Part shown: one piece after another, positions 1 to 64,000 of the stretch | Layout: every line of letters starts with the position of its first letter | How positions within the stretch are numbered: the stretch's first letter is position 1 | Origin: Polynucleobacter acidiphobus | Lineage (GTDB): Bacteria > Pseudomonadota > Gammaproteobacteria > Burkholderiales > Burkholderiaceae | Direction: 5' to 3' | NCBI RefSeq assembly: GCF_003065385.1 | Contig: NZ_CP023277.1 | Location: 1,018,829-1,082,828 of the forward strand | Length of the DNA: 64,000 nucleotides | Made by a program: the position numbers and the translations under genes | The notes under the pieces: generated by a model | What the model saw: the letters and a program-made list of their open reading frames with translations, nothing else | What the model was told of the DNA's origin: nothing | The model's database searches: none

Positions 1-1751
1 GTTGCTGGGGTTTGATTCTCTTTCCAACCTTTCTCCGCGAGCAAGACATGCAATTGCCCATGCACATCGCGCCACTCCCGAAGTCGCCTAGGTGAGAGAA
101 AGAAGCTGCGGCATTGGTTCTCTAACTGGCGATTGCTTTGCTTGTGTTTAAGAGCCTCCTGATACCAGTTCCATAGTTTCACGAACGACAGAAACTCAGA
201 ACGCTCATCGGCAAATTGCAAGTGGGCTTGATCAGCGGCACTAGCGAACTCCATGGGTCGCTCGCGCGGGTCTTGGCAGGCCATGGCCGAGGCAATAATG
301 GTGAGCTCTTTGAGCGCCTGCTGCTCACGCGCAGCCAGCAAGATGCGTCCAATGCGAGGATCTAAGGGGAGCTCGGCTAGGGCCTTGCCAATCGCACTGA
401 GTTGAACACGGTGTTGACCCTGCACGTCTGGCTCGGTGGCACTCTCAATCGCACCTAATTCTTCTAAGAGCTGCATGCCATCGACAATCGCGCGACCCAA
501 GGGTTTATCAATGAATGGAAACTGCGCAATATTGGGTAGGCGCAACGCGGCCATCCGCAAGATCACAGCAGCAAGTGAGCTACGTAAGATTTCAGGATCG
601 GTGTATGCAGGTCGTGCTTGGTAATCCTCTTCGCTGTAGAGGCGAATGCAGATACCGTCGGCTACACGGCCACAACGACCCGCGCGTTGATTAGCAGCTG
701 CCTGAGAAATCGGTTCCACTTGAAGCTGTTCAACCTTATTGCGATAGGAGTAACGCTTGACGCGCGCCAATCCTGAGTCAATCACATACCGAATGTTCGG
801 TACGGTCAACGAGGTCTCAGCCACATTGGTGGCCAACACAATCCGGCGGCCATTGCCAGTTTGGAACACTCGCTCTTGCTCGCTCACCGCTTGCCGTGCA
901 AATAGACTCAGAATCTCTGGATGAAAGCGCTGTTGTAAAAATGGATCCTTTCTAAGCGCCTCGGCACACTCCCGAATCTCCCGCTCACCAGGCAGGAATA
1001 CTAGGACATCGCCAGCCCCTGCAGCACCCTCACGCCACACATCGCCAATCGCTTTGCAAACGGCCTCGGGGATCTCAAGGGCCTCTTTTTGGCCATCAAC
1101 TTGCAATGGCGCATAACGTTGTTCCACTGGAAAGAGTCGACCACTCACCTCAATCACCGGAGCGGCTTGGCCTTGAGTTGCAAAATGATTGGCAAATCGT
1201 TGCGCATCGATCGTTGCTGAGGTGATGATAAGCTTAAGATCGGGTCGCTTAGCAATCAGTTGCTTTAGGTATCCCAATAAGAAATCAATATTAAGGCTGC
1301 GCTCATGGGCCTCATCAATGATGATGGTGTCGTACTTTTTAAGGAGGGGATCAGCCTGGGTCTCGGCCAATAAAATCCCGTCGGTCATTAATTTGATCGA
1401 CGCTTGGCTACTAGTGTGGTCGGCAAAGCGCACTTGATAGCCCACGTCTTCGCCTAAGGGTGTACCCAGCTCTTGGGCAATACGTTTGGCGGTACTTGTG
1501 GCGGCAATACGACGTGGCTGCGTATGACCGATTAGTCCACCCTGATGGATTTTGCCTCGACCCAGGGCCAGGCATATTTTGGGGAGCTGGGTAGTTTTGC
1601 CTGAACCCGTTTCTCCGCACACAATGATCACAGGGCTTGCCAGTAAGGCTTTGGCGATTACCTCGCGCTGCGAAGAGACCGGCAAACTCTCTGGGAAGGT
1701 GATGGGTTCACCCCGCAGTGAATGCCAAACGATCGCGCTCGACTCGCTCAT
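1..1751 (-). CDS. hrpA: ATP-dependent RNA helicase HrpA, N-terminal part (cut by window edge)
   Basis: DEAH-box RNA helicase of the HrpA family, which unwinds RNA and acts in mRNA processing and ribosome rescue in other bacteria. The reading frame is open from an ATG at 1751 to base 1, giving about 583 residues; betaproteobacterial HrpA is roughly 1300 residues, so the C-terminal half lies outside. Walker A GETGSGKTT is at residues 46-54 and the DEAH box at 146-149, followed by a conserved SAT motif. It is divergent from argA, with 85 bp between the two start codons. Identity is firm; the start is the first ATG that gives a normal HrpA N-terminus. Confidence 0.93.
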   Translation of the reverse strand, partial: MSESSAIVWHSLRGEPITFPESLPVSSQREVIAKALLASPVIIVCGETGSGKTTQLPKICLALGRGKIHQGGLIGHTQPRRIAATSTAKRIAQELGTPLGEDVGYQVRFADHTSSQASIKLMTDGILLAETQADPLLKKYDTIIIDEAHERSLNIDFLLGYLKQLIAKRPDLKLIITSATIDAQRFANHFATQGQAAPVIEVSGRLFPVEQRYAPLQVDGQKEALEIPEAVCKAIGDVWREGAAGAGDVLVFLPGEREIRECAEALRKDPFLQQRFHPEILSLFARQAVSEQERVFQTGNGRRIVLATNVAETSLTVPNIRYVIDSGLARVKRYSYRNKVEQLQVEPISQAAANQRAGRCGRVADGICIRLYSEEDYQARPAYTDPEILRSSLAAVILRMAALRLPNIAQFPFIDKPLGRAIVDGMQLLEELGAIESATEPDVQGQHRVQLSAIGKALAELPLDPRIGRILLAAREQQALKELTIIASAMACQDPRERPMEFASAADQAHLQFADERSEFLSFVKLWNWYQEALKHKQSNRQLENQCRSFFLSPRRLREWRDVHGQLHVLLAEKGWKENQTPA

Positions 1752-1798
1752 GGTCTAACCCAGAGCGTGGTTTTAAGGAATTGGCATCCATGATTTAT

Positions 1799-1827
1799 TT
1801 GGTAACTAAGCGCTTGCACCCTATAAT
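1799..1827 (+). promoter_or_regulatory. Predicted sigma70 promoter of argA
   Basis: TTGGTA at 1799-1804 and a consensus TATAAT at 1822-1827 are separated by exactly 17 bp. The -10 box ends 9 nt before the argA ATG at 1837, so the predicted transcription start (about 1834) leaves a leader of about 3 nt and no room for a Shine-Dalgarno site. The promoter is seen in sequence; the leaderless transcript is inferred. Confidence 0.6.
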
Positions 1828-1836
1828 TTTCGCATT

Positions 1837-3186
1837 ATGTCCGCGCTTCCATCCTCCTCCCATTCTGCTCACTTTCCCTTCGTTGGCTGGCTACGCGAGG
1901 TAGCGCCCTATATCCACGCCTTTCGTGAGAAAACCTTTGTCATTGCATTTGCTGGTGAACTAGCTCAAGACTTCGATCAACTCGAGAACTTGATTGAGGA
2001 CATTGCCATGTTGCATGCCATGGGCATGCGCATCGTCCTGGTTCATGGCATTCGTCCCCAAATCGATGAGCAGCTGTCTTTGCGCAAGATCAAGAGCAAG
2101 TTTGGTAAGGGCCATATGAGCAGTTATCGGATTACCGATGCCCCCGCCCTCGAGTGTGTCAAAGAGGCGGCTGGTGAACTGCGTCTGGATATTGAAGCGG
2201 CCTTTAGTCGTGGCTTGCCCAATACCCCCATGGCGGGATCCCGCATCTCGGTGATCTCGGGCAACTTTATTACGGCCATGCCGATTGGTGTGGTTGATGG
2301 TATCGACTACCTCCTCACTGGGCTTGTTCGTAAGGTTGACTCCGAATCGATTCGGATGTCCCTCAATAGCGGTAAGTTGGTATTGCTCTCGCCACTTGGG
2401 TTCTCACCAACTGGTCAGGCGTTTAACTTATCGTTTGAAGATGTGGCTGCTGCCACTGCTGCGGCTCTCAAAGCCGATAAGCTCATGTTCTTAACCCCAT
2501 TCCCAGGATTACAAGATGAGGAAGGTCATCTGGTTACTGAGCTCTCGATTGCCCAACTGCAGCACTATCTCCAGCTCTACCCTGACCTGCCGAGCAATAT
2601 GCGCAACTTCTTGAACACGGCCATGCGCGCGGTGCGCTCTGGTGTGAGCCGTGCGCATTTCTTGCCCTGCGATCGGGACGGTGTTTTGCTCGAAGAGTTG
2701 TTCACGCACGATGGCGTGGGCATGATGCTAGCCGCCTCCGATATCGAGAACCTCCGTGAAGCAACGCAAGACGATGTGGGTGGTATTTTGCAACTCACGC
2801 TGCCACTCGAAGCAGAGGGGATTTTGGCTGCGCGCGGTCAAGACGTGATCGAGCGCGATATCGCTAGGTTCTCGGTCATCGAGCACGATAAGGTCTTGTT
2901 TGGTTGCGCCGCCCTCTTTCCGTTTCCCAATGGCGTGGGTGAGCTTGCTTGCCTGGTGGTCGATCCGAACTCTCAAGGTTCGGGTGATGGTGAGCGGCTA
3001 CTAAAGCGCATTGAAGCGCGTGCTAAGCAAGAAGGCATTAAAAAATTATTTGTTTTAACAACCCGTACAGAGCACTGGTTCCTCAAGCGCGGTTTTGTGC
3101 GCGCCACCGTTGACGATCTCCCAGAAGAGCGCAAGCAGATCTACAACTGGGATCGCAAATCCATGGTGCTCACCAAGAAGATTTAA
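1837..3186 (+). CDS. argA: Amino-acid N-acetyltransferase (N-acetylglutamate synthase)
   Basis: Catalyses acetyl-CoA plus glutamate to N-acetylglutamate, the first step of arginine synthesis, in the cytosol. The 449 residues match the classical two-domain ArgA: an N-terminal amino-acid-kinase-like domain (about 25-290, usually the arginine-sensing part) and a C-terminal GNAT acetyltransferase domain (about 300-449, with a Q-G-S-G-D-G acetyl-CoA loop near residue 385). No ribosome binding site precedes the ATG; a strong promoter ends 9 nt upstream, so the message may be leaderless. A later start would cut into the conserved FPFVGWLREVAPYI region, so this start is preferred. Confidence 0.92.
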   Translation: MSALPSSSHSAHFPFVGWLREVAPYIHAFREKTFVIAFAGELAQDFDQLENLIEDIAMLHAMGMRIVLVHGIRPQIDEQLSLRKIKSKFGKGHMSSYRITDAPALECVKEAAGELRLDIEAAFSRGLPNTPMAGSRISVISGNFITAMPIGVVDGIDYLLTGLVRKVDSESIRMSLNSGKLVLLSPLGFSPTGQAFNLSFEDVAAATAAALKADKLMFLTPFPGLQDEEGHLVTELSIAQLQHYLQLYPDLPSNMRNFLNTAMRAVRSGVSRAHFLPCDRDGVLLEELFTHDGVGMMLAASDIENLREATQDDVGGILQLTLPLEAEGILAARGQDVIERDIARFSVIEHDKVLFGCAALFPFPNGVGELACLVVDPNSQGSGDGERLLKRIEARAKQEGIKKLFVLTTRTEHWFLKRGFVRATVDDLPEERKQIYNWDRKSMVLTKKI

Positions 3187-3230
3187 TTCCCCGCATTTAG
3201 AGGTGCAATACCGACTCAGGTATGAGTGCC

Positions 3231-3236
3231 TATAAT
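3231..3236 (+). promoter_or_regulatory. Candidate -10 box upstream of the YggX gene
   Basis: A consensus TATAAT lies 28 nt before the chosen ATG at 3265, leaving space for the GAGG ribosome binding site at about 3256-3259. No convincing -35 hexamer is visible, so this is a weak call. Confidence 0.4.
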
Positions 3237-3264
3237 CAAAGGAATTAGTTCAATCGAGGTTGAT

Positions 3265-3537
3265 ATGGCACGAATGGTTCAATGCATTAAGCTTAATAAA
3301 GAAGCCGAGGGCTTAGATTTTGCTCCCCTACCTGGCGATCTAGGTAAAAAGATCTGGAATCAGGTGTCTAAAGAGGCTTGGGCTGACTGGTTGAAGCACC
3401 AGACCATGCTCATTAATGAGAACCGCCTCAATATGGCCGATCCCCGAGCCCGCCAATACCTTCTCAAGCAGGTCGAAAAATATTTCTTTGAAGGCGGTGC
3501 GGATATGGCAAGTGGCTATGTGCCGCCTTCGCAGTAA
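3265..3537 (+). CDS. yggX: Oxidative damage protection protein / probable Fe(2+)-trafficking protein (YggX family)
   Basis: Small cytosolic protein of the YggX family, which in enteric bacteria protects iron-sulfur clusters and is linked to iron trafficking. The 90 residues contain the family signature: a Cys near the N-terminus (residue 7), [16 protein letters not shown], and [15 protein letters not shown]. The ATG at 3265 is chosen because GAGG precedes it by a normal distance and the resulting N-terminus aligns with YggX; an upstream in-frame start at 3226 would add 13 non-conserved residues. It follows argA and is convergent with rpiA (6 bp between stops). Confidence 0.92.
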
Positions 3538-3543
3538 TTGCGT

Positions 3544-4269
3544 TTAGCTAAAACGTAGAGTTTCCACGGTTTCCCTTTTACCCAAAAGCAATGCGTCTGC
3601 TCTGCGTTTGGCAAAGAGTCCGACGCTAATCACGCCTGGGATTTGATTGATTGCTTCCTCAAGAGCGATTGGATCTTCAATAGATAAGCTATGGATATCT
3701 AAGATCCAAGCCTTGTTATCGGTAAGGTACGGCTGCCCCTCGGCTTTGCCGGATTTGATCAGCCTTAATTGAGCTCGCCCACCCAGTGGGGCAAGCGCCT
3801 TACTAACCGCCGTTTGTGCCAAGGGAATAATCTCGACTGGAAGAGGAAAGTGACCTAGCTGCTGCACCAGTTTGCTCTCATCGCAAATGCAGATAAAGTC
3901 TTGGGCCATGCTCGCAATGATCTTCTCGCGGGTTAAAGCACCACCACCACCTTTGATCATATGACCCTCTAGATTAATTTCATCGGCGCCATCCACATAG
4001 ATTGGCATGGGGTAGGATTGCTTTGCAATGTCATCGGGTAATTGATTGGCGTCCACCACATGAAAGCCCAGTTTAATCAAGCGCTCCGTGCTTGCCAGTG
4101 AACTTGAGATGACTCCCGCAAAATGATCGCAGTGTGGCGCAAGTAGATCAATAAACCAATTGGCGGTTGAGCCCGTCCCAATCCCCAAATACTGCCCCTT
4201 GGGCATCGCATCAATGACATAGTCTTTGGCGGCCTGGGCAACGCGTTTCTTGAGATCGTCTTGGTTCAT
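3544..4269 (-). CDS. rpiA: Ribose-5-phosphate isomerase A
   Basis: Interconverts ribose 5-phosphate and ribulose 5-phosphate in the non-oxidative pentose phosphate pathway. 241 residues, slightly longer than E. coli RpiA (219). Signature elements are present: the phosphate loop GIGTGSTA at 29-36, DGADE at 93-97, and KGGGGALTREK at 106-116 with the catalytic Glu. It is divergent from tal (47 bp between starts), pairing two pentose-phosphate genes. TATCAT sits 7 nt before the ATG on the coding strand and no clear ribosome binding site is visible. Confidence 0.95.
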   Translation of the reverse strand: MNQDDLKKRVAQAAKDYVIDAMPKGQYLGIGTGSTANWFIDLLAPHCDHFAGVISSSLASTERLIKLGFHVVDANQLPDDIAKQSYPMPIYVDGADEINLEGHMIKGGGGALTREKIIASMAQDFICICDESKLVQQLGHFPLPVEIIPLAQTAVSKALAPLGGRAQLRLIKSGKAEGQPYLTDNKAWILDIHSLSIEDPIALEEAINQIPGVISVGLFAKRRADALLLGKRETVETLRFS

Positions 4270-4276
4270 GAAAGCA

Positions 4277-4282
4277 ATGATA
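4277..4282 (-). promoter_or_regulatory. Candidate -10 box for rpiA
   Basis: Read on the minus strand this is TATCAT, ending 7 nt before the rpiA ATG at 4269, so transcription would begin at about the start codon. The -35 region is not recognisable. A similar TATCAT on the plus strand (4298-4303) precedes tal. Confidence 0.35.
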
Positions 4283-4316
4283 CAGAAGGATATTCGCTAT
4301 CATATGCCATTACCTT

Positions 4317-5261
4317 ATGGACACATTAGCCCAACTCAAACGCTATACCACCGTGGTTGCTGATACTGGCGACTTTGAGCGGATGCGCGCCTTTGCTCCG
4401 CAAGATGCAACCACCAATCCATCGCTCATTCTCAAGGCGGTCTTACTGCCGGAGTATCAAGCCTTGGTTGCATCGGTGCAGCGTGATCATCCCAAGGCCT
4501 CCCCTACCCAATTAATTGATCGGATCTTAGTGGCATTTGGGGTGGAGATCCTGCGCATTGTTCCGGGTCGGGTCTCAACCGAAGTTGATGCACGTCTATC
4601 CTTCGATACCGCTGCCACCATTGCGAAGGCCAAAGAGATCATGGCGCTCTACGCGGCAATGGGCATCCCCCGCGAGCGGGTTTTAATCAAACTCGCTAGT
4701 ACCTGGGAGAGCATTGTGGCAGCTCGTGAGCTCGAGCAAGAAGGCATTCATTGCAATATGACTCTGCTTTTTTCTGTGGTGCAAGCGGTGGCATGCGCTG
4801 ATGCTGGGGCAAGATTGATTTCCCCATTTGTGGGGCGCATTAGTGATTGGTATAAGAAGTCCTTAGGCGATCAATGGTCTCTCGAGCAATACGGGGGCGC
4901 CAATGATCCTGGGGTGCAATCGGTGCGTAGCATCTATACCTATTACAAGCACTTTGAGATTGAAACCGAGATCATGGGAGCGAGTTTTCGTAATACCAGC
5001 CAGATCTTGGAGCTTGCAGGTTGCGATCTCCTCACCATTAGCCCTGAACTCTTGGCTGAGCTGCAAGCCAGTAATGATTTGGTGATTCCTAAATTACTAG
5101 TTCGGGATGCTAAATCAGCCAGTGTGGAGCGCTTGAACTTGGATCAGGCAAGCTTTGGGAAGCTCTTGGCAGAGAACGCCATGGCTTCTGAGAAACTCCA
5201 AGAAGGCATTCGCGCCTTTTGTGCTGATATTGAGAAACTCGAGGCCTTGCTAATTCGTTGA
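4317..5261 (+). CDS. tal: Transaldolase
   Basis: Transfers a dihydroxyacetone unit between sugar phosphates in the pentose phosphate pathway. The 314 residues are the normal length of the TalB type. Visible elements: [12 protein letters not shown] near residues 30-41, the Schiff-base lysine K125 in VLIKLAST, and the [12 protein letters not shown] phosphate-binding region. It reads away from rpiA and meets rlmB tail to tail, with the two stop codons directly adjacent (5261/5262). Confidence 0.96.
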
Positions 5262-6023
5262 TCACTTCTTCGGTGATTTGACCTGCAATCGCTGCCGGCG
5301 CGCCTCATAGAGCGTCACACCCGTGGCTACCGAGACGTTCAAGCTCTCGACTGCCCCTTGCATCGGAATATGCACCAATTGATCGCAGGTCTCGCGGGTT
5401 AAGCGCCGCATACCCTCACCTTCCGCCCCCATGACGATCGCAGTCGGTCCTTTGAGGTCAATGTCGTAGATCGATTCATCGGCCTCATCATCGGTACCAA
5501 TGATCCAAATCCCCAGCTCTTGCATCTCACGCATAGTTCTAGCAAGATTGGTCACCGTAATGATTGGGATCACCTCGGCAGCGCCACTAGCAACCTTACT
5601 CACGGTGGCATTGATGCTAGCTGAGCGATCCTTAGGAACGATCACACCATGCACCCCTGCACCATCGGCTGCTCGTAAGCAGGCACCTAAGTTATGGGGA
5701 TCGGTAATACCATCGAGCACTAAGAGTAAGGGTGGATCATTTTTAGCATCCAAGCTATCTAATAGTTCTGGCAAGGTTCTCGCTACAGAGATGCCCTCTG
5801 CCATCGCCACGATCCCCTGATGACGATCGTGACCAGCAAGGTTATGTAAGCGCTCGGCATTGGCAGTGTACAAACGCTTGCCTAAAATGGGTTCTGCTTG
5901 CTTAATGAAGTCCGCCATGCGACGATCGCGTCTAGCAGGGTCGTAGTACACCGACTGAATACTTTGCGGATCAACCCGCAAACGCGTCTGCACCGCATGA
6001 AATCCCAACAATAACTGCTTCAT
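5262..6023 (-). CDS. rlmB: 23S rRNA (guanosine-2251-2'-O)-methyltransferase RlmB
   Basis: SpoU-type methyltransferase that 2'-O-methylates G2251 of 23S rRNA in the peptidyl-tRNA site. 253 residues: an N-terminal substrate-binding domain (about 1-75), then the SPOUT knot with its three motifs, [12 protein letters not shown] (about 105-120), [12 protein letters not shown], and [15 protein letters not shown]. The ATG overlaps the end of rnr by 4 nt, so the two are transcribed and probably translated together, a common rnr-rlmB arrangement in proteobacteria. Confidence 0.95.
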
Positions 6024-8347
6024 TTGCGTTTGCCTTTATGACTCTTGCGACCGGTACCCTGACCCATCGATGGCTGCCGCGCAGTCTTACCAGTTTTTGT
6101 CTTTGATTTCTTACTGGCGGTAGTAGTTTCCCGCTTAGGTGCTTTCTCCGCAGGACGGGTTTTCTTGTGAGCCGCTTTTTTACTGGGACGACCCGAGTCA
6201 TTGGCCAAGACTGCTGATTTAAATCGTGCACCATCGCGCTCATTACTGCCATTGGCTTTCACAAGACTGAACTCAATCTTGCGGGCATCGAGATCCACCC
6301 GACTCACCAAGACGTGCAAGCGATCGCCAATCCGATACCGAATCCCTGTGCGCTCACCCCGTAACTCTTGGCGGGCCTCATCGTATTGGTAATAATCGCC
6401 GCCTAACTCAGTAACGTGGACCATGCCTTCCACAAATAAACTCTCAAGCTGCACAAAGAGGCCAAAGTTAGCCACTCCGGTAATCGTGCCCGCATACTCT
6501 TGACCCAAATGGTCGCGCATGTAATAACACTTAAGCCATGCCTCCACGTCGCGTGAGGCCTCATCGGCACGGCGCTCGTTCGCAGAGCAATGCACCCCAA
6601 ACTGAGCCCAGACGGCCAGTGCCGCACCTTCCTTGGATCCTTTGGTGTTGCCTGCACGTTTAGACCTTCCCTTCGCATCCTGCTGTGACTGCTTCACGGC
6701 AGCGGCATTGGCCCGACCTTGCCCCTTACGAGGCATGGTGAGGTTCATGGGTACATCCTCTGGCAAATGCGGATGGTAGGCTTTTTTACTCAAGATCGCT
6801 TTGATCGAGCGATGCACTAAGAGGTCTGGATAGCGACGGATGGGGCTTGTGAAGTGAGCATACGCGGGGTATGACAGACCAAAGTGGCCCTCGTTCTCTG
6901 GTTGGTAAATCGCTTGTTGCATCGACCGCAGAATCAACATCTGCAAGGTGCTGGCATCGGGCCGGCCCTTAATCTCTTTCATGAGCTTTGCGAAGTCTTT
7001 GGGATGGGGCTTCTCGTTTCCGGTCAGGTGTAAGCCTGTGGTTCGCAATACCTGCTTGAGGGTCTGCACTTTCTCGACCGAGGGTTCGCCGTGTACTCGA
7101 AAGAGACTCGAATGCTCATACTTTTGCAGAAAATTAGCGGCGCAGACGTTCGCGGTCAGCATGCATTCCTCAATCAAGCGATGGGCGTCATTGCGTAATC
7201 TGGGCTCAATGCGCAAGATCTTACCGAGCTCATTGCTAATGATCTGGGTCTCAACGGTCTCAAAATCAATCGCCCCACGCTTCTCACGAGCAGCAAATAA
7301 TATTTTGTAGAGATGGTAGAGGTGATTCAACTGCTCATTAAACTGCGCAAAGCGTACTGCCTCAGGTCCACGAGTATTACTTAAGATCTCCCAGACGGTA
7401 TCGTAGGTGAATCGTTGTGCTGAGTGCATCACGCCTTGGTAAAACTGATACGCCAGAATCTCCCCTTTTTGATCCACCACCGCATCACAAACCATGCACA
7501 AACGGTCGACTTCGGGATTGAGGGAGCAAAGGCCATTGGAGATTTTCTCCGGCAGCATCGGAATCACTCTGCGAGGGAAATACACTGAGGTAGCCCGCAG
7601 TAAGGCGTCCTTATCGAGTGGATGACCGGGCTTCACATAATGCGCTACATCAGCAATCGCCACAATTAAACGCCAGGCTTTGGTCTGACCATACTGCACT
7701 GGCTCGCAATAGACAGCGTCATCAAAGTCTCTGGCATCGGCGCCATCGATCGTAATGAGTGGGATATCACGCAAATCAACCCGACCTTTGAGGTCTTCTT
7801 GCGTTACTTCATTCGGTAATGCTTCAGCTTCTTTTAAGGCGGCGGGTGAGAAGGTATGGGGCACGCCATACTTACGAACTGCAATCTCGATCTCCATACC
7901 AGGGTCATCGATCTCACCTAAGACCTCTACGACTCGACCAACGGCCTGGCGATAACTATCGGGGTAATCAATGATCTCAACACTCACCACCTGGCCCAGT
8001 TTGGCCATGCCTTGCCCACGCGGTGGAATGAGGATGTCGTGACCAATGCGCTTATCTTCAGGCGCCACAATCAGAACACCGTTCTCATTGAGTAGACGGC
8101 CAATCACCAAGCGATTGGCGTGCACCAGCACTTCTACAATTTGACCTTCGGGACGACCGCGGCGGTCGGTACCTAATACTCGGATCGAAACCCGGTCACC
8201 ATGCATGACCCGGGCCATCTCTCGCTCGGCTAGGAAAATGTCCTCACCCCCATCATCGGGCACCACAAAGCCAAAGCCATCGCGGTGACCCTGTACCGTG
8301 CCCATGCGATCGCTATCGCGGGTGATGGGTTGATCCGATTTACGCAT
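6020..8347 (-). CDS. rnr: Ribonuclease R
   Basis: Processive 3'-5' exoribonuclease that degrades structured RNA. 775 residues from the ATG at 8347. Domain order: cold-shock-like N-terminal domains (with [14 protein letters not shown]), the RNB catalytic domain with [13 protein letters not shown] carrying the metal-binding aspartates (about 195-210), an S1 domain near 590-670 ([18 protein letters not shown]), and a Lys/Arg-rich tail. A TTG five codons upstream (8362) is possible but has no better ribosome binding site. An insertion rich in Gln, Lys and Gly occurs before the S1 domain (about 535-570). Confidence 0.94.
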
Positions 8348-8407
8348 GCACGGCTTTCGCAATTAAGGTCATTAGAGTGATTTGACCACAATGTGATGAC
8401 CGCAACC

Positions 8408-8413
8408 TATAAT
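8408..8413 (+). promoter_or_regulatory. -10 box for tRNA-Leu
   Basis: Consensus TATAAT ends 8 nt before the first base of the mature tRNA. TTGACC at 8382-8387 is the best -35 candidate, but the spacer of 20 bp is longer than usual. Confidence 0.5.
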
Positions 8414-8421
8414 GGAGGAAT

Positions 8422-8508
8422 GCCCAAATGGCGAAATTGGTAGACGCACCAGCTTCAGGTGCTGGCGATCGAAAGGTTGTGGAGGTTCGAGTCCTCTTTT
8501 GGGCACCA
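8422..8508 (+). tRNA. tRNA-Leu (anticodon CAG)
   Basis: 87-nt class II tRNA with CCA encoded. The acceptor stem GCCCAAA (8422-8428) pairs fully with TTTGGGC (8498-8504), discriminator A, then CCA. The anticodon arm CCAGC-TTCAGGT-GCTGG places CAG as the anticodon, the variable arm is long, and the T loop is TTCGAGT. It decodes CUG. A toxin-antitoxin pair lies immediately downstream, but no duplicate of the tRNA 3' end was seen around it. Confidence 0.96.
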
Positions 8509-8600
8509 AAATCACTCGCTAGACTGTTCGTGTAGAGATACACAATCTGTAAGGCAGCAATCGGCGCCATACATCTTCTGTTAAAAGTAAAACCTTTTAT

Positions 8601-8969
8601 TTATGCAGCCTTTGCAACTCGCTCCTTTTTAAGGGAACGTTGCCCCTCTTTTTGTTTGGGCTTTACAGGGTGATGTTTTTCCAATGCCTCAAGGGCGACC
8701 ATCTTCAATTCACCATCAACAAAGCGTTTTAATGCTTCACGCATCAGTGGTTGATAGCCCATTTGGTATTTTTTGCCCAATAGCTTGAATGTATCAATCA
8801 ATTCCTTATCCAGTCGAATTGAAATCATTTGCAAACCAAGGGCTTCATCAATTTGGTCGCCAATTTCTTTTGAGGCTGCTGTTGCATACTTTTTATCCCT
8901 GCCTAACTTCCCACTTTCCCAGGGATCTTGCGCCATCTTGCTATTTTCTGTCCTATCCTTTGTGGTCAT
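8601..8969 (-). CDS. Ribbon-helix-helix antitoxin (BrnA/CopG-like)
   Basis: 122 residues; probable antitoxin and DNA-binding autorepressor of the upstream toxin. The central part (about 50-90) has the ribbon-helix-helix pattern MISIRLDKELIDTFK followed by KYQMGYQPLMREALKRF; the C-terminal third is a Lys/Arg-rich tail. The ATG at 8969 is chosen because GAGGA lies 5 nt upstream; a GTG immediately before it is less well placed. The gene follows the toxin by 31 bp on the same strand, the toxin-first order typical of brnTA. Function is inferred from fold pattern and pairing. Confidence 0.72.
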   Translation of the reverse strand: MTTKDRTENSKMAQDPWESGKLGRDKKYATAASKEIGDQIDEALGLQMISIRLDKELIDTFKLLGKKYQMGYQPLMREALKRFVDGELKMVALEALEKHHPVKPKQKEGQRSLKKERVAKAA

Positions 8970-9000
8970 CACTTTCCTCTTTAATCGTAATTATTTACAT

Positions 9001-9294
9001 TTAGTAACTTTTAGATATTGTATTGTATATACTAATTTCTTCATCATTCGGTGGAAATGCACTTTTAAGATGCACCATCCCATCAATAAAAATACAAACA
9101 ACCTTTATTAGCATTCCCCTGTCATTTTCAGCAATAAACCACTCACTTAGGGGCTCGGTCTTATGTTCTGGCCTAGTTTCAATTAAGTAAGATCGTTCCC
9201 GATTTCTAAAGCATTGTTCAACATCGATTCGTCTTAAGCCATGTTTTTTAATCAATTTTTCTTCTGTATCGGGGCTAATGATTAGATTTTTCAT
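9001..9294 (-). CDS. BrnT-like toxin (sometimes annotated ADP-ribosyl-[dinitrogen reductase] hydrolase)
   Basis: 97 residues from the ATG at 9294. The sequence fits a family of small proteins with the pattern IISP..EEKLIKKHGL, VEQCFRNRE, TRPEHKT.P..WFIAE.DRG..LKV, and a C-terminal LKSAFPPNDEEI..YN, which resemble BrnT-type RNase toxins. The longer frame upstream (to 9384) would run through the operator and adds a hydrophobic stretch without a start signal, so it is not used. Expected role: growth-inhibiting toxin neutralised by the downstream ribbon-helix-helix protein. No experimental activity can be inferred from sequence alone. Confidence 0.68.
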   Translation of the reverse strand: MKNLIISPDTEEKLIKKHGLRRIDVEQCFRNRERSYLIETRPEHKTEPLSEWFIAENDRGMLIKVVCIFIDGMVHLKSAFPPNDEEISIYNTISKSY

Positions 9295-9328
9295 GTTTAC
9301 CAAAGTTTTGTATATACAAATGGTAAAC
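9295..9328. promoter_or_regulatory. Nested palindromic operator of the toxin-antitoxin pair
   Basis: A perfect 14-bp palindrome TTTGTATATACAAA (9307-9320) is flanked by 8-bp inverted arms GTTTACCA (9295-9302) and TGGTAAAC (9321-9328). The region abuts the toxin start codon at 9294 and must contain or overlap its promoter. This is the usual position for binding of the antitoxin or toxin-antitoxin complex. Seen directly; regulatory role inferred. Confidence 0.6.
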
Positions 9329-9553
9329 CAATACAGAAAATTGAGCAATACAAGTGTGTTTGAAATGATCAACTGTGCGATCAAAGATCTGCGTACCCTG
9401 ACTTAGGGACCGCAGATAGATCTTTAAGAATCAGAAACAAGCTTGAGGTCGAAGCGTAAATTAGTTGTGTCGATCCACAACCTTTTAAAGATTGTCTCTG
9501 GCCTCAATACCAGTCTGGAAAAACTATATTTAATGAGGCTAGGTTATTGAGGG

Positions 9554-10897
<1,344 letters not shown>

Positions 10898-10938
10898 TCA
10901 TTTTTTATTGATTTAGCCTAATTGTAGTGATCAAGCCA

Positions 10939-12114
10939 CTAGGCACGTGATTTTAGTTCCCAGCCAGAACCCTGCTTAATAAGCTCGCGTTGGCACTCAA
11001 ACTCCTCAGAATGTGCGTCATCCCCTTTGTAAACCTGGATCACCACCTCACCCTCGGCGCGTAACTCAGCAATGCGACGGTTTAAAGCAGGGTCGTCCGA
11101 CCATGGCGCCAGAATAGCCTGGCGCTTGATGGAAATCGTCGATAGGTCGGCTAGCGTAAGCAGGTCAAGTGAGAACCCCGTGGCAGGACGTGAGCGACCG
11201 AAGGCTTGGCCCACATGGTCATAGCGACCACCGCGCGCAATCGGCTGAGGTAGACCATCAACATAGGCCGCAAACATCACACCGCTGTGGTACTGGTAGC
11301 CACGCAAATCTGCGAGATCGAGTGAGAGCTCGAGTTGGTCAGATAAGCGACTGATCGCCTCAATCAAACGCTCAAGGTCTTTGAGAGACTGCTCAATGAT
11401 GGGCTGATTGGGCAATGCCAAGGGACCAGAACGGGCGTTGGCCAAGACCTCGGCACATGTTCCATTGAGTTGCAATAATGCCAATAAAGGCTTGCTAATG
11501 GAGGGCGCAAACTGGCTCACCCATTGAGCGAGACTGGGCCGGTCTTTGGTTTGCAATAAGGTGTAAAGGGTCTCGGTATCGGCATGACTTAATACCAAAT
11601 CGCCCAAGATTCCTTTGAGTACACCAGCATGCGAGAGATCCAAATAGATCTTGCCAATGCCAGCTTGACTGAGTGTTTTCAGAAGAAGTTGGATTGCCTC
11701 GAGATCGGCTTCCCATCCCGCATGCCCATAAATCTCGGCACCCAGTTGCAACTCCTCACGTGAGGTCGAGCCTGGTGGTGTGCGAACGCGTGCGACCGAC
11801 CCTGCGTAGCACAGACGGGTTACACCCTCACGATTAAGAAGGTGTGCATCAATGCGTGCTACTTGAGGTGTGATATCAGCACGCAAGCCTAGGGTACGAC
11901 CAGAGAGTTGATCAACGAGCTTGAAGGTCTGCAAATTAAGATCAGACCCCGTACCAGTCAAGAGTGAATCCAAGAACTCCAGTAATGGAGGACTAACTAG
12001 TTCATAGCCATAGGACTGATACAGATCGAGCGAGCGACGCCGCAAAGCCTCGATCTTGCGAGCCCGGGCTGGCAATACGTCAGCAATATCCTCGGGCAAT
12101 AACCAACGGTTCAT
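10939..12114 (-). CDS. hisZ: ATP phosphoribosyltransferase regulatory subunit
   Basis: Class II aminoacyl-tRNA-synthetase-like paralogue of HisS that lacks tRNA charging and regulates the short-form HisG enzyme, the first step of histidine synthesis. 391 residues with motif 2-like (GLRADITPQVARI) and motif 3-like (ARGGRYD near 295) stretches but a weak C-terminal anticodon domain. It sits between hflC and purA, the usual place in Burkholderiales, and starts 11 bp after hflC ends. Its presence predicts a short HisG elsewhere in the genome. Confidence 0.93.
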   Translation of the reverse strand: MNRWLLPEDIADVLPARARKIEALRRRSLDLYQSYGYELVSPPLLEFLDSLLTGTGSDLNLQTFKLVDQLSGRTLGLRADITPQVARIDAHLLNREGVTRLCYAGSVARVRTPPGSTSREELQLGAEIYGHAGWEADLEAIQLLLKTLSQAGIGKIYLDLSHAGVLKGILGDLVLSHADTETLYTLLQTKDRPSLAQWVSQFAPSISKPLLALLQLNGTCAEVLANARSGPLALPNQPIIEQSLKDLERLIEAISRLSDQLELSLDLADLRGYQYHSGVMFAAYVDGLPQPIARGGRYDHVGQAFGRSRPATGFSLDLLTLADLSTISIKRQAILAPWSDDPALNRRIAELRAEGEVVIQVYKGDDAHSEEFECQRELIKQGSGWELKSRA

Positions 12115-12125
12115 GGTGAACTCGA

Positions 12126-12995
12126 TTAGTTCTTCTTCTGCATGAACCGGAAGAAGTCGTTACTCGGCTCGATCACCATCACGTCTTTCTTATCCTTGAA
12201 CGAATTGCGATAAGCTTCAAGGCTACGATAGAACTGAGCAAACTGTGGATCACGGTTAAACGCATCTGCGTATAAAGCGGTGGCACGCGCATCGCCCGCT
12301 CCCTTAATCCGCTGAGCATCACGATAGGCCTCTGCCAAGATCACATCACGTTGACGTTCCGCACTCGCCCGAATCTTGTCAGACTCCGCCGCACCTGTGG
12401 ATCGCAACTCATTTGCAACGCGCTTACGCTCGGCTTCCATTCGGCGATAGACCGAATCACTGATCTCGGCAAGGAGGTCAATCCGCTTGAGGCGCACGTC
12501 CACGATCTCAACACCAATGGCTTTGGCATCGTCCTCGACTTTCTTCTGGATGCCTTGCATTACCTGATCACGCTGCTCAGAAATAATCTCGCGGATGGTT
12601 CGTTTAGTGAACTCCTCGTTTAACGCCGAACGAATCAGTTGGTTCATGCGATCTGTTGCTAGGCGCTCATCGCCACGGAAGCTCACGAAGAACTTGAGGG
12701 GATCAATAATGCGCCACTTCACATACGAATCCACCAAGAGGTTTTTCTTCTCAGCGGTGATGAAGCGTTCCGCATCGGGGTTATCAATCGTCATGATGCG
12801 ACGATCAAAGAAGATGACATTTTGGAATGGTGCAGGCAACTTGAACTGCAGGCCAGGCTCTTCAATCACTCGTACGATCTGACCGAAGGCAAAGACCACT
12901 GCGAACTTACGTTGATCCACCACAAAGATACAAGAGCTAATCAAATAGAAAGCAACGATTAGACCCAGAATAAGACCAAGGAGACGATTAGGCAT
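12126..12995 (-). CDS. hflC: HflC, FtsH modulator subunit
   Basis: SPFH/band-7 membrane protein that forms the HflKC cage around the FtsH protease. 289 residues: one N-terminal membrane segment (about 5-26), a periplasmic SPFH domain (about 27-180), then a charged coiled-coil region (about 180-250) containing RMEAERKRVANELRSTGAAE. It follows hflK by 20 bp and precedes hisZ by 11 bp. Length and motifs are normal for the family. Confidence 0.95.
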   Translation of the reverse strand: MPNRLLGLILGLIVAFYLISSCIFVVDQRKFAVVFAFGQIVRVIEEPGLQFKLPAPFQNVIFFDRRIMTIDNPDAERFITAEKKNLLVDSYVKWRIIDPLKFFVSFRGDERLATDRMNQLIRSALNEEFTKRTIREIISEQRDQVMQGIQKKVEDDAKAIGVEIVDVRLKRIDLLAEISDSVYRRMEAERKRVANELRSTGAAESDKIRASAERQRDVILAEAYRDAQRIKGAGDARATALYADAFNRDPQFAQFYRSLEAYRNSFKDKKDVMVIEPSNDFFRFMQKKN

Positions 12996-13015
12996 GATAA
13001 CTTTTTCCTCGATTC

Positions 13016-14422
13016 TTAACGTTCACGACTACGCAATCCATCCCGCTTCTCGGGCGCACGCTCCGCAGGAGATGGTGCCGCATTAGGGGCAGGACTTGAC
13101 ATGGCATTTGGTGAAACGACGCCAGGCAGTGTGGCGCCCTGTACTTGGGCGGCCTGCTGTGCTTCTGTGGTTACTTGATTAATGATCTTGTCGAGCGGCA
13201 GATATAGCAAGCTATTGCTTTTCGTAGTATCCACCAAAACCTTCGAGACATTGTTATAGATTTCCTTCATGGTGTCGATGTACATCCGATCGCGGGTCAC
13301 CTGTGGCGCCTTCGCGTACTCGCCATAGATTTGTTTAAAGCGTAAGGCATCACCTTCAGCCATCGCCGAGACTCTGGCTCGATAACCCTCAGCCTCCTGA
13401 ATTAGACGAGCTGCGGTACCTTTGGCGCGCGGCAGGATGTCATTGGCGTACGCCTCACCCTCGCTCTTAAGGCGCTCGCGGTCTTGTCCTGCCTTCACTG
13501 CGTCATCAAATGCAGCCTGAACTTGCTCAGGCGGTTGCACGTTTTGCACGGTCACGCTGGTGACAAAGATACCCGTTTTATAACTATCCAAGATGTTCTG
13601 AATTGCCATCGCAAGATCGATTGCAATCTTCTCACGGCCCTCGTATAACACCGTATCCATCTTGCTACGTCCCACAATCTCGCGCACCGCGGTCTCTGCC
13701 GCTTGAATCACAGCCATGTCTGGATCGCGATTATTAAAGAGGTACTCCATCGGATCTTTTAAGCGGTACTGAACTGCAAAACGTACATCAATGATGTTCT
13801 CGTCTTCGGTCAACATCGAGGAATCTTTTTGATTGGTGCCCTTAATCATGACCGAACGACCGATCTCAACTGAACGGACGGCTGACAAGTTCACGGTCTC
13901 GGTTGATTGAATCGGCCAAGGCATCCGCCAGTTAATACCGGGGCGCGCCGTGTAGTCGTACTTACCAAAGGTGAGAACGACCCCCGCTTGACCTTCCTGA
14001 ATCATAAAGAATCCACTAAAGAGCCACACCAGGGTCACAATCACCAAGGCGCCCAAACTAGCCGTCTTGGGATTAAATCCTTCGACATTAAATTGGGGTG
14101 GCTTACGACCACCGCCACTTGGTGGCTGACCACCACCCGATGGCCGCTTCTTGCCACCAAAGAGATTATTTAACTTGTCATTGAAATCACGCCAGAGATC
14201 ATCCAAATCCGGTGGACCACTATTGGGTCGACGATTGCCTTGGGGTTGCTGGGCTGGATCATTGGGCTGAGCTTGATCACCACCCTCTTTAGGATCTTTA
14301 TCCCCTTTGGGTGTCTGGTAGTTATTTCCCCAGCCAGGATCGTTGACTGAGAAAAACCCTCTAAAGTAGTCACCTACTTTATGGAGTGTTTGGCGAATAG
14401 TTTCGGGTCGAATGGAAATCAA
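13016..14422 (-). CDS. hflK: HflK, FtsH modulator subunit
   Basis: Partner of HflC. 468 residues if started at the TTG at 14422: a Gly/Pro/Gln-rich cytosolic N-terminus (about 20-105), one membrane segment (about 122-142), the SPFH domain (about 145-320), a coiled coil, and a Pro/Ala-rich tail. The start is uncertain: no ATG or GTG occurs before the conserved SVNDPGWG, and the TTG lies 44 nt inside the end of hflX without an obvious ribosome binding site. Translational coupling to hflX is plausible. Confidence 0.92.
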   Translation of the reverse strand: MISIRPETIRQTLHKVGDYFRGFFSVNDPGWGNNYQTPKGDKDPKEGGDQAQPNDPAQQPQGNRRPNSGPPDLDDLWRDFNDKLNNLFGGKKRPSGGGQPPSGGGRKPPQFNVEGFNPKTASLGALVIVTLVWLFSGFFMIQEGQAGVVLTFGKYDYTARPGINWRMPWPIQSTETVNLSAVRSVEIGRSVMIKGTNQKDSSMLTEDENIIDVRFAVQYRLKDPMEYLFNNRDPDMAVIQAAETAVREIVGRSKMDTVLYEGREKIAIDLAMAIQNILDSYKTGIFVTSVTVQNVQPPEQVQAAFDDAVKAGQDRERLKSEGEAYANDILPRAKGTAARLIQEAEGYRARVSAMAEGDALRFKQIYGEYAKAPQVTRDRMYIDTMKEIYNNVSKVLVDTTKSNSLLYLPLDKIINQVTTEAQQAAQVQGATLPGVVSPNAMSSPAPNAAPSPAERAPEKRDGLRSRER

Positions 14423-15635
14423 AATCAGCGGTTTCTGGTCTATCGGTTAATGGTTGGAGCAGATCGCCATGCGCCTTGCGATGTTGGACGTCAGCGTGCT
14501 CAACCTTTAGTTTATCAGTCCTGTGCGCAAACTCGCATAGACACTCGCGCAGGAGGTCTAAACCCATGCCGGCTTGAGCGGATATAAAGACCCTATAGGG
14601 CACTCCATCGATATCACGCTCAATCTGGGCGCCCTTCGTAAAGGTCTGAGGCATCAAATCAATTTTGTTCATGACCTCTAAGCGCGGGATGCCGTCTGCC
14701 CCAATTTCTTTGAGGACTGCCTCGACTTGGGCCTGCTGTTCCTTGGCAACCGGGCTACAGGCGTCGATCACATGCAAGATCAAATCGGCATGCACCGTTT
14801 CGTCAAGCGTGGCCCGAAAGGCTTCCACCAGTTGATGGGGTAGCTCACGAATAAATCCCACAGTATCAGAAAGGACAATTTGTCGCCCCTCTTCTAAATG
14901 AACCCGTCGGGAAGTGGTATCCAAGGTGGCAAAGAGTTGATCAGCGGCATAGGTGCCAGCTTTGGTGAGCGCATTAAATAAAGTGGACTTACCGGCATTG
15001 GTATACCCCACCAATGACACCGAGAACACCTCATTGCGAGCGCGCGCCCGCCGTTGAGTGCGCTGCTGACGTTGCAACTTTGCAAGCTCTGCTTCTAAAC
15101 GTTTTGCTTTCGTGGCGAGCATACGGCGATCCAACTCCATCTGGGTCTCACCCGGTCCACCACGCAGACCGATACCACCCTTTTGACGCTCTAAGTGACT
15201 CCAAGCGCGCACCAGCCTTGACATGCGATAGCGCACATTAGCCAACTCCACCTGGGTCTTACCCAAATGACTCTTTGCACGTTGGGCAAAGATATCCAGA
15301 ATCAACCCAGTGCGATCGATCACGTGCTTACCCAGATGCCGCTCAAGATTACGTTGTTGGGTTGGTGAAATCGCGTGATTGACGATCGCGAGTTCAGCAT
15401 CGTGTTCCTTCATGGCCCGAAGCAACTCATTGGCTTTACCAGAGCGAATGAATAAGGATGGATCGACGCTGCCGCGGCGACCAATCACCGACGCGCTTGG
15501 AATGGATCCTGCGCTCTCAGCCAAGAGTGCAAGCTCGGCCATGCTTTCTGGGAAATCGTCTTTGCCAGTATCAATCCCAACCAATACCGCGCGGACCTCC
15601 TCGACTCCGGTGTTATGCAGCTGGAGCGTCCTCAT
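14379..15635 (-). CDS. hflX: HflX ribosome-associated GTPase
   Basis: GTPase that splits stalled ribosomes. 418 residues: the HflX N-terminal subdomain with glycine-rich [21 protein letters not shown] region (about 136-165), a coiled linker, and the G domain with GYTNAGKST (P-loop, about 210-218), DTVGFI, and NKID. It overlaps hfq by 23 nt upstream and hflK downstream, so hfq-hflX-hflK-hflC is a tightly packed operon as in E. coli. Confidence 0.95.
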
Positions 15636-15861
15636 CGTCTGCCCTAAAGCTCACAGCTCGGGCGGGTACCACGGTCGATATCGCATGCTTGTAGACCATT
15701 TGGGTCACGGTATTACGCAACAGAATCACGTATTGATCGAATGACTCGACATTGCCTTGCAACTTAATGCCATTGACCAAGTAGATGGATACTGGAATAT
15801 GCTCTTTGCGCAAGGCATTGAGAAAGGGGTCCTGCAGCAACTGGACTTGTTTGGTATTCAT
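15613..15861 (-). CDS. hfq: RNA chaperone Hfq
   Basis: Hexameric Sm-like protein that pairs small RNAs with mRNAs. 82 residues: the Sm1 motif ([25 protein letters not shown], in part) and Sm2 with the [10 protein letters not shown] signature, then a short acidic tail. The ATG has a strong AAGGAG 5 nt upstream. It is followed by hflX (23-nt overlap). The 114-bp gap between der and hfq is AT-rich and probably holds an internal promoter, but no clear hexamer pair was assigned. Confidence 0.97.
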
Positions 15862-15975
15862 ACTGCTCCTTAATCGTTTTTTAAGTTAGGGAGTCTTGCT
15901 TTTGTATACAACACTGATGTTTTCTATAAGGATATTAACCTTAAATAATGGATTTCTCTATTTGTGTGACAAATC

Positions 15976-17334
15976 CTACTTACGGCGTGGTTTTTCATCC
16001 TTGACATAAGGGTTTGCCGCAGTCCGGAACTCAATCCGCAAAGGGGTGCCGCGCAACTCAAAGATCTCCCGAAAGCGCCCCTCGAGATAGCGTTTATAGC
16101 TATCGGTGATGCCGTGCAAGGCGCTCCCATGAATAATCACAATCGGCGGGTTCATGCCGCCCTGATGGGCATAGCGCAGTTTGGGTCGACCTTTGGCCAC
16201 CCGTTTGGGCTGCTGATGAGCCACTGCATCGATCATGGCGCGGGTCAGTTTAGGCGTCGAGAGCTTCGCCATTGCAGCTTGGTAGGCCTTATCCACATCC
16301 TTAAATAGCTCTTTAATCCCAAATCCTTTTTTAGCCGAGATGGGGTGCACATTAGCAAAGTCTAGAAAGCGAAGTTTTTGGGCAATCTCAACCCGAGCAC
16401 GTTCTTTCACGTAGGCATCAATCCCATCCCATTTGTTAACAGCGACTACTAATGCTCGCCCTGCTTCCACAATGTAGCCAGCAATGTGTGCGTCTTGCTC
16501 CGAGATATCCTGTTGGGCATCGAGCATCAAGATCACCACATTGGCATCGTTAATTGCTTGCAGAGTTTTGACCACCGAGAACTTTTCGATCGCTTCAAAC
16601 ACCTTGCCACGCCGGCGCAGTCCTGCGGTATCAATCAAGACATAGGGTTTGCCATTGCGTTCAAACTCGACTTCAATGGCATCGCGCGTGGTGCCCGGGA
16701 GATCAAAGGCAATGACTCGATCTTCGCCAAGCAAAGTATTAATGAAGGTGGACTTCCCGACATTGGGTCGGCCGACCACGGCAATCTTCATGGGTCGCGT
16801 GCCGTCGGCAACGGCAGCATCATCAGGCTCGGGTTCGGGGATCTGCAGCGGATCAAGAGCCTCTTCAATTAAAGCCCGCACGCCATCGCCATGCGCAGAG
16901 GAAATGGGTTCAGGTTGACCTAAACCCAGTTCATGAAAATCCGCTGTGACCACGCTGGCAGACATGCCCTCGGTCTTATTCACTGCCAAGATCACTGGGC
17001 GTCCGGTCTTGCGTAAGAAATCGGCAATGACGCGATCCTGCGGTGCAAGTCCCAATCGACCATCAACTAAAAAGATCACCAGATCCGATTCAGCAACTGC
17101 TTGCTTGGTTTGCTTGGCCATCTGGGCCATGATGCCGGTCTTGGCAACCGGCTCAAAGCCGCCCGTATCAATGCAAATGAACTCACGATCCCCTACTCGA
17201 CCGTTGCCATAGTGGCGATCACGGGTGAGTCCTGGAAAATCTGCCACTAAGGCATCACGGGATTTAGTGAGTCGATTAAATAAAGTGGATTTACCGACAT
17301 TGGGTCGGCCCACGATGGCAATAACGGGTTTCAT
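15976..17334 (-). CDS. der: Ribosome biogenesis GTPase Der (EngA)
   Basis: Tandem-GTPase required for 50S subunit assembly. 452 residues with two G domains, each starting with GRPNVGKST (about residues 8-16 and 188-196), with DTGGF and DTAGL switch motifs and NKTEG and NKWDG specificity motifs, and a C-terminal KH-like domain. It follows bamB by 12 bp on the same strand, matching the E. coli order bamB-der. Confidence 0.96.
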
Positions 17335-17346
17335 GAGTGATTGGTC

Positions 17347-18477
17347 TTAACGCGGACGATACGCCGCAATCTTGCCACCTTGAGAAGCAATGATGATCAC
17401 GCCACCGGCTGCAATGGGTGCTGCTGTGACCGGTGAGCTGTCGTGACGAATGCGCGAGACCATCTGACCGCTATTTTGATTGAGGAGATGCACATAACCT
17501 TGTTTATCACCCATCATGACCACACGCCCAATCGCTAGTGGCTCACCAACGTCGCGCCACGTTAACTGGGTGTTCTCCCAAACCTGTACGCCATCGCTTG
17601 CGCGGTAGGCATACACATGGGATTTTTCATTGGCAGCAAACACAAACTCCGTACTTTGGGTAGTGCCGGTATAGCTTGAGAAATCCTTCGACCACACTAA
17701 ATTACCGCTGCGCAGCTCTGCACACCCAATCTTGCCTTGATAGGAGACCACGCAAAGACGCCCTTCTTCTATGCTGGGTCGACTGGTGACATCGTTTAAG
17801 CGCTCGATCTCCGAGAAGCCCTTCGGGAAGGAAACGGCAGATTCCCAGATGAGACCACCGTTGGAGAGCGCAAGCGCTCCAAAGCGACCACCCCCAAATC
17901 CAGTGACCACCGCATCATTGCCTACTAGGAGCATGCCGTAGCCAACGCGCAGCGATAAGGGAGTCTGCTGGCGCTGATAGATCCAACGTCGTTTCCCGGT
18001 CGCTGCGTCCAGACCAATAAAGCGATGGTCCAAAGTACGGATTACCACCACACCGGCGGCGACGATTGGGTCAGAAAGCACCTCGCTTCCAATCAGATGC
18101 TTCCAAATATTCTTACCCGACTCATCGTAGCCATAAGCAGTACCTTCCGTGCTCACCACAACCGTGGTCTTGCCATCCGACCCTGGGCCAATCGAGAGCT
18201 TCTCGGGAACACTCACCTCCCACACCACACGTCCATTCTGAATATTTAACTTACTAAGAGTGCCACGGGCGGATGCGGCAAACACATGATCGTCAGCAAC
18301 CACAGGGCGGAAGTTAGCGGGGATAGAACTACCAACACTCGTTGACCAGACCTCAGCAAGCTCCACTTGATTACTGACATTGACGAGCTCAGCGGGTTTA
18401 CGAACTTTGGATGAGCCAGAACAGGCAATCAATGCAAGTGAAAGAGATGCGATGGCGCCCCAGCGCAACAGTTGCAC
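17347..18477 (-). CDS. bamB: Outer membrane assembly lipoprotein BamB
   Basis: Beta-propeller lipoprotein of the BAM complex that inserts outer-membrane proteins. 376 residues: a lipoprotein signal (about 1-19) ending in lipobox LIAC with the acylated Cys at 19, then repeated PQQ-like blades with G.V.W and A.DG..VWE patterns. It starts with GTG at 18477, overlapping the TAG stop of the preceding gene by one base, implying coupled translation. Confidence 0.93.
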   Translation of the reverse strand: MQLLRWGAIASLSLALIACSGSSKVRKPAELVNVSNQVELAEVWSTSVGSSIPANFRPVVADDHVFAASARGTLSKLNIQNGRVVWEVSVPEKLSIGPGSDGKTTVVVSTEGTAYGYDESGKNIWKHLIGSEVLSDPIVAAGVVVIRTLDHRFIGLDAATGKRRWIYQRQQTPLSLRVGYGMLLVGNDAVVTGFGGGRFGALALSNGGLIWESAVSFPKGFSEIERLNDVTSRPSIEEGRLCVVSYQGKIGCAELRSGNLVWSKDFSSYTGTTQSTEFVFAANEKSHVYAYRASDGVQVWENTQLTWRDVGEPLAIGRVVMMGDKQGYVHLLNQNSGQMVSRIRHDSSPVTAAPIAAGGVIIIASQGGKIAAYRPR

Positions 18478-19130
18478 TACATACCCCCTACGGCATCAAT
18501 CTTCACTTTCAATAAACCACGTGCGTCCTCAGGAAAGGCTCTATCGCTTTGCATGATCTTCATTGCCTTGAGATACTCAGTGCGCGCCTCCGGAATCTTC
18601 TTTTGTACCAAATACCAATCACCGCGGCGCTCGATCCATAAGGGCTCAAATCCTTTGACCGATTTCTCTTTGAGGAGTTGATCGGCCTCTTTCAGGCTGG
18701 CTTCCGTCCCTTGATCAATTAGGAGTCCTAAGAGTCGCAATTGCGCGAGTGCTCGAAACGAATCATCGCTGGCTTTATTGGCGGTCCACTTCAAATATGC
18801 TTGGGCTTTTGCAGGGTCATTACTATCCATTGCAATCTTGGCAGCTACCAGATTGCCCATGGCAGCATACGTGGTGCTGCCGTATTTCTTTTGCAGATCA
18901 TCGGCGGCGAGATAGGTTTTGTCCTTCTCGTTCTTGGTTACTGCATTAATCAGGGTCTCGTATAACTTACCCGCATCGGCTGCTTGGCTGCGCTGATACC
19001 AGCCCCAAAGATTGAAAGCAGCATAGGCGAGCAATGCCACGGTAACGACACCGATGATGTAATTACCATAGCGGGCCCAAAACGATTTAAGGTTCGCTAG
19101 GTTCTCTTGTTCTTCGAGGTCAAGTGCCAT
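18477..19130 (-). CDS. YfgM-like inner-membrane TPR protein (Ancillary SecYEG translocon subunit family)
   Basis: 217 residues: a short cytosolic N-terminus with EEQENLANLKSFWARYGN, one membrane helix (about 24-44), and a periplasmic domain of TPR-like helices (about 48-210). This fits the YfgM family, a periplasmic chaperone associated with SecYEG and found between hisS and bamB. The position here is the same. Function is inferred from family and order. Confidence 0.88.
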   Translation of the reverse strand: MALDLEEQENLANLKSFWARYGNYIIGVVTVALLAYAAFNLWGWYQRSQAADAGKLYETLINAVTKNEKDKTYLAADDLQKKYGSTTYAAMGNLVAAKIAMDSNDPAKAQAYLKWTANKASDDSFRALAQLRLLGLLIDQGTEASLKEADQLLKEKSVKGFEPLWIERRGDWYLVQKKIPEARTEYLKAMKIMQSDRAFPEDARGLLKVKIDAVGGM

Positions 19131-19180
19131 TCCAATACTGCTTTCTTCAATTGTTTAAACGCTTATTTTATGCTGTGTGA

Positions 19181-20467
19181 CTAAGAATCCACCAAAGCAT
19201 CCACCACGGCCACCAATAAGCCAGCTAGTGGTACGGCATGTTGCTCACCCGTGCCACGTAGATTCTTTAACTGCGCCTCATCACGGGCGAGTTCATCAGG
19301 ACCAATAATGAGAGCCAATTGCGCACCACTGGCATCGGCTTTCTTCATTTGGGATTTAAAGCTGGCACTCTGTCCATCGGGTGGGCAATGCAAAATCACA
19401 TCGATGCCAGCACTACGCAGCGCCTCTGCGGCAATCATGGCTTGCACCAGAGTATCGCCGCCTTGATGCAAGACATACACATCGCATACGGGTTCAGCAT
19501 CAGGAGCGCTTTTCGAGATCGCCATCAGATCGAGCACACGCTCCATACCCATCGCCCAACCGCAGGCTGGCGCACTCTTGCCACCCATGCGTTCCATCAA
19601 GGGATCGTAGCGACCACCACCAGCGATCGTGCCTTGGGCACCCAATGCTTCGGTAGTCCACTCAAACACAGTGAGGTTGTAATAATCCAAACCGCGCACC
19701 AGTCGTGGGTTGATCTTAAATGGAATGTTGTTGGCCTTCAAAAGCGTTTGTACTACTTCAAAGTGGGCTAAGGACTCTGAACCCAAAAACTCCAAGAGCT
19801 TGGGGGCGCCCTCAATCAGAGCCTGCATCGCTGGATTCTTCGAATCCAAGATCCTCAATGGATTGGTTTGCAAACGCCGTTGCGAGTCCTCGTCCAATTG
19901 GGCCTGGTGTTGCGTGAAGTAATCAACGAGCGCTTGGCGATGCGCGGCGCGTTCGGGTGCTTCACCTAAAGAGTTGAGTTCTAAACGCACACCTTGCAAA
20001 CCCAGTTCATCCCAAAGCCGCTGGCCCATCAAGATGATCTCAGCATCGATGTCTGGGCCTGCAAATCCAAGCGCCTCAATCCCAAATTGATGAAACTGCC
20101 GATAGCGACCGCGCTGGGGACGCTCATGCCGGAACATCGGGCCCGTGTACCAAAGACGCTTGGGGCCGTCATAAATCAGATTGTGTTCAATCGTAGCGCG
20201 CACGACCGCCGCGGTTCCCTCGGGTCGCAGTGTGAGTTGCTCTCCATTGAGGCGATCTTCAAAGGAGTACATCTCCTTTTCGACAATGTCGGTCACCTCA
20301 CCAATACCGCGTTGGAAGAGTGCAGTGGACTCCACAATCGGTGTACGAATCTGTTCATAGCCGTAGGCTCGGGTGAGATCCGCTAAGGTGCGCTCGAGAT
20401 AAGACCAAGCCGCTGCATCCTTTGGCAGCAGATCGTTCATGCCGCGGATGGCATTAATTTTTTGCAT
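19181..20467 (-). CDS. hisS: Histidyl-tRNA synthetase
   Basis: Class II synthetase that charges tRNA-His. 428 residues from the ATG at 20467 ([14 protein letters not shown]), the usual N-terminus; a TTG ten codons upstream (20497) lies deeper in ispG and has no ribosome binding site. Motif 2 ([29 protein letters not shown]), the histidine-specific LVRGLDYY and GGGRYD (motif 3) are all present, with a C-terminal anticodon domain from about 330. It overlaps the end of ispG by 14 nt. Confidence 0.95.
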
Positions 20468-21722
20468 GGTAATTGGCTTTGACGTACTCGTCGACAATTA
20501 GTTGAAATTCTTCGGCGATGCCCTCACCGCGTAAGGTTTTAACCTTCACACCATCGACAAAGACTGGGGCTGCGGGGCTCTCACCAGTACCTGGTAGAGA
20601 GATGCCGATATTGGCGTGCTTACTCTCGCCTGGACCATTGACGATGCAACCCATCACTGCCACGTTCATGTTCTCCACGCCGGGATGGGTTTTCTTCCAC
20701 ACCGGCATTTGTTGGCGTAGATACGATTGGATCTTGGCAGCGAGTTCTTGGAAGGTGGTGCTCGTGGTGCGACCGCATCCAGGGCAGGCAATCACCATCG
20801 GCGTGAAATTGCGTAATCCCATGGTTTGCAAGATCTCTTGGCCAACGATCACCTCGTTCTCACGCGGCGCACCAGGATCAGGAGTTAAGGAAATACGAAT
20901 CGTATCGCCAATCCCTTCTTGTAAGAGTACTGCGAGTGCGGCAGTGGATGCCACGATGCCTTTGCTACCCATGCCCGCTTCCGTGAGCCCGAGATGCAAG
21001 GAGTAATCACAGCGCCGTGCGAGATCGCGATAGACCGCAATGAGATCTTGCACACCACTGACTTTGCACGAGAGCGTAATCTGATCAGGGTTCATGCCGA
21101 GCTCAACCGCCTTACTCGCCGATTGAAGTGCCGACTGAATCAACGCTTCAATCATCACCTCTTGAGAGGTTTTGGGAGTGGCCAGCTTGGCGTTCTCATC
21201 CATGATCTGAGCGAGTAACTCTTGATCGAGACTACCCCAGTTCACCCCAATGCGGATTGGCTTGTCGTAATGGCAAGCAGCTTCGATCATTTGTGCAAAT
21301 TGCGGGTCGCGCTTAGCGCCCTTACCCACGTTGCCAGGATTAATACGGTACTTCGATAAGGTCTTGGCGCAATCGGGATAGTCTTTGAGTAAGGTATGAC
21401 CGTTGTAATGAAAGTCACCAATCAGTGGCACCTTCACATCCATCTTATCAAGTTGCTCGCGGATATAGGGCACTTGTGCTGCGGCTTCTGGGGTGTTCAC
21501 GGTAATACGCACCAGCTCCGATCCGGCACGTGCCAACTCCTTCACCTGAATCGCGGTTGCAATCGCATCCTCGGTGTCGGTATTGGTCATCGATTGCACT
21601 CGCACCGGGGCGTCCCCACCAACCGTCACGCGGTTATCACCCCACGCTACCACCGACTGGCGCGATACGCGGCGTGGTAATGGTCCGAGGGGTAATGGGG
21701 GTAAGCAATTATTTTTCGTCAT
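20454..21722 (-). CDS. ispG: 4-hydroxy-3-methylbut-2-enyl diphosphate synthase (flavodoxin), IspG
   Basis: Iron-sulfur enzyme of the MEP isoprenoid pathway. 422 residues from the ATG at 21722 (a TTG four codons upstream is the alternative). N-terminal TIM barrel with [13 protein letters not shown], and a C-terminal cluster domain with CPGCGRT and [10 protein letters not shown] supplying the [4Fe-4S] cysteines. It contains the insert typical of the longer proteobacterial form. It follows rlmN by 21 bp; rodZ, which lies between these genes in E. coli, is absent. Confidence 0.95.
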
Positions 21723-21743
21723 TATGGTATCCAATAACGATCA

Positions 21744-22898
21744 TTATCGTCCCTGAAACTGAATCACCTGCTCATTGAGTGCTTGCATACGCTCAGCACG
21801 GCGAGTTCGATCAATCACATCGCCTGCCAACTGTCCGCAGGCAGCTGCGATATCGTCACCGCGGGTCTTACGCACGGTGGTTACCAGATCAGCATCTTGC
21901 AAAATTTGGGCAAACTGTTTGACCCGCTCAGCGGGTGAGCGTTTTAAGCCTGAGGCTGGGAATGGATTAAAGGGAATGAGATTTAATTTGCAACGCAAGC
22001 CCTTTAGGAGTTTGATTAATTCTTTGGCATGCTGGTCTTGGTCATTGACGCCATCGAGCATGCAGTACTCAAAGGTAATGAAGTCGCGCGGTGCAAATGG
22101 TAAGTAGCGATCGCATGCGGCGATTAGTTCTTTTAGAGGATATTTTTGATTGAGCGGCACGAGCTCATCGCGCAGAGCATCGTTGGGTGCGTGCAAGGAT
22201 ACGGCCAGAGCCACCGGGCAATCCTGGGCCAAGCGATCCATCATGGGGACCACACCCGAGGTAGAGACGGTAACACGGCGGCGTGAGAGTCCATACGCAT
22301 GATCATCGAGCATTAAACGCAATGCCACGAGCACCGCATCGTAGTTGAGCAAAGGCTCGCCCATGCCCATCATCACCACATTCGTAATGACACGACCCTG
22401 CGCTTGCTCCGCACAATCATCATCCAGCCTGCGAATCGCATGGGGGTCGTCCCGCAGATGATGCTCAGCAAACCAAAGTTGTCCAATAATCTCGGCCGGG
22501 GTCAGATTACGGGCAAAGCCTTGGTGACCGGTGGAACAAAATCGGCAGTTGACAGCACAACCCGCCTGTGAGGAGATGCACAATGTGCCGCGATCATCCT
22601 CAGGGATATAGACCATCTCAACGGCATTGCCAGCCCCCACATCCAGTAACCACTTGCGGGTGCCATCACCGGCTTTCATATCCTGGATGACTGGCAGACT
22701 AATCACATCTGCTTCTTGGGCGAGTTGATGACGAAAGGATTTGGCTAGATCGGTCATCAGCGCCACGTCACTGACGCCGCGCTGATGCACCCACTGCAAG
22801 AGCTGCTTCGCCCGAAAGGGCTTCTCGTTTAATCCCGCAACGTACTCTGCCATCTTGGCAGCATCAAAATTGAGTAAGTTCGTGCGGCTTGAATTCAA
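21744..22898 (-). CDS. rlmN: Dual-specificity RNA methyltransferase RlmN
   Basis: Radical-SAM enzyme that methylates A2503 of 23S rRNA and A37 of some tRNAs. 384 residues with the radical-[11 protein letters not shown] motif (about residues 114-121), [12 protein letters not shown], and conserved C-terminal residues. The only start that keeps the N-terminal NLLNFDAA segment is a TTG at 22898, 7 bp after the ndk stop and without a clear ribosome binding site; translation may depend on ndk. Confidence 0.94.
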
Positions 22899-22905
22899 TG
22901 GTGAA

Positions 22906-23331
22906 TTAACGTGCGTAGATGTTCATGCCAGGGAAGAAAAAGGCGACTTCCACTGCAGCGGTCTCTGGTGCATCGGAACCATGCACGGCATTAGCATCAA
23001 TGCTATCTGCAAAGTCAGCGCGGATCGTTCCCTTGTCGGCTTTCTTGGGATCGGTCGCGCCCATCAGCTCACGATTTTTAGCAATCGCGTTCTCGCCCTC
23101 AAGTACCTGAATCATCACTGGACCCGAGATCATGAAGCTCACGAGATCTTTGAAGAAAGGACGCTCTTTATGCACGGCATAGAACTGCTCAGCTTCATTT
23201 TTTGAGAGGTGCGCCATTTTGGCGGCGACGATCTTCAAACCCGCTTGCTCAAAACGAGCATAGATTTGGCCAATCACGTTCTTCGCGACTGCGTCAGGTT
23301 TGATGATGGATAAGGTGCGCTGAATTGCCAT
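22906..23331 (-). CDS. ndk: Nucleoside diphosphate kinase
   Basis: Phosphorylates nucleoside diphosphates through a phospho-histidine. 141 residues from the ATG at 23331, preceded by GGAG. The catalytic H117 sits in NAVHGSDA and the N-terminus [10 protein letters not shown] is standard. A longer open frame upstream (to 23520) is rejected because it lacks conservation and passes the good ribosome binding site. It heads the leftward ndk-to-purA gene block. Confidence 0.96.
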
Positions 23332-23600
23332 GCAAAAACTCCAATGAGGTTGTGTAAAACGGTTTTTCGGTTTTATTGAATCATTTGTCAGCAATACTCG
23401 GTATTGCGATGCGAAATTATACGTTGTTTTTAGGGTTTTAGCCCCCATTCCTACTCCTAAGCCATTGAATTTCTTAGGTATATCACCTAAAGACCCTAAT
23501 ACCAACGGACTTCTTGTCACAAAGCTCTTGATTTTTATATGTTTTGTCTATACTTAGTGACTATCAAGTCCATGTTGGACTTACTTTAAGGAGCTACTCA

Positions 23601-24302
23601 ATGAGTGATCTGAATTCGTATGGTTTTGGTCGTGGTGCTGCAGTTGCAACTGCCCAATCCCGTAACCGTGTCCTAAGAAACACCTACGCCCTCTTGGCAC
23701 TCTCGATGGTGCCTACCGTGATCGGTGCGTGGCTGGGTGTGGCCATGGGCTTTACCTTCTTCGAAGGTAGTCCATTCATGGGCGCGATTATCTTCTTGGC
23801 AGTTGCCTTTGGTTTCTTCTGGGCAATTGAGAAGAACAAAGATACCGGTATGGGCGTCGTGCTCTTGCTGGCGTTTACCTTCTTCATGGGCGTGATGCTT
23901 TCACGCTTGATCGGCATGACCCTGGGTAGCTACAGCAATGGTGCTGCTCTCATCATGGGTGCCTTTGGTGGCACAGCTGCAATCTTCACCGTGATGGCGT
24001 CGATTGCTACGGTCTCCAAGAAAGACTTCTCGGGCATGGGCAAGTTCCTTTTCGTGGGTGTCATTCTGTTGATCTTGGCTTCTTTAGCCAACATCTGGTT
24101 GCAGATCCCTGCCCTGATGCTCACCTTAATGGTTGTAGCAATTGCAATCTTCTCCGCGTTCATCCTGGTGGATGTGCAGCGCGTGGTTAATGGCGGTGAG
24201 ACCAACTACATCATTGCAACCTTAGGTATCTACCTGAGCATCTACAACATCTTCTCCAACCTCTTGGCTCTCTTGGGCATCTTTGGTGGAGACCGCGACT
24301 AA
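23601..24302 (+). CDS. Bax inhibitor-1 / YccA family membrane protein
   Basis: 233 residues with seven predicted membrane helices starting after a 30-residue cytosolic N-terminus, fitting the BI-1/YccA/YbhL family; in E. coli YccA modulates FtsH. The AAGGAG 8 nt before the ATG at 23601 fixes the start; an in-frame start at 23544 has none. It is a single-gene unit, divergent from ndk (269 bp apart) and closed by a strong hairpin terminator. The substrate or channel function is not deducible here. Confidence 0.88.
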   Translation: MSDLNSYGFGRGAAVATAQSRNRVLRNTYALLALSMVPTVIGAWLGVAMGFTFFEGSPFMGAIIFLAVAFGFFWAIEKNKDTGMGVVLLLAFTFFMGVMLSRLIGMTLGSYSNGAALIMGAFGGTAAIFTVMASIATVSKKDFSGMGKFLFVGVILLILASLANIWLQIPALMLTLMVVAIAIFSAFILVDVQRVVNGGETNYIIATLGIYLSIYNIFSNLLALLGIFGGDRD

Positions 24303-24328
24303 TAGCAACATCGTCCTGCGGTAACTTA

Positions 24329-24349
24329 GGGCGCTTCGGCGCCCTTTTT
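24329..24349 (+). terminator. Intrinsic terminator after the BI-1 gene
   Basis: GGGCGC-TTCG-GCGCCC (24329-24344), a 6-bp GC stem closed by a UUCG tetraloop, is followed by TTTTT at 24345-24349. It lies 27 bp after the stop. The T tract overlaps the last bases of the convergent peroxiredoxin gene. Confidence 0.85.
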
Positions 24350-24905
24350 ATTTCTTGCTCTTTAAGTAATCCAATACCCAAGCCGGATCACTATCGCTTG
24401 GGAAGATTGGGTAATGTACTGCCTCAATATGCCCATCATTGGTAATCAGGGTCACGCGTTTGAGTAAGGTCATCCCTGCCGCTACAAAGGTTGGCAAGTT
24501 GAGGGCCTGCTGGAACTGATATTGCTCATCGCTCAGAACCTGAAACGGCAAATGTAAACGCGTAGCCATCTCGCGCTGGTAATCAGTGCTTTGCACACTG
24601 AGGCCAAACACATTGGCATTGAGGTCCTGTAACTCTTGGTAATGATCCCGAAAGGCACAACTTTGCGGTGTGCAGCCACGCGCACCTGGGATTTGATCCC
24701 ACCCTTGCGGTAATGGCACGTTAGGCTGACCGGTCATGGGGTAGCAATAAATGACCAAGCGCCCACGTAGTTGTGAGAGGTTCACCATCGACCCATCGGT
24801 TGCCAACAAGGCTACATTCGGTAAAGCCATTCCGACCAAATGTTTACAAGCCCCGTCGTCTTGGGGAACAGGTAGATCAGTGGGCAGTTGGTTGAGGTTG
24901 GTCAT
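24348..24905 (-). CDS. Peroxiredoxin (AhpC/TSA, PrxQ-like)
   Basis: 185 residues with a thioredoxin-like fold. GCTPQSCAFRD (about residues 76-86) supplies the peroxidatic and probable resolving cysteines five residues apart, as in PrxQ/BCP proteins. An unusual insertion (GQPNVPLPQGWDQIPGAR) separates the YPMT strand from that motif. Expected role: reduction of hydroperoxides in the cytosol; no signal peptide. It is convergent with the BI-1 gene. Confidence 0.85.
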   Translation of the reverse strand: MTNLNQLPTDLPVPQDDGACKHLVGMALPNVALLATDGSMVNLSQLRGRLVIYCYPMTGQPNVPLPQGWDQIPGARGCTPQSCAFRDHYQELQDLNANVFGLSVQSTDYQREMATRLHLPFQVLSDEQYQFQQALNLPTFVAAGMTLLKRVTLITNDGHIEAVHYPIFPSDSDPAWVLDYLKSKK

Positions 24906-24944
24906 GGTATATGCGTGTTGATGAACTCACACAATACCCGACTT

Positions 24945-26321
24945 TTATCCCGGTCGATCAAACACCGCAATCGATTCAATATGCGAGGTGTGAGGGAACA
25001 TATTGATGATCCCTGCTTTGCTCAGGGTGTAATTGAGTTCGTGCGTCAGAATCGCTGCATCGCGTGCGAGTGTTTTGGGATTACAAGATACATACACGAT
25101 GCGTTTCGGTAGGTTTGCTGTTGGTAGATCTTGCATCGCCTTACAAATTTCCATAGCGCCCTCTCGTGGCGGGTCAATCAGCCATTTATCAGCCTTGCCC
25201 CAGCCATTGAGATCCGTGGCCGTGACCTCAAAGAGATTGCTCTGACTAAATTGGGTTTTGTGATCGAGTTGGTTATGACGGGCGTTTTGCAGAGCGCGCT
25301 GGGTTAGAGTCTTGCTCCCCTCAATGCCGAGTACTTCCTTAGCTAGGGTTGCAATGGGCAGTGTGAAGTTTCCAATGCCACAGAAGAGATCGATCACGCG
25401 ATCACTCGCCTGGATATCCAGTAATGCAATGGCTTTACTAATAAGTACTTGATTGACTGCGTGATTGACTTGGGTGAAGTCTGTTGGCAGAAACGGCAAG
25501 GTGACCCCGAACTCTGGCAAGGTGTAACTCAGAGACTGCTCAGTAGGGTAAAACGGTTTGGCGCTCTCAGGCCCTTGGGGCTGTAACCAAATACCAACCT
25601 GATGGTATTTGGCAAATGCCTCCAGATTCTTGAGATCGGTGGGTGTCAGGGGTAGCAAATGCCGAATCACTAAGGCAATTTGGGTGATGCCCGGTTGGCT
25701 TATGTCTTCTCCAACAGCAAACTCAATTTGCGGCACGCGATCACGGATGCTGAGTGAACCCACCAGTTCCCGCATCGACACCAAGAGGTCTGAGATTCGT
25801 TTGGGGATGACTTCGCAGGTGAGCATGTCTGCCACATAACTGCTGTTGTGTTCATGAAAACCCACCAAGATCGTGCCCTTTTTAATCGAGCGATCGATCA
25901 CACTCAAGCGCCCTCGATGGCGATAGTGCCAAGCGGGTCCTGCAATCGGTCGCAGGATCTCGTCGGGCTTAATCCGTCCGATGTGCCACAGATCATCCTC
26001 TAAGATCCGTTGCTTGATCGCAATCTGCGCAGCAAAATCCAGATGCTGCATGCTGCAGCCTCCGCAGGTCCCAAAATAGGTGCAGCGAGGTGTGGTCCGA
26101 TAGACCGCGGGTTTAATCAGCTCATGAAGTTTGGCTTTGGCAAAGCGGGCTTTCTCCCGCGTGATGGTGTAGGTCACGCGCTCGGTGGGCAATGCCCCCC
26201 GAATGAAAAGTACTTTGCCGCCCTCTTCATTCGATTGCCGTGCGACTCCTTGTGCATCAAGATCCAAAGAGTCAATCGTGACGATAGAAGATGCTTCTGG
26301 CATCCGTGCTTCCGCGCTCAT
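24945..26321 (-). CDS. rlmD: 23S rRNA (uracil-1939-C5)-methyltransferase RlmD
   Basis: RumA-type methyltransferase. 458 residues: an N-terminal TRAM domain, the iron-sulfur cysteines of CTYFGTCGGCSMQH (about residues 79-92, with a further Cys near 170), the SAM-binding DLFCGIGNFTLP (about 312-323), and the catalytic VYVSCNPKTLARD. It reads leftward after the exonuclease gene with 17 bp between them. Length fits the family. Confidence 0.95.
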   Translation of the reverse strand: MSAEARMPEASSIVTIDSLDLDAQGVARQSNEEGGKVLFIRGALPTERVTYTITREKARFAKAKLHELIKPAVYRTTPRCTYFGTCGGCSMQHLDFAAQIAIKQRILEDDLWHIGRIKPDEILRPIAGPAWHYRHRGRLSVIDRSIKKGTILVGFHEHNSSYVADMLTCEVIPKRISDLLVSMRELVGSLSIRDRVPQIEFAVGEDISQPGITQIALVIRHLLPLTPTDLKNLEAFAKYHQVGIWLQPQGPESAKPFYPTEQSLSYTLPEFGVTLPFLPTDFTQVNHAVNQVLISKAIALLDIQASDRVIDLFCGIGNFTLPIATLAKEVLGIEGSKTLTQRALQNARHNQLDHKTQFSQSNLFEVTATDLNGWGKADKWLIDPPREGAMEICKAMQDLPTANLPKRIVYVSCNPKTLARDAAILTHELNYTLSKAGIINMFPHTSHIESIAVFDRPG

Positions 26322-26338
26322 TCTGACCTTGATGGGTG

Positions 26339-27163
26339 CTAGTGACTAAAACCGGCTAGGTACTCGGTCCAAGGTGCTTTACCCTGCTTGGCATCCTGCT
26401 CGAGTTGCTGCTTCACGTAGGCCAGTTCTTCGTCGTACTCATCGGCAGTAAAGCCGCCACGCATCTGTTGAAAGCGGCAATACACTAAATAGGTATTGAC
26501 TACGTCGGTCTCGCAATACTGTCGGATTTGCTCGATCTCTCCACGTTGGTAGGCAGGCCATACTTGCGAGCCGTCCATGCCTAGTTTTCCTGGAAAGCCA
26601 CATAACTTGGCAAGTGCGTCGAGCGGTGCATTAGCACGCGCATTGTGCTTCGCTAAGACATCCATCAGATCAATATGGCGCATGTGGTAGCGGTTGATGT
26701 AATTGTTCCATTTGAAGTCTTTGCTATCGCTATCCATGCTCTCACCCATCTCCCAATACCGTGGAGCAGCTACTTGATTAAGGAGCGCTCGGTAGTGCAA
26801 GACCGGTAGATCAAAGCCGCTTCCATTCCACGACACTAATTGAGGGGTGTATTTTTCAATGAGTTCGTAGAAAGCTTGAACGAGGGTTTTCTCATCATCG
26901 GCTGCGGTTCCAAGGCTGCCAACCTTAAATTGCGGTAAGCCCTCTTTGGTGGTTCTGCGGATCACGCAGGAGATCGCAATGATCTTTTGCAGATAGAGGG
27001 GTAAGAACTCATGGCCGGTTTGGGCGGCACGTTCATCCATCGCGGCCTTTGCGACCTCAGCATCGCTCATGGAGTCTGGATAAGAATGAAGGACCCGCAA
27101 TCCGGCGACATCCGGAACGGTCTCAATATCAAATACTAGTACGCTGGGGATCGATTTAGCCAA
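26339..27163 (-). CDS. 3'-5' exonuclease, DnaQ/PolB-like (predicted DEDDy)
   Basis: 274 residues matching the predicted 3'-5' exonuclease family related to the PolB proofreading domain. Motif I is FDIETVPD (about 10-17), motif II WNGSGFDLPVLHYR (about 114-127), and the last motif TDVVNTYLVYCRF (about 219-231) carries Asp and Tyr. Likely a cytosolic DNA or RNA exonuclease; the substrate is unknown. The start is a TTG at 27163, 13 bp after nlpD, without a visible ribosome binding site, so start confidence is lower than identity. Confidence 0.82.
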   Translation of the reverse strand: MAKSIPSVLVFDIETVPDVAGLRVLHSYPDSMSDAEVAKAAMDERAAQTGHEFLPLYLQKIIAISCVIRRTTKEGLPQFKVGSLGTAADDEKTLVQAFYELIEKYTPQLVSWNGSGFDLPVLHYRALLNQVAAPRYWEMGESMDSDSKDFKWNNYINRYHMRHIDLMDVLAKHNARANAPLDALAKLCGFPGKLGMDGSQVWPAYQRGEIEQIRQYCETDVVNTYLVYCRFQQMRGGFTADEYDEELAYVKQQLEQDAKQGKAPWTEYLAGFSH

Positions 27164-27176
27164 GCGGGTTTTGCAG

Positions 27177-28010
27177 TTATTGCAAATATTGCATTGGGTT
27201 AACGGGCTTGCCGTTCATGCGCACCTCAAAGTGCAACTTCACCATATTGGCGTCAGAGTCGCCCATCTCGGCGATGCGTTGACCCTTGCGAACGTTCTCA
27301 CCCTCTTTTACTAAGAGTGTGCGGTTATGGGCATAGGCCGTGAGATAGGTGTTGTCATGCTTGACGATCACCAGATTGCCATAACCTCTTAGGCTGTTGC
27401 CGGCGTAGACCACTTTGCCATCGGCTGCTGCTTGAATGGGCTCGCCCATCTTGCCGGCAATATCAATACCCTTGTTCTTGGCCTCATTGAACTCTTCAAC
27501 CACTTTACCCTTTGCAGGCCATGAGAGCTTAATGGGTGGATCGATCGCATTCGCTTTGGGCTCAGCAACTACCACCTCTTTTTCTTCTATTTTCTTGGTG
27601 GCAACTTTACTATCGGCTGGCGCTTTACTGTCAGCGGGTTTAATCGGCTCAATGGGCTTGGTTGTTACCCGAGCCGTACTTGGCGGTGGCTTCACCCGCA
27701 AGACCTGATCGACCTCAATCAAATTAGGGTCGGTGATGTTATTCCATGCTGCAATGTCCCGATAAGACTGTCCGTTATCGAGCGCAATCCGAATCAAGGT
27801 GTCGCCACGCTTGACCCGATAGAACCCTGGAGGAACTGGCTCTTGAGCAGGTGCGCTGGCTACCGGTGCGCTGCGATCCGTAATCGTAGCCGGCTTGGTT
27901 CTTGGTGGTGTTGAGCACGCTGCAAGCCCAAAAGCGATAAGCGCTACTAGAGCGGTTTGGCCGAAGCGAATCGCGGATCGGGATTGTGGGCTGTCATGCA
28001 ATGGGTTCAT
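27177..28010 (-). CDS. nlpD: NlpD-like murein hydrolase activator lipoprotein (LysM plus M23 domain)
   Basis: 277 residues: a lipoprotein signal ending LAAC (Cys 32), a LysM peptidoglycan-binding domain (about 62-105, [13 protein letters not shown]), a Lys/Pro-rich linker, and a degenerate M23 peptidase domain (about 165-275). In E. coli NlpD activates the amidase AmiC during cell separation. The ATG overlaps the pcm stop by 4 nt, and surE-pcm-nlpD is a conserved proteobacterial order. Confidence 0.92.
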
Positions 28011-28660
28011 ATCACCCCTGATTGTAAGGGCACAAAAAAGACCTCATCAAGTGCGGTCCTTTGATAGCGGTGGGAGCTCACCCGCTCAATGAGTAAGAGC
28101 TGTTGCTCGGTCTCACTTTTAGAGACCGGGGCAATGAGTCGTCCCCCAATCGCCAGTTGATCCAATAAAGGGTCTGGTACCCCCAATCCCGCCGCGGCGA
28201 GGATGATTCCGTCAAAGGGGGCTGCTTGGGGTAATCCTCGGATTCCGTCGCCATAGATGAGGCGCAAATTAGCGATCCGGAAGGGTCGTAATTTGGTACG
28301 GGCCAGATCATGCAAAGCGCGTACCCGCTCAATGGAATACACCTCTTGTGCTAATAAACTCAGTACCGCCGCTTGGTAGCCACACCCCGTTCCAATCTCG
28401 AGCACCTTGCCCAAGGGTTGTTTGTTCTTGTGCAAGAGCTCAATCATACGAGCCACTACCGAGGGCTTAGAGATGGTTTGATGATGACCAATCGGTAATG
28501 CAGAGTCTTCATAGGCTTGCGCGTGCAGTCCAGCATCGATAAACGAGTGACGGGGTACCGTGGCTATGGCTTGTAAGACCTGCGGGTTCTTAATCCCCGC
28601 CTCATGCACCTTGCGTGCGAGGTCTTGGCGATGCCCGGCAAAGCGCTCAGCCGCTTTCAT
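28007..28660 (-). CDS. pcm: Protein-L-isoaspartate O-methyltransferase
   Basis: Repairs isoaspartyl residues in aged proteins using SAM. 217 residues from the ATG at 28660, which overlaps the surE stop as ATGA; a longer frame (start 28744) would overlap surE by 88 nt and adds residues not seen in family members. Conserved parts: [18 protein letters not shown], the SAM motif [16 protein letters not shown], and [11 protein letters not shown]. Confidence 0.94.
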
Positions 28661-29442
28661 CCGCGGTCCCAGCCCGAAGCACGCATACTCGCTTGGCGGG
28701 CATGGTGTGTGAGATCGAGTTGCATGGGGGTAATTGAGATGCATCCTTCATTAATCGCATGAAAATCTGTTCCCGGGGAGATATCGCGGGCTTGGCCTGC
28801 AGGGCCGATCCAATAGATGTCCTCACCGCGTGGATTTTGTTGCACGATCACCGGTTGCGAGTGATGGCGTGTTCCCAAGCGGGTCACACGCCAGCGTTTG
28901 AGTTGCTCATAATGGCCATTGGGAATGTTGACGTTTAGTAAGGTGGCGATGCCATCACCGCGCTCCATCGGCTCTTGCAGAGCCTGGGTCACGATGTCAC
29001 GCGCTGCCTTTGCCGCATCCTCAATTTGGGCCCAACCGCGATCAACTTGTGAGAACGCAATCCCAGGCACCCCAAACATCACGCCTTCAATTGCAGCAGC
29101 CACGGTGCCGGAATACAGAACATCCTCACCCATGTTCTCACCTTGATTAATTCCGGAGACCACGAGATCCGGTTTACTCTCTAAAAATCCGGTCATGGCC
29201 ATGTGTACGCAGTCGGTCGGTGTGCCGTTCACAAACAGAAATCCATCGCGCTCACCACCGGCCACCCGATGAATACTCAAGGGTCGAGAGAGTGTGAGTG
29301 AGTTCGATGCACCGCTGTGATTTTGCTCGGGCGCCACAATCGTTAACTTCCCTAAGGGACGTAGTGCATTGACCAAAGCGAGTAAGCCAGGAGCTAAATA
29401 GCCATCGTCATTACTCACTAAGATGTGTGGGACTTTACTCAT
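28657..29442 (-). CDS. surE: 5'/3'-nucleotidase SurE
   Basis: Metal-dependent phosphatase acting on nucleoside monophosphates and short polyphosphate. 261 residues with the N-terminal VSNDDGY metal motif (about 9-15), [10 protein letters not shown], and [22 protein letters not shown] (in part). It begins the surE-pcm-nlpD operon, starting 20 bp after the recR start in opposite genomic order (same strand, upstream neighbour recR). Confidence 0.95.
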
Positions 29443-29462
29443 AGATGCTTTCGTATATGGAT

Positions 29463-30095
29463 TTAGCTGATGGAGCGGCGATCAAGTAAAGCGCGAGCTA
29501 AGGTACCAGCATCGACATACTCCAACTCGCCACCCACCGGAATGCCGCGGGCAATGCGGGTCGCTTTGATGCCTTTGATCTTTAAGACCTCGCCAATGTA
29601 ATGCGCAGTGGCTTCACCCTCACTCGTAAAATTAGTAGCCAGCACCACCTCACGTACGGGTCCACCGAACTCCGGCTTCTCAATCCGATCAAGCAAACGG
29701 TCAAAGTGGATCTCATTGGGGCCCATGCCATCCAGTGGTGAGATACGACCCATCAGCACAAAGTACTGACCTTTAAAACTCATAGTTTGCTCAACCATCA
29801 CCTGGTCGGCCGGGGTCTCCACCACGCACAGCAAAGCGGGGTCGCGACGTGAATCGCTGCAGGTCGTGCATAGCTCCAGTTCAGTGAAGGTGTTGCAACG
29901 CTGACAATGTCCAATCGACTCGACTGCCTCACCCAATGACTGGGCTAGAACCGCGGCACCGTTGCGATCATGTTGCAATAAGTAATACGCCATACGCTGC
30001 GCTGATTTGGGGCCAACGCCGGGCAAGACCCGCAAGGCCTCCACCAAACGACTGAGTGCGTCTTGAGGCTCGTTTGGTGATTTGGTCCGACTCAT
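29463..30095 (-). CDS. recR: Recombination mediator RecR
   Basis: Helps load RecA at gaps with RecF and RecO. 210 residues: helix-hairpin-helix with [17 protein letters not shown] (about 24-40), a four-cysteine zinc finger CQRC..CTTC (about 68-83), and a Toprim domain ([15 protein letters not shown] onward). The order dnaX-ybaB-recR, each separated by a few bases, is conserved across bacteria. Confidence 0.96.
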
Positions 30096-30101
30096 CCGAC
30101 T

Positions 30102-30425
30102 TTAGAACGGTAACTTAAATCCGGGGGGCATCGGCATCCCAGCGGTCGCGCCCGACATGAGGGCTTGGCTAGCCGCTTCAGCCTGCTTGAATGCATCGGT
30201 ATACGCAGTGACCACCAGATCTTCGAGCATCTCGCGATCATCCATTGCTGCTGGATCAATTTGCACCCGCTTCATCTCATACTTGCCACTAATGGTGACC
30301 TTCACCATGCCGCCAGCGGCTTGACCCGTAAGCTCTATGGCATTGAGCTCTTCCTGAGCGCGCTTCATCTTCTCTTGCATTTGCTGGGCTTGCTTCATTA
30401 AGCCCGCAATTTGACCTTTCATCAT
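30102..30425 (-). CDS. ybaB: YbaB/EbfC nucleoid-associated protein
   Basis: 107 residues; a small dimeric DNA-binding protein with an N-terminal Gln/Met/Lys-rich helix (about 1-30) and the conserved [19 protein letters not shown] stretch. Two adjacent ATGs (30425 and 30422) are possible starts. It lies between dnaX (23 bp) and recR (6 bp). Confidence 0.94.
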
Positions 30426-30448
30426 GGTGTGCTTCTCCGCTATTGAAA

Positions 30449-32113
30449 TTAATTAATGGGACGAACCGAGCCTGAGACCACTTTGGCCCCAAACTCGCGC
30501 TCAAGCTCTTTTAAGAATGGATCCTCAGCAATTTGCTCTTCGGCATTGAGTTTTTTCTCTTCGTAGATCTGGGCGTCCACCTTAGCAATTGTGTGATTAG
30601 CCTTACCCTCACCCAATTGCAGCTTCACGGGTTTACCGTACTGCGCCCGCAGGGTCTCCCCAAAACGGGCGAGCGCATCATCCGTTGCCAGTTGTGGCAT
30701 CGCAGTCGTCAGAGTAATAAAGAGTGTCGTTGGGGTATCGCGCCACTCCACCAGTTCGGTTTGGTGAGCAAGTTGCTGCAAGAGCCCTCGCAGTGGCAGG
30801 TTTCGGACGAGCGCATGCCAATCGGGTTTGATCTCACTATTGAGGTTCGGCGCATGAGTAGCCGTCTCGAGCGCAGTATTTGCGACAGTACTTGCAACAC
30901 TCTTTGCAGCCGGCTTTCCTTCTACTGACTTGTTTGCAGGAGCGGCTGGTTTAGGAGTTGCTTGCGTAGCAGCCTTCGGTGCGCTGTTCGCTGTTACTGA
31001 CGTGCTGCCACTGCCACCGGGCTTGAAAGCTAACATTCGTAGAAGCGCCATCGCAAATCCAGCTTGCTCATCGGGAGCCAATGACAAATCGGCCCGACTG
31101 GTGATGGCAATCTGATAAAAGAGTTGGGTTTCTTCGGGAGTAAAGGCCTTTGCAAGCCTACGAATCTCATTTGCCTCTGGCCAATCGTCTAATACAGAGT
31201 CTGGCACGATCTGGGCGGTCGCTATTTTGTGTAAGAGACTGGCTAGATCTTGCAATGCTAGGGAGAAGGACATGCTGCGCAAGCCCATCTCTTCCGCAAT
31301 CTCGTTTAATGTCTTGCCATCTTTATTCTGTAGAGCATCCAAGATCTTGATGAGATAGGTCTCATCAATCGTGCCCAGCATGGTGCGGACTGCAGCCTCC
31401 GTGACCGGTCCTGCGGCATAGGCGATGGCTTGGTCGGTAAGCGATAGCGCATCGCGCATGGATCCCTGGGCAGCTTTCGCAATCACGCGCAAGGCGTTGG
31501 GCTCCGCATTGACCGACTCCGACCCCAAAATCTGCTGCAGGTGCTCTACGATCAGAGGCACTGGCATTTGTTTGAGATTGAACTGCAAGCAGCGAGAGAG
31601 TACGGTGACCGGCACCTTTTGGGGATCGGTAGTCGCCAGAATGAATTTCACATGGGGTGGCGGCTCTTCCAGGGTCTTGAGCATGGCATTAAAGGCATGC
31701 GTGGAGAGCATATGCACCTCGTCGATCATATAGACCTTAAAACGGGCACTGCTGGGTGCATAAGCGGCTTTCTCCAATAGAGAGACCATCTCATCGACAC
31801 CACGGTTGCTTGCTGCATCCATCTCGATGTAATCAACAAAGCGTCCGGCATCAATCTCGGTGCAGGCTTGGCATTGGCCACACGGTTCTGAGGTCATTTG
31901 TCCTTTGCCATCTATTCCTGTGCAATTGAGGGCTTTAGCCATAATGCGTGAGATGGTGGTCTTCCCCACTCCACGGGTGCCCGTGAATAACCACGCATGG
32001 TGTAGGCGGCCTTGATCTAAGGCGTGGGTTAAGGCTTTGACTACGTGATCCTGACCCACCAGTTCAGTGAAGGTTTTGGGGCGCCATTTACGAGCCAGTG
32101 CAAGTGCAGTCAT
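30449..32113 (-). CDS. dnaX: DNA polymerase III subunit gamma/tau
   Basis: Clamp-loader ATPase. 554 residues from the ATG at 32113 ([17 protein letters not shown]); an upstream in-frame extension of 21 residues is rejected. Walker [10 protein letters not shown] (about 45-53), zinc-binding cysteines (about 64-79), the DEVHM Walker B, and a Pro/Ala/Lys-rich linker (about 385-430) before a tau-type C-terminal domain. I looked for a slippery A-rich frameshift site and did not find one, so a short gamma form is not predicted. Confidence 0.95.
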
Positions 32114-32133
32114 GGGCTCAATTCTAACAAGGC

Positions 32134-32139
32134 TACAAT
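32134..32139 (+). promoter_or_regulatory. Candidate -10 box for the SRP RNA
   Basis: TACAAT ends 7 bp before the predicted 5' end (32146) of the SRP RNA. No clear -35 hexamer is visible within dnaX's first codons, which overlap that region. Confidence 0.45.
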
Positions 32140-32145
32140 AAGAAC

Positions 32146-32242
32146 GGACGGGCCTCCTCGCATGGTGGCTTGGCAACCTGGTCAGGTCGGGAACGAAGCA
32201 GCCATACCCAAATACTATCAGTGCCGAGGGTCGGGCTCGTCC
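32146..32242 (+). ncRNA. ffs: Signal recognition particle 4.5S RNA, small bacterial type
   Basis: About 97 nt folding as one long hairpin: 5' GGACGGGCC pairs with 3' GGGCTCGTCC, and the apical domain holds the conserved GGTCAGGTCGGGAACGAAGCAGCC core that binds Ffh. It is divergent from dnaX with 32 bp between them, a common arrangement in Burkholderiales. Ends are set by the terminal stem and could shift by a few bases. Confidence 0.92.
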
Positions 32243-32278
32243 TTATTTCCTGCTAATGCAAACGAATTGATCGTTTTG

Positions 32279-32431
32279 CTATTTGCTAAATAATCCCAGA
32301 AATACCCCGAGCAAACTTTTGAAGGTCAAATAGGCAATCGCCAAGATTGTGATTGCCATGAGCATGCGAGAGCCAAATTCAATACGGAATATTTTGGCTC
32401 GATTGTGAGTGAGTTCGATTAAAAACACCAT
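32279..32431 (-). CDS. Candidate 50-residue single-pass membrane protein
   Basis: An ATG-started ORF of 50 residues with a charged N-terminus (about 1-21, two Arg and one Lys) and a hydrophobic helix at about 23-47 (MLMAITILAIAYLTF then LLGVFLGLF). The amphipathic start plus one membrane span is typical of real bacterial small proteins, but the ribosome binding site is poor and no family was recognised. It is the only plausible coding content in this gap. Confidence 0.35.
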   Translation of the reverse strand: MVFLIELTHNRAKIFRIEFGSRMLMAITILAIAYLTFKSLLGVFLGLFSK

Positions 32432-32439
32432 TCTGAATA

Positions 32440-32505
32440 CCCAACCTTTTGGATTTAATAATCACTAGATTATTAGTATGGATTTGGTTTGTGAAGAAGG
32501 TTGGG
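32440..32505. repeat. Nested inverted repeats downstream of the thioredoxin-like gene
   Basis: Outer 9-bp arms CCCAACCTT (32440-32448) and AAGGTTGGG (32497-32505) enclose an inner 8-bp hairpin TAATAATC-ACTA-GATTATTA (32456-32475). Lies 53 bp beyond the stop of the minus-strand gene at 32558. No T tract follows, so it is not a standard intrinsic terminator. Function unknown. Confidence 0.5.
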
Positions 32506-32557
32506 CCTAAACGTTTGTAATCACAATGGAAGTAGTACGTATGTATTACTTGATTAT

Positions 32558-33040
32558 TTACTGCGCCTTCGCAAAGCGCTTGAGATCCGCATACTCCTCT
32601 GGGAATATTTCTCCTACTTCGCGATAGATTACTTTGTTGTTCCTATCAAGAATAATGAGGATGGGTATGCCTTTCACCTTCCCCATTGATTTTTGTAGCT
32701 CTGGGGTCATCATTGCTGCTGGGAAGCTGTACTTATTGCTTTCCATGTATTGCTTAGCAAGCAACGGGTTCTTGTCAATCGAGATCGTAATCACGTTCAG
32801 TGAATTGGGTGGCAACTCTTTAAAGAGTTTTTCTAGATAGGCATTTTGCTTCTTACAAAATGGGCACCAGGTAGCCCAAACCTGGATTAAGGTGTTCTTG
32901 GTGTTGTTGGCCGGTATGGCATACGGTGTGCTATTCAGTGTTTGCAGTTGCCCTAACTCAATGGTTTGACCAACCGTCAGTGCTAGAGCCATACCCGGCA
33001 GTAGCATGAGGCACACAATCAGGAGTTTGAAGATTCTCAT
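32558..33040 (-). CDS. Periplasmic TlpA/thioredoxin-like protein
   Basis: 160 residues: a signal peptide (about 1-20, cleaving after ALA) and a thioredoxin fold with the redox motif WCPFC (Cys 59 and 62) and a cis-Pro region GIPILIILD. The TlpA/ResA class reduces periplasmic disulfides, often for cytochrome c or copper-site maturation. It is a lone gene between ffs and the divergent WYL regulator, so its client is unknown. Confidence 0.85.
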   Translation of the reverse strand: MRIFKLLIVCLMLLPGMALALTVGQTIELGQLQTLNSTPYAIPANNTKNTLIQVWATWCPFCKKQNAYLEKLFKELPPNSLNVITISIDKNPLLAKQYMESNKYSFPAAMMTPELQKSMGKVKGIPILIILDRNNKVIYREVGEIFPEEYADLKRFAKAQ

Positions 33041-33170
33041 ACCCCAATGCTAACTGAAGTACTTGGGATCAGGGGCTAGTTTTGAACCTCATTGACTTGC
33101 CTTGGGCTGGCTCATATAGTGAGCCTTTTATGGCCCATGCTGTTACCTATTTTGTTAGGAGAGATTGCTC

Positions 33171-34148
33171 ATGAGCGATATGGAGCGCTTGCACAAGATT
33201 AAGTACATGATCCAGAGTCGGGGCTGCGTGCCGATTGAGGATTTCTTAAGCGGCTTAGAAATCTCTCGCGCAACCTTCAAACGCGATCTTGACTACCTTC
33301 GAGATCGTATGAACGCACCAATTATCTACGACCGCGCCATGGGCGGCTATCGCTTTGATAAGCCCAACGCTGGAGATAAGTTTGAGTTACCCGGCCTGTG
33401 GTTTTCTGAAAAAGAGGCGACTGCCCTCGTTCTCATGCAACATCTCTTATCCAATCTGGACACGAATGGCTTATTGAGTCCGCACATTGCCCCACTCATG
33501 AACATCATCGATGGAATTTTGGGTCAGTCTGAGATCTCTGCTAAAGAGTTGCGCAAACGTATTAAGGTGTTTGGTATGTCAGCCCGTAAGAATGTGCTCG
33601 AGAACTTTGAAGAGGTCGGCATCTCACTCTTAAAGCGCCAGCGCTTACATCTGTCCTATTACTCCAAGGGTAAGGATGAATCAACCGAGCGTGATGTATC
33701 ACCGCAGCGCTTAATTTTCTATCGGGACAACTGGTACCTCGATGCGTATTGCCATCTACGTAAAGGCCTGCGAAGTTTTGCAATGGATGGGATTCAATCA
33801 GCACGAGTTCTCGATGAAAAGGCGCTTGAGGTTCCTGAGAAAGAATTACAAGAGAACTTTGCTGAGAGTTATGGCATCTTCTCTGGCAAAGCTACACAAC
33901 GCGCCAAATTACGCTTTACCCCTGAGAAAGCCCGATGGGTTGCTGCAGAGACCTGGCATGGCCAGCAAGTAAGTAGCTTCGATAAAGAAGGTAATTACTT
34001 CCTTGAGTTTGATTACAACCAAGATCCGGAACTCATCATGGAGATCATGAAGCATGGGGATAGTGTTGAGGTATTGGCACCTGCCAGTTTACGTAAACGT
34101 GTTGCCGAGGAACTTCTAAAGGCCGCCAAGCGCTATCAATCATTGTGA
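33171..34148 (+). CDS. WYL-domain transcriptional regulator (YafY-like)
   Basis: 325 residues: an N-terminal winged helix-turn-helix of DeoR type (about 1-60, with SRATFKRDLDYLRD as recognition helix) and a WYL ligand-sensing domain (about 155-225, containing NWYLDAYC), then the C-terminal WCX extension. Such proteins sense nucleic acid or small ligands. The AGGAGAG just upstream sets the ATG at 33171. It is followed after 45 bp by two envelope genes on the same strand and may control them. Confidence 0.88.
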   Translation: MSDMERLHKIKYMIQSRGCVPIEDFLSGLEISRATFKRDLDYLRDRMNAPIIYDRAMGGYRFDKPNAGDKFELPGLWFSEKEATALVLMQHLLSNLDTNGLLSPHIAPLMNIIDGILGQSEISAKELRKRIKVFGMSARKNVLENFEEVGISLLKRQRLHLSYYSKGKDESTERDVSPQRLIFYRDNWYLDAYCHLRKGLRSFAMDGIQSARVLDEKALEVPEKELQENFAESYGIFSGKATQRAKLRFTPEKARWVAAETWHGQQVSSFDKEGNYFLEFDYNQDPELIMEIMKHGDSVEVLAPASLRKRVAEELLKAAKRYQSL

Positions 34149-34193
34149 TGCGCGCCATCTCACCATACAATGAATTATCCGAACGAGGTGAAT

Positions 34194-34547
34194 ATGATCA
34201 CAGTCATTAAACGAATCATTCTGAGCTGCTTATTATTAAATCTTGGTCTTGCCCATGCCCATCACGGCTGGTCTGAATACGACCAGACCAAGACCGTTAA
34301 GCTTACTGGCACGATTACCCAAAGCGGCTATGAACATCCACATGGAGTTATTAAGTTAAATGCCGATGGTAAGTCGTGGACCATCGTGCTGGCTCCACCC
34401 TTTCGGATGGAAAACCGGGGCTTGAGCAAGAGTGATATTGCTAACGGTTCACAAGTCACGGTTGAGGGCTATATCAATCGCAGCCAACCCGATGAGCTGC
34501 GTGCCGAGCGCATCACTGCTGGCTCTAAAACGGTTGAACTGCGTTAA
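34194..34547 (+). CDS. Periplasmic DUF6152-like protein with histidine-rich mature N-terminus
   Basis: 117 residues from the ATG at 34194, which GAGGTGAAT precedes; an ATG at 34170 is less likely. Signal peptide about 1-22 with a predicted cut after AHA, leaving HHGWSEYD at the mature N-terminus, followed by a small OB-like beta domain (LTGTITQSGYEHPHG, VEGYIN). This matches proteins annotated DUF6152. The free N-terminal His could bind copper as in CopC-like proteins; that is speculation. The stop overlaps the next start by one base. Confidence 0.75.
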   Translation: MITVIKRIILSCLLLNLGLAHAHHGWSEYDQTKTVKLTGTITQSGYEHPHGVIKLNADGKSWTIVLAPPFRMENRGLSKSDIANGSQVTVEGYINRSQPDELRAERITAGSKTVELR

Positions 34548-34993
34548 TGAGTAGTCCCATCATGGCCTTAGAGGGCTTATGGCTAGCCCAGGCCATGAAG
34601 TACTCGACTTGGCTCTACCCTACGGTTGAGACCATGCACATCTGGGGGATTGGCATGCTCTTTGGAAGTGTGGTCATCATGGATTTACGAGTCTTGGGAT
34701 TTGGCAGCAAACTCAGCATGTCGGATCTATCTCGTTTGGGGATCTTAGCGGCATTCGTCGGGTTTGGCCTAGCGGTTCTCACTGGATCGCTCCTGTTTAT
34801 TACTCAAGCCTCTGAGCTCATTGGTTCACGCTTATTTATTCTGAAGATGTGCCTTATCTTCTTGTTACTCGCCAATGCCATGATTCTGCGCATGCGCACA
34901 GTAACCAATGGCATCAGTAAATTACAAGCCCTTCTCTCACTCGCCGGTTGGGCGAGTGTCATTGGGATGGGGCGTTGGTTGGCTTATATCTAA
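34547..34993 (+). CDS. Four-helix inner-membrane protein (DUF6644-like)
   Basis: 148 residues with four predicted membrane helices (about 22-42, 62-82, 93-110, 125-145). The first helix region WLYPTVETMHIWGIGMLFG carries a His and the DLRVLGFG motif follows, a pattern seen in DUF6644-type and CopD-like membrane proteins. Translation is coupled to the preceding periplasmic protein (shared base at 34547), so the two probably work together. Function unknown. Confidence 0.72.
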   Translation: MSSPIMALEGLWLAQAMKYSTWLYPTVETMHIWGIGMLFGSVVIMDLRVLGFGSKLSMSDLSRLGILAAFVGFGLAVLTGSLLFITQASELIGSRLFILKMCLIFLLLANAMILRMRTVTNGISKLQALLSLAGWASVIGMGRWLAYI

Positions 34994-34999
34994 AGCTTG

Positions 35000-36067
35000 C
35001 TAGGTCGAGAGCTTCTGACGATTGGCCTCTAGGCGGCGATCCACCAGCGCTACCTGAGCATCAATTGCCGGATGACTCATGCCCTTTGATCTAGCAATGA
35101 GTTGCACCAACTTATCAGCGCGCTCAATATAAGGGGCACCATTCTGCAAAGCACGCGCTGCAGATGCAGGCCTTGAGAGTGACTGGGCTGCAGCGGCATA
35201 CTTCTCAAAGGGGACCAAGTCAGCTGGGTTGGAACCTAATTTGATACACAAATCGACCACAAAGTTATATACCGATTTGGATTCATCAAGGTTGGCGTGA
35301 ACAGCATCCTGAGTATTGCGCATGCCGTCGGCAGTCACGCAACGGTAATTACCTGCTAACAACATCGCCCACTTCGCTAAGGGCACAAATAAAGAATCAT
35401 GTACCTTCAATTTCACGGGTAGTTCAATGGGTCCCTCTGGAGTTACAAAGCGGGCATTGGCTACATCAGTTTCCAGCTGGCGCAAGACTTGGTTATATGC
35501 ATCATTGTTAAAGGTGGCGCATTTGAAGTTCGTTGGCAAGGTCACCTGCAGAACATTGGCTGGTTCGCCTGGTGGGCGAATCGCCTGAGGATCAGGGCTA
35601 TTTAATGTAACGTTGTTTGGATCAAAGGTATCCCACACGCGTGCGTCGGTATAAGCAGCCTCTAGCGCCTGGTAATCCAACCCAGGAATACGCTTCATGT
35701 ACGGCAATGGCGGCATGTTCATAATCGACATGCACGGTATTCCTGATTGACCGATCGCTGCCATGAGCTCACGCACACCGGGTGAGCGATATTGAGGCTC
35801 TTGCATGCATAGCCCTACCAAATCATATTGGCTCACGTCGACCGACTCTGCAGGTCCAGCACTTACCGAGCCTGGTAATTGTTGTGAGTTGAGCAGAACT
35901 GGCTCAGCACGCCCTCGAATGGGTAAGCGAACCTTAAATCCTTCCGCATTGATGAGTTTTGCCTCTTCGGGCAAACACACCAAGTGAATGTGATGACCAC
36001 CATAGAGTAATTTAGATGCTAAGAGAGAGCCATAAGAGGCTCCTAGTAATAAGATTTTGTAAGGCAT
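35000..36067 (-). CDS. NAD(P)-binding dehydrogenase, ketopantoate-reductase (PanE/ApbA)-like
   Basis: 355 residues with an N-terminal Rossmann domain (ILLLGASYGSLLASKLL, about 5-21) and a C-terminal helical domain, the layout of 2-dehydropantoate 2-reductase-like enzymes. The glycine motif is GASYGS instead of the usual GxGxxG and the protein is longer than PanE (about 300), so a different substrate is likely. It is 6 bp after parC on the same strand and may simply share its transcript. Exact reaction not assigned. Confidence 0.62.
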   Translation of the reverse strand: MPYKILLLGASYGSLLASKLLYGGHHIHLVCLPEEAKLINAEGFKVRLPIRGRAEPVLLNSQQLPGSVSAGPAESVDVSQYDLVGLCMQEPQYRSPGVRELMAAIGQSGIPCMSIMNMPPLPYMKRIPGLDYQALEAAYTDARVWDTFDPNNVTLNSPDPQAIRPPGEPANVLQVTLPTNFKCATFNNDAYNQVLRQLETDVANARFVTPEGPIELPVKLKVHDSLFVPLAKWAMLLAGNYRCVTADGMRNTQDAVHANLDESKSVYNFVVDLCIKLGSNPADLVPFEKYAAAAQSLSRPASAARALQNGAPYIERADKLVQLIARSKGMSHPAIDAQVALVDRRLEANRQKLST

Positions 36068-36073
36068 AGTTTC

Positions 36074-38452
36074 TTAGTTAAGAATTGCTTTTAGTCGTGC
36101 TTCTTTGAGTCGCGGATCCACTAAATGACCTTTACGGGCACGGTTACCAGCAAAGCCCTTCAATGTTTTAGCGTCAAGCAGTGTATCAGTGGGTTTACCA
36201 GCGCGTCCTGACCCGCTGTAACTTATCCCTGCTGAGCCAAAGGTAATTGCGCAACGCAAATGCTCTTTAGCATCCAGTCCCATCAAGATCACACCTTTAC
36301 CACCGGTGGGTAGACGTTTGAGCTCATCGAGCGGGAATACCAAGAGTCGACCGTTCTCCGATAAGCAAGCAACCTGGCGCATCCCCTCACTCACCTTCGC
36401 AGCACCCAGTGGTGCATCACCAGGGGTTTTCTTATCCAGACCCACAAAGGATTTACCTGCTTTATTACGAGTGATCATGTCAGCAACATTGGCCAAGAAC
36501 CCATTACCACCTTTGGTGGAGATTAGGACCAGATCATCGGCGTGACCTGCATAGTAAGCAACCATTTGCGAGCCTGGTGCAAGATTGACGTAACTTGTGA
36601 GGGGTGAGCCGTCGCCTCGCGCACCGGGTAACTCACTCACGGCAACTGTATAGACTCGACCATCACTACCAAAGCCAAGCATTTGATCAACGGTGCGGCA
36701 CTCAAAAGTATCGTAGAGCGCATCACCCGCTTTGAATGTGAACTGTTGAGGATCATGCTCATGACCCTGACGGACTCGCACCCATCCCTTTTGGGATACG
36801 ATCACGGTCACTGGCTCATCAATCACCTTCACCTCGGCCACTGCACGCTCGTCTTCTTTCATGAGGGTACGACGCGCATCACCAAACTCTTTAGCATCAC
36901 TCTCAATCTCTTTGATGATGTGCTTGCGCAATGCCGACTCGTTACTGAGTAGCTCATCGAGCTCCGCCTTTTGCCCTTTGAGCTCTTTGAGCTCCTGCTC
37001 AATCTTGATCCCCTCTAGGCGTGCTAACTGGCGCAAACGAATCTCTAAGATGTCTTCGGCTTGACGCTCGGTGAGCTTAAACGCCTTCATCAGATCGGGC
37101 TTTGGCTCATCACTGTTCCGTATTAATTGAATAACCTTATCAATGTTCAGAAAGACGATCTTGCGCCCTTCCAAGATATGCATCCGGTCTTTGACCTTCC
37201 CCAAGCGGTGCTGGGTACGTCGAGTGACGGTCTCGACTCGGAACTCAATCCATTCAGTGAGGATTTCTTTTAATCCTTTTTGACGGGGTCGGCCGTCATT
37301 GCCGATCATGACCAAATTAATCGAAGCATTTGACTCGAGTGAGGTATGTGCAAGGAGCAAGGTGATGAACTCACTCGGCTCCACATTCTTGCTCTTAGGC
37401 TCGAATACCAAACGTACCGGGGACTCACGACTCGACTCATCGCGCACACCATCTAAGACATTCAGAATGGTTTGCTTGAGATTATTTTGCTCGGTCGTGA
37501 GCGACTTCTTGCCCAGTTTCACCTTGGGGTTGGTGAGCTCCTCGATCTCTTGCAAGACTCGCTGTGCTGAGGTCGCGGGTGGTAACTCATTGACCACCAC
37601 CTGCCATTGCCCGCGTGCGAGCTCTTCAATCGTCCAGCGCGCCCGTACCTTGACCGAGCCACGCCCACCCTCATAGATTTGGGCGATCTCACTGGCTGGC
37701 GAGATGATTTGCCCACCCCCCGGAAAATCCGGGCCTGGGATGTGTTTGAGTAAATCGTCCAAACTGGTTTTGGGGGACTTCATGAGCGCTACCGCAGCGC
37801 TTGCCACCTCCCGCAAGTTATGCGATGGGATCTCGGTCGCCATACCCACGGCAATGCCCGAGGCGCCATTGAGCAAGACAAATGGCAGACGTGCTGGGAG
37901 TAGTTTTGGTTCTTTAAAGGAGCCGTCGTAGTTGGGCACAAAATCGATCGTGCCCTCATCAATCTCAGAGAGCAGCAGGCTCGCAATCTTGGTTAAGCGT
38001 GCTTCGGTATAGCGCATCGCCGCAGCCCCATCACCATCGCGTGAGCCAAAGTTACCTTGACCATCAATTAATGGGTAACGTAAGGAGAAATCCTGTGCCA
38101 AGCGCACCAAGGCATCGTAGGCCGATTGATCACCGTGCGGATGGAACTTACCTAAGACATCACCAACCACGCGCGCACTTTTGACAGGCTTCGCATCGGC
38201 ACGCAAGCCCATCTCGTTCATGGCAAACAGAATGCGGCGCTGCACGGGCTTTTGGCCATCAGCAACTTCGGGCAATGCACGCCCCTTAACCACACTGATG
38301 GCGTAATCAAGGTACGCGCGCTCAGCGTAGACGCCTAAGGATAAGAACTCCTCAGGATTGGTATTAGCCTTAGGCCGCTCTTGCGTAAAGAGATCCCCCT
38401 GCTCAGGAATTGCTTTCTTATTGTTAGTCGATGCGGGTTTCTTAGTCGCCAT
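36074..38452 (-). CDS. parC: DNA topoisomerase IV subunit A
   Basis: Decatenates daughter chromosomes with ParE. 792 residues from the ATG at 38452; an upstream extension to 38503 overlaps parE and is rejected. The active-site Tyr lies in [10 protein letters not shown], with the quinolone-resistance-type region [17 protein letters not shown] before it and a C-terminal beta-pinwheel. It follows parE by 8 bp on the same strand. Confidence 0.95.
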
Positions 38453-38460
38453 GCTGTGTC

Positions 38461-40449
38461 CTAAATGTCGGCTTCTACTTCGTTGCCGCGCTCTTCTAAC
38501 CAATCACGGCGCGCACCAGATTCTGCCTTGCCCATCAGCATATCCATGGTCTTAATGGTCTCGCTCTCACTCATCTCGCCCAAGGTGACTGGTAGGAGAC
38601 GTCGGGTATCTGGATTCAGGGTGGTATCCCACAATTGCTCCGCACTCATCTCACCCAAGCCCTTAAAGCGCGAGATCTGCCATGCGCCCTCACGCACGCC
38701 ATCTTTGCGAAGCTTATCCTCAATGGCAATCAGTTCGCCCTCATCGAGTGCGTAGATCTTCTGTGCAGGTTTCTTGCCTCGTGCAGGTGCATCAACGCGA
38801 TACAGTGGTGGTCGCGCAATATAGACATGACCGTTCTCCACCAAGCGTGGGAAATGTTTATAAAAAAGTGTGAGTAACAGCACCTGAATATGCGAGCCAT
38901 CCACATCGGCATCGGACAGTATGCAAATCTTGCCGTAGCGTAGGTTCCCTAAGTTGGGCTCATCATTAGGCCCGTGGGGATCAACCCCAATCGCTACTGC
39001 AATATCGTGTACTTCATTATTGGCAAAGAGCCGATCGCGCTCGGTCTCCCAAGTATTAAGTACCTTCCCTCGCAAGGGCAGAATCGCTTGGTACTCTTTG
39101 TTACGCCCCATCTTCGCTGAACCACCAGCGGAGTCACCCTCCACCAAAAAGATCTCATTTAAGAGAATGTCTTCACTCTCACAGTCGGTGAGCTTGCCAG
39201 GTAGCACTGCCACACCCGAGGATTTTTTCTTTTCCACCTTTTGCCCAGCGCGGGTGCGCGCTTGTGCTTGCTTAATCACGAGCTCTGCAAGTGCTTTGCC
39301 GTAATCCACGTGCTGATTGAGCCAGAGCTCAAGAGCGGACTTCACAAATCCAGAGACCAAGCGCACCGCATCGCGGGAGTTCAGGCGCTCTTTAATCTGC
39401 CCCTGAAATTGAGGATCCAATACCTTGGCAGACAAAATGAACGAAGCCCGAGCAAAGACGTCTTCGGGCATGAGCTTCACACCCTTAGGTTGCAAGGCGT
39501 GGATCTCAACAAAACTTTTAACCGCATTAAAGAGTCCTTCGCGCAAACCGCTCTCATGGGTTCCACCGGCTGGGGTTGGAATGAGGTTCACGTAACTCTC
39601 ACGCACCGGTGCACCGTCTTCGGTCCAACTCACCACCCAAGCGGCGCCCTCACCTTCGGCAAAGGCTTCCTCATCGCCTGTTCCACTGGCGTAATGCTCG
39701 CCCTCAAACGCAGGAATCACTGGGGCGCTATGGCCGCCTTGTGCCAAGGCCTCATCAAGATAGCCTTTCAATCCTTGGGTATAGAGCCACGATTGGCTTT
39801 GACCGTTTTTCTCATGCACGAGCGTGACCTTGACACCCGGTAAAAGCACTGCCTTGGAGCGCAACAGGCGCTCAAGATCAGCCATGGGAATGGTGGCGCT
39901 ATCAAAGTACTTCGGGTTAGGCCAGACACGCACTTTAGTACCATGTGCTTTATCGCCCTTGCTGGCCGCTTTGGATTTAAGTTTCTCGATTACATCACCA
40001 TCAGCAAAGGTGATGTTGGAAACCTGTTGCTCACGCCATACCGTCACCTCGAGACGTTTAGCGAGCGCGTTCGTGACCGACACACCAACCCCATGTAAGC
40101 CGCCAGAGAATGCATACGCACCTCCACTGCCCTTTTCAAACTTACCACCGGCATGCAATTGGGTGAACACGATTTCAACGACGGGTTTTTTCTCTTGGGG
40201 GTGCATGCCCACGGGAATACCGCGACCATCATCTTCCACACTCACACTGCCATCGGTGTGTAAGGTCACCACTACTTCTTTACCGTAACCACCGAGTGCT
40301 TCGTCAGAGGCGTTATCCAAGACCTCCTGAATGATATGCAGGGGATTATCGGTACGGGTGTACATGCCCGGGCGCTGACGCACCGGCTCTAAGCCTTTTA
40401 AGACCTTGATGGAGGATTCGCTGTATTGGGATGGTTTACGGGTTGCCAT
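38461..40449 (-). CDS. parE: DNA topoisomerase IV subunit B
   Basis: ATPase subunit of topoisomerase IV. 662 residues: GHKL ATP site ([12 protein letters not shown] near 46-57, [22 protein letters not shown]), transducer domain, and Toprim ([19 protein letters not shown]) with the C-terminal RFKGLGEMS. The start is the ATG at 40449; the CoA-transferase gene begins 60 bp away on the other strand. Confidence 0.96.
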
Positions 40450-40508
40450 GCGCAGAAATTGTAGTCATATCCCAAAGGCGGGTGACAAAAGCGTGGGAGA
40501 ATAAGCCC

Positions 40509-41726
40509 ATGGGAGCCTTAAGTCATATTCGAGTACTAGATCTTAGCCGGGTATTAGCCGGTCCGTGGTGTGCTCAGAACTTAGCTGATTTGGGTGCGCA
40601 AGTGATTAAAGTGGAGCGCCCGGGCGCAGGTGACGATACCCGTCATTGGGGCCCTCCCTTTGCTAAAGACTCGAATGGTCAAGACACCACCGAGTCGGCG
40701 TATTACATCTCGATTAATCGTAATAAGAAATCCATCACGCTCGATATCAGCACCCCCGAGGGTCAAGCGATTGTGCGCGATCTGGTCAAGACTTCCGATG
40801 TGGTGATCGAGAACTACAAGGTGGGTCAGCTAGCGAAGTACGGTCTTGACTATCAATCCTTATGTGCGATCAAGCCCAATCTCATTTATTGCTCGATCAC
40901 CGGCTTTGGTCAAACCGGTCCTTATCAACATCGCCCTGGCTATGACTTCATCTTGCAAGGCATGGGTGGCTTTATGAGCATTACCGGTGAAGCGGATCAT
41001 TTGCCGGGTGGTGGCCCTCAAAAGGCTGGGGTTGCGATCGTGGATTTATTCACAGGCATGTATGCCAGCTCAGCGATTCTTGCGGCGGTGATCCATCGCG
41101 ATCACAGCGGTGAAGGTCAATACATTGATATGGCTCTCCTCGATACTCAAGTAGCAATGCTTGCCAATATCTCCAGTAATTATTTATGCAGCGGGGTCTC
41201 ACCGCATCGCTGGGGTAATGCTCACCCCAATGTGGTGCCCTATCAAACCTTTCAGACCTCAGACAGTTGGATCATTGTGGCAGTCGGTAACGATAGTCAG
41301 TTCCGCAACTTCGTGAAAGTTGGTAACCGCGAGGCTCTTGCTGACGATCCGCGCTTTGCTACAAACCCAGCGCGCATTGAGCACCGCGCTGCACTAATCC
41401 CACTCTTAGCCGAGATGGTGAAAGAAAAGACCAAGGCACAATGGATTACTCTTTTGGAAGCAGCTGGGGTACCTTGTGGGCCCATTAATAATTTACTAGA
41501 AGTGTTTGAGAACGAGCAAGTGATCTCTCGTGGCATTGAGATGCGCGTGCCTCACCCAACTGCGGGCACCATGAAATTGGTCGCTAGCCCCATGCGTCTT
41601 TCTAAAACCCCGGTGGAGGTGCGCATGCCTCCCCCGCTGTTAGGACAACACACCGATGAGGTCTTGCACGAACTGGGTATGAGTGCCGCACAAATTAATG
41701 AACTGCATCAGAGAGGTATCGTATGA
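40509..41726 (+). CDS. Class III CoA-transferase (CaiB/BaiF family)
   Basis: Moves CoA between carboxylic acids. 405 residues from the ATG at 40509; the longer frame back to 40431 enters parE. Family marks: LSRVLAGPWCAQNLADLGA near the N-terminus, VIENYKVG, GFGQTGPY, and the likely catalytic Asp in GVAIVDLFTGMY (about 178). Its stop overlaps the MFS transporter start as ATGA, suggesting that the enzyme acts on an organic acid imported by that transporter. Substrate unknown. Confidence 0.9.
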   Translation: MGALSHIRVLDLSRVLAGPWCAQNLADLGAQVIKVERPGAGDDTRHWGPPFAKDSNGQDTTESAYYISINRNKKSITLDISTPEGQAIVRDLVKTSDVVIENYKVGQLAKYGLDYQSLCAIKPNLIYCSITGFGQTGPYQHRPGYDFILQGMGGFMSITGEADHLPGGGPQKAGVAIVDLFTGMYASSAILAAVIHRDHSGEGQYIDMALLDTQVAMLANISSNYLCSGVSPHRWGNAHPNVVPYQTFQTSDSWIIVAVGNDSQFRNFVKVGNREALADDPRFATNPARIEHRAALIPLLAEMVKEKTKAQWITLLEAAGVPCGPINNLLEVFENEQVISRGIEMRVPHPTAGTMKLVASPMRLSKTPVEVRMPPPLLGQHTDEVLHELGMSAAQINELHQRGIV

Positions 41727-42946
41727 CCCAGCGCGCACCCAGCCTATCGATGCTTCAAGTGCTGATCTTTGGCAGCCTAATGGTCACCCTCTCCATGGGG
41801 ATTCGTCATGGCTTTGGTTTATTTAATATGCCCATCACCTCCGCCAACGGTTGGGGCCGTGAGACCTTCGCATTAGCAATTGCGCTCCAGAACCTCATTT
41901 GGGGATTTGCTCAACCCGTTGCCGGCGCACTGGCCGATCGCTATGGTCCGTTCAAGATCATGATCCTGGGTGGATTCCTCTATGCCGTAGGTTTGATTGG
42001 GATGGCACTCACCAATGATCCATTGTTATTCCATGTGGCGGGCGGCTTATCGATTGGTATTGGTCTAGCAGCGACAACCTACAGCGTGGTGTACGGCATT
42101 ATTGGTCGCAATGTATCGCCCCAGAAACGCGTCTGGGCAATGGGGGTTACTGCAGCGGCGGGTTCTTTTGGTCAGTTTCTGATGATGCCGCTTGAGCAAG
42201 GCTTAATTACCAACTTTGGCGCCAACGAAGCGCTCATTTATTTAGGGCTCATGGCCTCACTCATGATCCCGATTGCATTTTTCTTACGCGAGAGTGGTTT
42301 TGCGCCCAATCAAGCCGGTGATCAAACCATTCGCCAGGCCCTGAACGAAGCCATTGGTAATCGCAACTTTCGTTTCTTGATGATGGGTTACTTTGTGTGC
42401 GGCTTTCAGGTGATCTTTATTTCGGTTCACCTCGCGCCCTATCTCAAGGATATGTCGGCGATCTATCCGGGCATCAACGGTGCGACGGTTGCCACCACTG
42501 CCTTGGCCTTAATTGGATTATTTAATGTAATTGGTACCTACTACGCAGGCGTCTTAGGTGCGCGCTTTCCTAAACGGTTTTTACTCTCGGGTATTTACTT
42601 CACACGCTCCCTAGCGATTGCTCTCTTTTTATTGTTGCCCCTCTCATCGATGAGCACCTATGTGTTTGCTGCTGTGATGGGGGTGCTATGGCTCTCGACC
42701 ATTCCGCTGACAAACGCGATCGTTGCTCAGATCTTTGGGGTCAAATACCTCACTATGCTCTCAGGGGTGGTGTTCTTCTCGCATCAATTGGGGAGCTTCT
42801 GTGGTGCCTACTTTGGTGGCTATTTATATGATCTCACCGGCTCCTATCAGATCGTATGGGGCATTGCCATGGCCCTGGGGGTCTTTGCCGGTCTGATTAA
42901 TTTACCAATCCGTGAAGAGCCCCTGCAGCGCACGGCAAGCGCCTAG
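41723..42946 (+). CDS. Major facilitator superfamily transporter (oxalate:formate-antiporter/MCT-like)
   Basis: 407 residues with about 12 predicted membrane helices and the MFS loop signature GALADRYGPFKIM between helices 2 and 3. The start RQGFGLF-like RHGFGLFNMPI and overall pattern resemble monocarboxylate carriers of the OFA group. Coupled by a 4-nt overlap to the CoA-transferase gene. The transported acid is unknown. Confidence 0.85.
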   Translation: MTQRAPSLSMLQVLIFGSLMVTLSMGIRHGFGLFNMPITSANGWGRETFALAIALQNLIWGFAQPVAGALADRYGPFKIMILGGFLYAVGLIGMALTNDPLLFHVAGGLSIGIGLAATTYSVVYGIIGRNVSPQKRVWAMGVTAAAGSFGQFLMMPLEQGLITNFGANEALIYLGLMASLMIPIAFFLRESGFAPNQAGDQTIRQALNEAIGNRNFRFLMMGYFVCGFQVIFISVHLAPYLKDMSAIYPGINGATVATTALALIGLFNVIGTYYAGVLGARFPKRFLLSGIYFTRSLAIALFLLLPLSSMSTYVFAAVMGVLWLSTIPLTNAIVAQIFGVKYLTMLSGVVFFSHQLGSFCGAYFGGYLYDLTGSYQIVWGIAMALGVFAGLINLPIREEPLQRTASA

Positions 42947-42985
42947 GGCATAGCGATCACCACCTGCTTTCGGTAGAATGCATTC

Positions 42986-43144
42986 ATGAGCCAATCCGCA
43001 TCAATGACTTCAACTCTGACCAGAAAGAAGATCGCTCTCTATGCAGTTGTTGTGATCCTTCTGCTGCTGGTCTTTGCGCTCTACTTCATCCCTGAGGTCG
43101 TGATTGGTTTAGCTGAGCAAGCATGGGCCCTGTGTGGCTGGTAA
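42986..43144 (+). CDS. Small membrane protein, 52 residues
   Basis: ORF of 52 residues with a basic N-terminal part (LTRKK, residues 11-15) and a hydrophobic helix at about 16-35 (IALYAVVVILLLLVFALYF), then IPEVVIGLAEQAW. TAGAAT (42974-42979) ends 6 nt before the ATG and could be its -10 box, giving a leaderless message. It ends 6 bp before tRNA-Arg. No family recognised; composition and position make it more likely real than chance. Confidence 0.45.
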   Translation: MSQSASMTSTLTRKKIALYAVVVILLLLVFALYFIPEVVIGLAEQAWALCGW

Positions 43145-43150
43145 TCCACT

Positions 43151-43225
43151 CCCGCTGTAGCACAATGGATAGTGCAATCGCCTCCTAAGCGATAGATCCA
43201 GGTTCGACTCCTGGCAGGGGGACCA
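43151..43225 (+). tRNA. tRNA-Arg (anticodon CCT)
   Basis: 75 nt with encoded CCA. D arm GCAC/GTGC, anticodon arm ATCGC-CTCCTAA-GCGAT giving CCT, T arm CCAGG-TTCGACT-CCTGG. The acceptor strands CCCGCTG (43151-43157) and CAGGGGG (43215-43221) pair at six of seven positions, with a G-G mismatch at position 4:69. It decodes AGG. Confidence 0.9.
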
Positions 43226-43337
43226 AATTCATCGGGTATTTATTTTTGAATTAGGAAAACTACTAATCTTGTTTGATGTGAATGTGTCATTCATTTGTTA
43301 CGCTTTTTCATTCGTGCACAGTCCATTGCCGATGAAG

Positions 43338-43360
43338 TTATCCACAGTGCATGTGGACAA
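43338..43360. promoter_or_regulatory. Inverted pair of DnaA-box-like sites
   Basis: TTATCCACA (43338-43346), a perfect DnaA box, and TGTGGACAA (43352-43360), the reverse complement of TTGTCCACA, face each other across 5 bp. They lie in the 252-bp gap between tRNA-Arg and the NUDIX gene. DnaA binding is inferred from the consensus only. Confidence 0.5.
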
Positions 43361-43408
43361 TACGGCAAAATGATTTGTAAGTGCTGATTTTTAAACGAGT
43401 GAGCTAGC

Positions 43409-43427
43409 ATGCTCAATAATTGAGCAT
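43409..43427. promoter_or_regulatory. 19-bp palindrome upstream of the NUDIX gene
   Basis: ATGCTCAA-TAA-TTGAGCAT, perfect 8-bp arms, no T tract after it. Lies 17 bp upstream of the candidate -35 site, a position suited to an operator. Binding protein unknown. Confidence 0.45.
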
Positions 43428-43443
43428 TCATCGTGTGGCTTTA

Positions 43444-43471
43444 TTGCTTAGTAAATAAGTTGGCTTACACT
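43444..43471 (+). promoter_or_regulatory. Candidate promoter of the NUDIX gene
   Basis: TTGCTT (43444-43449) and TACACT (43466-43471) with a 16-bp spacer. The -10 box ends 6 nt before the ATG at 43478, so the transcript would start at about the start codon. Confidence 0.4.
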
Positions 43472-43477
43472 TGACTC

Positions 43478-44302
43478 ATGGCAATAATCCCTGTAAGCAC
43501 GCTCGCCGCTCTCGAAGAAATGTTGCAAAACGCGAGTTGCCATTTGCCCCACGCGTGCTTACCGATTCTGTTGGGTGATCGCACCATCGGTCATCTCGTC
43601 CCTGAATTTACCCCCTTCGTGATCGAGAGTTTGCAAGACGACCCAATTACCCATCTGAATGTCAGCGCACGTGGTTTGTCATTGGCGCTTGTGCCGCCAG
43701 CTCATCTCAGTGCCAGTTTGCGTGTCTTGGCAATGCGCATGCGTAAGGCTGGATTCATCCCAGCATGGCGCAATGAAGAATTTGCATTCTATGGCGCTGA
43801 TGGCCATGAGTATTTTCGGGTTGAGCGCGCGGCATTTCGAAGTTTTGGGGTGCAAAGTCAAGCAGCGCACATCAATGGCGTTGCTGCCAATGGCCAACTC
43901 TGGGTAGGGCGACGCAGCGAGAGTAAGCAAATTGATCCCGGCAAACTTGATAATCTCGCCGCTGGCGGCATTAGTGCCTCCGAGACCGTGGTGCATTGCG
44001 CCATTCGGGAGCTCTGGGAAGAAGCGGGCATTCCCGAGCCGATCGCCAGCACCATTACTCCCGCAGGCAAGCTACTCATTTGTCGCCCTCACCCACCCCA
44101 TGGCATTCATCACGAGAGCCTCTTTATCTTTGATCTCGAGCTCCCCAATCACCTCATCCCTGTGAACCACGATGGCGAGGTTAGTGGCTTTATCCAACTG
44201 GATCTTGCAGAAGCCGCCGCCCGCATCCTGGCTGATGAGTTCACGACCGATGCAGCCTTGGTAACCGCCGACTTGATATTGCGCCGCAACCGCATGGCTT
44301 GA
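43478..44302 (+). CDS. NUDIX hydrolase with DUF4743 N-terminal domain (Tnr3-like, thiamine-diphosphate-damage type)
   Basis: 274 residues: an N-terminal DUF4743-like domain (about 1-115, with FIPAWRNEEFAFYG) and a C-terminal NUDIX domain whose box reads GGISASETVVHCAIRELWEEAG (about 168-189, in part). Proteins of this architecture, as in the yeast Tnr3 C-terminal part, hydrolyse oxidised forms of thiamine diphosphate. The gene lies directly before the TPP riboswitch and thiC, which supports a thiamine role by context. No ribosome binding site is seen before the ATG. Confidence 0.85.
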   Translation: MAIIPVSTLAALEEMLQNASCHLPHACLPILLGDRTIGHLVPEFTPFVIESLQDDPITHLNVSARGLSLALVPPAHLSASLRVLAMRMRKAGFIPAWRNEEFAFYGADGHEYFRVERAAFRSFGVQSQAAHINGVAANGQLWVGRRSESKQIDPGKLDNLAAGGISASETVVHCAIRELWEEAGIPEPIASTITPAGKLLICRPHPPHGIHHESLFIFDLELPNHLIPVNHDGEVSGFIQLDLAEAAARILADEFTTDAALVTADLILRRNRMA

Positions 44303-44352
44303 TCCGGCTCAAGGATGCACTTGGGGGAATCGTGGTTAAATAGGGTCACAAG

Positions 44353-46390
<2,038 letters not shown>

Positions 46391-46398
46391 GTCTTGCA

Positions 46399-47514
46399 AT
46401 GAGTATGTCCTACGCCATCGTCGGTGCTGGCCTCATGGGTCGGATGATGGCGTATGCCCTCACCAAATCAGGCGCACGGGTTGAGTTATTTGAGCGCAGT
46501 GGTCCGGATGCGGAGCACTCCGCAGCACGGGTAGCTGCCTCGATGCTAGCCCCTCTTGCCGAATCAGCCATTACCGAAGCACCGGTGGTGCGTATGGGTC
46601 TCTATGGGCTTGATCGTTGGAAGCAGCTCATTACGGAGTTGAACGCGCAAGTTTCTCAACAGACCTACTTTCAACAAGAAGGCACCCTCGTTCTGTGGCA
46701 TCGTCTTGATGCACCCGAGGCACAGCGCTTTGCTGAGCACCTTGAGCGCAATGTCCGTATGAACCCAGCGCTAGCCACACCCTGGCATCTTGATAGCAAG
46801 GCACTCACCGAGCTTGAGCCTGCCGTAGCGGAACGCTTTACCCAAGGTCTCTTCTTACCCCGCGAGGGCCAACTCGATAATCGTCAACTCTTAACTGGCT
46901 TACTTGAGTTCTTAACGAAAGCGCAGGTACTCATGCATTGGCATCAGGCGATGGAGCCCCATGAGCTGCATGGCCGTGGCTTTGATTGGGTGATTGACTG
47001 CCGTGGCTTAGGGGCCAAAGCCAGTTGGGCCGATACCCGCAATCCCCTGCGTGGGGTTCGGGGGGAAGTGATTCGGGTGCATGCCCCTGAGGTTAAGCTC
47101 AAGCGCCCTACGCGTTTAATCCATCCCCGCTATCCCATCTACATTGCGCCCAAAGAGGATGATCTCTATGTAATTGGCGCTACCGAGATCGAGTCCGATG
47201 ATCTCTCGCCCGTGAGCGTGCGCTCTTCCATGGAGTTGCTCTCAGCCGCCTACTCGGTGCACTCGGGTTTTGCCGAGGGACGTATTGTAGAAGCGGCTAC
47301 GCAATGCCGTCCAACGCTTAAAAATAATTTGCCGGAGATTTGCATACCTGAACCTGGACTCATGCAAATTAATGGGCTCTATCGCCACGGCTATTTAATT
47401 GCACCAGCAATGATGGATGCGGCACTACAAGTCCTTCGTGGTGAGACCCAAACACTTGCCAAGCGCTTTGATTTGCAGATCCAGCAGGCTAGCTTGAGTG
47501 GGTCTCTCGTATGA
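46399..47514 (+). CDS. thiO: Glycine oxidase ThiO (FAD-dependent)
   Basis: Oxidises glycine to iminoglycine for the thiazole ring, replacing the anaerobic ThiH route. 371 residues with the N-terminal FAD motif AIVGAGLMGRMMAYALT (about 6-22), a substrate domain, and a C-terminal GLYRHGYLIAPAMMDA segment. It is 8 bp after thiC, and its stop overlaps thiS as ATGA. Confidence 0.92.
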   Translation: MSMSYAIVGAGLMGRMMAYALTKSGARVELFERSGPDAEHSAARVAASMLAPLAESAITEAPVVRMGLYGLDRWKQLITELNAQVSQQTYFQQEGTLVLWHRLDAPEAQRFAEHLERNVRMNPALATPWHLDSKALTELEPAVAERFTQGLFLPREGQLDNRQLLTGLLEFLTKAQVLMHWHQAMEPHELHGRGFDWVIDCRGLGAKASWADTRNPLRGVRGEVIRVHAPEVKLKRPTRLIHPRYPIYIAPKEDDLYVIGATEIESDDLSPVSVRSSMELLSAAYSVHSGFAEGRIVEAATQCRPTLKNNLPEICIPEPGLMQINGLYRHGYLIAPAMMDAALQVLRGETQTLAKRFDLQIQQASLSGSLV

Positions 47515-47711
47515 TGCGTGTACTTGTCAATCAACAGGTTCGTGAGCTTGCTCCTGCGAGTAAGGTGAGTGATCTCTTAACAGTGCTCGATGCCAAACCA
47601 CCTTATGCCGTGGCAGTTAATTTGCAGTTCGTTCCCAAATCACAACATGCGGAGTATGTTTTGCATGAGAACGACTCCGTTGAAATTATTTCACCGGTGA
47701 CCGGTGGTTAA
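47511..47711 (+). CDS. thiS: Sulfur carrier protein ThiS
   Basis: Ubiquitin-like carrier that becomes a C-terminal thiocarboxylate. 66 residues ending in the required Gly-Gly (VTGG). Translation is coupled to thiO (4-nt overlap); a second ATG follows directly at 47514. No thiF is visible in this window, so activation must use an enzyme encoded elsewhere. Confidence 0.95.
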   Translation: MMRVLVNQQVRELAPASKVSDLLTVLDAKPPYAVAVNLQFVPKSQHAEYVLHENDSVEIISPVTGG

Positions 47712-47729
47712 ACTATCCATATTCAACTC

Positions 47730-48542
47730 ATGACCGCTCCTTTACCGACCCACCTCAACGATCCCCTGATTCTGTATGGCGAGTCGTTTGCGAGTCGCTT
47801 ACTTTTGGGTACCTCACGCTATCCCTCGCCTCAGGTGTTGGAGACCGCCGTGCAACGTGCACGCCCCGCCATGATTACAGCGAGCTTGCGCCGTCAAGGT
47901 TCGGCTGCAACCGAAGCGCACAGTGGCTTTTGGGAGCTTCTGAAGAAAATGGCGGTTCCTGTATTACCCAATACTGCTGGCTGCCATAGCCCACAAGAGG
48001 TGATTACCACTGCGCAGATGGCGCGTGAAGTATTTGAGACCAACTGGATCAAGTTAGAACTGATTGGAGATGACTACACCCTACAGCCCGATACCTTGCG
48101 TCTGGTGCAAACCGCCGAGCATCTCATCAAAGATGGCTTTAAGGTTCTGCCCTATTGCACCGAGGATCTCATTTTGTGTCAGCGCTTGGTCGATGTTGGC
48201 TGCCAAGCAGTGATGCCCTGGGCCGCACCGATTGGTACCGGTCAAGGGCCACTCAATCCCTACGCCATGCGCTTACTGCGTGAGCGTTTGTCGGTTCCCT
48301 TGCTGGTGGATGCTGGCTTAGGCCTTCCGTCGCACGCCTGCACCGTGATGGAATGGGGCTTTGATGGTGTGCTCCTCAACACCGCAGTGGCACTCGCTCA
48401 GGATCCTGTTGCGATGGCTTCTGCGTTCGCAGGAGCGGTTCATGCCGGTCGTCAAGCGTTTTTATCGGGAGCGATGCAACCCCAAGCTTCAGCACAAGCC
48501 AGCACCCCATTGGTAGGCACTCCGTTTTGGCATCACGAATAG
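47730..48542 (+). CDS. thiG: Thiazole synthase ThiG
   Basis: TIM-barrel enzyme that builds the thiazole phosphate from DXP, iminoglycine and ThiS thiocarboxylate. 270 residues with LLLGTSRYPSPQVL, the Schiff-base Lys in WIKLELIGDD (about 109), PYCTEDLILCQRL, and the phosphate-binding VDAGLGLPSHA. It is 18 bp after thiS. Confidence 0.95.
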   Translation: MTAPLPTHLNDPLILYGESFASRLLLGTSRYPSPQVLETAVQRARPAMITASLRRQGSAATEAHSGFWELLKKMAVPVLPNTAGCHSPQEVITTAQMAREVFETNWIKLELIGDDYTLQPDTLRLVQTAEHLIKDGFKVLPYCTEDLILCQRLVDVGCQAVMPWAAPIGTGQGPLNPYAMRLLRERLSVPLLVDAGLGLPSHACTVMEWGFDGVLLNTAVALAQDPVAMASAFAGAVHAGRQAFLSGAMQPQASAQASTPLVGTPFWHHE

Positions 48543-48551
48543 GAATATAGC

Positions 48552-49481
48552 GTGAGTCATATTCGGGAGATGGCGAAGCAAATTGTGGCGGCACATTGCC
48601 GCGATGATTTGTGTCTACCTTTGCCAAGCTTTAGTCCTGATCAACCACCGCCCACCATTAAGACCGAGACCAGCCAAGATCAATACGAACTCGCTGGTAC
48701 GATTGCCGCAATTGAGATGGGCTTCATTGAAAGTGATGCACGGGTTTTAGGGAAAGCCTGGTCGCGCATGATCAAAGACGTAGGTGACTTTAATCCCAAG
48801 CTCTGGCCCTCACGCCCAGAGTATTTTGAGATGTTGCCCTACTCGCGCAATATGAATGCCAAAGCATTCAAAGAGTGCCCAAAGCGTTTGGGTCTTTATG
48901 GGGTGTTCCCTGATGCCGATTGGATTAAGCGCATGGTTGACGCTGAACTACCCACAGCGCAATTACGCTTTAAGTCCGATGATGTAAAAAGCATTCGCAC
49001 ACAGATTCGTGAAGCGGTTGCGGCGGTTAAAGGTAGCAAGACCCTTTTGTTTATCAATGACCATTGGGAAGAAGCGATTGCGGCCGGCGCCTATGGGGTG
49101 CACTTGGGTCAGGAAGATTTGGTGAGCGCTAATTTAGATGCGATTCGGGAGGCAGGTCTACGTTTGGGGTTGAGTACCCATGGCTACGCTGAGTTAGTCA
49201 TTGCGGATCGCTATTGCCCGAGCTACATTGCCATGGGTGCAGTGTTCCCCACCAATCTAAAGAAGATGCCCACCGCACCTCAAGGCTTAGGTCGCTTATA
49301 CGCTTATACCAAGCTGATGCAGCACTACTCACTCGTTGCCATTGGTGGCATTGATGAGGGCAGTGTTCATGCGGTGGCACAAAGTGGTGTCGGCTCGGTC
49401 GCAGTCGTGCGTGCGATTGTGGCCAGCGATGATCCCAAAGCGGCGGTCAAGCGTTTGCAAGAGCTCATGAAAACCAACTAA
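48552..49481 (+). CDS. thiE: Thiamine-phosphate synthase ThiE with N-terminal extension
   Basis: Joins HMP diphosphate and thiazole phosphate. 309 residues, while ThiE alone is about 210. The C-terminal two thirds (about 110-305) is ThiE: LLFINDHWEEAIAAGAYGVHLGQEDL, GLSTHGYAE, IAMGAVFPTNLK, and VAIGGIDEGSV. The first about 105 residues are not ThiE; the stretch TIAAIEMGFIESDARVLGKAW faintly recalls the C-terminal helix of ThiD. It starts with GTG, AGGA upstream, and ends 4 bp before the convergent thiD stop. Confidence 0.9.
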   Translation: MSHIREMAKQIVAAHCRDDLCLPLPSFSPDQPPPTIKTETSQDQYELAGTIAAIEMGFIESDARVLGKAWSRMIKDVGDFNPKLWPSRPEYFEMLPYSRNMNAKAFKECPKRLGLYGVFPDADWIKRMVDAELPTAQLRFKSDDVKSIRTQIREAVAAVKGSKTLLFINDHWEEAIAAGAYGVHLGQEDLVSANLDAIREAGLRLGLSTHGYAELVIADRYCPSYIAMGAVFPTNLKKMPTAPQGLGRLYAYTKLMQHYSLVAIGGIDEGSVHAVAQSGVGSVAVVRAIVASDDPKAAVKRLQELMKTN

Positions 49482-49485
49482 GCAG

Positions 49486-50361
49486 CTATTGTTGGTCAGG
49501 TAATTGGGTGGGATAGAAGTCGTGCATATGCCAAAGCGGCCCAGGACCTTTACCAATATCGAGACGCTGCCCTGCTTCAATCGCTGCACTCACAAATGAG
49601 ATTGCTTTAGCTACCGAGTGACTGAGATCATGCTTGTCAGCTAAGTAGGTTGCAATGGCACTTGAGAGCGAGCAGCCTGTGCCATGTGTGTTCACCGTGG
49701 GTATGCGTGGATGCTTAAACTCTTTATGAAACACCACTGGCACATCGTCTTTGCGATCATGCCAGATTAAATAGTCCGCCAACTCATTTGGCTCACCTTC
49801 CAGGTGTCCACCTTTGATCAGGACCGCGCGTGGGCCAAGGGCTAAAAGTTGTTCAGCAGCCGCCCTAAATTGATCAACCGCCACAATTGGACGTCCCAAT
49901 AAGATTGAGGCTTCATGAAGATTGGGTGTGATGATCGTAGCAAGGGGAAAAAGCTCGGTCACCATGGTGCGGGCTGTGTCATCACCACCCAAACTGGCTC
50001 CTGAGGTAGCTCGCAAGACCGGATCCAACACAATTCTACGAATACCGTGTTTCTTGAGTGCAGCAGCCACTGTTTTTACAATCGCAGGACTCGCCAGCAT
50101 GCCGATCTTGACCACATCCACGCCGATATCAGTAACCACAGCATCAATTTGTGCCTCAATCACATCAAGGTCAATATCTTGGATGCGGGTTACGCCCATC
50201 GTGTTCTGCGCAGTAATTGCCGTAATGGCGGTCATCCCAAAGCCACCTAAGGCAGTGATCACCTTCAGATCCGCCTGAATACCTGCACCACCACCACTAT
50301 CCGATCCCGCAATGCTTAATACCTTGGGGATCAGGATGGGGTTCGGTTTGGAGAGTTTCAT
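49486..50361 (-). CDS. thiD: Hydroxymethylpyrimidine/phosphomethylpyrimidine kinase ThiD
   Basis: Phosphorylates HMP and HMP phosphate. 291 residues with SIAGSDSGGGAGIQADLK (about 17-34), MTAITAITAQNT, and the anion-hole motif GTGCSLSSAIA near residue 228. It faces the thi operon tail to tail. It has its own upstream region, shared with tRNA-Asn, and no riboswitch is seen on its side. Confidence 0.95.
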   Translation of the reverse strand: MKLSKPNPILIPKVLSIAGSDSGGGAGIQADLKVITALGGFGMTAITAITAQNTMGVTRIQDIDLDVIEAQIDAVVTDIGVDVVKIGMLASPAIVKTVAAALKKHGIRRIVLDPVLRATSGASLGGDDTARTMVTELFPLATIITPNLHEASILLGRPIVAVDQFRAAAEQLLALGPRAVLIKGGHLEGEPNELADYLIWHDRKDDVPVVFHKEFKHPRIPTVNTHGTGCSLSSAIATYLADKHDLSHSVAKAISFVSAAIEAGQRLDIGKGPGPLWHMHDFYPTQLPDQQ

Positions 50362-50389
50362 GAAAATGATGTCCTTGGAATCTATTCGT

Positions 50390-50395
50390 TATAAT
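50390..50395 (+). promoter_or_regulatory. -10 box for tRNA-Asn
   Basis: Consensus TATAAT ends 9 nt before the mature 5' end of the tRNA. No matching -35 hexamer at the usual distance was found. Confidence 0.5.
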
Positions 50396-50404
50396 AGCGA
50401 CTAT

Positions 50405-50480
50405 TCCCTGATAGCTCAGTCGGTAGAGCGACGGACTGTTAATCCGCAGGTCCCTGGTTCGAGTCCAGGTCGGGGAGCCA
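50405..50480 (+). tRNA. tRNA-Asn (anticodon GTT)
   Basis: 76 nt with encoded CCA. Acceptor TCCCTGA (50405-50411) pairs with TCGGGGA (50470-50476) with one G-U; D arm GCTC/GAGC, anticodon loop CTGTTAA, T loop TTCGAGT. A tyrosine integrase gene starts 85 bp downstream, making this tRNA the probable integration site of the following element. Confidence 0.96.
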
Positions 50481-50491
50481 AGCCTTAAGAA

Positions 50492-50510
50492 TTAAGTGTT
50501 GCGCGAGCAA
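50492..50510 (+). repeat. 19-bp inverted repeat, left copy
   Basis: TTAAGTGTTGCGCGAGCAA, 12 bp after the tRNA-Asn CCA end. It matches the reverse complement of 52162-52180 at 17 of 19 positions. Could be an integrase arm-binding site or a relic of the attachment site. Confidence 0.55.
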
Positions 50511-50565
50511 AAAGTAGCTTCGGGAAATCCGCAGCGTTTTTGAACACTAATTTGAAGGGCTCGCT

Positions 50566-51486
50566 ATGTTACTCAACGACGCTATTTATGCGTATCAAAA
50601 GAATTATCAGGGCAAAGATCGGTCAACGACCGCACGCCTTAAGTTTTGGTCTGAACAGCTCGGCCACCACGACGTTAAAACCCTAACCTCACTGGATATT
50701 GACGATGCCATCGGCATCTTAATGCAGCGCCCCGCCCAGACCTGTTTGCGTAAAAAGATCGGGAAAAATGAAGTGGGCGAGGATGTTTACGAGATCCGTT
50801 ACCGCGATTTGGACCGCCCAAAATCTGAAGCAACCCTAAATCGATACATAGCAAGCCTGGGTTCGGTCTTTCGCTTCATTAAGAAAAACCGTATGATTCG
50901 CGGCTTTGTGAGCCCCATTAGTGGCGTGGAAAAGTTCAAAGAATCGCAAGGTAAGCTTGAATTCTTAACCGAACCCGAAATTGAAATCCTTATTGCCAGC
51001 GCCCGGAGTGCGCGCTGGAAAAAACTAGCTTGTTTAATTCGCCTGGCCTTTGTCACGGGAGTGCGCTCGGGCGCCCTCAAGGCGATGCGCTGGAAGCACG
51101 TGAATTGGGAATTGCGAACGATCACCTTTCCGATTACAAAGAATGGCGAACCTCACACCGCGCCCTTAAATGATGCGTGCATTGAAGAATTGCGGCGCAT
51201 TTATTCGGACCTCAGCCGTCCCGATGACCTGGTTTTTTGCGGTAAATTTAGAAATAAATCCCATGATTTCAAATCCGGTTACACCACTTTGATCCAAAAA
51301 CACTTCCCTGGAAGGGCTTTGACGTTTCATAGCCTGCGGCACAGCTGCTGTTCACACCTGGCAAAAATGGGGGTACCGTTACCTGTAATTGCCTCGTGGA
51401 TGTCCCACAAAAGCTTACGGATGGTGAGTCGTTATGCACATATCAGCACGGCCGATCGGGAACACTATTTAGGGAGTGCATTTTGA
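50566..51486 (+). CDS. Tyrosine-family site-specific integrase
   Basis: 306 residues: an N-terminal SAM-like core-binding domain (about 1-120) and the catalytic domain with Arg in FVTGVRSGALKAMRW (about R167), HSLRHSCCSHLAKMG (His-x-x-Arg, about 258-272), and the nucleophile Tyr in MVSRYAHIS (about 291). All catalytic residues are present, so it could be active. AAGGG precedes the ATG by 7 nt. Its stop overlaps the next gene as TTGA. Confidence 0.9.
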   Translation: MLLNDAIYAYQKNYQGKDRSTTARLKFWSEQLGHHDVKTLTSLDIDDAIGILMQRPAQTCLRKKIGKNEVGEDVYEIRYRDLDRPKSEATLNRYIASLGSVFRFIKKNRMIRGFVSPISGVEKFKESQGKLEFLTEPEIEILIASARSARWKKLACLIRLAFVTGVRSGALKAMRWKHVNWELRTITFPITKNGEPHTAPLNDACIEELRRIYSDLSRPDDLVFCGKFRNKSHDFKSGYTTLIQKHFPGRALTFHSLRHSCCSHLAKMGVPLPVIASWMSHKSLRMVSRYAHISTADREHYLGSAF

Positions 51487-52094
51487 AAAAAAGTAAAACA
51501 GTTAAATCAAACTACCCATTCATGGAGCCTACAAATTTTGAACCAGGTTACCTCAAACAACTCGGCGAAAGAATCTTGGCAAAGGAGGATACTTTTTTCG
51601 TATTAGGAATTAGCGGCATTCCACCTGAAAAGCTATCAAAAACAAGGCTTATTGAGGAGCATAAGGTACTTACAGCTTTAGTAATCAGTACATTAAAAGA
51701 CAAAACACCAAAGCCGATAACAAAATTTTCAAAAAAAGGATTTCTATCGGACTTGGGTATTAAAGATCTTTCTCCTAAAGTATTGATTCGCCTGGCAGTA
51801 CTTCGATTAAACAACATACCTGATTATCCACCGATAAGACCTCCTGAAAATATCGGTTTTGAAAAAAACTTTGAGCTCCCCGATCTTCGATCACACAAAT
51901 TTCTTGCAAATTCACCGTTAAAAATAATATCTCGACCATCGAAAGATGGGGCGCCGTTCATGAAGGAATTAAAACGGCATATGGTTAATGTAATCGAGGA
52001 TCATCTTGGGAAACCGCTTTCAGAGGTGGATAGGATGATGATTCTTGATATGGATAGAAGACGAATTCAACAATTATTGGAAGATCTAAACTAA
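51483..52094 (+). CDS. Unknown protein coupled to the integrase
   Basis: 203 residues from a TTG at 51483. The start is chosen because GGGAG lies exactly 6 nt upstream and the TTGA overlap with the integrase stop implies coupled translation; a longer open frame runs inside the integrase and is rejected. The protein is Lys- and Pro-rich, with no signal or membrane helix and no recognised domain; the C-terminal 60 residues (MKELKRHMVNVIEDHLGKP onward) look helical. Possibly an integration accessory protein, by position only. Confidence 0.65.
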   Translation: MKKSKTVKSNYPFMEPTNFEPGYLKQLGERILAKEDTFFVLGISGIPPEKLSKTRLIEEHKVLTALVISTLKDKTPKPITKFSKKGFLSDLGIKDLSPKVLIRLAVLRLNNIPDYPPIRPPENIGFEKNFELPDLRSHKFLANSPLKIISRPSKDGAPFMKELKRHMVNVIEDHLGKPLSEVDRMMILDMDRRRIQQLLEDLN

Positions 52095-52161
52095 AAAATT
52101 AAGGAGCGCGTTTAGAGAGTGCGCTAGGCAAAGCATTTAAAGGCCGCTAAATTAATTTCAG

Positions 52162-52180
52162 TTGCTCGCACAGCACTTAA
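52162..52180 (-). repeat. 19-bp inverted repeat, right copy
   Basis: TTGCTCGCACAGCACTTAA, the imperfect reverse complement (17/19) of the copy at 50492-50510. It lies in the 111-bp gap after the integrase-coupled gene, 26 bp before the next ATG. Confidence 0.55.
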
Positions 52181-52205
52181 CCTGAAACAAATTTAGAGGA
52201 TTTAT

Positions 52206-52448
52206 ATGTCAAATAATTCGCAGCCTGTCCCGTTCCGCCAATGGTATCAATCGCATTTGAGTGCAGATTTAAAATGGCTCCTTCCAACAATTTCATCCCT
52301 TGCGTACCTATTACGCAAGAAAAAGAGCGTCCTTTTAGAGCTTAAATTAATTGAGGTCATTCCAAGCAGAGGATATTTTATTTATCCGGACAAATTTACC
52401 CAAGATGCGATAAAGCCATTATTTTTAACAGGGGCCGCGAATGAGTGA
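52206..52448 (+). CDS. Unknown 80-residue protein of the mini-element
   Basis: 80 residues with a good AGAGGA ribosome binding site 5 nt before the ATG. It has a central LAYLLRKKKSVLLELKLIEV helix pair and a Tyr/Ile/Phe-rich end. Size and position (after int, before replication) would suit a small DNA-binding regulator or excisionase, but no motif proves it. The stop overlaps the next ORF start by 8 nt. Confidence 0.55.
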   Translation: MSNNSQPVPFRQWYQSHLSADLKWLLPTISSLAYLLRKKKSVLLELKLIEVIPSRGYFIYPDKFTQDAIKPLFLTGAANE

Positions 52449-52989
52449 ATATCAAAGAAGACGAGCACCTGCATTCCAGGAATACGCTGCCGACATGCTT
52501 GCCAATGCTCAGTTCCGGATGATGACCCTAGAAGAAAAGGGGTTACTAACAATTCTCAGATATGAATGCTGGGTAAACGATCGTGTTCCAGCTCAATATA
52601 GTGACCTTGGTCTATACCTGGGAGTTGATTCAGAGAAAATTTCCACGCACCTTACTGCTAAGGTCTTAACGTTTTTTAAAGCAGAAAATGAATTTTTAGT
52701 ATGTCCTGAATTAGATTCCTATCGGGCTAAATTAATGGAAAGAACTAAAAAGCTTGCTGAAGCAGGATCTGCAGGTGGAAAGAAAACACAAAAAATAAAG
52801 GCAAATCAAGCCTGCCCTGAAGCCTCGCTTAAGCCTGTGAGTAGAGACGAAATAAATAAAGATGAAAAAAAATTAAACGATATTAAGCCTTTAAATGAAG
52901 GTGTTACTAATCAATTATCAGATCCATGGATTGATGAATATAATGCCACTCCCCATGCAACAAACCTTTATATAAATACAACACGATGA
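52441..52989 (+). CDS. DUF1376-like phage replication/YdaU-type protein
   Basis: 182 residues. The first half (about 8-90) fits the DUF1376/YdaU winged-helix domain found beside phage replication genes: PAFQEYAADMLANAQFRMMTL, then EKGLLTILRYECWV and a glycol-type HTH with a Leu/Tyr-rich strand. The second half is Lys/Asn/Glu-rich and looks disordered. Probably binds DNA during element replication; this is by analogy with phage loci. Overlaps the preceding gene. Confidence 0.6.
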   Translation: MSEYQRRRAPAFQEYAADMLANAQFRMMTLEEKGLLTILRYECWVNDRVPAQYSDLGLYLGVDSEKISTHLTAKVLTFFKAENEFLVCPELDSYRAKLMERTKKLAEAGSAGGKKTQKIKANQACPEASLKPVSRDEINKDEKKLNDIKPLNEGVTNQLSDPWIDEYNATPHATNLYINTTR

Positions 52990-53082
52990 AATTGAAATAA
53001 AACTTAAAAATTCGATGGTTGATATAAAGCAGGTTCCAAAGCAAATTTTCCACACACAACATTTTGAAAACAGGGGTATTCA

Positions 53083-53508
53083 ATGAATTTAAACTTATCA
53101 AATAAACCAAAAATTGTGAGGCCTATACCGTTAGCTAATTGGATTGCCGATCCAAACACATGGGATAAATATACTTTTATCAACGAAGTTTCTGAATTCA
53201 TGTGGGAGGCATATGAAAATACAACAGAACAAGATCAACATGCCCTGGCAATGCTTGCCGAAGTTCTAGAAACATTTGTAATGTGCTGCAAAGATATTGG
53301 AAAGAATGGTTTGGTTGTAACGCACCATAATGGCGTGACTGGTAAAAATCATCACGTTGAAATTAGGGATAAGACAATATCTAGAGCAGTATTACTAATG
53401 AACGAATTGGGATTAACGCCCAAAGGCAGATTTCCAATGAAACCAAGTCCCTCGCCGCAATTTCAGAGATTTATACAGGGACCTAAAGGGCAAGGCTTAA
53501 AGGCATAG
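53083..53508 (+). CDS. P27-type phage terminase small subunit-like protein
   Basis: 141 residues. An N-terminal helical part (WDKYTFINEVSEFMWEAYE), a middle AMLAEVLETFVMCCKDIG, and the family-typical end of the DNA-binding region: NHHVEIRDKTISRAVLLMNELGLTPKGRF (about 92-120, in part). GLTP-x-x-R with an upstream conserved R/K pattern is characteristic of P27 TerS. A GGGG lies 9 nt before the ATG. No large subunit follows. Family assignment is from pattern recognition, not a search. Confidence 0.62.
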   Translation: MNLNLSNKPKIVRPIPLANWIADPNTWDKYTFINEVSEFMWEAYENTTEQDQHALAMLAEVLETFVMCCKDIGKNGLVVTHHNGVTGKNHHVEIRDKTISRAVLLMNELGLTPKGRFPMKPSPSPQFQRFIQGPKGQGLKA

Positions 53509-53528
53509 ATTTCTGGACTTTAATTTAA

Positions 53529-53846
53529 TTAATTTTTATAGATCTCGCATAGGCTACTCACGATCTTGATGGCGTTTTCGTCTGCGATCCGGTAGATCAT
53601 CTTGGTACCATCGCGACGTTTATCAATTATTCCGAGTTCTCGTAACGTCGCCAATTGCTGGGATACTAAGGTTTGGCGAACGCCCACGATCTGAATTAAT
53701 TCACTTACAGTACGTGGCTGTGTGCACAGCTCACAAACCATTCTTAGACGCAGTGGTGTTGACAATGCCTTAAGCACTGCCGCGATCTCTTCCACCAACT
53801 CATCGGTGATGGTATTTTCAACTTCAAGAACTGCTGACTTTGGCAC
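53529..53846 (-). CDS. ArsR-family transcriptional regulator
   Basis: 105 residues: winged helix-turn-helix with LSTPLRLRMVCELCTQPRTVSELIQIVGVRQTLVSQQLATLRELGI (positions about 27-72, in part) and wing RRDGTKMIYRI. The two Cys of the ELCTQ area differ from the classical ELCVCDL metal motif, so the signal (metal or redox) is unclear. It is 2 bp after the 60-residue gene on the same strand, and the two probably share a transcript. Confidence 0.85.
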   Translation of the reverse strand: MPKSAVLEVENTITDELVEEIAAVLKALSTPLRLRMVCELCTQPRTVSELIQIVGVRQTLVSQQLATLRELGIIDKRRDGTKMIYRIADENAIKIVSSLCEIYKN

Positions 53847-53848
53847 GA

Positions 53849-54031
53849 TTAATCCTCTAACTCAAAATAAGTATGTTCTTTACGGTATTGGCAATTGGCA
53901 TCGTGGTTACTAACCTTGCCATTAATGTCCGTCGTGAGTCGTTTGCAATACTGGCAACGGTACTCATAGAGTTTGCCATCTACTTTTTCTTGTGGATAGT
54001 CGATATAGAGCGTTTCTGGATAAAAACTCAT
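53849..54031 (-). CDS. Small putative zinc-binding protein, 60 residues
   Basis: 60 residues rich in Tyr, Cys and His, with CQYCKRL then NHDANCQY (Cys27, Cys30, His43, Cys47 region), a pattern able to bind one zinc ion. A strong AAGGAG lies 7 nt before the ATG, so it is probably a real gene. Unknown family; it precedes the ArsR regulator. Confidence 0.62.
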   Translation of the reverse strand: MSFYPETLYIDYPQEKVDGKLYEYRCQYCKRLTTDINGKVSNHDANCQYRKEHTYFELED

Positions 54032-54046
54032 AATCTTCTCCTTCTA

Positions 54047-54052
54047 TACAAT
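54047..54052 (+). promoter_or_regulatory. Candidate -10 box for cbiX
   Basis: TACAAT ends 7 nt before the preferred ATG at 54060, so transcription would begin at about that codon. It overlaps the ribosome binding site of the divergent 60-residue gene. No -35 hexamer recognised. Confidence 0.35.
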
Positions 54053-54059
54053 GGAATTT

Positions 54060-54425
54060 ATGAAAGCAGTTATCTTCTTTGGCCATGGGGCGCGCGATGT
54101 GCGCTGGCGTGAACCATTTGATCGGTTAGTCAGTATGTGGCAAAGCCAATACCCTGAGGTAATGGTGGAGCTGGCTTTTTTAGAGATGATGCAACCCAAT
54201 TTATCCACGGCCATTCTCTCCTTAGGACGCCAAGGGGCCAAAGAGATTGAGATCATCCCAGTCTTTTTCGGGCAAGGCGGTCACTTGCGTGAAGACTTTC
54301 CGAAATTGCTGAGCGAGGCGCAAGAACGGTTTCCGCATATTCAGTTACGCGCTGCGTCTGCGGTCGGTGAGGATGAGTCGGTCTTGCGCGCCATTATTGA
54401 TTTCACGGCCCGCACGCTTCGCTAG
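54060..54425 (+). CDS. cbiX: Sirohydrochlorin ferrochelatase/cobaltochelatase CbiX (SirB type)
   Basis: 121 residues, the single-domain CbiX length. Starts KAVIFFGHGARD with the metal-binding His (His8) and has FFGQGGHLREDFP with the second His (about 71). Inserts iron (or cobalt) into sirohydrochlorin, the step after CobA. The ATG at 54060 gives the conserved N-terminus; an ATG three codons earlier (54051) is possible. Its last 81 bp overlap the end of cobA on the other strand. Confidence 0.87.
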   Translation: MKAVIFFGHGARDVRWREPFDRLVSMWQSQYPEVMVELAFLEMMQPNLSTAILSLGRQGAKEIEIIPVFFGQGGHLREDFPKLLSEAQERFPHIQLRAASAVGEDESVLRAIIDFTARTLR

Positions 54426-55178
54426 CGCATCCCCAATTAATACCAGCAAGGGCTGATCACTTGTCTGCCAATCATTGCGATTGCTCTCAGTGAAATTAGT
54501 TTGATTGGCTAACTCGTTCAAGGTCATCGACCAGGTGCGCTCCCTTGATGTACTGATCGATTCCAATAAATGAACTGGGGTTGATCCCTTGCGACCCGAA
54601 TTAATCAGATTTTGTGCAATTTCTACCGCATGGGCTCTTGCCATGTAATACACCAAGGTGTCGGCGCTTGGTTGAGCCAATGGCGCTTCCTGAGCCTCAT
54701 CATCCTTAGCCTTAGCATGCGTGACAAAGGCAATGCTGCGAGCGACGCCTCGCAAAGTCAGCGAATGACCAAGCCTTGCAGCCCCTGCTTGAGCGGCGGT
54801 GATGCCAGGAACAATTTCATAGGCAATCCCTGCGTCTTCCAGTGCAGCCAACTCCTCATCGGCTCGACCAAATAACATGGGATCGCCACCCTTGAGACGA
54901 ACCACCGTAGTATGTTGATGGGCAGCATCAACCAAGCGCTTATTAATAAAACGCTGGGAGGTTGATAATTTGCCACAGCGCTTGCCAACCGCAATGCGCT
55001 TAGCCTGAGGGCAAAACGCTAGCAGTTCGGGTTCAACCAGCGCGTCGTGCAACACCACATCAGCTTGAGCTAATAGCTTTGCACCCCGAATCGTAATTAG
55101 ATCTGCAGCACCCGGTCCCGCTCCAATTAGATACACTTTACCCATCGGTCTCATGCTCGGATTCATGATCAAACTCAT
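54345..55178 (-). CDS. cobA: Uroporphyrinogen-III C-methyltransferase
   Basis: Methylates uroporphyrinogen III twice to precorrin-2, toward sirohaem. 277 residues with VYLIGAGPGAADLITIRGAKLLAQADVVLHD (about 14-44, in part), KRCGK, RLKGGDPMLFGR, and PGITAAQAG. The C-terminal 27 residues are encoded antisense to cbiX. The ATG overlaps the DUF934 stop as ATGA. This is a single-function enzyme, not the CysG fusion, so precorrin-2 oxidation must be done elsewhere. Confidence 0.93.
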   Translation of the reverse strand: MSLIMNPSMRPMGKVYLIGAGPGAADLITIRGAKLLAQADVVLHDALVEPELLAFCPQAKRIAVGKRCGKLSTSQRFINKRLVDAAHQHTTVVRLKGGDPMLFGRADEELAALEDAGIAYEIVPGITAAQAGAARLGHSLTLRGVARSIAFVTHAKAKDDEAQEAPLAQPSADTLVYYMARAHAVEIAQNLINSGRKGSTPVHLLESISTSRERTWSMTLNELANQTNFTESNRNDWQTSDQPLLVLIGDALAKRAGREINNGAQDRLILTDRRRSA

Positions 55179-55726
55179 GCTGTAAGCACCTCGGCTTGAT
55201 GAATTGGGTTTAGGGTACGGGGATAACGCCAGCTGTCTTGCATCCGCACACTAAATTGCTCAAATTTGCACAGTCCAAGTTCGTGATCTTGATCGGCTCG
55301 CAACACAAAGTGATCAAAGCCTACGCGTGCTAATTGATCCAGCTGATCGATCAACACATCGCCAATTGCCCATACGGGACCAGTCCATGCCAATCGCTCA
55401 CGCAGGAGCGCAGCGGTGCTATACCCTCGCCCATCTCTAAAGATCGGGAAATGCACCGCCACCATGGGCCAAAGTTTTTGCCCTGCATGGATTAATTGCT
55501 TGTGATCGATGACATCATCAGTCGCTGCAAACCACACACCAATCTCACCCGCTAGCGCTCGCTCGAGTAATAGGTGATTGTCTCGATGCGTAAGCCAGTA
55601 CTGAAACGGGATGATGTACTTACCCACTGGAACATGATCATCATCCGCTTTTGGATACCAAATCTGCCAATCCGTTTGAGTGAGGGTTGGGTTCTGCGTG
55701 CGTAGAAAACGAATTAATCCACTCAT
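55175..55726 (-). CDS. DUF934 protein of the sulfite reductase operon
   Basis: 183 residues, soluble, matching the DUF934 family that accompanies cysI/cysH genes in betaproteobacteria. Visible: RLAWTGPVWAIGDVLIDQLDQLARVGFDHFVLR and a conserved W-x-P start. Its molecular role is not known; it may assist sulfite or APS reduction. It is linked by 4-nt overlaps to cysI upstream and cobA downstream. Confidence 0.85.
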   Translation of the reverse strand: MSGLIRFLRTQNPTLTQTDWQIWYPKADDDHVPVGKYIIPFQYWLTHRDNHLLLERALAGEIGVWFAATDDVIDHKQLIHAGQKLWPMVAVHFPIFRDGRGYSTAALLRERLAWTGPVWAIGDVLIDQLDQLARVGFDHFVLRADQDHELGLCKFEQFSVRMQDSWRYPRTLNPIHQAEVLTA

Positions 55727-57414
55727 ACGACGCCCTCTTTCTCTTTGGCATCATCGGCGTAGGCTGCCTGCTTAAATGGCTCAAGACCCAAGCGCCATAC
55801 GGTTTGGATAAAGCGCTCGCCATCGTAACGCTCGTTGACATAGGTCTTGATGAGTCGGTCAATCACCGCAGGGATCTCATCTGCTAAGAAAGCGCGACCG
55901 ATGACCTTACCAATCGCTGCCTCATGACCTTGCGCGCCACCCAAGGTAACCTGAAACCACTCCTCGCCATCCTTATCAACCCCTAAGATGCCGATATTGC
56001 CCACATGATGATGCCCACAGGAGTTAATGCACCCTGAGATGTTGATAGAAACATCGCCCACGTCGTGCAAGTAATCGAGATGATCAAAACGCTCTTGAAT
56101 CGCTTTAGCAATCGGGATGGATTTTGCATTGGCGAGCGAGCAAAAGTCGCCGCCCGGGCATGCAATGATGTCAGTGAGTAAACCAATGTTGCTCAGCGCC
56201 AGTCCCAGTCGTTTAGCCTCTTGCCACAAGGCAACTAATTGAGTCGATTCCACATCGGCCAATACCAAATTTTGCTCATGGGTTACCCGCAGTTCGCCAA
56301 AGCTATACCGATCGGCTAGCTCGGCAATGGCATTCATCTGCTCAGCCGTAGCATCGCCCGGGGCCTGGGTTCGATGGGGTTTTAAGGAGAGCACTACGCT
56401 GCTGTACCCAGCTACCTGATGCTCACGTACATTGCGCTCGAACCAGCGCATAAAGCCAACACGCTCATTCGGTTGAAGTGCTTGAATGAATTGTTCTTGG
56501 AATAGGGCTGGTAGTTTTTTATAAGGCGGCTTGGTAAAGTGCTGCGCTACCCGCTGCCAATCGACATCAGTCCATGGTGCATAAGTGATTTTCGTATGCG
56601 TCCACTCCTCCTCCACTTGCTTAGCAAAATCATCGACTCCAAGAGCTTTAACCAAGATCTTGATACGGGCTTTGTAAATGTTATCCCGCCGACCGTGGCG
56701 GTTGTAAACCCGCAAGAGTGCTGTGAGATAAGCGGGCAGGTCTTGCCATGGCATATCTGTTTTAATCAGTTCAGCTAACATAGGGGTGCGACCCATTCCT
56801 CCACCCGCGTAGATATTGGCTAGCAATACATCCTGATCACCTCGTTTGAGCTCAATTCCCACGTCATGGCATAACAAAACCGTGCGATCTTCTGCGGCGC
56901 TATTGACCGCAATCTTGAACTTGCGAGGCAAGAAGGCAAACTCTGGGTGTAGCGTCGACCATTGGCGCAAGAGCTCGCAAATCGGTCTTGGATCAATATA
57001 TTCATCAGCTGCTACACCCGCAAATGGATCGCTCGTGATATTACGAATACAATTACCGGAGGTTTGGATTGCGTGCATTTGCACTGCAGCCAACTCTTCA
57101 AGGATAAGTGGCGCCTCTTCTAAATCAATCCAATTGAATTGAATGTTCTGGCGGGTTGTGAAATGGCCATATCCGCGGTCGTAATACTTGGCAATCTTGG
57201 CTAGGGTTCGCAGTTGCGCAGAGCTCAACATGCCATAGGGAATCGCCACTCGCAGCATATAGGCGTGACGCTGTAGATATAAGCCATTTTGAAGTCGCAA
57301 TGGCTTGAACTCATCTTCGGAAATCTGGTGCTTTAAGCGACGTACGACCTGTTCCGCAAATTGAGCGCTGCGTTCTTGAACTAGGGATTGGTCGATTTCG
57401 TCATATCGGTACAT
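55723..57414 (-). CDS. cysI: Assimilatory sulfite/nitrite reductase, sirohaem subunit (CysI-like)
   Basis: Reduces sulfite to sulfide using sirohaem and a [4Fe-4S] cluster. 563 residues: ferrite-like repeats and the cluster motif CPGGDFC (about 433-439) and INISGCINSCGHHHVG (about 467-482), giving CX5C and CX3C. It heads cysI-DUF934-cobA, an operon that makes both the enzyme and part of its cofactor. The 268-bp upstream region is AT-rich and unusual; see the small ORF and hairpin there. A nitrite reductase cannot be fully excluded from sequence alone. Confidence 0.88.
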   Translation of the reverse strand: MYRYDEIDQSLVQERSAQFAEQVVRRLKHQISEDEFKPLRLQNGLYLQRHAYMLRVAIPYGMLSSAQLRTLAKIAKYYDRGYGHFTTRQNIQFNWIDLEEAPLILEELAAVQMHAIQTSGNCIRNITSDPFAGVAADEYIDPRPICELLRQWSTLHPEFAFLPRKFKIAVNSAAEDRTVLLCHDVGIELKRGDQDVLLANIYAGGGMGRTPMLAELIKTDMPWQDLPAYLTALLRVYNRHGRRDNIYKARIKILVKALGVDDFAKQVEEEWTHTKITYAPWTDVDWQRVAQHFTKPPYKKLPALFQEQFIQALQPNERVGFMRWFERNVREHQVAGYSSVVLSLKPHRTQAPGDATAEQMNAIAELADRYSFGELRVTHEQNLVLADVESTQLVALWQEAKRLGLALSNIGLLTDIIACPGGDFCSLANAKSIPIAKAIQERFDHLDYLHDVGDVSINISGCINSCGHHHVGNIGILGVDKDGEEWFQVTLGGAQGHEAAIGKVIGRAFLADEIPAVIDRLIKTYVNERYDGERFIQTVWRLGLEPFKQAAYADDAKEKEGVV

Positions 57415-57473
57415 CCTGAGGATTGTGACGAATTAAATACATTTCTCAAAATAATATAAAGGGATTTATATAT

Positions 57474-57605
57474 ATGAATCTGGATATATTAGATAGTTGG
57501 AATATTCGAGAAATCAAAAATATGTTTAAGGTCGCCCCCTTACGTAAATGGGATATTTCAAGACAACTAAGTCACAGCGACCACTCAACTAATCGCCTCA
57601 GATAA
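57474..57605 (+). CDS. Candidate 43-residue ORF, divergent from cysI
   Basis: ATG at 57474 with AAGGGA 9 nt upstream. The 43 residues are polar and Arg/Ser/Asp-rich with WNIREIKNMFKVAPLRKWDIS; no Cys, no membrane helix, no known family. Could be a tiny protein, a leader or chance. The coding sequence is intact but evidence is limited. Confidence 0.25.
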   Translation: MNLDILDSWNIREIKNMFKVAPLRKWDISRQLSHSDHSTNRLR

Positions 57606-57638
57606 AAACGTAGTTGATTTGCTAACACTTTAAAGTGG

Positions 57639-57670
57639 TTTGGTCCATGCTGCTGGGAACATGGACCAAA
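57639..57670. other. Perfect 11-bp-stem hairpin upstream of cysI / downstream of DoxX gene
   Basis: TTTGGTCCATG (57639-57649) and CATGGACCAAA (57660-57670) enclose a 10-nt loop. It sits 13 bp beyond the DoxX stop. There is no T run on either strand, so termination would have to be Rho-assisted; an mRNA-stabilising 3' hairpin is another option. Confidence 0.6.
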
Positions 57671-57682
57671 ATCACTATGTTC

Positions 57683-58123
57683 TTAGGCCTGTACTGCGGG
57701 TCTGCCTGATGAACGATCTTTCCGAACTCGTCCGTCGATGCTCAATGAGCCAGCGCCGGCTGAAGCCAATACTAAGAGACCGCCCACCACTGCAATGTTC
57801 TTAAAAAACAAGAGCTGTTGGATAAAGACCGCATCGGCAGGAACCGCCCAATACGCATGACCTGCGATACTAGCTAAAAGCGTAAAAATTGCCAAGCAAA
57901 TGGCTACTAGACGCGTTTGATACCCGATCAGGATGGCAATCCCGCCAAGTACCTCAATCGCGATTACAAGCCAAACCAAAACGGCCACCATGGGTAAGCC
58001 TAACGAACTAAAGTAACCACTGGTTCCTTCAAACGCTGCCAGTTTATTGAGTCCAGCCGGCAAAAATAAGGCCGCAATCGCGATACGTCCTAATAGGTTC
58101 ACACCATTTTCAAATGCATTCAT
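57683..58123 (-). CDS. DoxX-family membrane protein
   Basis: 146 residues with four predicted membrane helices and the family start LLGRIAIAALFLPAGLNKLAAFEG (about 9-32, in part). DoxX proteins are linked to redox stress and quinone-related chemistry. It is the last gene of the MarR operon, 29 bp after the dioxygenase-like gene, and is followed by the perfect hairpin at 57639-57670. Confidence 0.88.
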   Translation of the reverse strand: MNAFENGVNLLGRIAIAALFLPAGLNKLAAFEGTSGYFSSLGLPMVAVLVWLVIAIEVLGGIAILIGYQTRLVAICLAIFTLLASIAGHAYWAVPADAVFIQQLLFFKNIAVVGGLLVLASAGAGSLSIDGRVRKDRSSGRPAVQA

Positions 58124-58152
58124 TTCAGTTCCTTTGTAAAAGTTAAAGTTGG

Positions 58153-58962
58153 TTAGTTAAAAGCAAAAGCAGATATGGTGGTTTCCAGGACACGGTCTGT
58201 GAAAACTTGTTTACCCATGCCGTTGGATGCCGCGCCTGCTACAACCATAAGTGGCAATAAATGCTCCTCTTCCCCCAAGGGATGGGATGGCCTTGCCGAG
58301 GGAGCGCTCGCCCAATTGGCCAGCCGTTCATTTCGAATAATAGGATCTGATTCGACGGTTTGGGTTAACCAGTCATCAAAGGCATCTGAAATTGGGCCAA
58401 ACTGGGGTTTACCATAGCCCCGCATATTGTGAAAGCTCATACCGCTTCCAATTATCAAGATCCCTTCATCGCGCAGGGAAGCCAGAGCCTGACCTATCTC
58501 GAGATGGGTTTGTGCATCTAGGTTACTATTGAGTGACAGCTGCACGACTGGGATGTCAGCATTTGGAAACATGAGTAGCATGGGGATAAACATGCCATGA
58601 TCAAACCCTCGACTTGGATGAATGGATGCTGGCACACCGGCATCATTTAGGCGTTGCACGATGGCCTTAGCCAATAATGGCTCACCCTTTGCAGGGTATT
58701 GAAGCGCATAGGTGTGTTCTGGAAAGCCATAGTAGTCATAAATGAGCTCTGGATTTGGGCTACCGGTCACACTCACGTTGGATTCCAACCAATGGGCGGA
58801 CACCATCACAATCGCTTTAGGCGCTGCAGGCAAAGTCTTCGCTAAACCCTTAAGAAAATCTGCGGTTCGATCCCATGCATGAGTTGGACTCCATTCCATA
58901 AAAAAGCATGGGCCTGCTCCATGGGGAATAAACCAAGTAGGCATTCGCACTGTGATGGACAT
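58153..58962 (-). CDS. DODA-type extradiol aromatic-ring-opening dioxygenase (YgiD-like)
   Basis: 269 residues. Metal-binding positions fit the family: IPHGAGPCFF (His14), SAHWLESN (His57 region), RGFDHGMFIPMLLMFP (His near 124), and GSGMSFHNMRG (His near 180). In E. coli YgiD is a zinc/iron DOPA dioxygenase. Likely opens catechol-like rings. It lies in the MarR operon with CDGSH and DoxX proteins, suggesting aromatic or redox-stress response. Exact substrate unknown. Confidence 0.87.
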   Translation of the reverse strand: MSITVRMPTWFIPHGAGPCFFMEWSPTHAWDRTADFLKGLAKTLPAAPKAIVMVSAHWLESNVSVTGSPNPELIYDYYGFPEHTYALQYPAKGEPLLAKAIVQRLNDAGVPASIHPSRGFDHGMFIPMLLMFPNADIPVVQLSLNSNLDAQTHLEIGQALASLRDEGILIIGSGMSFHNMRGYGKPQFGPISDAFDDWLTQTVESDPIIRNERLANWASAPSARPSHPLGEEEHLLPLMVVAGAASNGMGKQVFTDRVLETTISAFAFN

Positions 58963-58976
58963 TTGCAGCGCTTTAA

Positions 58977-59213
58977 TTAGAGTTTGTTATGACTACCGTC
59001 GCAAAATGCCCCTTTGGCACTGTGTTTACAACCACAGAGGTAAACGGTCTCGGTCTTCTCGGGCGTAAATGCGATGGGCGTGAACGAAGTTGTTTTGTGG
59101 CTACCATCACAAAACGGTTGATTTTTACTCAGGCCACACGAGCACCAGTAATAAGTCTTTCCGGCAGTGACTTCGACGGCAAAGGGAGATAGTTGGGCAA
59201 TGGTTGGCTTCAT
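58977..59213 (-). CDS. Tandem CDGSH iron-sulfur protein
   Basis: 78 residues with two CDGSH motifs: CSCGLSKNQPFCDGSH and CGCKHSAKGAFCDGSH (C-x-C-x9-CDGSH in both), each able to bind one [2Fe-2S] cluster through three Cys and one His. Soluble, no signal. The ATG at 59213 is set by AAGGAG 5 nt upstream; a longer frame would overlap marR. It starts 1 bp after the marR stop. Confidence 0.9.
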   Translation of the reverse strand: MKPTIAQLSPFAVEVTAGKTYYWCSCGLSKNQPFCDGSHKTTSFTPIAFTPEKTETVYLCGCKHSAKGAFCDGSHNKL

Positions 59214-59214
59214 A

Positions 59215-59643
59215 TTAGCTCCTTGGTTCATTAAAAATAGATTTGAGTTCAATTAAAGACTCGGTAATTTCCTTTAGGCGCTTGACGGGTAGCTTCTTAA
59301 ATGCCCGCTCTAAATACGCCAAGTGCTCAGGGAAAACTTTCTCAAAGACCCTTTGGCCTTTGGCCGTTAGTTTCAATAACAAACTACGCGCATCCTCTGG
59401 ATTTTCTAGGGTCACGATGAACCCCTTAGTGATCATGCGCTCCACCACGCCGGTCAAAGAGCTCTTGGAAATCAGGGTCCTCTTCCCCAGCTGCTTATAG
59501 GACATCGGGGGCTGGTTACCTAAGGTGGCAATCACATCAAACTGAACCGGGGTGAGGCCCAATTGCCGAATATGGGCAGATGAGTATGTTTCAAAGCCTT
59601 GGTAAGCTCGAACTAGTTCTTTGATGACGGATATATTGTTCAT
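59215..59643 (-). CDS. MarR-family transcriptional regulator
   Basis: 142 residues: winged helix-turn-helix with PMSYKQLGKRTLISKSSLTGVVERMITKGFI (about 50-80, in part) and the wing DARSLLLKLT. Probably represses its own operon (marR, CDGSH, dioxygenase, DoxX) until it binds an aromatic or oxidising signal. A perfect 27-bp palindrome covers its start codon. A -10-like TATAGT lies 6 nt before the ATG, so the message may be leaderless. Confidence 0.92.
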   Translation of the reverse strand: MNNISVIKELVRAYQGFETYSSAHIRQLGLTPVQFDVIATLGNQPPMSYKQLGKRTLISKSSLTGVVERMITKGFIVTLENPEDARSLLLKLTAKGQRVFEKVFPEHLAYLERAFKKLPVKRLKEITESLIELKSIFNEPRS

Positions 59644-59668
59644 ATATGTACTATATTAGTACATATAT
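59642..59668. promoter_or_regulatory. 27-bp palindromic operator overlapping the marR start
   Basis: ATATATGTACTA (59642-59653), TAT, and TAGTACATATAT (59657-59668): perfect 12-bp arms. On the minus strand it includes the first two bases of the marR ATG and a TATAGT -10-like box. Autorepression by MarR is inferred from position and symmetry. Confidence 0.68.
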
Positions 59669-59763
59669 TGACTATTTGCAATATCCTAAAAATTTCAGTG
59701 AATATGTTCCAACATCTAGTTACCAAATAAAATGGGCTTTGAAACTCAATACGTAAAGGAAGT

Positions 59764-59807
59764 GCCCTAATAAGACTCTCTTTAGAAGTCTTTGAACAAT
59801 TTAGGGC
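59764..59807. other. Two-part stem-loop at the 3' end of the thioesterase gene
   Basis: Outer arms GCCCTAA (59764-59770) and TTAGGGC (59801-59807) and inner arms AAGACT (59772-59777) and AGTCTT (59787-59792). The outer right arm includes the stop codon of the minus-strand thioesterase gene. No T tract; probably a 3' structure or weak terminator. Confidence 0.45.
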
Positions 59808-60217
59808 CCCTTCGAAATCACCCGCTCATCAAACTTTTTCCTATTAATGACAAAGCGCTCATGGCGCCCTTTGGAAATTAGATCGACCCCATCATGGGCC
59901 TCTACTGAAAACGTAAGTTTTTTACCCTCGACTGCAATCAGTTCTACCTTGGCTGTGACCGTTAGGCCTGGTGGTGTTGCGGCCTCGTGACTCACATCAA
60001 TATGAGTACCTACGGTTTGCTCTTCTGGCCAGTCCAAATGAGGATTAATTGCTCTAATGCAAGCCCACTCTAAAAACCCAACCAGATAACCTGTGGCAAA
60101 TACCTCCGGCATGATGAGAAACTCTTCGGACTCTGGATAAAGGGCTGGAACGGTTTTGGATTTGGGAACTGTAAAGGTATGGGTGTATCGAATGCCGGGC
60201 TTGAGGGTAATTTTCAT
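59801..60217 (-). CDS. Thioesterase-family protein (FlK-like hot-dog fold)
   Basis: 138 residues with the hot-dog pattern: PEVFATGYLVGFLEWACI, then QTVGTHIDVSHEAATPPGLTVTAKVEL and a GRHERFVINRKKF end. These resemble fluoroacetyl-CoA-type thioesterases, in which Glu (here in FLEWA) and His (GTHIDVSH) act on the acyl thioester. The natural substrate cannot be named. It is a lone gene between marR and the DUF1232 gene. Confidence 0.8.
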   Translation of the reverse strand: MKITLKPGIRYTHTFTVPKSKTVPALYPESEEFLIMPEVFATGYLVGFLEWACIRAINPHLDWPEEQTVGTHIDVSHEAATPPGLTVTAKVELIAVEGKKLTFSVEAHDGVDLISKGRHERFVINRKKFDERVISKGP

Positions 60218-60284
60218 AATTTAACCGTACTTATGAATTAACAATTAATCAATTACAAGAAATATGTAATAAAGAATTGACATC

Positions 60285-60668
60285 TTAAAACAAATAGTTA
60301 ATGAAAATAGCTGTAATTAAAAGCCAAATTAACAAAATTATGAATAGTCCTAAATAGCTTTTTGGCCTAAGTTGCTTTGATTCCAACAACTCTTGAGCTT
60401 GTTTTCGTGATTGAGCCATCACATCATCGGGTACTAATTTAATTGTGATCCAAATAAATATTGGGATCAGAATAAGGTCATCAAGATAACCAAGTATTGG
60501 AACAAAGTCTGGAATTAAATCGATCGGACTTAGGGCATAAGCGACTGTAATGAATGCTACCGCCCTCGCTATAAATGGTATTTCAGGATTTTTAAGAGCA
60601 AACCATAAAACTAAGACATCGCGCTTGAGCTCCTTTGCCCAACTCTGAATTCTTTGGAATATTTTCAC
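60285..60668 (-). CDS. DUF1232 / YkvA-like membrane protein
   Basis: 127 residues with an Arg-rich N-terminal helix and two to three hydrophobic helices. The signature AYALSPIDLIPDFVPILGYLDDLILIP (about 44-70, in part) is that of DUF1232. Role unknown. It follows the copper cluster on the same strand with a 71-bp gap. Confidence 0.85.
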   Translation of the reverse strand: MKIFQRIQSWAKELKRDVLVLWFALKNPEIPFIARAVAFITVAYALSPIDLIPDFVPILGYLDDLILIPIFIWITIKLVPDDVMAQSRKQAQELLESKQLRPKSYLGLFIILLIWLLITAIFINYLF

Positions 60669-60739
60669 TATATAGTTAAGGTTGTTAACAGGAGTTCAAA
60701 TTAAATGTCCATAAATGCCTCGACAGCTTTTAACAATTT

Positions 60740-61201
60740 TCAGTGTAGATTTCTATAGGACTGATAGATACTTGGCTTGCCCTTGGTGTCAATAATCAAA
60801 ACATCATAAGGATCTTTTTTTCCCTTATATTCAGGACCATCCATGCCAGGCGATCCCAATGGCATCGCCGGAACCGTTAGGCCTAATACCTTAGGCTTTT
60901 CAGCGAGCAAACGCCTAATTTCTTCAGCAGGTACATGACCTTCAATCACATAGCCATTAATCAAGGCTGTATGACATGATCCGAACTGAACTGGCATACC
61001 AAGCTTTTGCCGAATCTCGGTATTGCCATCATTATTGACTTTTACAATAAAACCATTTTTTTCTAAATAGGTTGCCCAGTCCTTGCAACATTTGCATTTT
61101 GGGCCACGCCACATAGTGATCTCTAATTTCTCAGGTGCGGCAAAGCCATATGCAGGGAATAGAAGGACTCCTAAAAGTAAAGATCGACGATAAGCGTTCA
61201 T
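60740..61201 (-). CDS. DUF411 periplasmic metal-binding protein
   Basis: 153 residues from the ATG at 61201: a signal peptide (about 1-22, cut after GFA) and a DUF411 domain with WRGPKCKCCKDWATYLEKNGF (C-x-C-C near 35-38). DUF411 proteins occur in copper-resistance loci and probably bind copper through these cysteines. The longer frame to 61279 places the signal peptide internally and is rejected. It is 49 bp after the CusF-like gene. Confidence 0.85.
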   Translation of the reverse strand: MNAYRRSLLLGVLLFPAYGFAAPEKLEITMWRGPKCKCCKDWATYLEKNGFIVKVNNDGNTEIRQKLGMPVQFGSCHTALINGYVIEGHVPAEEIRRLLAEKPKVLGLTVPAMPLGSPGMDGPEYKGKKDPYDVLIIDTKGKPSIYQSYRNLH

Positions 61202-61250
61202 TTGAACTTTAGATGTTTGTATTATGTTTTCGATTAGCAATTGATAGCCT

Positions 61251-61529
61251 TTAGTTACTTTTCCGAATTTCTTTGACAAAGTACTTCTTATCTTTCATTT
61301 CAGCGACAAATTCGATGCGCTCATTGACGCTATAGCCTTGTAAAAGAGTGGCATTTTCAACTTGAAAAACCATCGACATTTCGGGCATATCCAGGCTTTT
61401 GATTTCCTGATGCCGAATGGTAATTTTTTTATTGTCTATATCAATTCGTCGAATTTCACCCTTGGTCCACTCTACCGAGTGAGCTGAAAAACTAAGTAAT
61501 AGAAGGATTGGTAAAAGGAGCTTTTTCAT
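61251..61529 (-). CDS. CusF-like periplasmic copper chaperone
   Basis: 92 residues: signal peptide (about 1-18) and a small OB-fold domain with EIRRIDIDNKKITIRHQEIKSLDMPEMSMVFQV (about 25-57, in part). It has the His (36), two or three Met (near 44-50) and the MxM pattern of CusF, although the conserved Trp is not in the usual place. Likely passes Cu(I) to an efflux pump. The ATG overlaps the cupredoxin stop by 4 nt. Confidence 0.85.
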   Translation of the reverse strand: MKKLLLPILLLLSFSAHSVEWTKGEIRRIDIDNKKITIRHQEIKSLDMPEMSMVFQVENATLLQGYSVNERIEFVAEMKDKKYFVKEIRKSN

Positions 61530-62008
61530 TCTTTCACCTCAATTTTTCCAATCATGCCAGCTTGATAATGTCCAGCCATCAAGCATGCAAAGTCAAAGCT
61601 GCCCTTGCGATTGAACTTCCAAATAATTTCACCAGTCTTACCAGGCGCTACATGTGCCATATAGGCTTCATCATGCTCCATATTGGGATTTTTCAGCATC
61701 AATTCGGCATGCTTATCCAGAACGGGCTTAGTACCAATGACCATTTCATGCATTAATTTGCCATCGTTCTTCACTTGAAAGCGAATGGTTTCGCCCAGCC
61801 TCACTTCAATCCGATCGGGATGAAAACGCATCTTATCGGTCATAGTAATTAAGACCGTTCGATTTACTTCGCTCTTATTAGCCCCAATCCCCCAATCTTC
61901 CTGAATAAAATTGGCAGGCTGAGCAGATTTTTTATGTTGATCGCCATGTGCCAGTCCTAACTGAGGTAATGAAACGATAGCGAGTACTAAGAAGAATTTT
62001 CTAATCAT
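61526..62008 (-). CDS. Periplasmic cupredoxin-fold copper protein
   Basis: 160 residues: signal peptide (about 1-20, cut after GLA) and a cupredoxin fold with the four probable copper ligands: His in LMHEMVIG (about 90), then Cys, His and Met in FDFACLMAGHYQAGM (about 137-151). This resembles copper-resistance cupredoxins. It is 12 bp after the multicopper oxidase gene. Confidence 0.88.
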   Translation of the reverse strand: MIRKFFLVLAIVSLPQLGLAHGDQHKKSAQPANFIQEDWGIGANKSEVNRTVLITMTDKMRFHPDRIEVRLGETIRFQVKNDGKLMHEMVIGTKPVLDKHAELMLKNPNMEHDEAYMAHVAPGKTGEIIWKFNRKGSFDFACLMAGHYQAGMIGKIEVKE

Positions 62009-62020
62009 GATGTCATGCTC

Positions 62021-63427
62021 CTAGTGATTATGTTTGAAATGTCCGGATGGTTTAACGATATTGACCTCAACCTCTGGTTGGTTATGAACCCGATTCATGG
62101 CTGAGGAGCCGGCTGATTGACTTCGCTTGATCGTAGGCAGCTGCCCCTTCCATTCATAAGCCTGGGTTCCGGGAGGCTGTTTGTACCAACCAGTATTTTT
62201 GTAGTCATTGTGCGGTTGATTTTTACGAACCTTCAGGATACTAAACATGCCACCCATTTCAACCGAGCCATATGGGCCATCGCCAGTCATCATTGGAATC
62301 GTATTTTCAGGTAATGGCATTTCCATTTCGGTCATATCGGCCATGCCACGCTCACCCATCACCATGTAGTCTGGAATAAGTTTTTTTATCTTTCCAGCAA
62401 CGCCACGATGATCAACTCCAATTAGATTAGCCATATCATGGCCCATCGCATTCATGGTGTGATGGCTTTTATGGCAATGAAACGCCCAATCGCCCTCCTC
62501 GTCAGCCAAGAATTCAAGCTGTCGCATTTGACCCACTGCAACATCAGCAGTTACTTCATACCAGCGATTAGCCTTTGGGGTCGGCCCACCATCGGTCCCG
62601 GTAATTTGGAACTCATGGCCATGCAAATGAATGGGATGATTCGTCATGGTTAGATTTCCAACCCGAATTCGTACCCTATCGTTTAAGCGAACATTCAGAG
62701 TATCGATACCAGGAAATACCCGGCTATTCCAAGACCAAATATTAAAGTCGAGCATCGTCATTGGGTTAGGCGTAAAACTACCCGGATCAATATCGTAGGA
62801 GCTCAGTAAAAAACAAAAATCACGATTGACTTCATCAATGTCCGGATTTTTGCCTTTGGGGTGAGTTACCCAAAAGCCCATCATGCCCATCGCCATTTGA
62901 GTCATTTCATCAGCATGTGGATGGTACATAAATGTTCCAGGACGACGAGCAGTAAATTCATAAACAAATGTTTTGCCCGATGGGATTGCAGGCTGATTTA
63001 AGCCAGCCACCCCATCCATACCATTTGGCAAGCGTTGACCATGCCAATGAATTGAGGTGTGCTCTGGTAGCTTATTGGTTACAAAAATGCGTACTTTATC
63101 GCCTTCAACAACCTCAATTGTTGGCCCAGGGGATTGGCCGTTATACCCCCATAAGTGGGCTTTAAAGCCAGGCGCCATTTCCCGTACCACAGGTTCTGCC
63201 ACTAAATGGAACTCTTTTACCCCTTGATTCATTCGCCATGGCAAAGTCCAACCATTGAGAGTAACAACTGGGTTGTACTCACGACCGGTTTTGGGAAACA
63301 GTGGATTTTGTGTATTAGGGCTGGTTTGAATAACAGGCTCGGGTAAGCCCGCCAAGGCGTGACGACTAACTCCAGCGGCTGCCATAGTCACTGCCGCACC
63401 ACTTAGAAATGCTCTACGTGAATTCAT
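62021..63427 (-). CDS. Periplasmic multicopper oxidase (CopA/CueO-like)
   Basis: 468 residues: a Tat signal with SRRAFLSG (residues 3-10) and cleavage near 27, then three cupredoxin domains. The four copper motifs are present: SIHWHGQ (about 120), MYHPHADE (about 167), HPIHLHGHEF (about 262), and FHCHKSHHTMNAMGHDM (about 321), the last giving the T1 Cys. It oxidises Cu(I) to Cu(II) and protects the periplasm. It lies between the TolC-like and cupredoxin genes. Confidence 0.92.
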   Translation of the reverse strand: MNSRRAFLSGAAVTMAAAGVSRHALAGLPEPVIQTSPNTQNPLFPKTGREYNPVVTLNGWTLPWRMNQGVKEFHLVAEPVVREMAPGFKAHLWGYNGQSPGPTIEVVEGDKVRIFVTNKLPEHTSIHWHGQRLPNGMDGVAGLNQPAIPSGKTFVYEFTARRPGTFMYHPHADEMTQMAMGMMGFWVTHPKGKNPDIDEVNRDFCFLLSSYDIDPGSFTPNPMTMLDFNIWSWNSRVFPGIDTLNVRLNDRVRIRVGNLTMTNHPIHLHGHEFQITGTDGGPTPKANRWYEVTADVAVGQMRQLEFLADEEGDWAFHCHKSHHTMNAMGHDMANLIGVDHRGVAGKIKKLIPDYMVMGERGMADMTEMEMPLPENTIPMMTGDGPYGSVEMGGMFSILKVRKNQPHNDYKNTGWYKQPPGTQAYEWKGQLPTIKRSQSAGSSAMNRVHNQPEVEVNIVKPSGHFKHNH

Positions 63428-63430
63428 GAC

Positions 63431-64000
63431 TTACCTCGCATTAATGTTAGAAAAATCCATCTGGGCATCAATTAGCGCCTTTTCTAGGCGTACCGATTGG
63501 ATTAAAAAGGCTGCATTTGCATCGATGTACTGCATCACTGTCTTACGCTGATCCTCAGCATCTTCAAGCAAATGAAATACATCAATCAGCATCGCGTTAT
63601 AGCGGAGTAATTTTTCCTCAGAAATTTTCTTTTGGTTCGGCAAAACTTCTATTTGATAAGTCCTTACCTTTTGAAATCGCTCTCGGTAGTTTTCATAGGC
63701 AATGCGTGCGTTAGAACGAACTTGAACGGTAGCTGGACTGTTGATGTCACCCAAGTCAATAGCCCGCCTCTCTTTATCTGTTAATTTCCTCACATCTTTT
63801 GGGGGAGTTGGCAGGCGATTTTCCACGTCTAATTTAAGATTGCGCTGATCAAAGTTCATCCGCTGAATAAAACGCTCGGTTGCTTCTTTGGTTTTCGTTT
63901 GCAGTGATTGCATTTCTAGCTGAGTCTTTAACAGTTCTTTTTGCTGTTTAAGCTGTCCCAGTTGATTGATATTGCCAACCTTTTGCATCCGATTGGTGAG
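63431..64000 (-). CDS. TolC-family outer membrane protein, C-terminal part (cut by window edge)
   Basis: 189 residues to the right edge; the frame is open to base 64000, so the gene starts outside. The visible part has the long heptad-rich helices of TolC-type efflux proteins (KQQKELLKTQLEMQSLQ and LRYNAMLIDVFHLLEDAEDQRKTVMQYIDANAAFL). Its stop is 3 bp before the multicopper oxidase ATG. Probably the outer-membrane partner of a metal efflux pump upstream. Confidence 0.78.
   Translation of the reverse strand, partial: LTNRMQKVGNINQLGQLKQQKELLKTQLEMQSLQTKTKEATERFIQRMNFDQRNLKLDVENRLPTPPKDVRKLTDKERRAIDLGDINSPATVQVRSNARIAYENYRERFQKVRTYQIEVLPNQKKISEEKLLRYNAMLIDVFHLLEDAEDQRKTVMQYIDANAAFLIQSVRLEKALIDAQMDFSNINAR

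Follow-up and report, generated by a model that had tools for sequence, protein, structure and literature searches.

A five-gene element at a tRNA-Asn gene of Polynucleobacter is a probable minimal cos-type phage satellite

Polynucleobacter is widespread in freshwater. In one genome of this genus, a tRNA-Asn gene adjoining a thiD-like gene is followed by about 3 kb of DNA with five genes, the last of which encodes a small terminase subunit, TerS (Table 1). What is this element, and could anything so small move between cells? An earlier note, made from the letters alone, proposed a very small phage satellite or a decayed prophage. From the genes of the element, its relatives and the DNA in front of terS, we consider it very probable that this is an intact minimal integrative satellite of the cos type, which would use the large terminase subunit (TerL) and capsids of a helper phage and would contribute its own TerS and a matching site. 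The strongest evidence, absent from the earlier note, is that the DNA immediately in front of terS resembles the cos region of phages. As the element has its own TerS and a phage-like cos, and lacks virus-building genes, it probably travels in the particles of those phages. Our analysis suggests that five genes in about 3 kb may be enough for such a satellite. Throughout, the window is the whole 64-kb stretch of DNA that was analyzed.

Table 1. Features of the element and its integration target, in window coordinates
Feature	Coordinates	Strand	Basis or remark
tRNA-Asn gene, integration target; its 3′ end is the left end of the element	50405..50480	+	ARAGORN
Element from the tRNA end to the end of terS; right end not located	50481..53508	+	Left end from comparison with relatives
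Inverted repeat arm 1, 19 nt, upstream of int	50492..50510	+	89% complementary to 52162-52180
int, tyrosine integrase, 306 aa	50566..51486	+	PF00589, 97.8 bits; phrog_1
orf2, 203 aa, TTG start, 4-nt overlap with int stop	51483..52094	+	No family match
Inverted repeat arm 2, 25 nt upstream of orf3	52162..52180	-	Pairs with 50492-50510
orf3, 80 aa, candidate excisionase/activator	52206..52448	+	Winged-helix-like predicted fold
orf4, 182 aa, candidate replication initiator	52441..52989	+	DUF1376-like predicted fold
cos upstream box AAAACTTAAA (phages GAAACTTAAA)	52999..53008	+	41 bp before predicted cut
cos block common to satellites, predicted cut 53039/53040	53028..53081	+	Model score; alignment with phage cut
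terS, P27/HK97-type small terminase subunit, 141 aa	53083..53508	+	PF05119; phrog_83; tree

Two neighboring genes read as thiD and cobA from their sequence. The earlier note had described the element as richer in A/T than its neighbors; this holds from orf2 to terS (GC 0.37–0.40, against 0.51–0.52 for the thiD- and cobA-like genes) and fails for int, whose GC of 0.49 is near theirs. A terminator-like hairpin, recognized by eye, follows the tRNA in 18 of 20 thiD-tRNA-Asn loci of relatives; of the remaining two, L099 lies close to the end of its contig, and L106 (genome G014) has an element of the same kind behind tRNA-Asn. A search of the DNA behind the element in the window detected no terminator of the tRNA. 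Nor were the 30 bases of the tRNA 3′ end repeated as an attR in the 6 kb behind terS, either in the window or in L004, L083, L084, L085 and L086 (best matches 15–18 of 30), the search covering less than 0.5 kb in L086. Behind the element lie arsR, assigned with Pfam, and genes assigned by reading of the sequence. Since none of these had a match in the stretches behind tRNA-Asn of the 20 relatives (1.2 kb only for L099), they gave no alignment for the right side of an empty site.

The integrase gene right after the tRNA is intact, as the earlier note had stated, and its product contains the motifs GVRSG, TKNGE, HSLRHS, SHKS and RYAH in this order, which we take to hold the catalytic residues. 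It is 30–37% identical to the integrases of six other family members. The next two genes, called small and unknown in that note, indeed have no significant family match, and all five genes lie on the forward strand, again as noted. The orf2 homologues P0060 and P0061 equal it in length (203 aa), and in relatives this position holds a hypervariable gene. Inverted repeat pairs equivalent to that in Table 1 occur in eight of nine elements tested, with a sequence particular to each lineage, and orf3 begins 14–27 nt downstream of the lineage-specific repeat in all seven members. Since orf3 is only 16–20% identical in alignment to the orf3 of five relatives (L087, where the frame is short at 70 aa, was left out) and blastp found no match among the relatives' orf3 genes, its homology is judged from position and is not evident from sequence. 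An AlphaFold2 model of orf3 (pLDDT 80.5) had no PDB match at E 0.001 or better in Foldseek, and no AlpA or MerR family match was found. The winged-helix-like predicted fold and the repeat upstream make orf3 a candidate for a role in excision.

For orf4, the earlier note's label of a DUF1376-like replication protein stands for the fold and in names, and fell for sequence profiles: the top Foldseek matches of the model among viral models are DUF1376 proteins (E 2.7e-6) and two database homologues carry DUF1376 as source name, whereas neither Pfam nor NCBIfam gave a DUF1376 match. Foldseek found no PDB match at E 0.001 or better, and the orf4 profile matched none of the sequences of solved structures. 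Besides the window's own, 14 database homologues are known (36–68% identity); its positional counterpart in G031 is 34.5% identical over 142 residues. A weak match to phrog_9327, a primosomal protein (E 0.0086), is the only replication-related sequence match in the element, within which no primase match was found. The predicted DUF1376 fold makes orf4 a candidate for a replication role in the place of a primase. Thus, the excisionase and primase that the earlier note listed as missing are still not recognized by family search, but orf3 and orf4 are now candidates for those roles.

TerS itself was correctly read as P27-like: it matches Terminase_4 (PF05119) with 45.2 bits against a gathering cut-off of 24.7, as well as the TerS family phrog_83, although it misses the cut-off of the NCBIfam P27 equivalog TIGR01558 (28.9 against 45.6). 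A profile of the satellite TerS had no match among sequences of solved structures. In a tree, 71 phage TerS fall outside a single supported clade that unites the TerS of the seven satellites with 43 database homologues. The TerS of phage P19250A, at 39% identity, is of the same TerS family.

The order int-orf2-orf3-replication genes-TerS recurs in six relatives, five of them genome records and one a metagenome contig, with tRNA-Asn or tRNA-Lys preceding int in five of the six; these elements are longer, at 5.1–6.0 kb. Carriers include P. cosmopolitanus MWH-MoIso2 (L083), Polynucleobacter sp. 71A-WALBACH (L084) and Polynucleobacter sp. Latsch14-2 (L085). TerL, portal and capsid of related phages have no match in the six relatives or anywhere in the 64-kb window, and at E 1e-5 none in 13 satellite or island loci plus the window. 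The longest contigs of the homologues P0061 (orf2), P0049 (orf4) and P0003 (terS) are each 5334 bp, from which we infer that the three share one contig. Because of these equal lengths and the recurrence in six other loci, the gene set is not due to chance. The comparison of related genomes that the earlier note had proposed thus shows similar gene sets free of TerL, portal and capsid matches, and its suggestion of a very small satellite gains from this recurrence as from a TerS above the Pfam cut-off; within the searches made, neither of the outcomes named in that note as refuting it occurred. The differing integrases and tRNA targets of the members point to continued transfer.

Profile searches of 186 genus genomes found the TerS type of this family in six; three weaker matches represent a second satellite type (G016/G159 type). 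Searches of viral contigs that used a 188-aa gene, orf4 or int as query yielded no further satellites of this kind, and among the best 80 of 543 viral-contig TerS relatives only L003 and L004 are satellites, which we counted as one element because L003 repeats part of L004. In L085, a possible accessory gene behind terS encodes an HNH protein. In G571, a distant TerS lies near a probable DNA methylase, read from sequence, and no integrase accompanies it.

The phages related to the element by TerS are of the HK97 type, with a TerL homologue in all 78 TerS loci (from the best 80 of 543). P19250A, a Methylophilaceae phage (KX815270), has 38.7 kb, and related contigs reach 41 kb. Among 44 phage contigs that start near terS, 29 begin at one single base (a count that includes eight phages later dropped from the model), and this common start is the cos cut; in most of the phages, some 50–100 bp separate this DNA end from the start of TerS. 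In contig L078, an adaptor-like sequence, presumably the Illumina adaptor, is joined to the same base. The phage motif was obtained with a Gibbs run restricted to non-coding sequence, a first run having locked onto the TerS coding start. Filtering by length and for duplicates left 65 of the 78 phages for the motif; eight of these had misplaced or cut motifs and were dropped, so that 57 entered the 48-column model. We also looked for GCAAGCGCG or GCAAGCTCG where phage contigs end far from terS, but only four of ten records had a match, never at the far end. GAAACTTAAA is present on the far ends of four of five long phage contigs, which prompted us to score this box upstream of the cut. With at least nine of ten matches, it lies 41 bp before the cut in 16 of 21 loci and 42 bp before it in one more; at nine of ten it is missing from L015, L063, L076 and L080. 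The box-to-cut distance is kept at 41 bp while the cut-to-terS distance varies. Nineteen of these loci, without L076 and L080, supplied the box model for a composite search.

Judged by sequence, the element carries a predicted packaging site resembling the cos of these phages, its possible helpers. In each of the seven satellites, the best forward match to the composite phage-only model within the element lies upstream of terS, with scores of 15–34 in six of them and 0.5, tied at one decimal, in the window. Over the whole 64 kb this score is third on the forward strand, and two positions on the reverse strand equal or exceed it. In G016 (37.3) and G159 (18.0), of the second satellite type, the best forward match likewise lies upstream of terS. 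A satellite cos model trained without the window gives the block in the window 36.0, the next best position on both strands reaching 3.8, and the window's box is the best forward-strand position in 64 kb for the phage box model. Scored by itself, the cosN part of the window's site takes rank 76 among 6184 positions of the element; in the other six satellites it ranks 1, 1, 1, 1, 2 and 4 among 10544–12144. The rigid 48-column model has its best forward match at the site in only two of seven satellites and misses the window; shuffles scored as high in 0 of 200 cases for L083 and 24 of 200 for L085. The two halves of the site differ. The cut-site half is above chance in nine of nine elements, including the window, where it scores -5.3 (0.001 of 2000 draws; below the phages' 5–95% range of 1.6–34.5), the null fractions being not fully independent because the sites were chosen by earlier scores. 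The half to which TerS is predicted to bind is mostly no more phage-like than chance. The cos of the window thus reads as a weaker version of the phage region, the weakest by sequence among the satellites. The terS start follows the end of GGGGTATTC at a distance of 1–5 nt in six satellites and 29 nt in the seventh, L087, so that this sequence may double as a ribosome binding site.

How would such an element move? Infection by a P19250A-like HK97-type phage would switch on orf3, and Orf3 and Int would excise the element. Orf4 would then start replication, giving a head-to-tail concatemer. Bound to its own site, which lies shortly downstream of the cut, the element's TerS would recruit the helper TerL, which would cut at the shared cosN, and a normal helper head would be filled with about 11–13 copies (36–41 kb; 3.1–3.3 kb each). 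The particle would inject this DNA, and Int would integrate it at tRNA-Asn.

Could the locus instead be the remains of a temperate phage, with int and terS as its ends and the middle lost? A large deletion would also leave an integrase and TerS without other structural genes, and attR was not found in our searches behind terS. We nonetheless think this very improbable, and the decayed prophage of the earlier note has lost ground: related loci have the same kind of gene set with no TerL, portal or capsid match and not inside a complete prophage, six other loci share the compact layout although their integrases differ and two tRNA genes serve as targets, and int, orf2, orf4 and TerS show no truncation relative to their homologues. 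The satellite TerS also form a clade of their own, and the nine TerS-profile matches among 186 genus genomes include none from a phage-like locus, in a search that had no phage-type TerS as positive control.

Equally small is the chance that the element is no longer particle-borne and keeps terS and cos for regulation or anti-phage defense, as a TerL decoy or packaging poison. Possible accessory genes behind the terS of relatives, such as that in L085, and the TerS kept in G571 near a methylase would fit such a use; a cut site and box at fixed spacing are requirements of packaging, and a history of transfer, to which the varied integrases and tRNA targets point, argues against it as well. Alternatively, the block upstream of terS could be only a promoter and ribosome binding site, resembling cos by common descent, with packaging directed by another signal. 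The position of GGGGTATTC just before most terS starts would agree with this, yet the matching phage region is a physical DNA end and the box holds its distance to the cut, not the cut its distance to terS, and we regard this explanation as very unlikely.

Returning to the satellite reading, we lean slightly toward a broader proposal: that the element belongs to a family of minimal satellites not described before, which would parasitize aquatic phages of the P19250A-like group, themselves probably virulent, and would have a portable TerS-cos cassette of split design. The cut-site half would be kept helper-like for the helper TerL, and a joint change of TerS and the binding half would restrict selection to satellite DNA. 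At least two integration/replication backbones in one genus, this family and the G016/G159 type, would use a phage-type cos with their own TerS. The element yields a concrete prediction, that packaging can be redirected by TerS and a half-changed cos alone, and points to a satellite-helper system in Polynucleobacter, with P19250A-like phages as the helper group named. Our literature searches returned no report of Polynucleobacter satellites, and nothing relevant on VEIMEs, among the matches listed.

Among known satellites, the PICMIs of Vibrionaceae are also small, with few genes and no capsid-remodeling genes, and share the order of int, an often-overlapping variable gene (iolg), a small regulator or excision gene and then a replication gene (PMC10803314). 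There, iolg, which overlaps the int stop, is given for 21 of 35 PICMI subfamilies; orf2, with its 4-nt overlap, has this trait and an iolg-like position. The prototype PICMI115 has 6.1 kb and six genes, lies at fis and carries alpA and a primase; its authors report that they detected neither a terS homologue nor a cos or pac site in the genome of the helper, and that the particle DNA had random ends (PMC10803314). In contrast, our element has about 3 kb and five genes, with TerS and cos, lies at tRNA-Asn beside a thiD-like gene, and of int, alpA and prim has only int by family search. It is a candidate tailed-phage satellite half as long as PICMI115. Phage-inducible chromosomal islands (PICIs) of Gram-positive and Gram-negative bacteria likewise have an integrase, a small regulator or excision gene, a replication gene, sometimes terS and no structural genes, and some carry helper cos sequence (PMC6092414). 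They measure about 15 kb against about 3 kb here; the element has no divergent repressor pair, no match to the AlpA/MerR regulators of Gram-negative PICIs and, in place of a primase match, the DUF1376-fold orf4. EcCICFT073 is reported to have cos sites and no terS, depending on the helper's (PMC6092414), unlike the element, where TerS and cos occur together.

The P19250A-like phages share with the element the TerS family and, in related contigs, the cos layout beside terS; they differ in being full phages with TerL, portal and capsid, and in the TerS-binding half of cos. HK97 (PMC10370121) is likewise a complete phage of the cos type, whereas our TerS sits on a satellite without TerL. Its small terminase offers one further likeness: the DNA in the HK97 TerS complex begins 10 nt beyond the cut, on the same side as the motif described here.

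Among viral contigs, the next closest TerS proteins (38–46% identity) come from HK97-type phages. Of the best 80 of 543 loci, 78 are phage loci, and on the stretch examined homologues were found for TerL in 78 of these, portal in 71 and capsid in 58. The isolate Methylophilaceae phage P19250A falls in the same group, with a TerS at 39% identity and a TerL 70.5% identical to that of phage contig L007. With queries taken from this P19250A-like group only, neither the window nor any of 13 loci classed as satellites or islands gave a TerL, portal or capsid match at E 1e-5. The TerS profile, applied to 186 genus genomes without a phage-type positive control, gave no sign of a resident helper prophage.

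Several observations define a cos site in these phages. A motif search of the non-coding stretch before terS in 65 phage loci returned GCAAGCGCG..|ccCAATctCgCACAAAtTGAGTTGg..taGGGGGgt. Of the 44 contigs beginning within this stretch, 29 start at one same base, and in phage contig L078 an apparent Illumina adaptor runs up to precisely that base, which is therefore a physical end of the DNA. Four of five long phage contigs carry a box, GAAACTTAAA, at their far ends. Where sequence is present on both sides of the cut, the box occurs with at least 9/10 matches in 17 of 21 loci, exactly 41 bp before the cut in 16 and 42 bp before it in one; 9/10 matches anywhere were reached by 0.85% of shuffled stretches.

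The seven satellites (the window element, genome loci L083–L087 and viral-collection contig L004) have in common a 54-bp ungapped block directly ahead of terS (59–93% identity). A model of this block built without the window scores 36.0 at 53028–53081, compared with 3.8 at the next best position on either strand of the 64 kb. The box precedes the predicted cut by 41 bp in six satellites, including the window, and by 42 bp in L083, each time with 9/10 matches, and the window box is the top plus-strand match of the 64 kb. A composite model trained on phages only has its best forward match within the element at the block in all seven (scores of 15–34 in six; 0.5 in the window, tied at one decimal). 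It also places a site in two elements of a second satellite type, G016 (37.3) and G159 (18.0), and gives no such match in G202 (second type), the tRNA-Ser island G571 or the related-integrase elements G014 and G031. However, some results argue against a cos reading. A rigid 48-column phage model has its best forward match at the block in only two of the seven, and when only the cosN part is scored, the window site comes 76th of 6184 (first in L083, L085, L086 and L087, second in L084, fourth in L004). Moreover, the window composite score is third on the plus strand over 64 kb, and two minus-strand positions equal or exceed it.

The two halves of the site were also scored separately. The cut-site half alone is above chance in each of the nine satellites in which a site was placed (null fraction ≤0.001, 2000 draws; window 0.001) and the half 16–35 nt beyond the cut is least unlike phages in the window (null fraction 0.019), although these fractions are not fully independent because the sites were picked by earlier scores. 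The window cut-site half, at -5.3, lies under the phage 5–95% range of 1.6 to 34.5; the other half scores -21.5 to +1.8 in satellites versus a phage median of 20.6 (5–95%, 10.0 to 24.5). In one account of HK97, DNA in the TerS complex begins 10 nt beyond the cut (PMC10370121). We infer from sequence that the satellites keep a cut compatible with helper TerL, and that TerS has changed together with its binding site. By arithmetic, a particle would hold about 11–13 element copies.

All the genes named in the earlier note are present on the plus strand of the window: an integrase after tRNA-Asn, two small uncharacterised genes, one DUF1376-like gene and one TerS-like gene. The window belongs to a single-contig 1.85-Mb genome. 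The TerS assignment held, as the protein exceeds the Terminase_4 Pfam gathering score (45.2 vs 24.7 bits) and matches phrog_83; it falls short of the NCBIfam cut-off for P27, which is more stringent (28.9 vs 45.6). The likeness of orf4 to DUF1376 stands for its fold and not for its sequence profile: no DUF1376 profile matched, but the predicted structure (mean pLDDT 70) resembles viral DUF1376 proteins (E 2.7e-6). Besides the window's own, orf4 has 14 homologues covering 89–100% of it. orf2 starts with TTG at 51483, sharing 4 nt with the end of int, and equals its homologues P0060 and P0061 in length (203 aa). The arsR-type and 60-aa genes behind terS have no match in the sequence that follows tRNA-Asn in 20 relatives, and may therefore represent either cargo or a neighbouring region that was rearranged. 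Repeat and tRNA-terminator searches behind the element did not find attR.

Features of the window element and its relatives
Feature	Location	Strand or setting
tRNA-Asn	window 50405-50480	+
Integrase	window 50566-51486	+
arsR-type regulator and 60-aa gene	window 53529-54031	opposite to terS, behind it
Family-A DNA polymerase	L084:7718-9469	equivalents in L004, L083, L085-L087
HNH protein gene	L085:10530-11357	opposite strand, just behind terS
401-aa unknown gene	L004:6197-7402	opposite strand, just behind terS
Palindrome like CCAACGGACCAACGATCCGTTGG	L084:10455-10477; L085:10485-10507; L004:6146-6166; L086:5445-5467	behind terS

A TerS profile gave nine matches in 186 genus genomes, three weak and six strong, the latter being the window genome and, judged by coordinates, L083–L087, the same five relative loci found by a genome-contig scan. 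L083 comes from Polynucleobacter cosmopolitanus, L084 and L085 from two further Polynucleobacter strains, and L086 and L087 from two betaproteobacterial MAGs; the genes behind the L004 element read as bacterial. A tRNA lies ahead of int in five of the six relatives (tRNA-Lys in L083, L085 and L004, tRNA-Asn in L084 and L086), and the L087 contig starts just ahead of int. Measured from the tRNA, or from where the contig begins, to the end of terS, the six are 5.1–6.0 kb long, with the order int, orf2, orf3, a 188–206-aa gene, family-A DNA polymerase, a small winged-helix-like gene (not seen in L086) and TerS. The polymerase is about 583 aa (PF00476, 74 bits, tested in L084); to carry one seemed unusual for satellites of only 5–6 kb. 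In the window, the DUF1376-fold gene stands in place of this polymerase module. The orf2 genes are mostly dissimilar to each other, and the window orf3, equivalent to the others by position and size, has no blastp match to them. Related integrases occur in G014, at the tRNA-Asn site that the window element also uses and with an orf2 that overlaps int, and in G031, at tRNA-Lys with orf3-like and orf4-like genes and without TerS. The HNH gene of L085 and the 401-aa gene of L004 may be accessory or defence cargo. The CCAACGGACCAACGATCCGTTGG-like palindrome partially matches the tRNA-Lys anticodon arm in the four relatives and was not seen behind the window terS. L004 has two TerS genes within one element: a second Terminase_4 protein (5184-5597, 53.5 bits) differs from the satellite-type TerS shortly downstream.

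In a 127-row TerS tree, unrooted and with a long-branch warning from the tool, the seven satellites and all 43 database homologues (genomic context known for a minority) form one supported clade (98/97) apart from 71 phage rows. A tighter clade (100/99) holds 41 of the satellite and database rows, the window among them. A satellite label needs two changes on this tree, because the TerS of G016 (L002), of the second type, is also labelled satellite.

An inverted repeat pairs the stretches upstream of int and orf3 in all seven satellites, each scoring above the highest of 100 shuffles (in L087 only just, 10.5 vs 10.0); a pair is also present in G014 but not in G031. Where a tRNA is present (six elements), the repeat lies 0–11 nt from its end; in all seven it lies 14–27 nt ahead of orf3. 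Each integrase lineage has its own version of the sequence, with cross-lineage scores ≤8.5 except for 11.5 between G031 and the longer G014 stretch. The repeat may be bound by the orf3 protein or by Int, which would couple excision with orf3-terS operon expression. In other satellites, AlpA is described as an activator of its own expression in one report (PMC6092414) and as sufficient for excision in another (PMC10803314).

The second satellite type in the genus comprises L136 (G016) and the reverse complements of L147 and L148 (G159, G202). An integrase of about 400–460 aa, different from that of the window family, is followed by a primase-like 275-aa gene, an AAA-type 348–349-aa gene and a TerS of 152–158 aa; G016 has a small DNA-binding gene, and G016 and G159 carry a phage-type cos ahead of terS. 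In G571, a 1.3-Mb genome of the order, a tRNA-Ser island (L149 reverse complement, about 9302-11677) in which no integrase was seen encodes a distant TerS and, close to it, what reads from the sequence as a probable DNA methylase.
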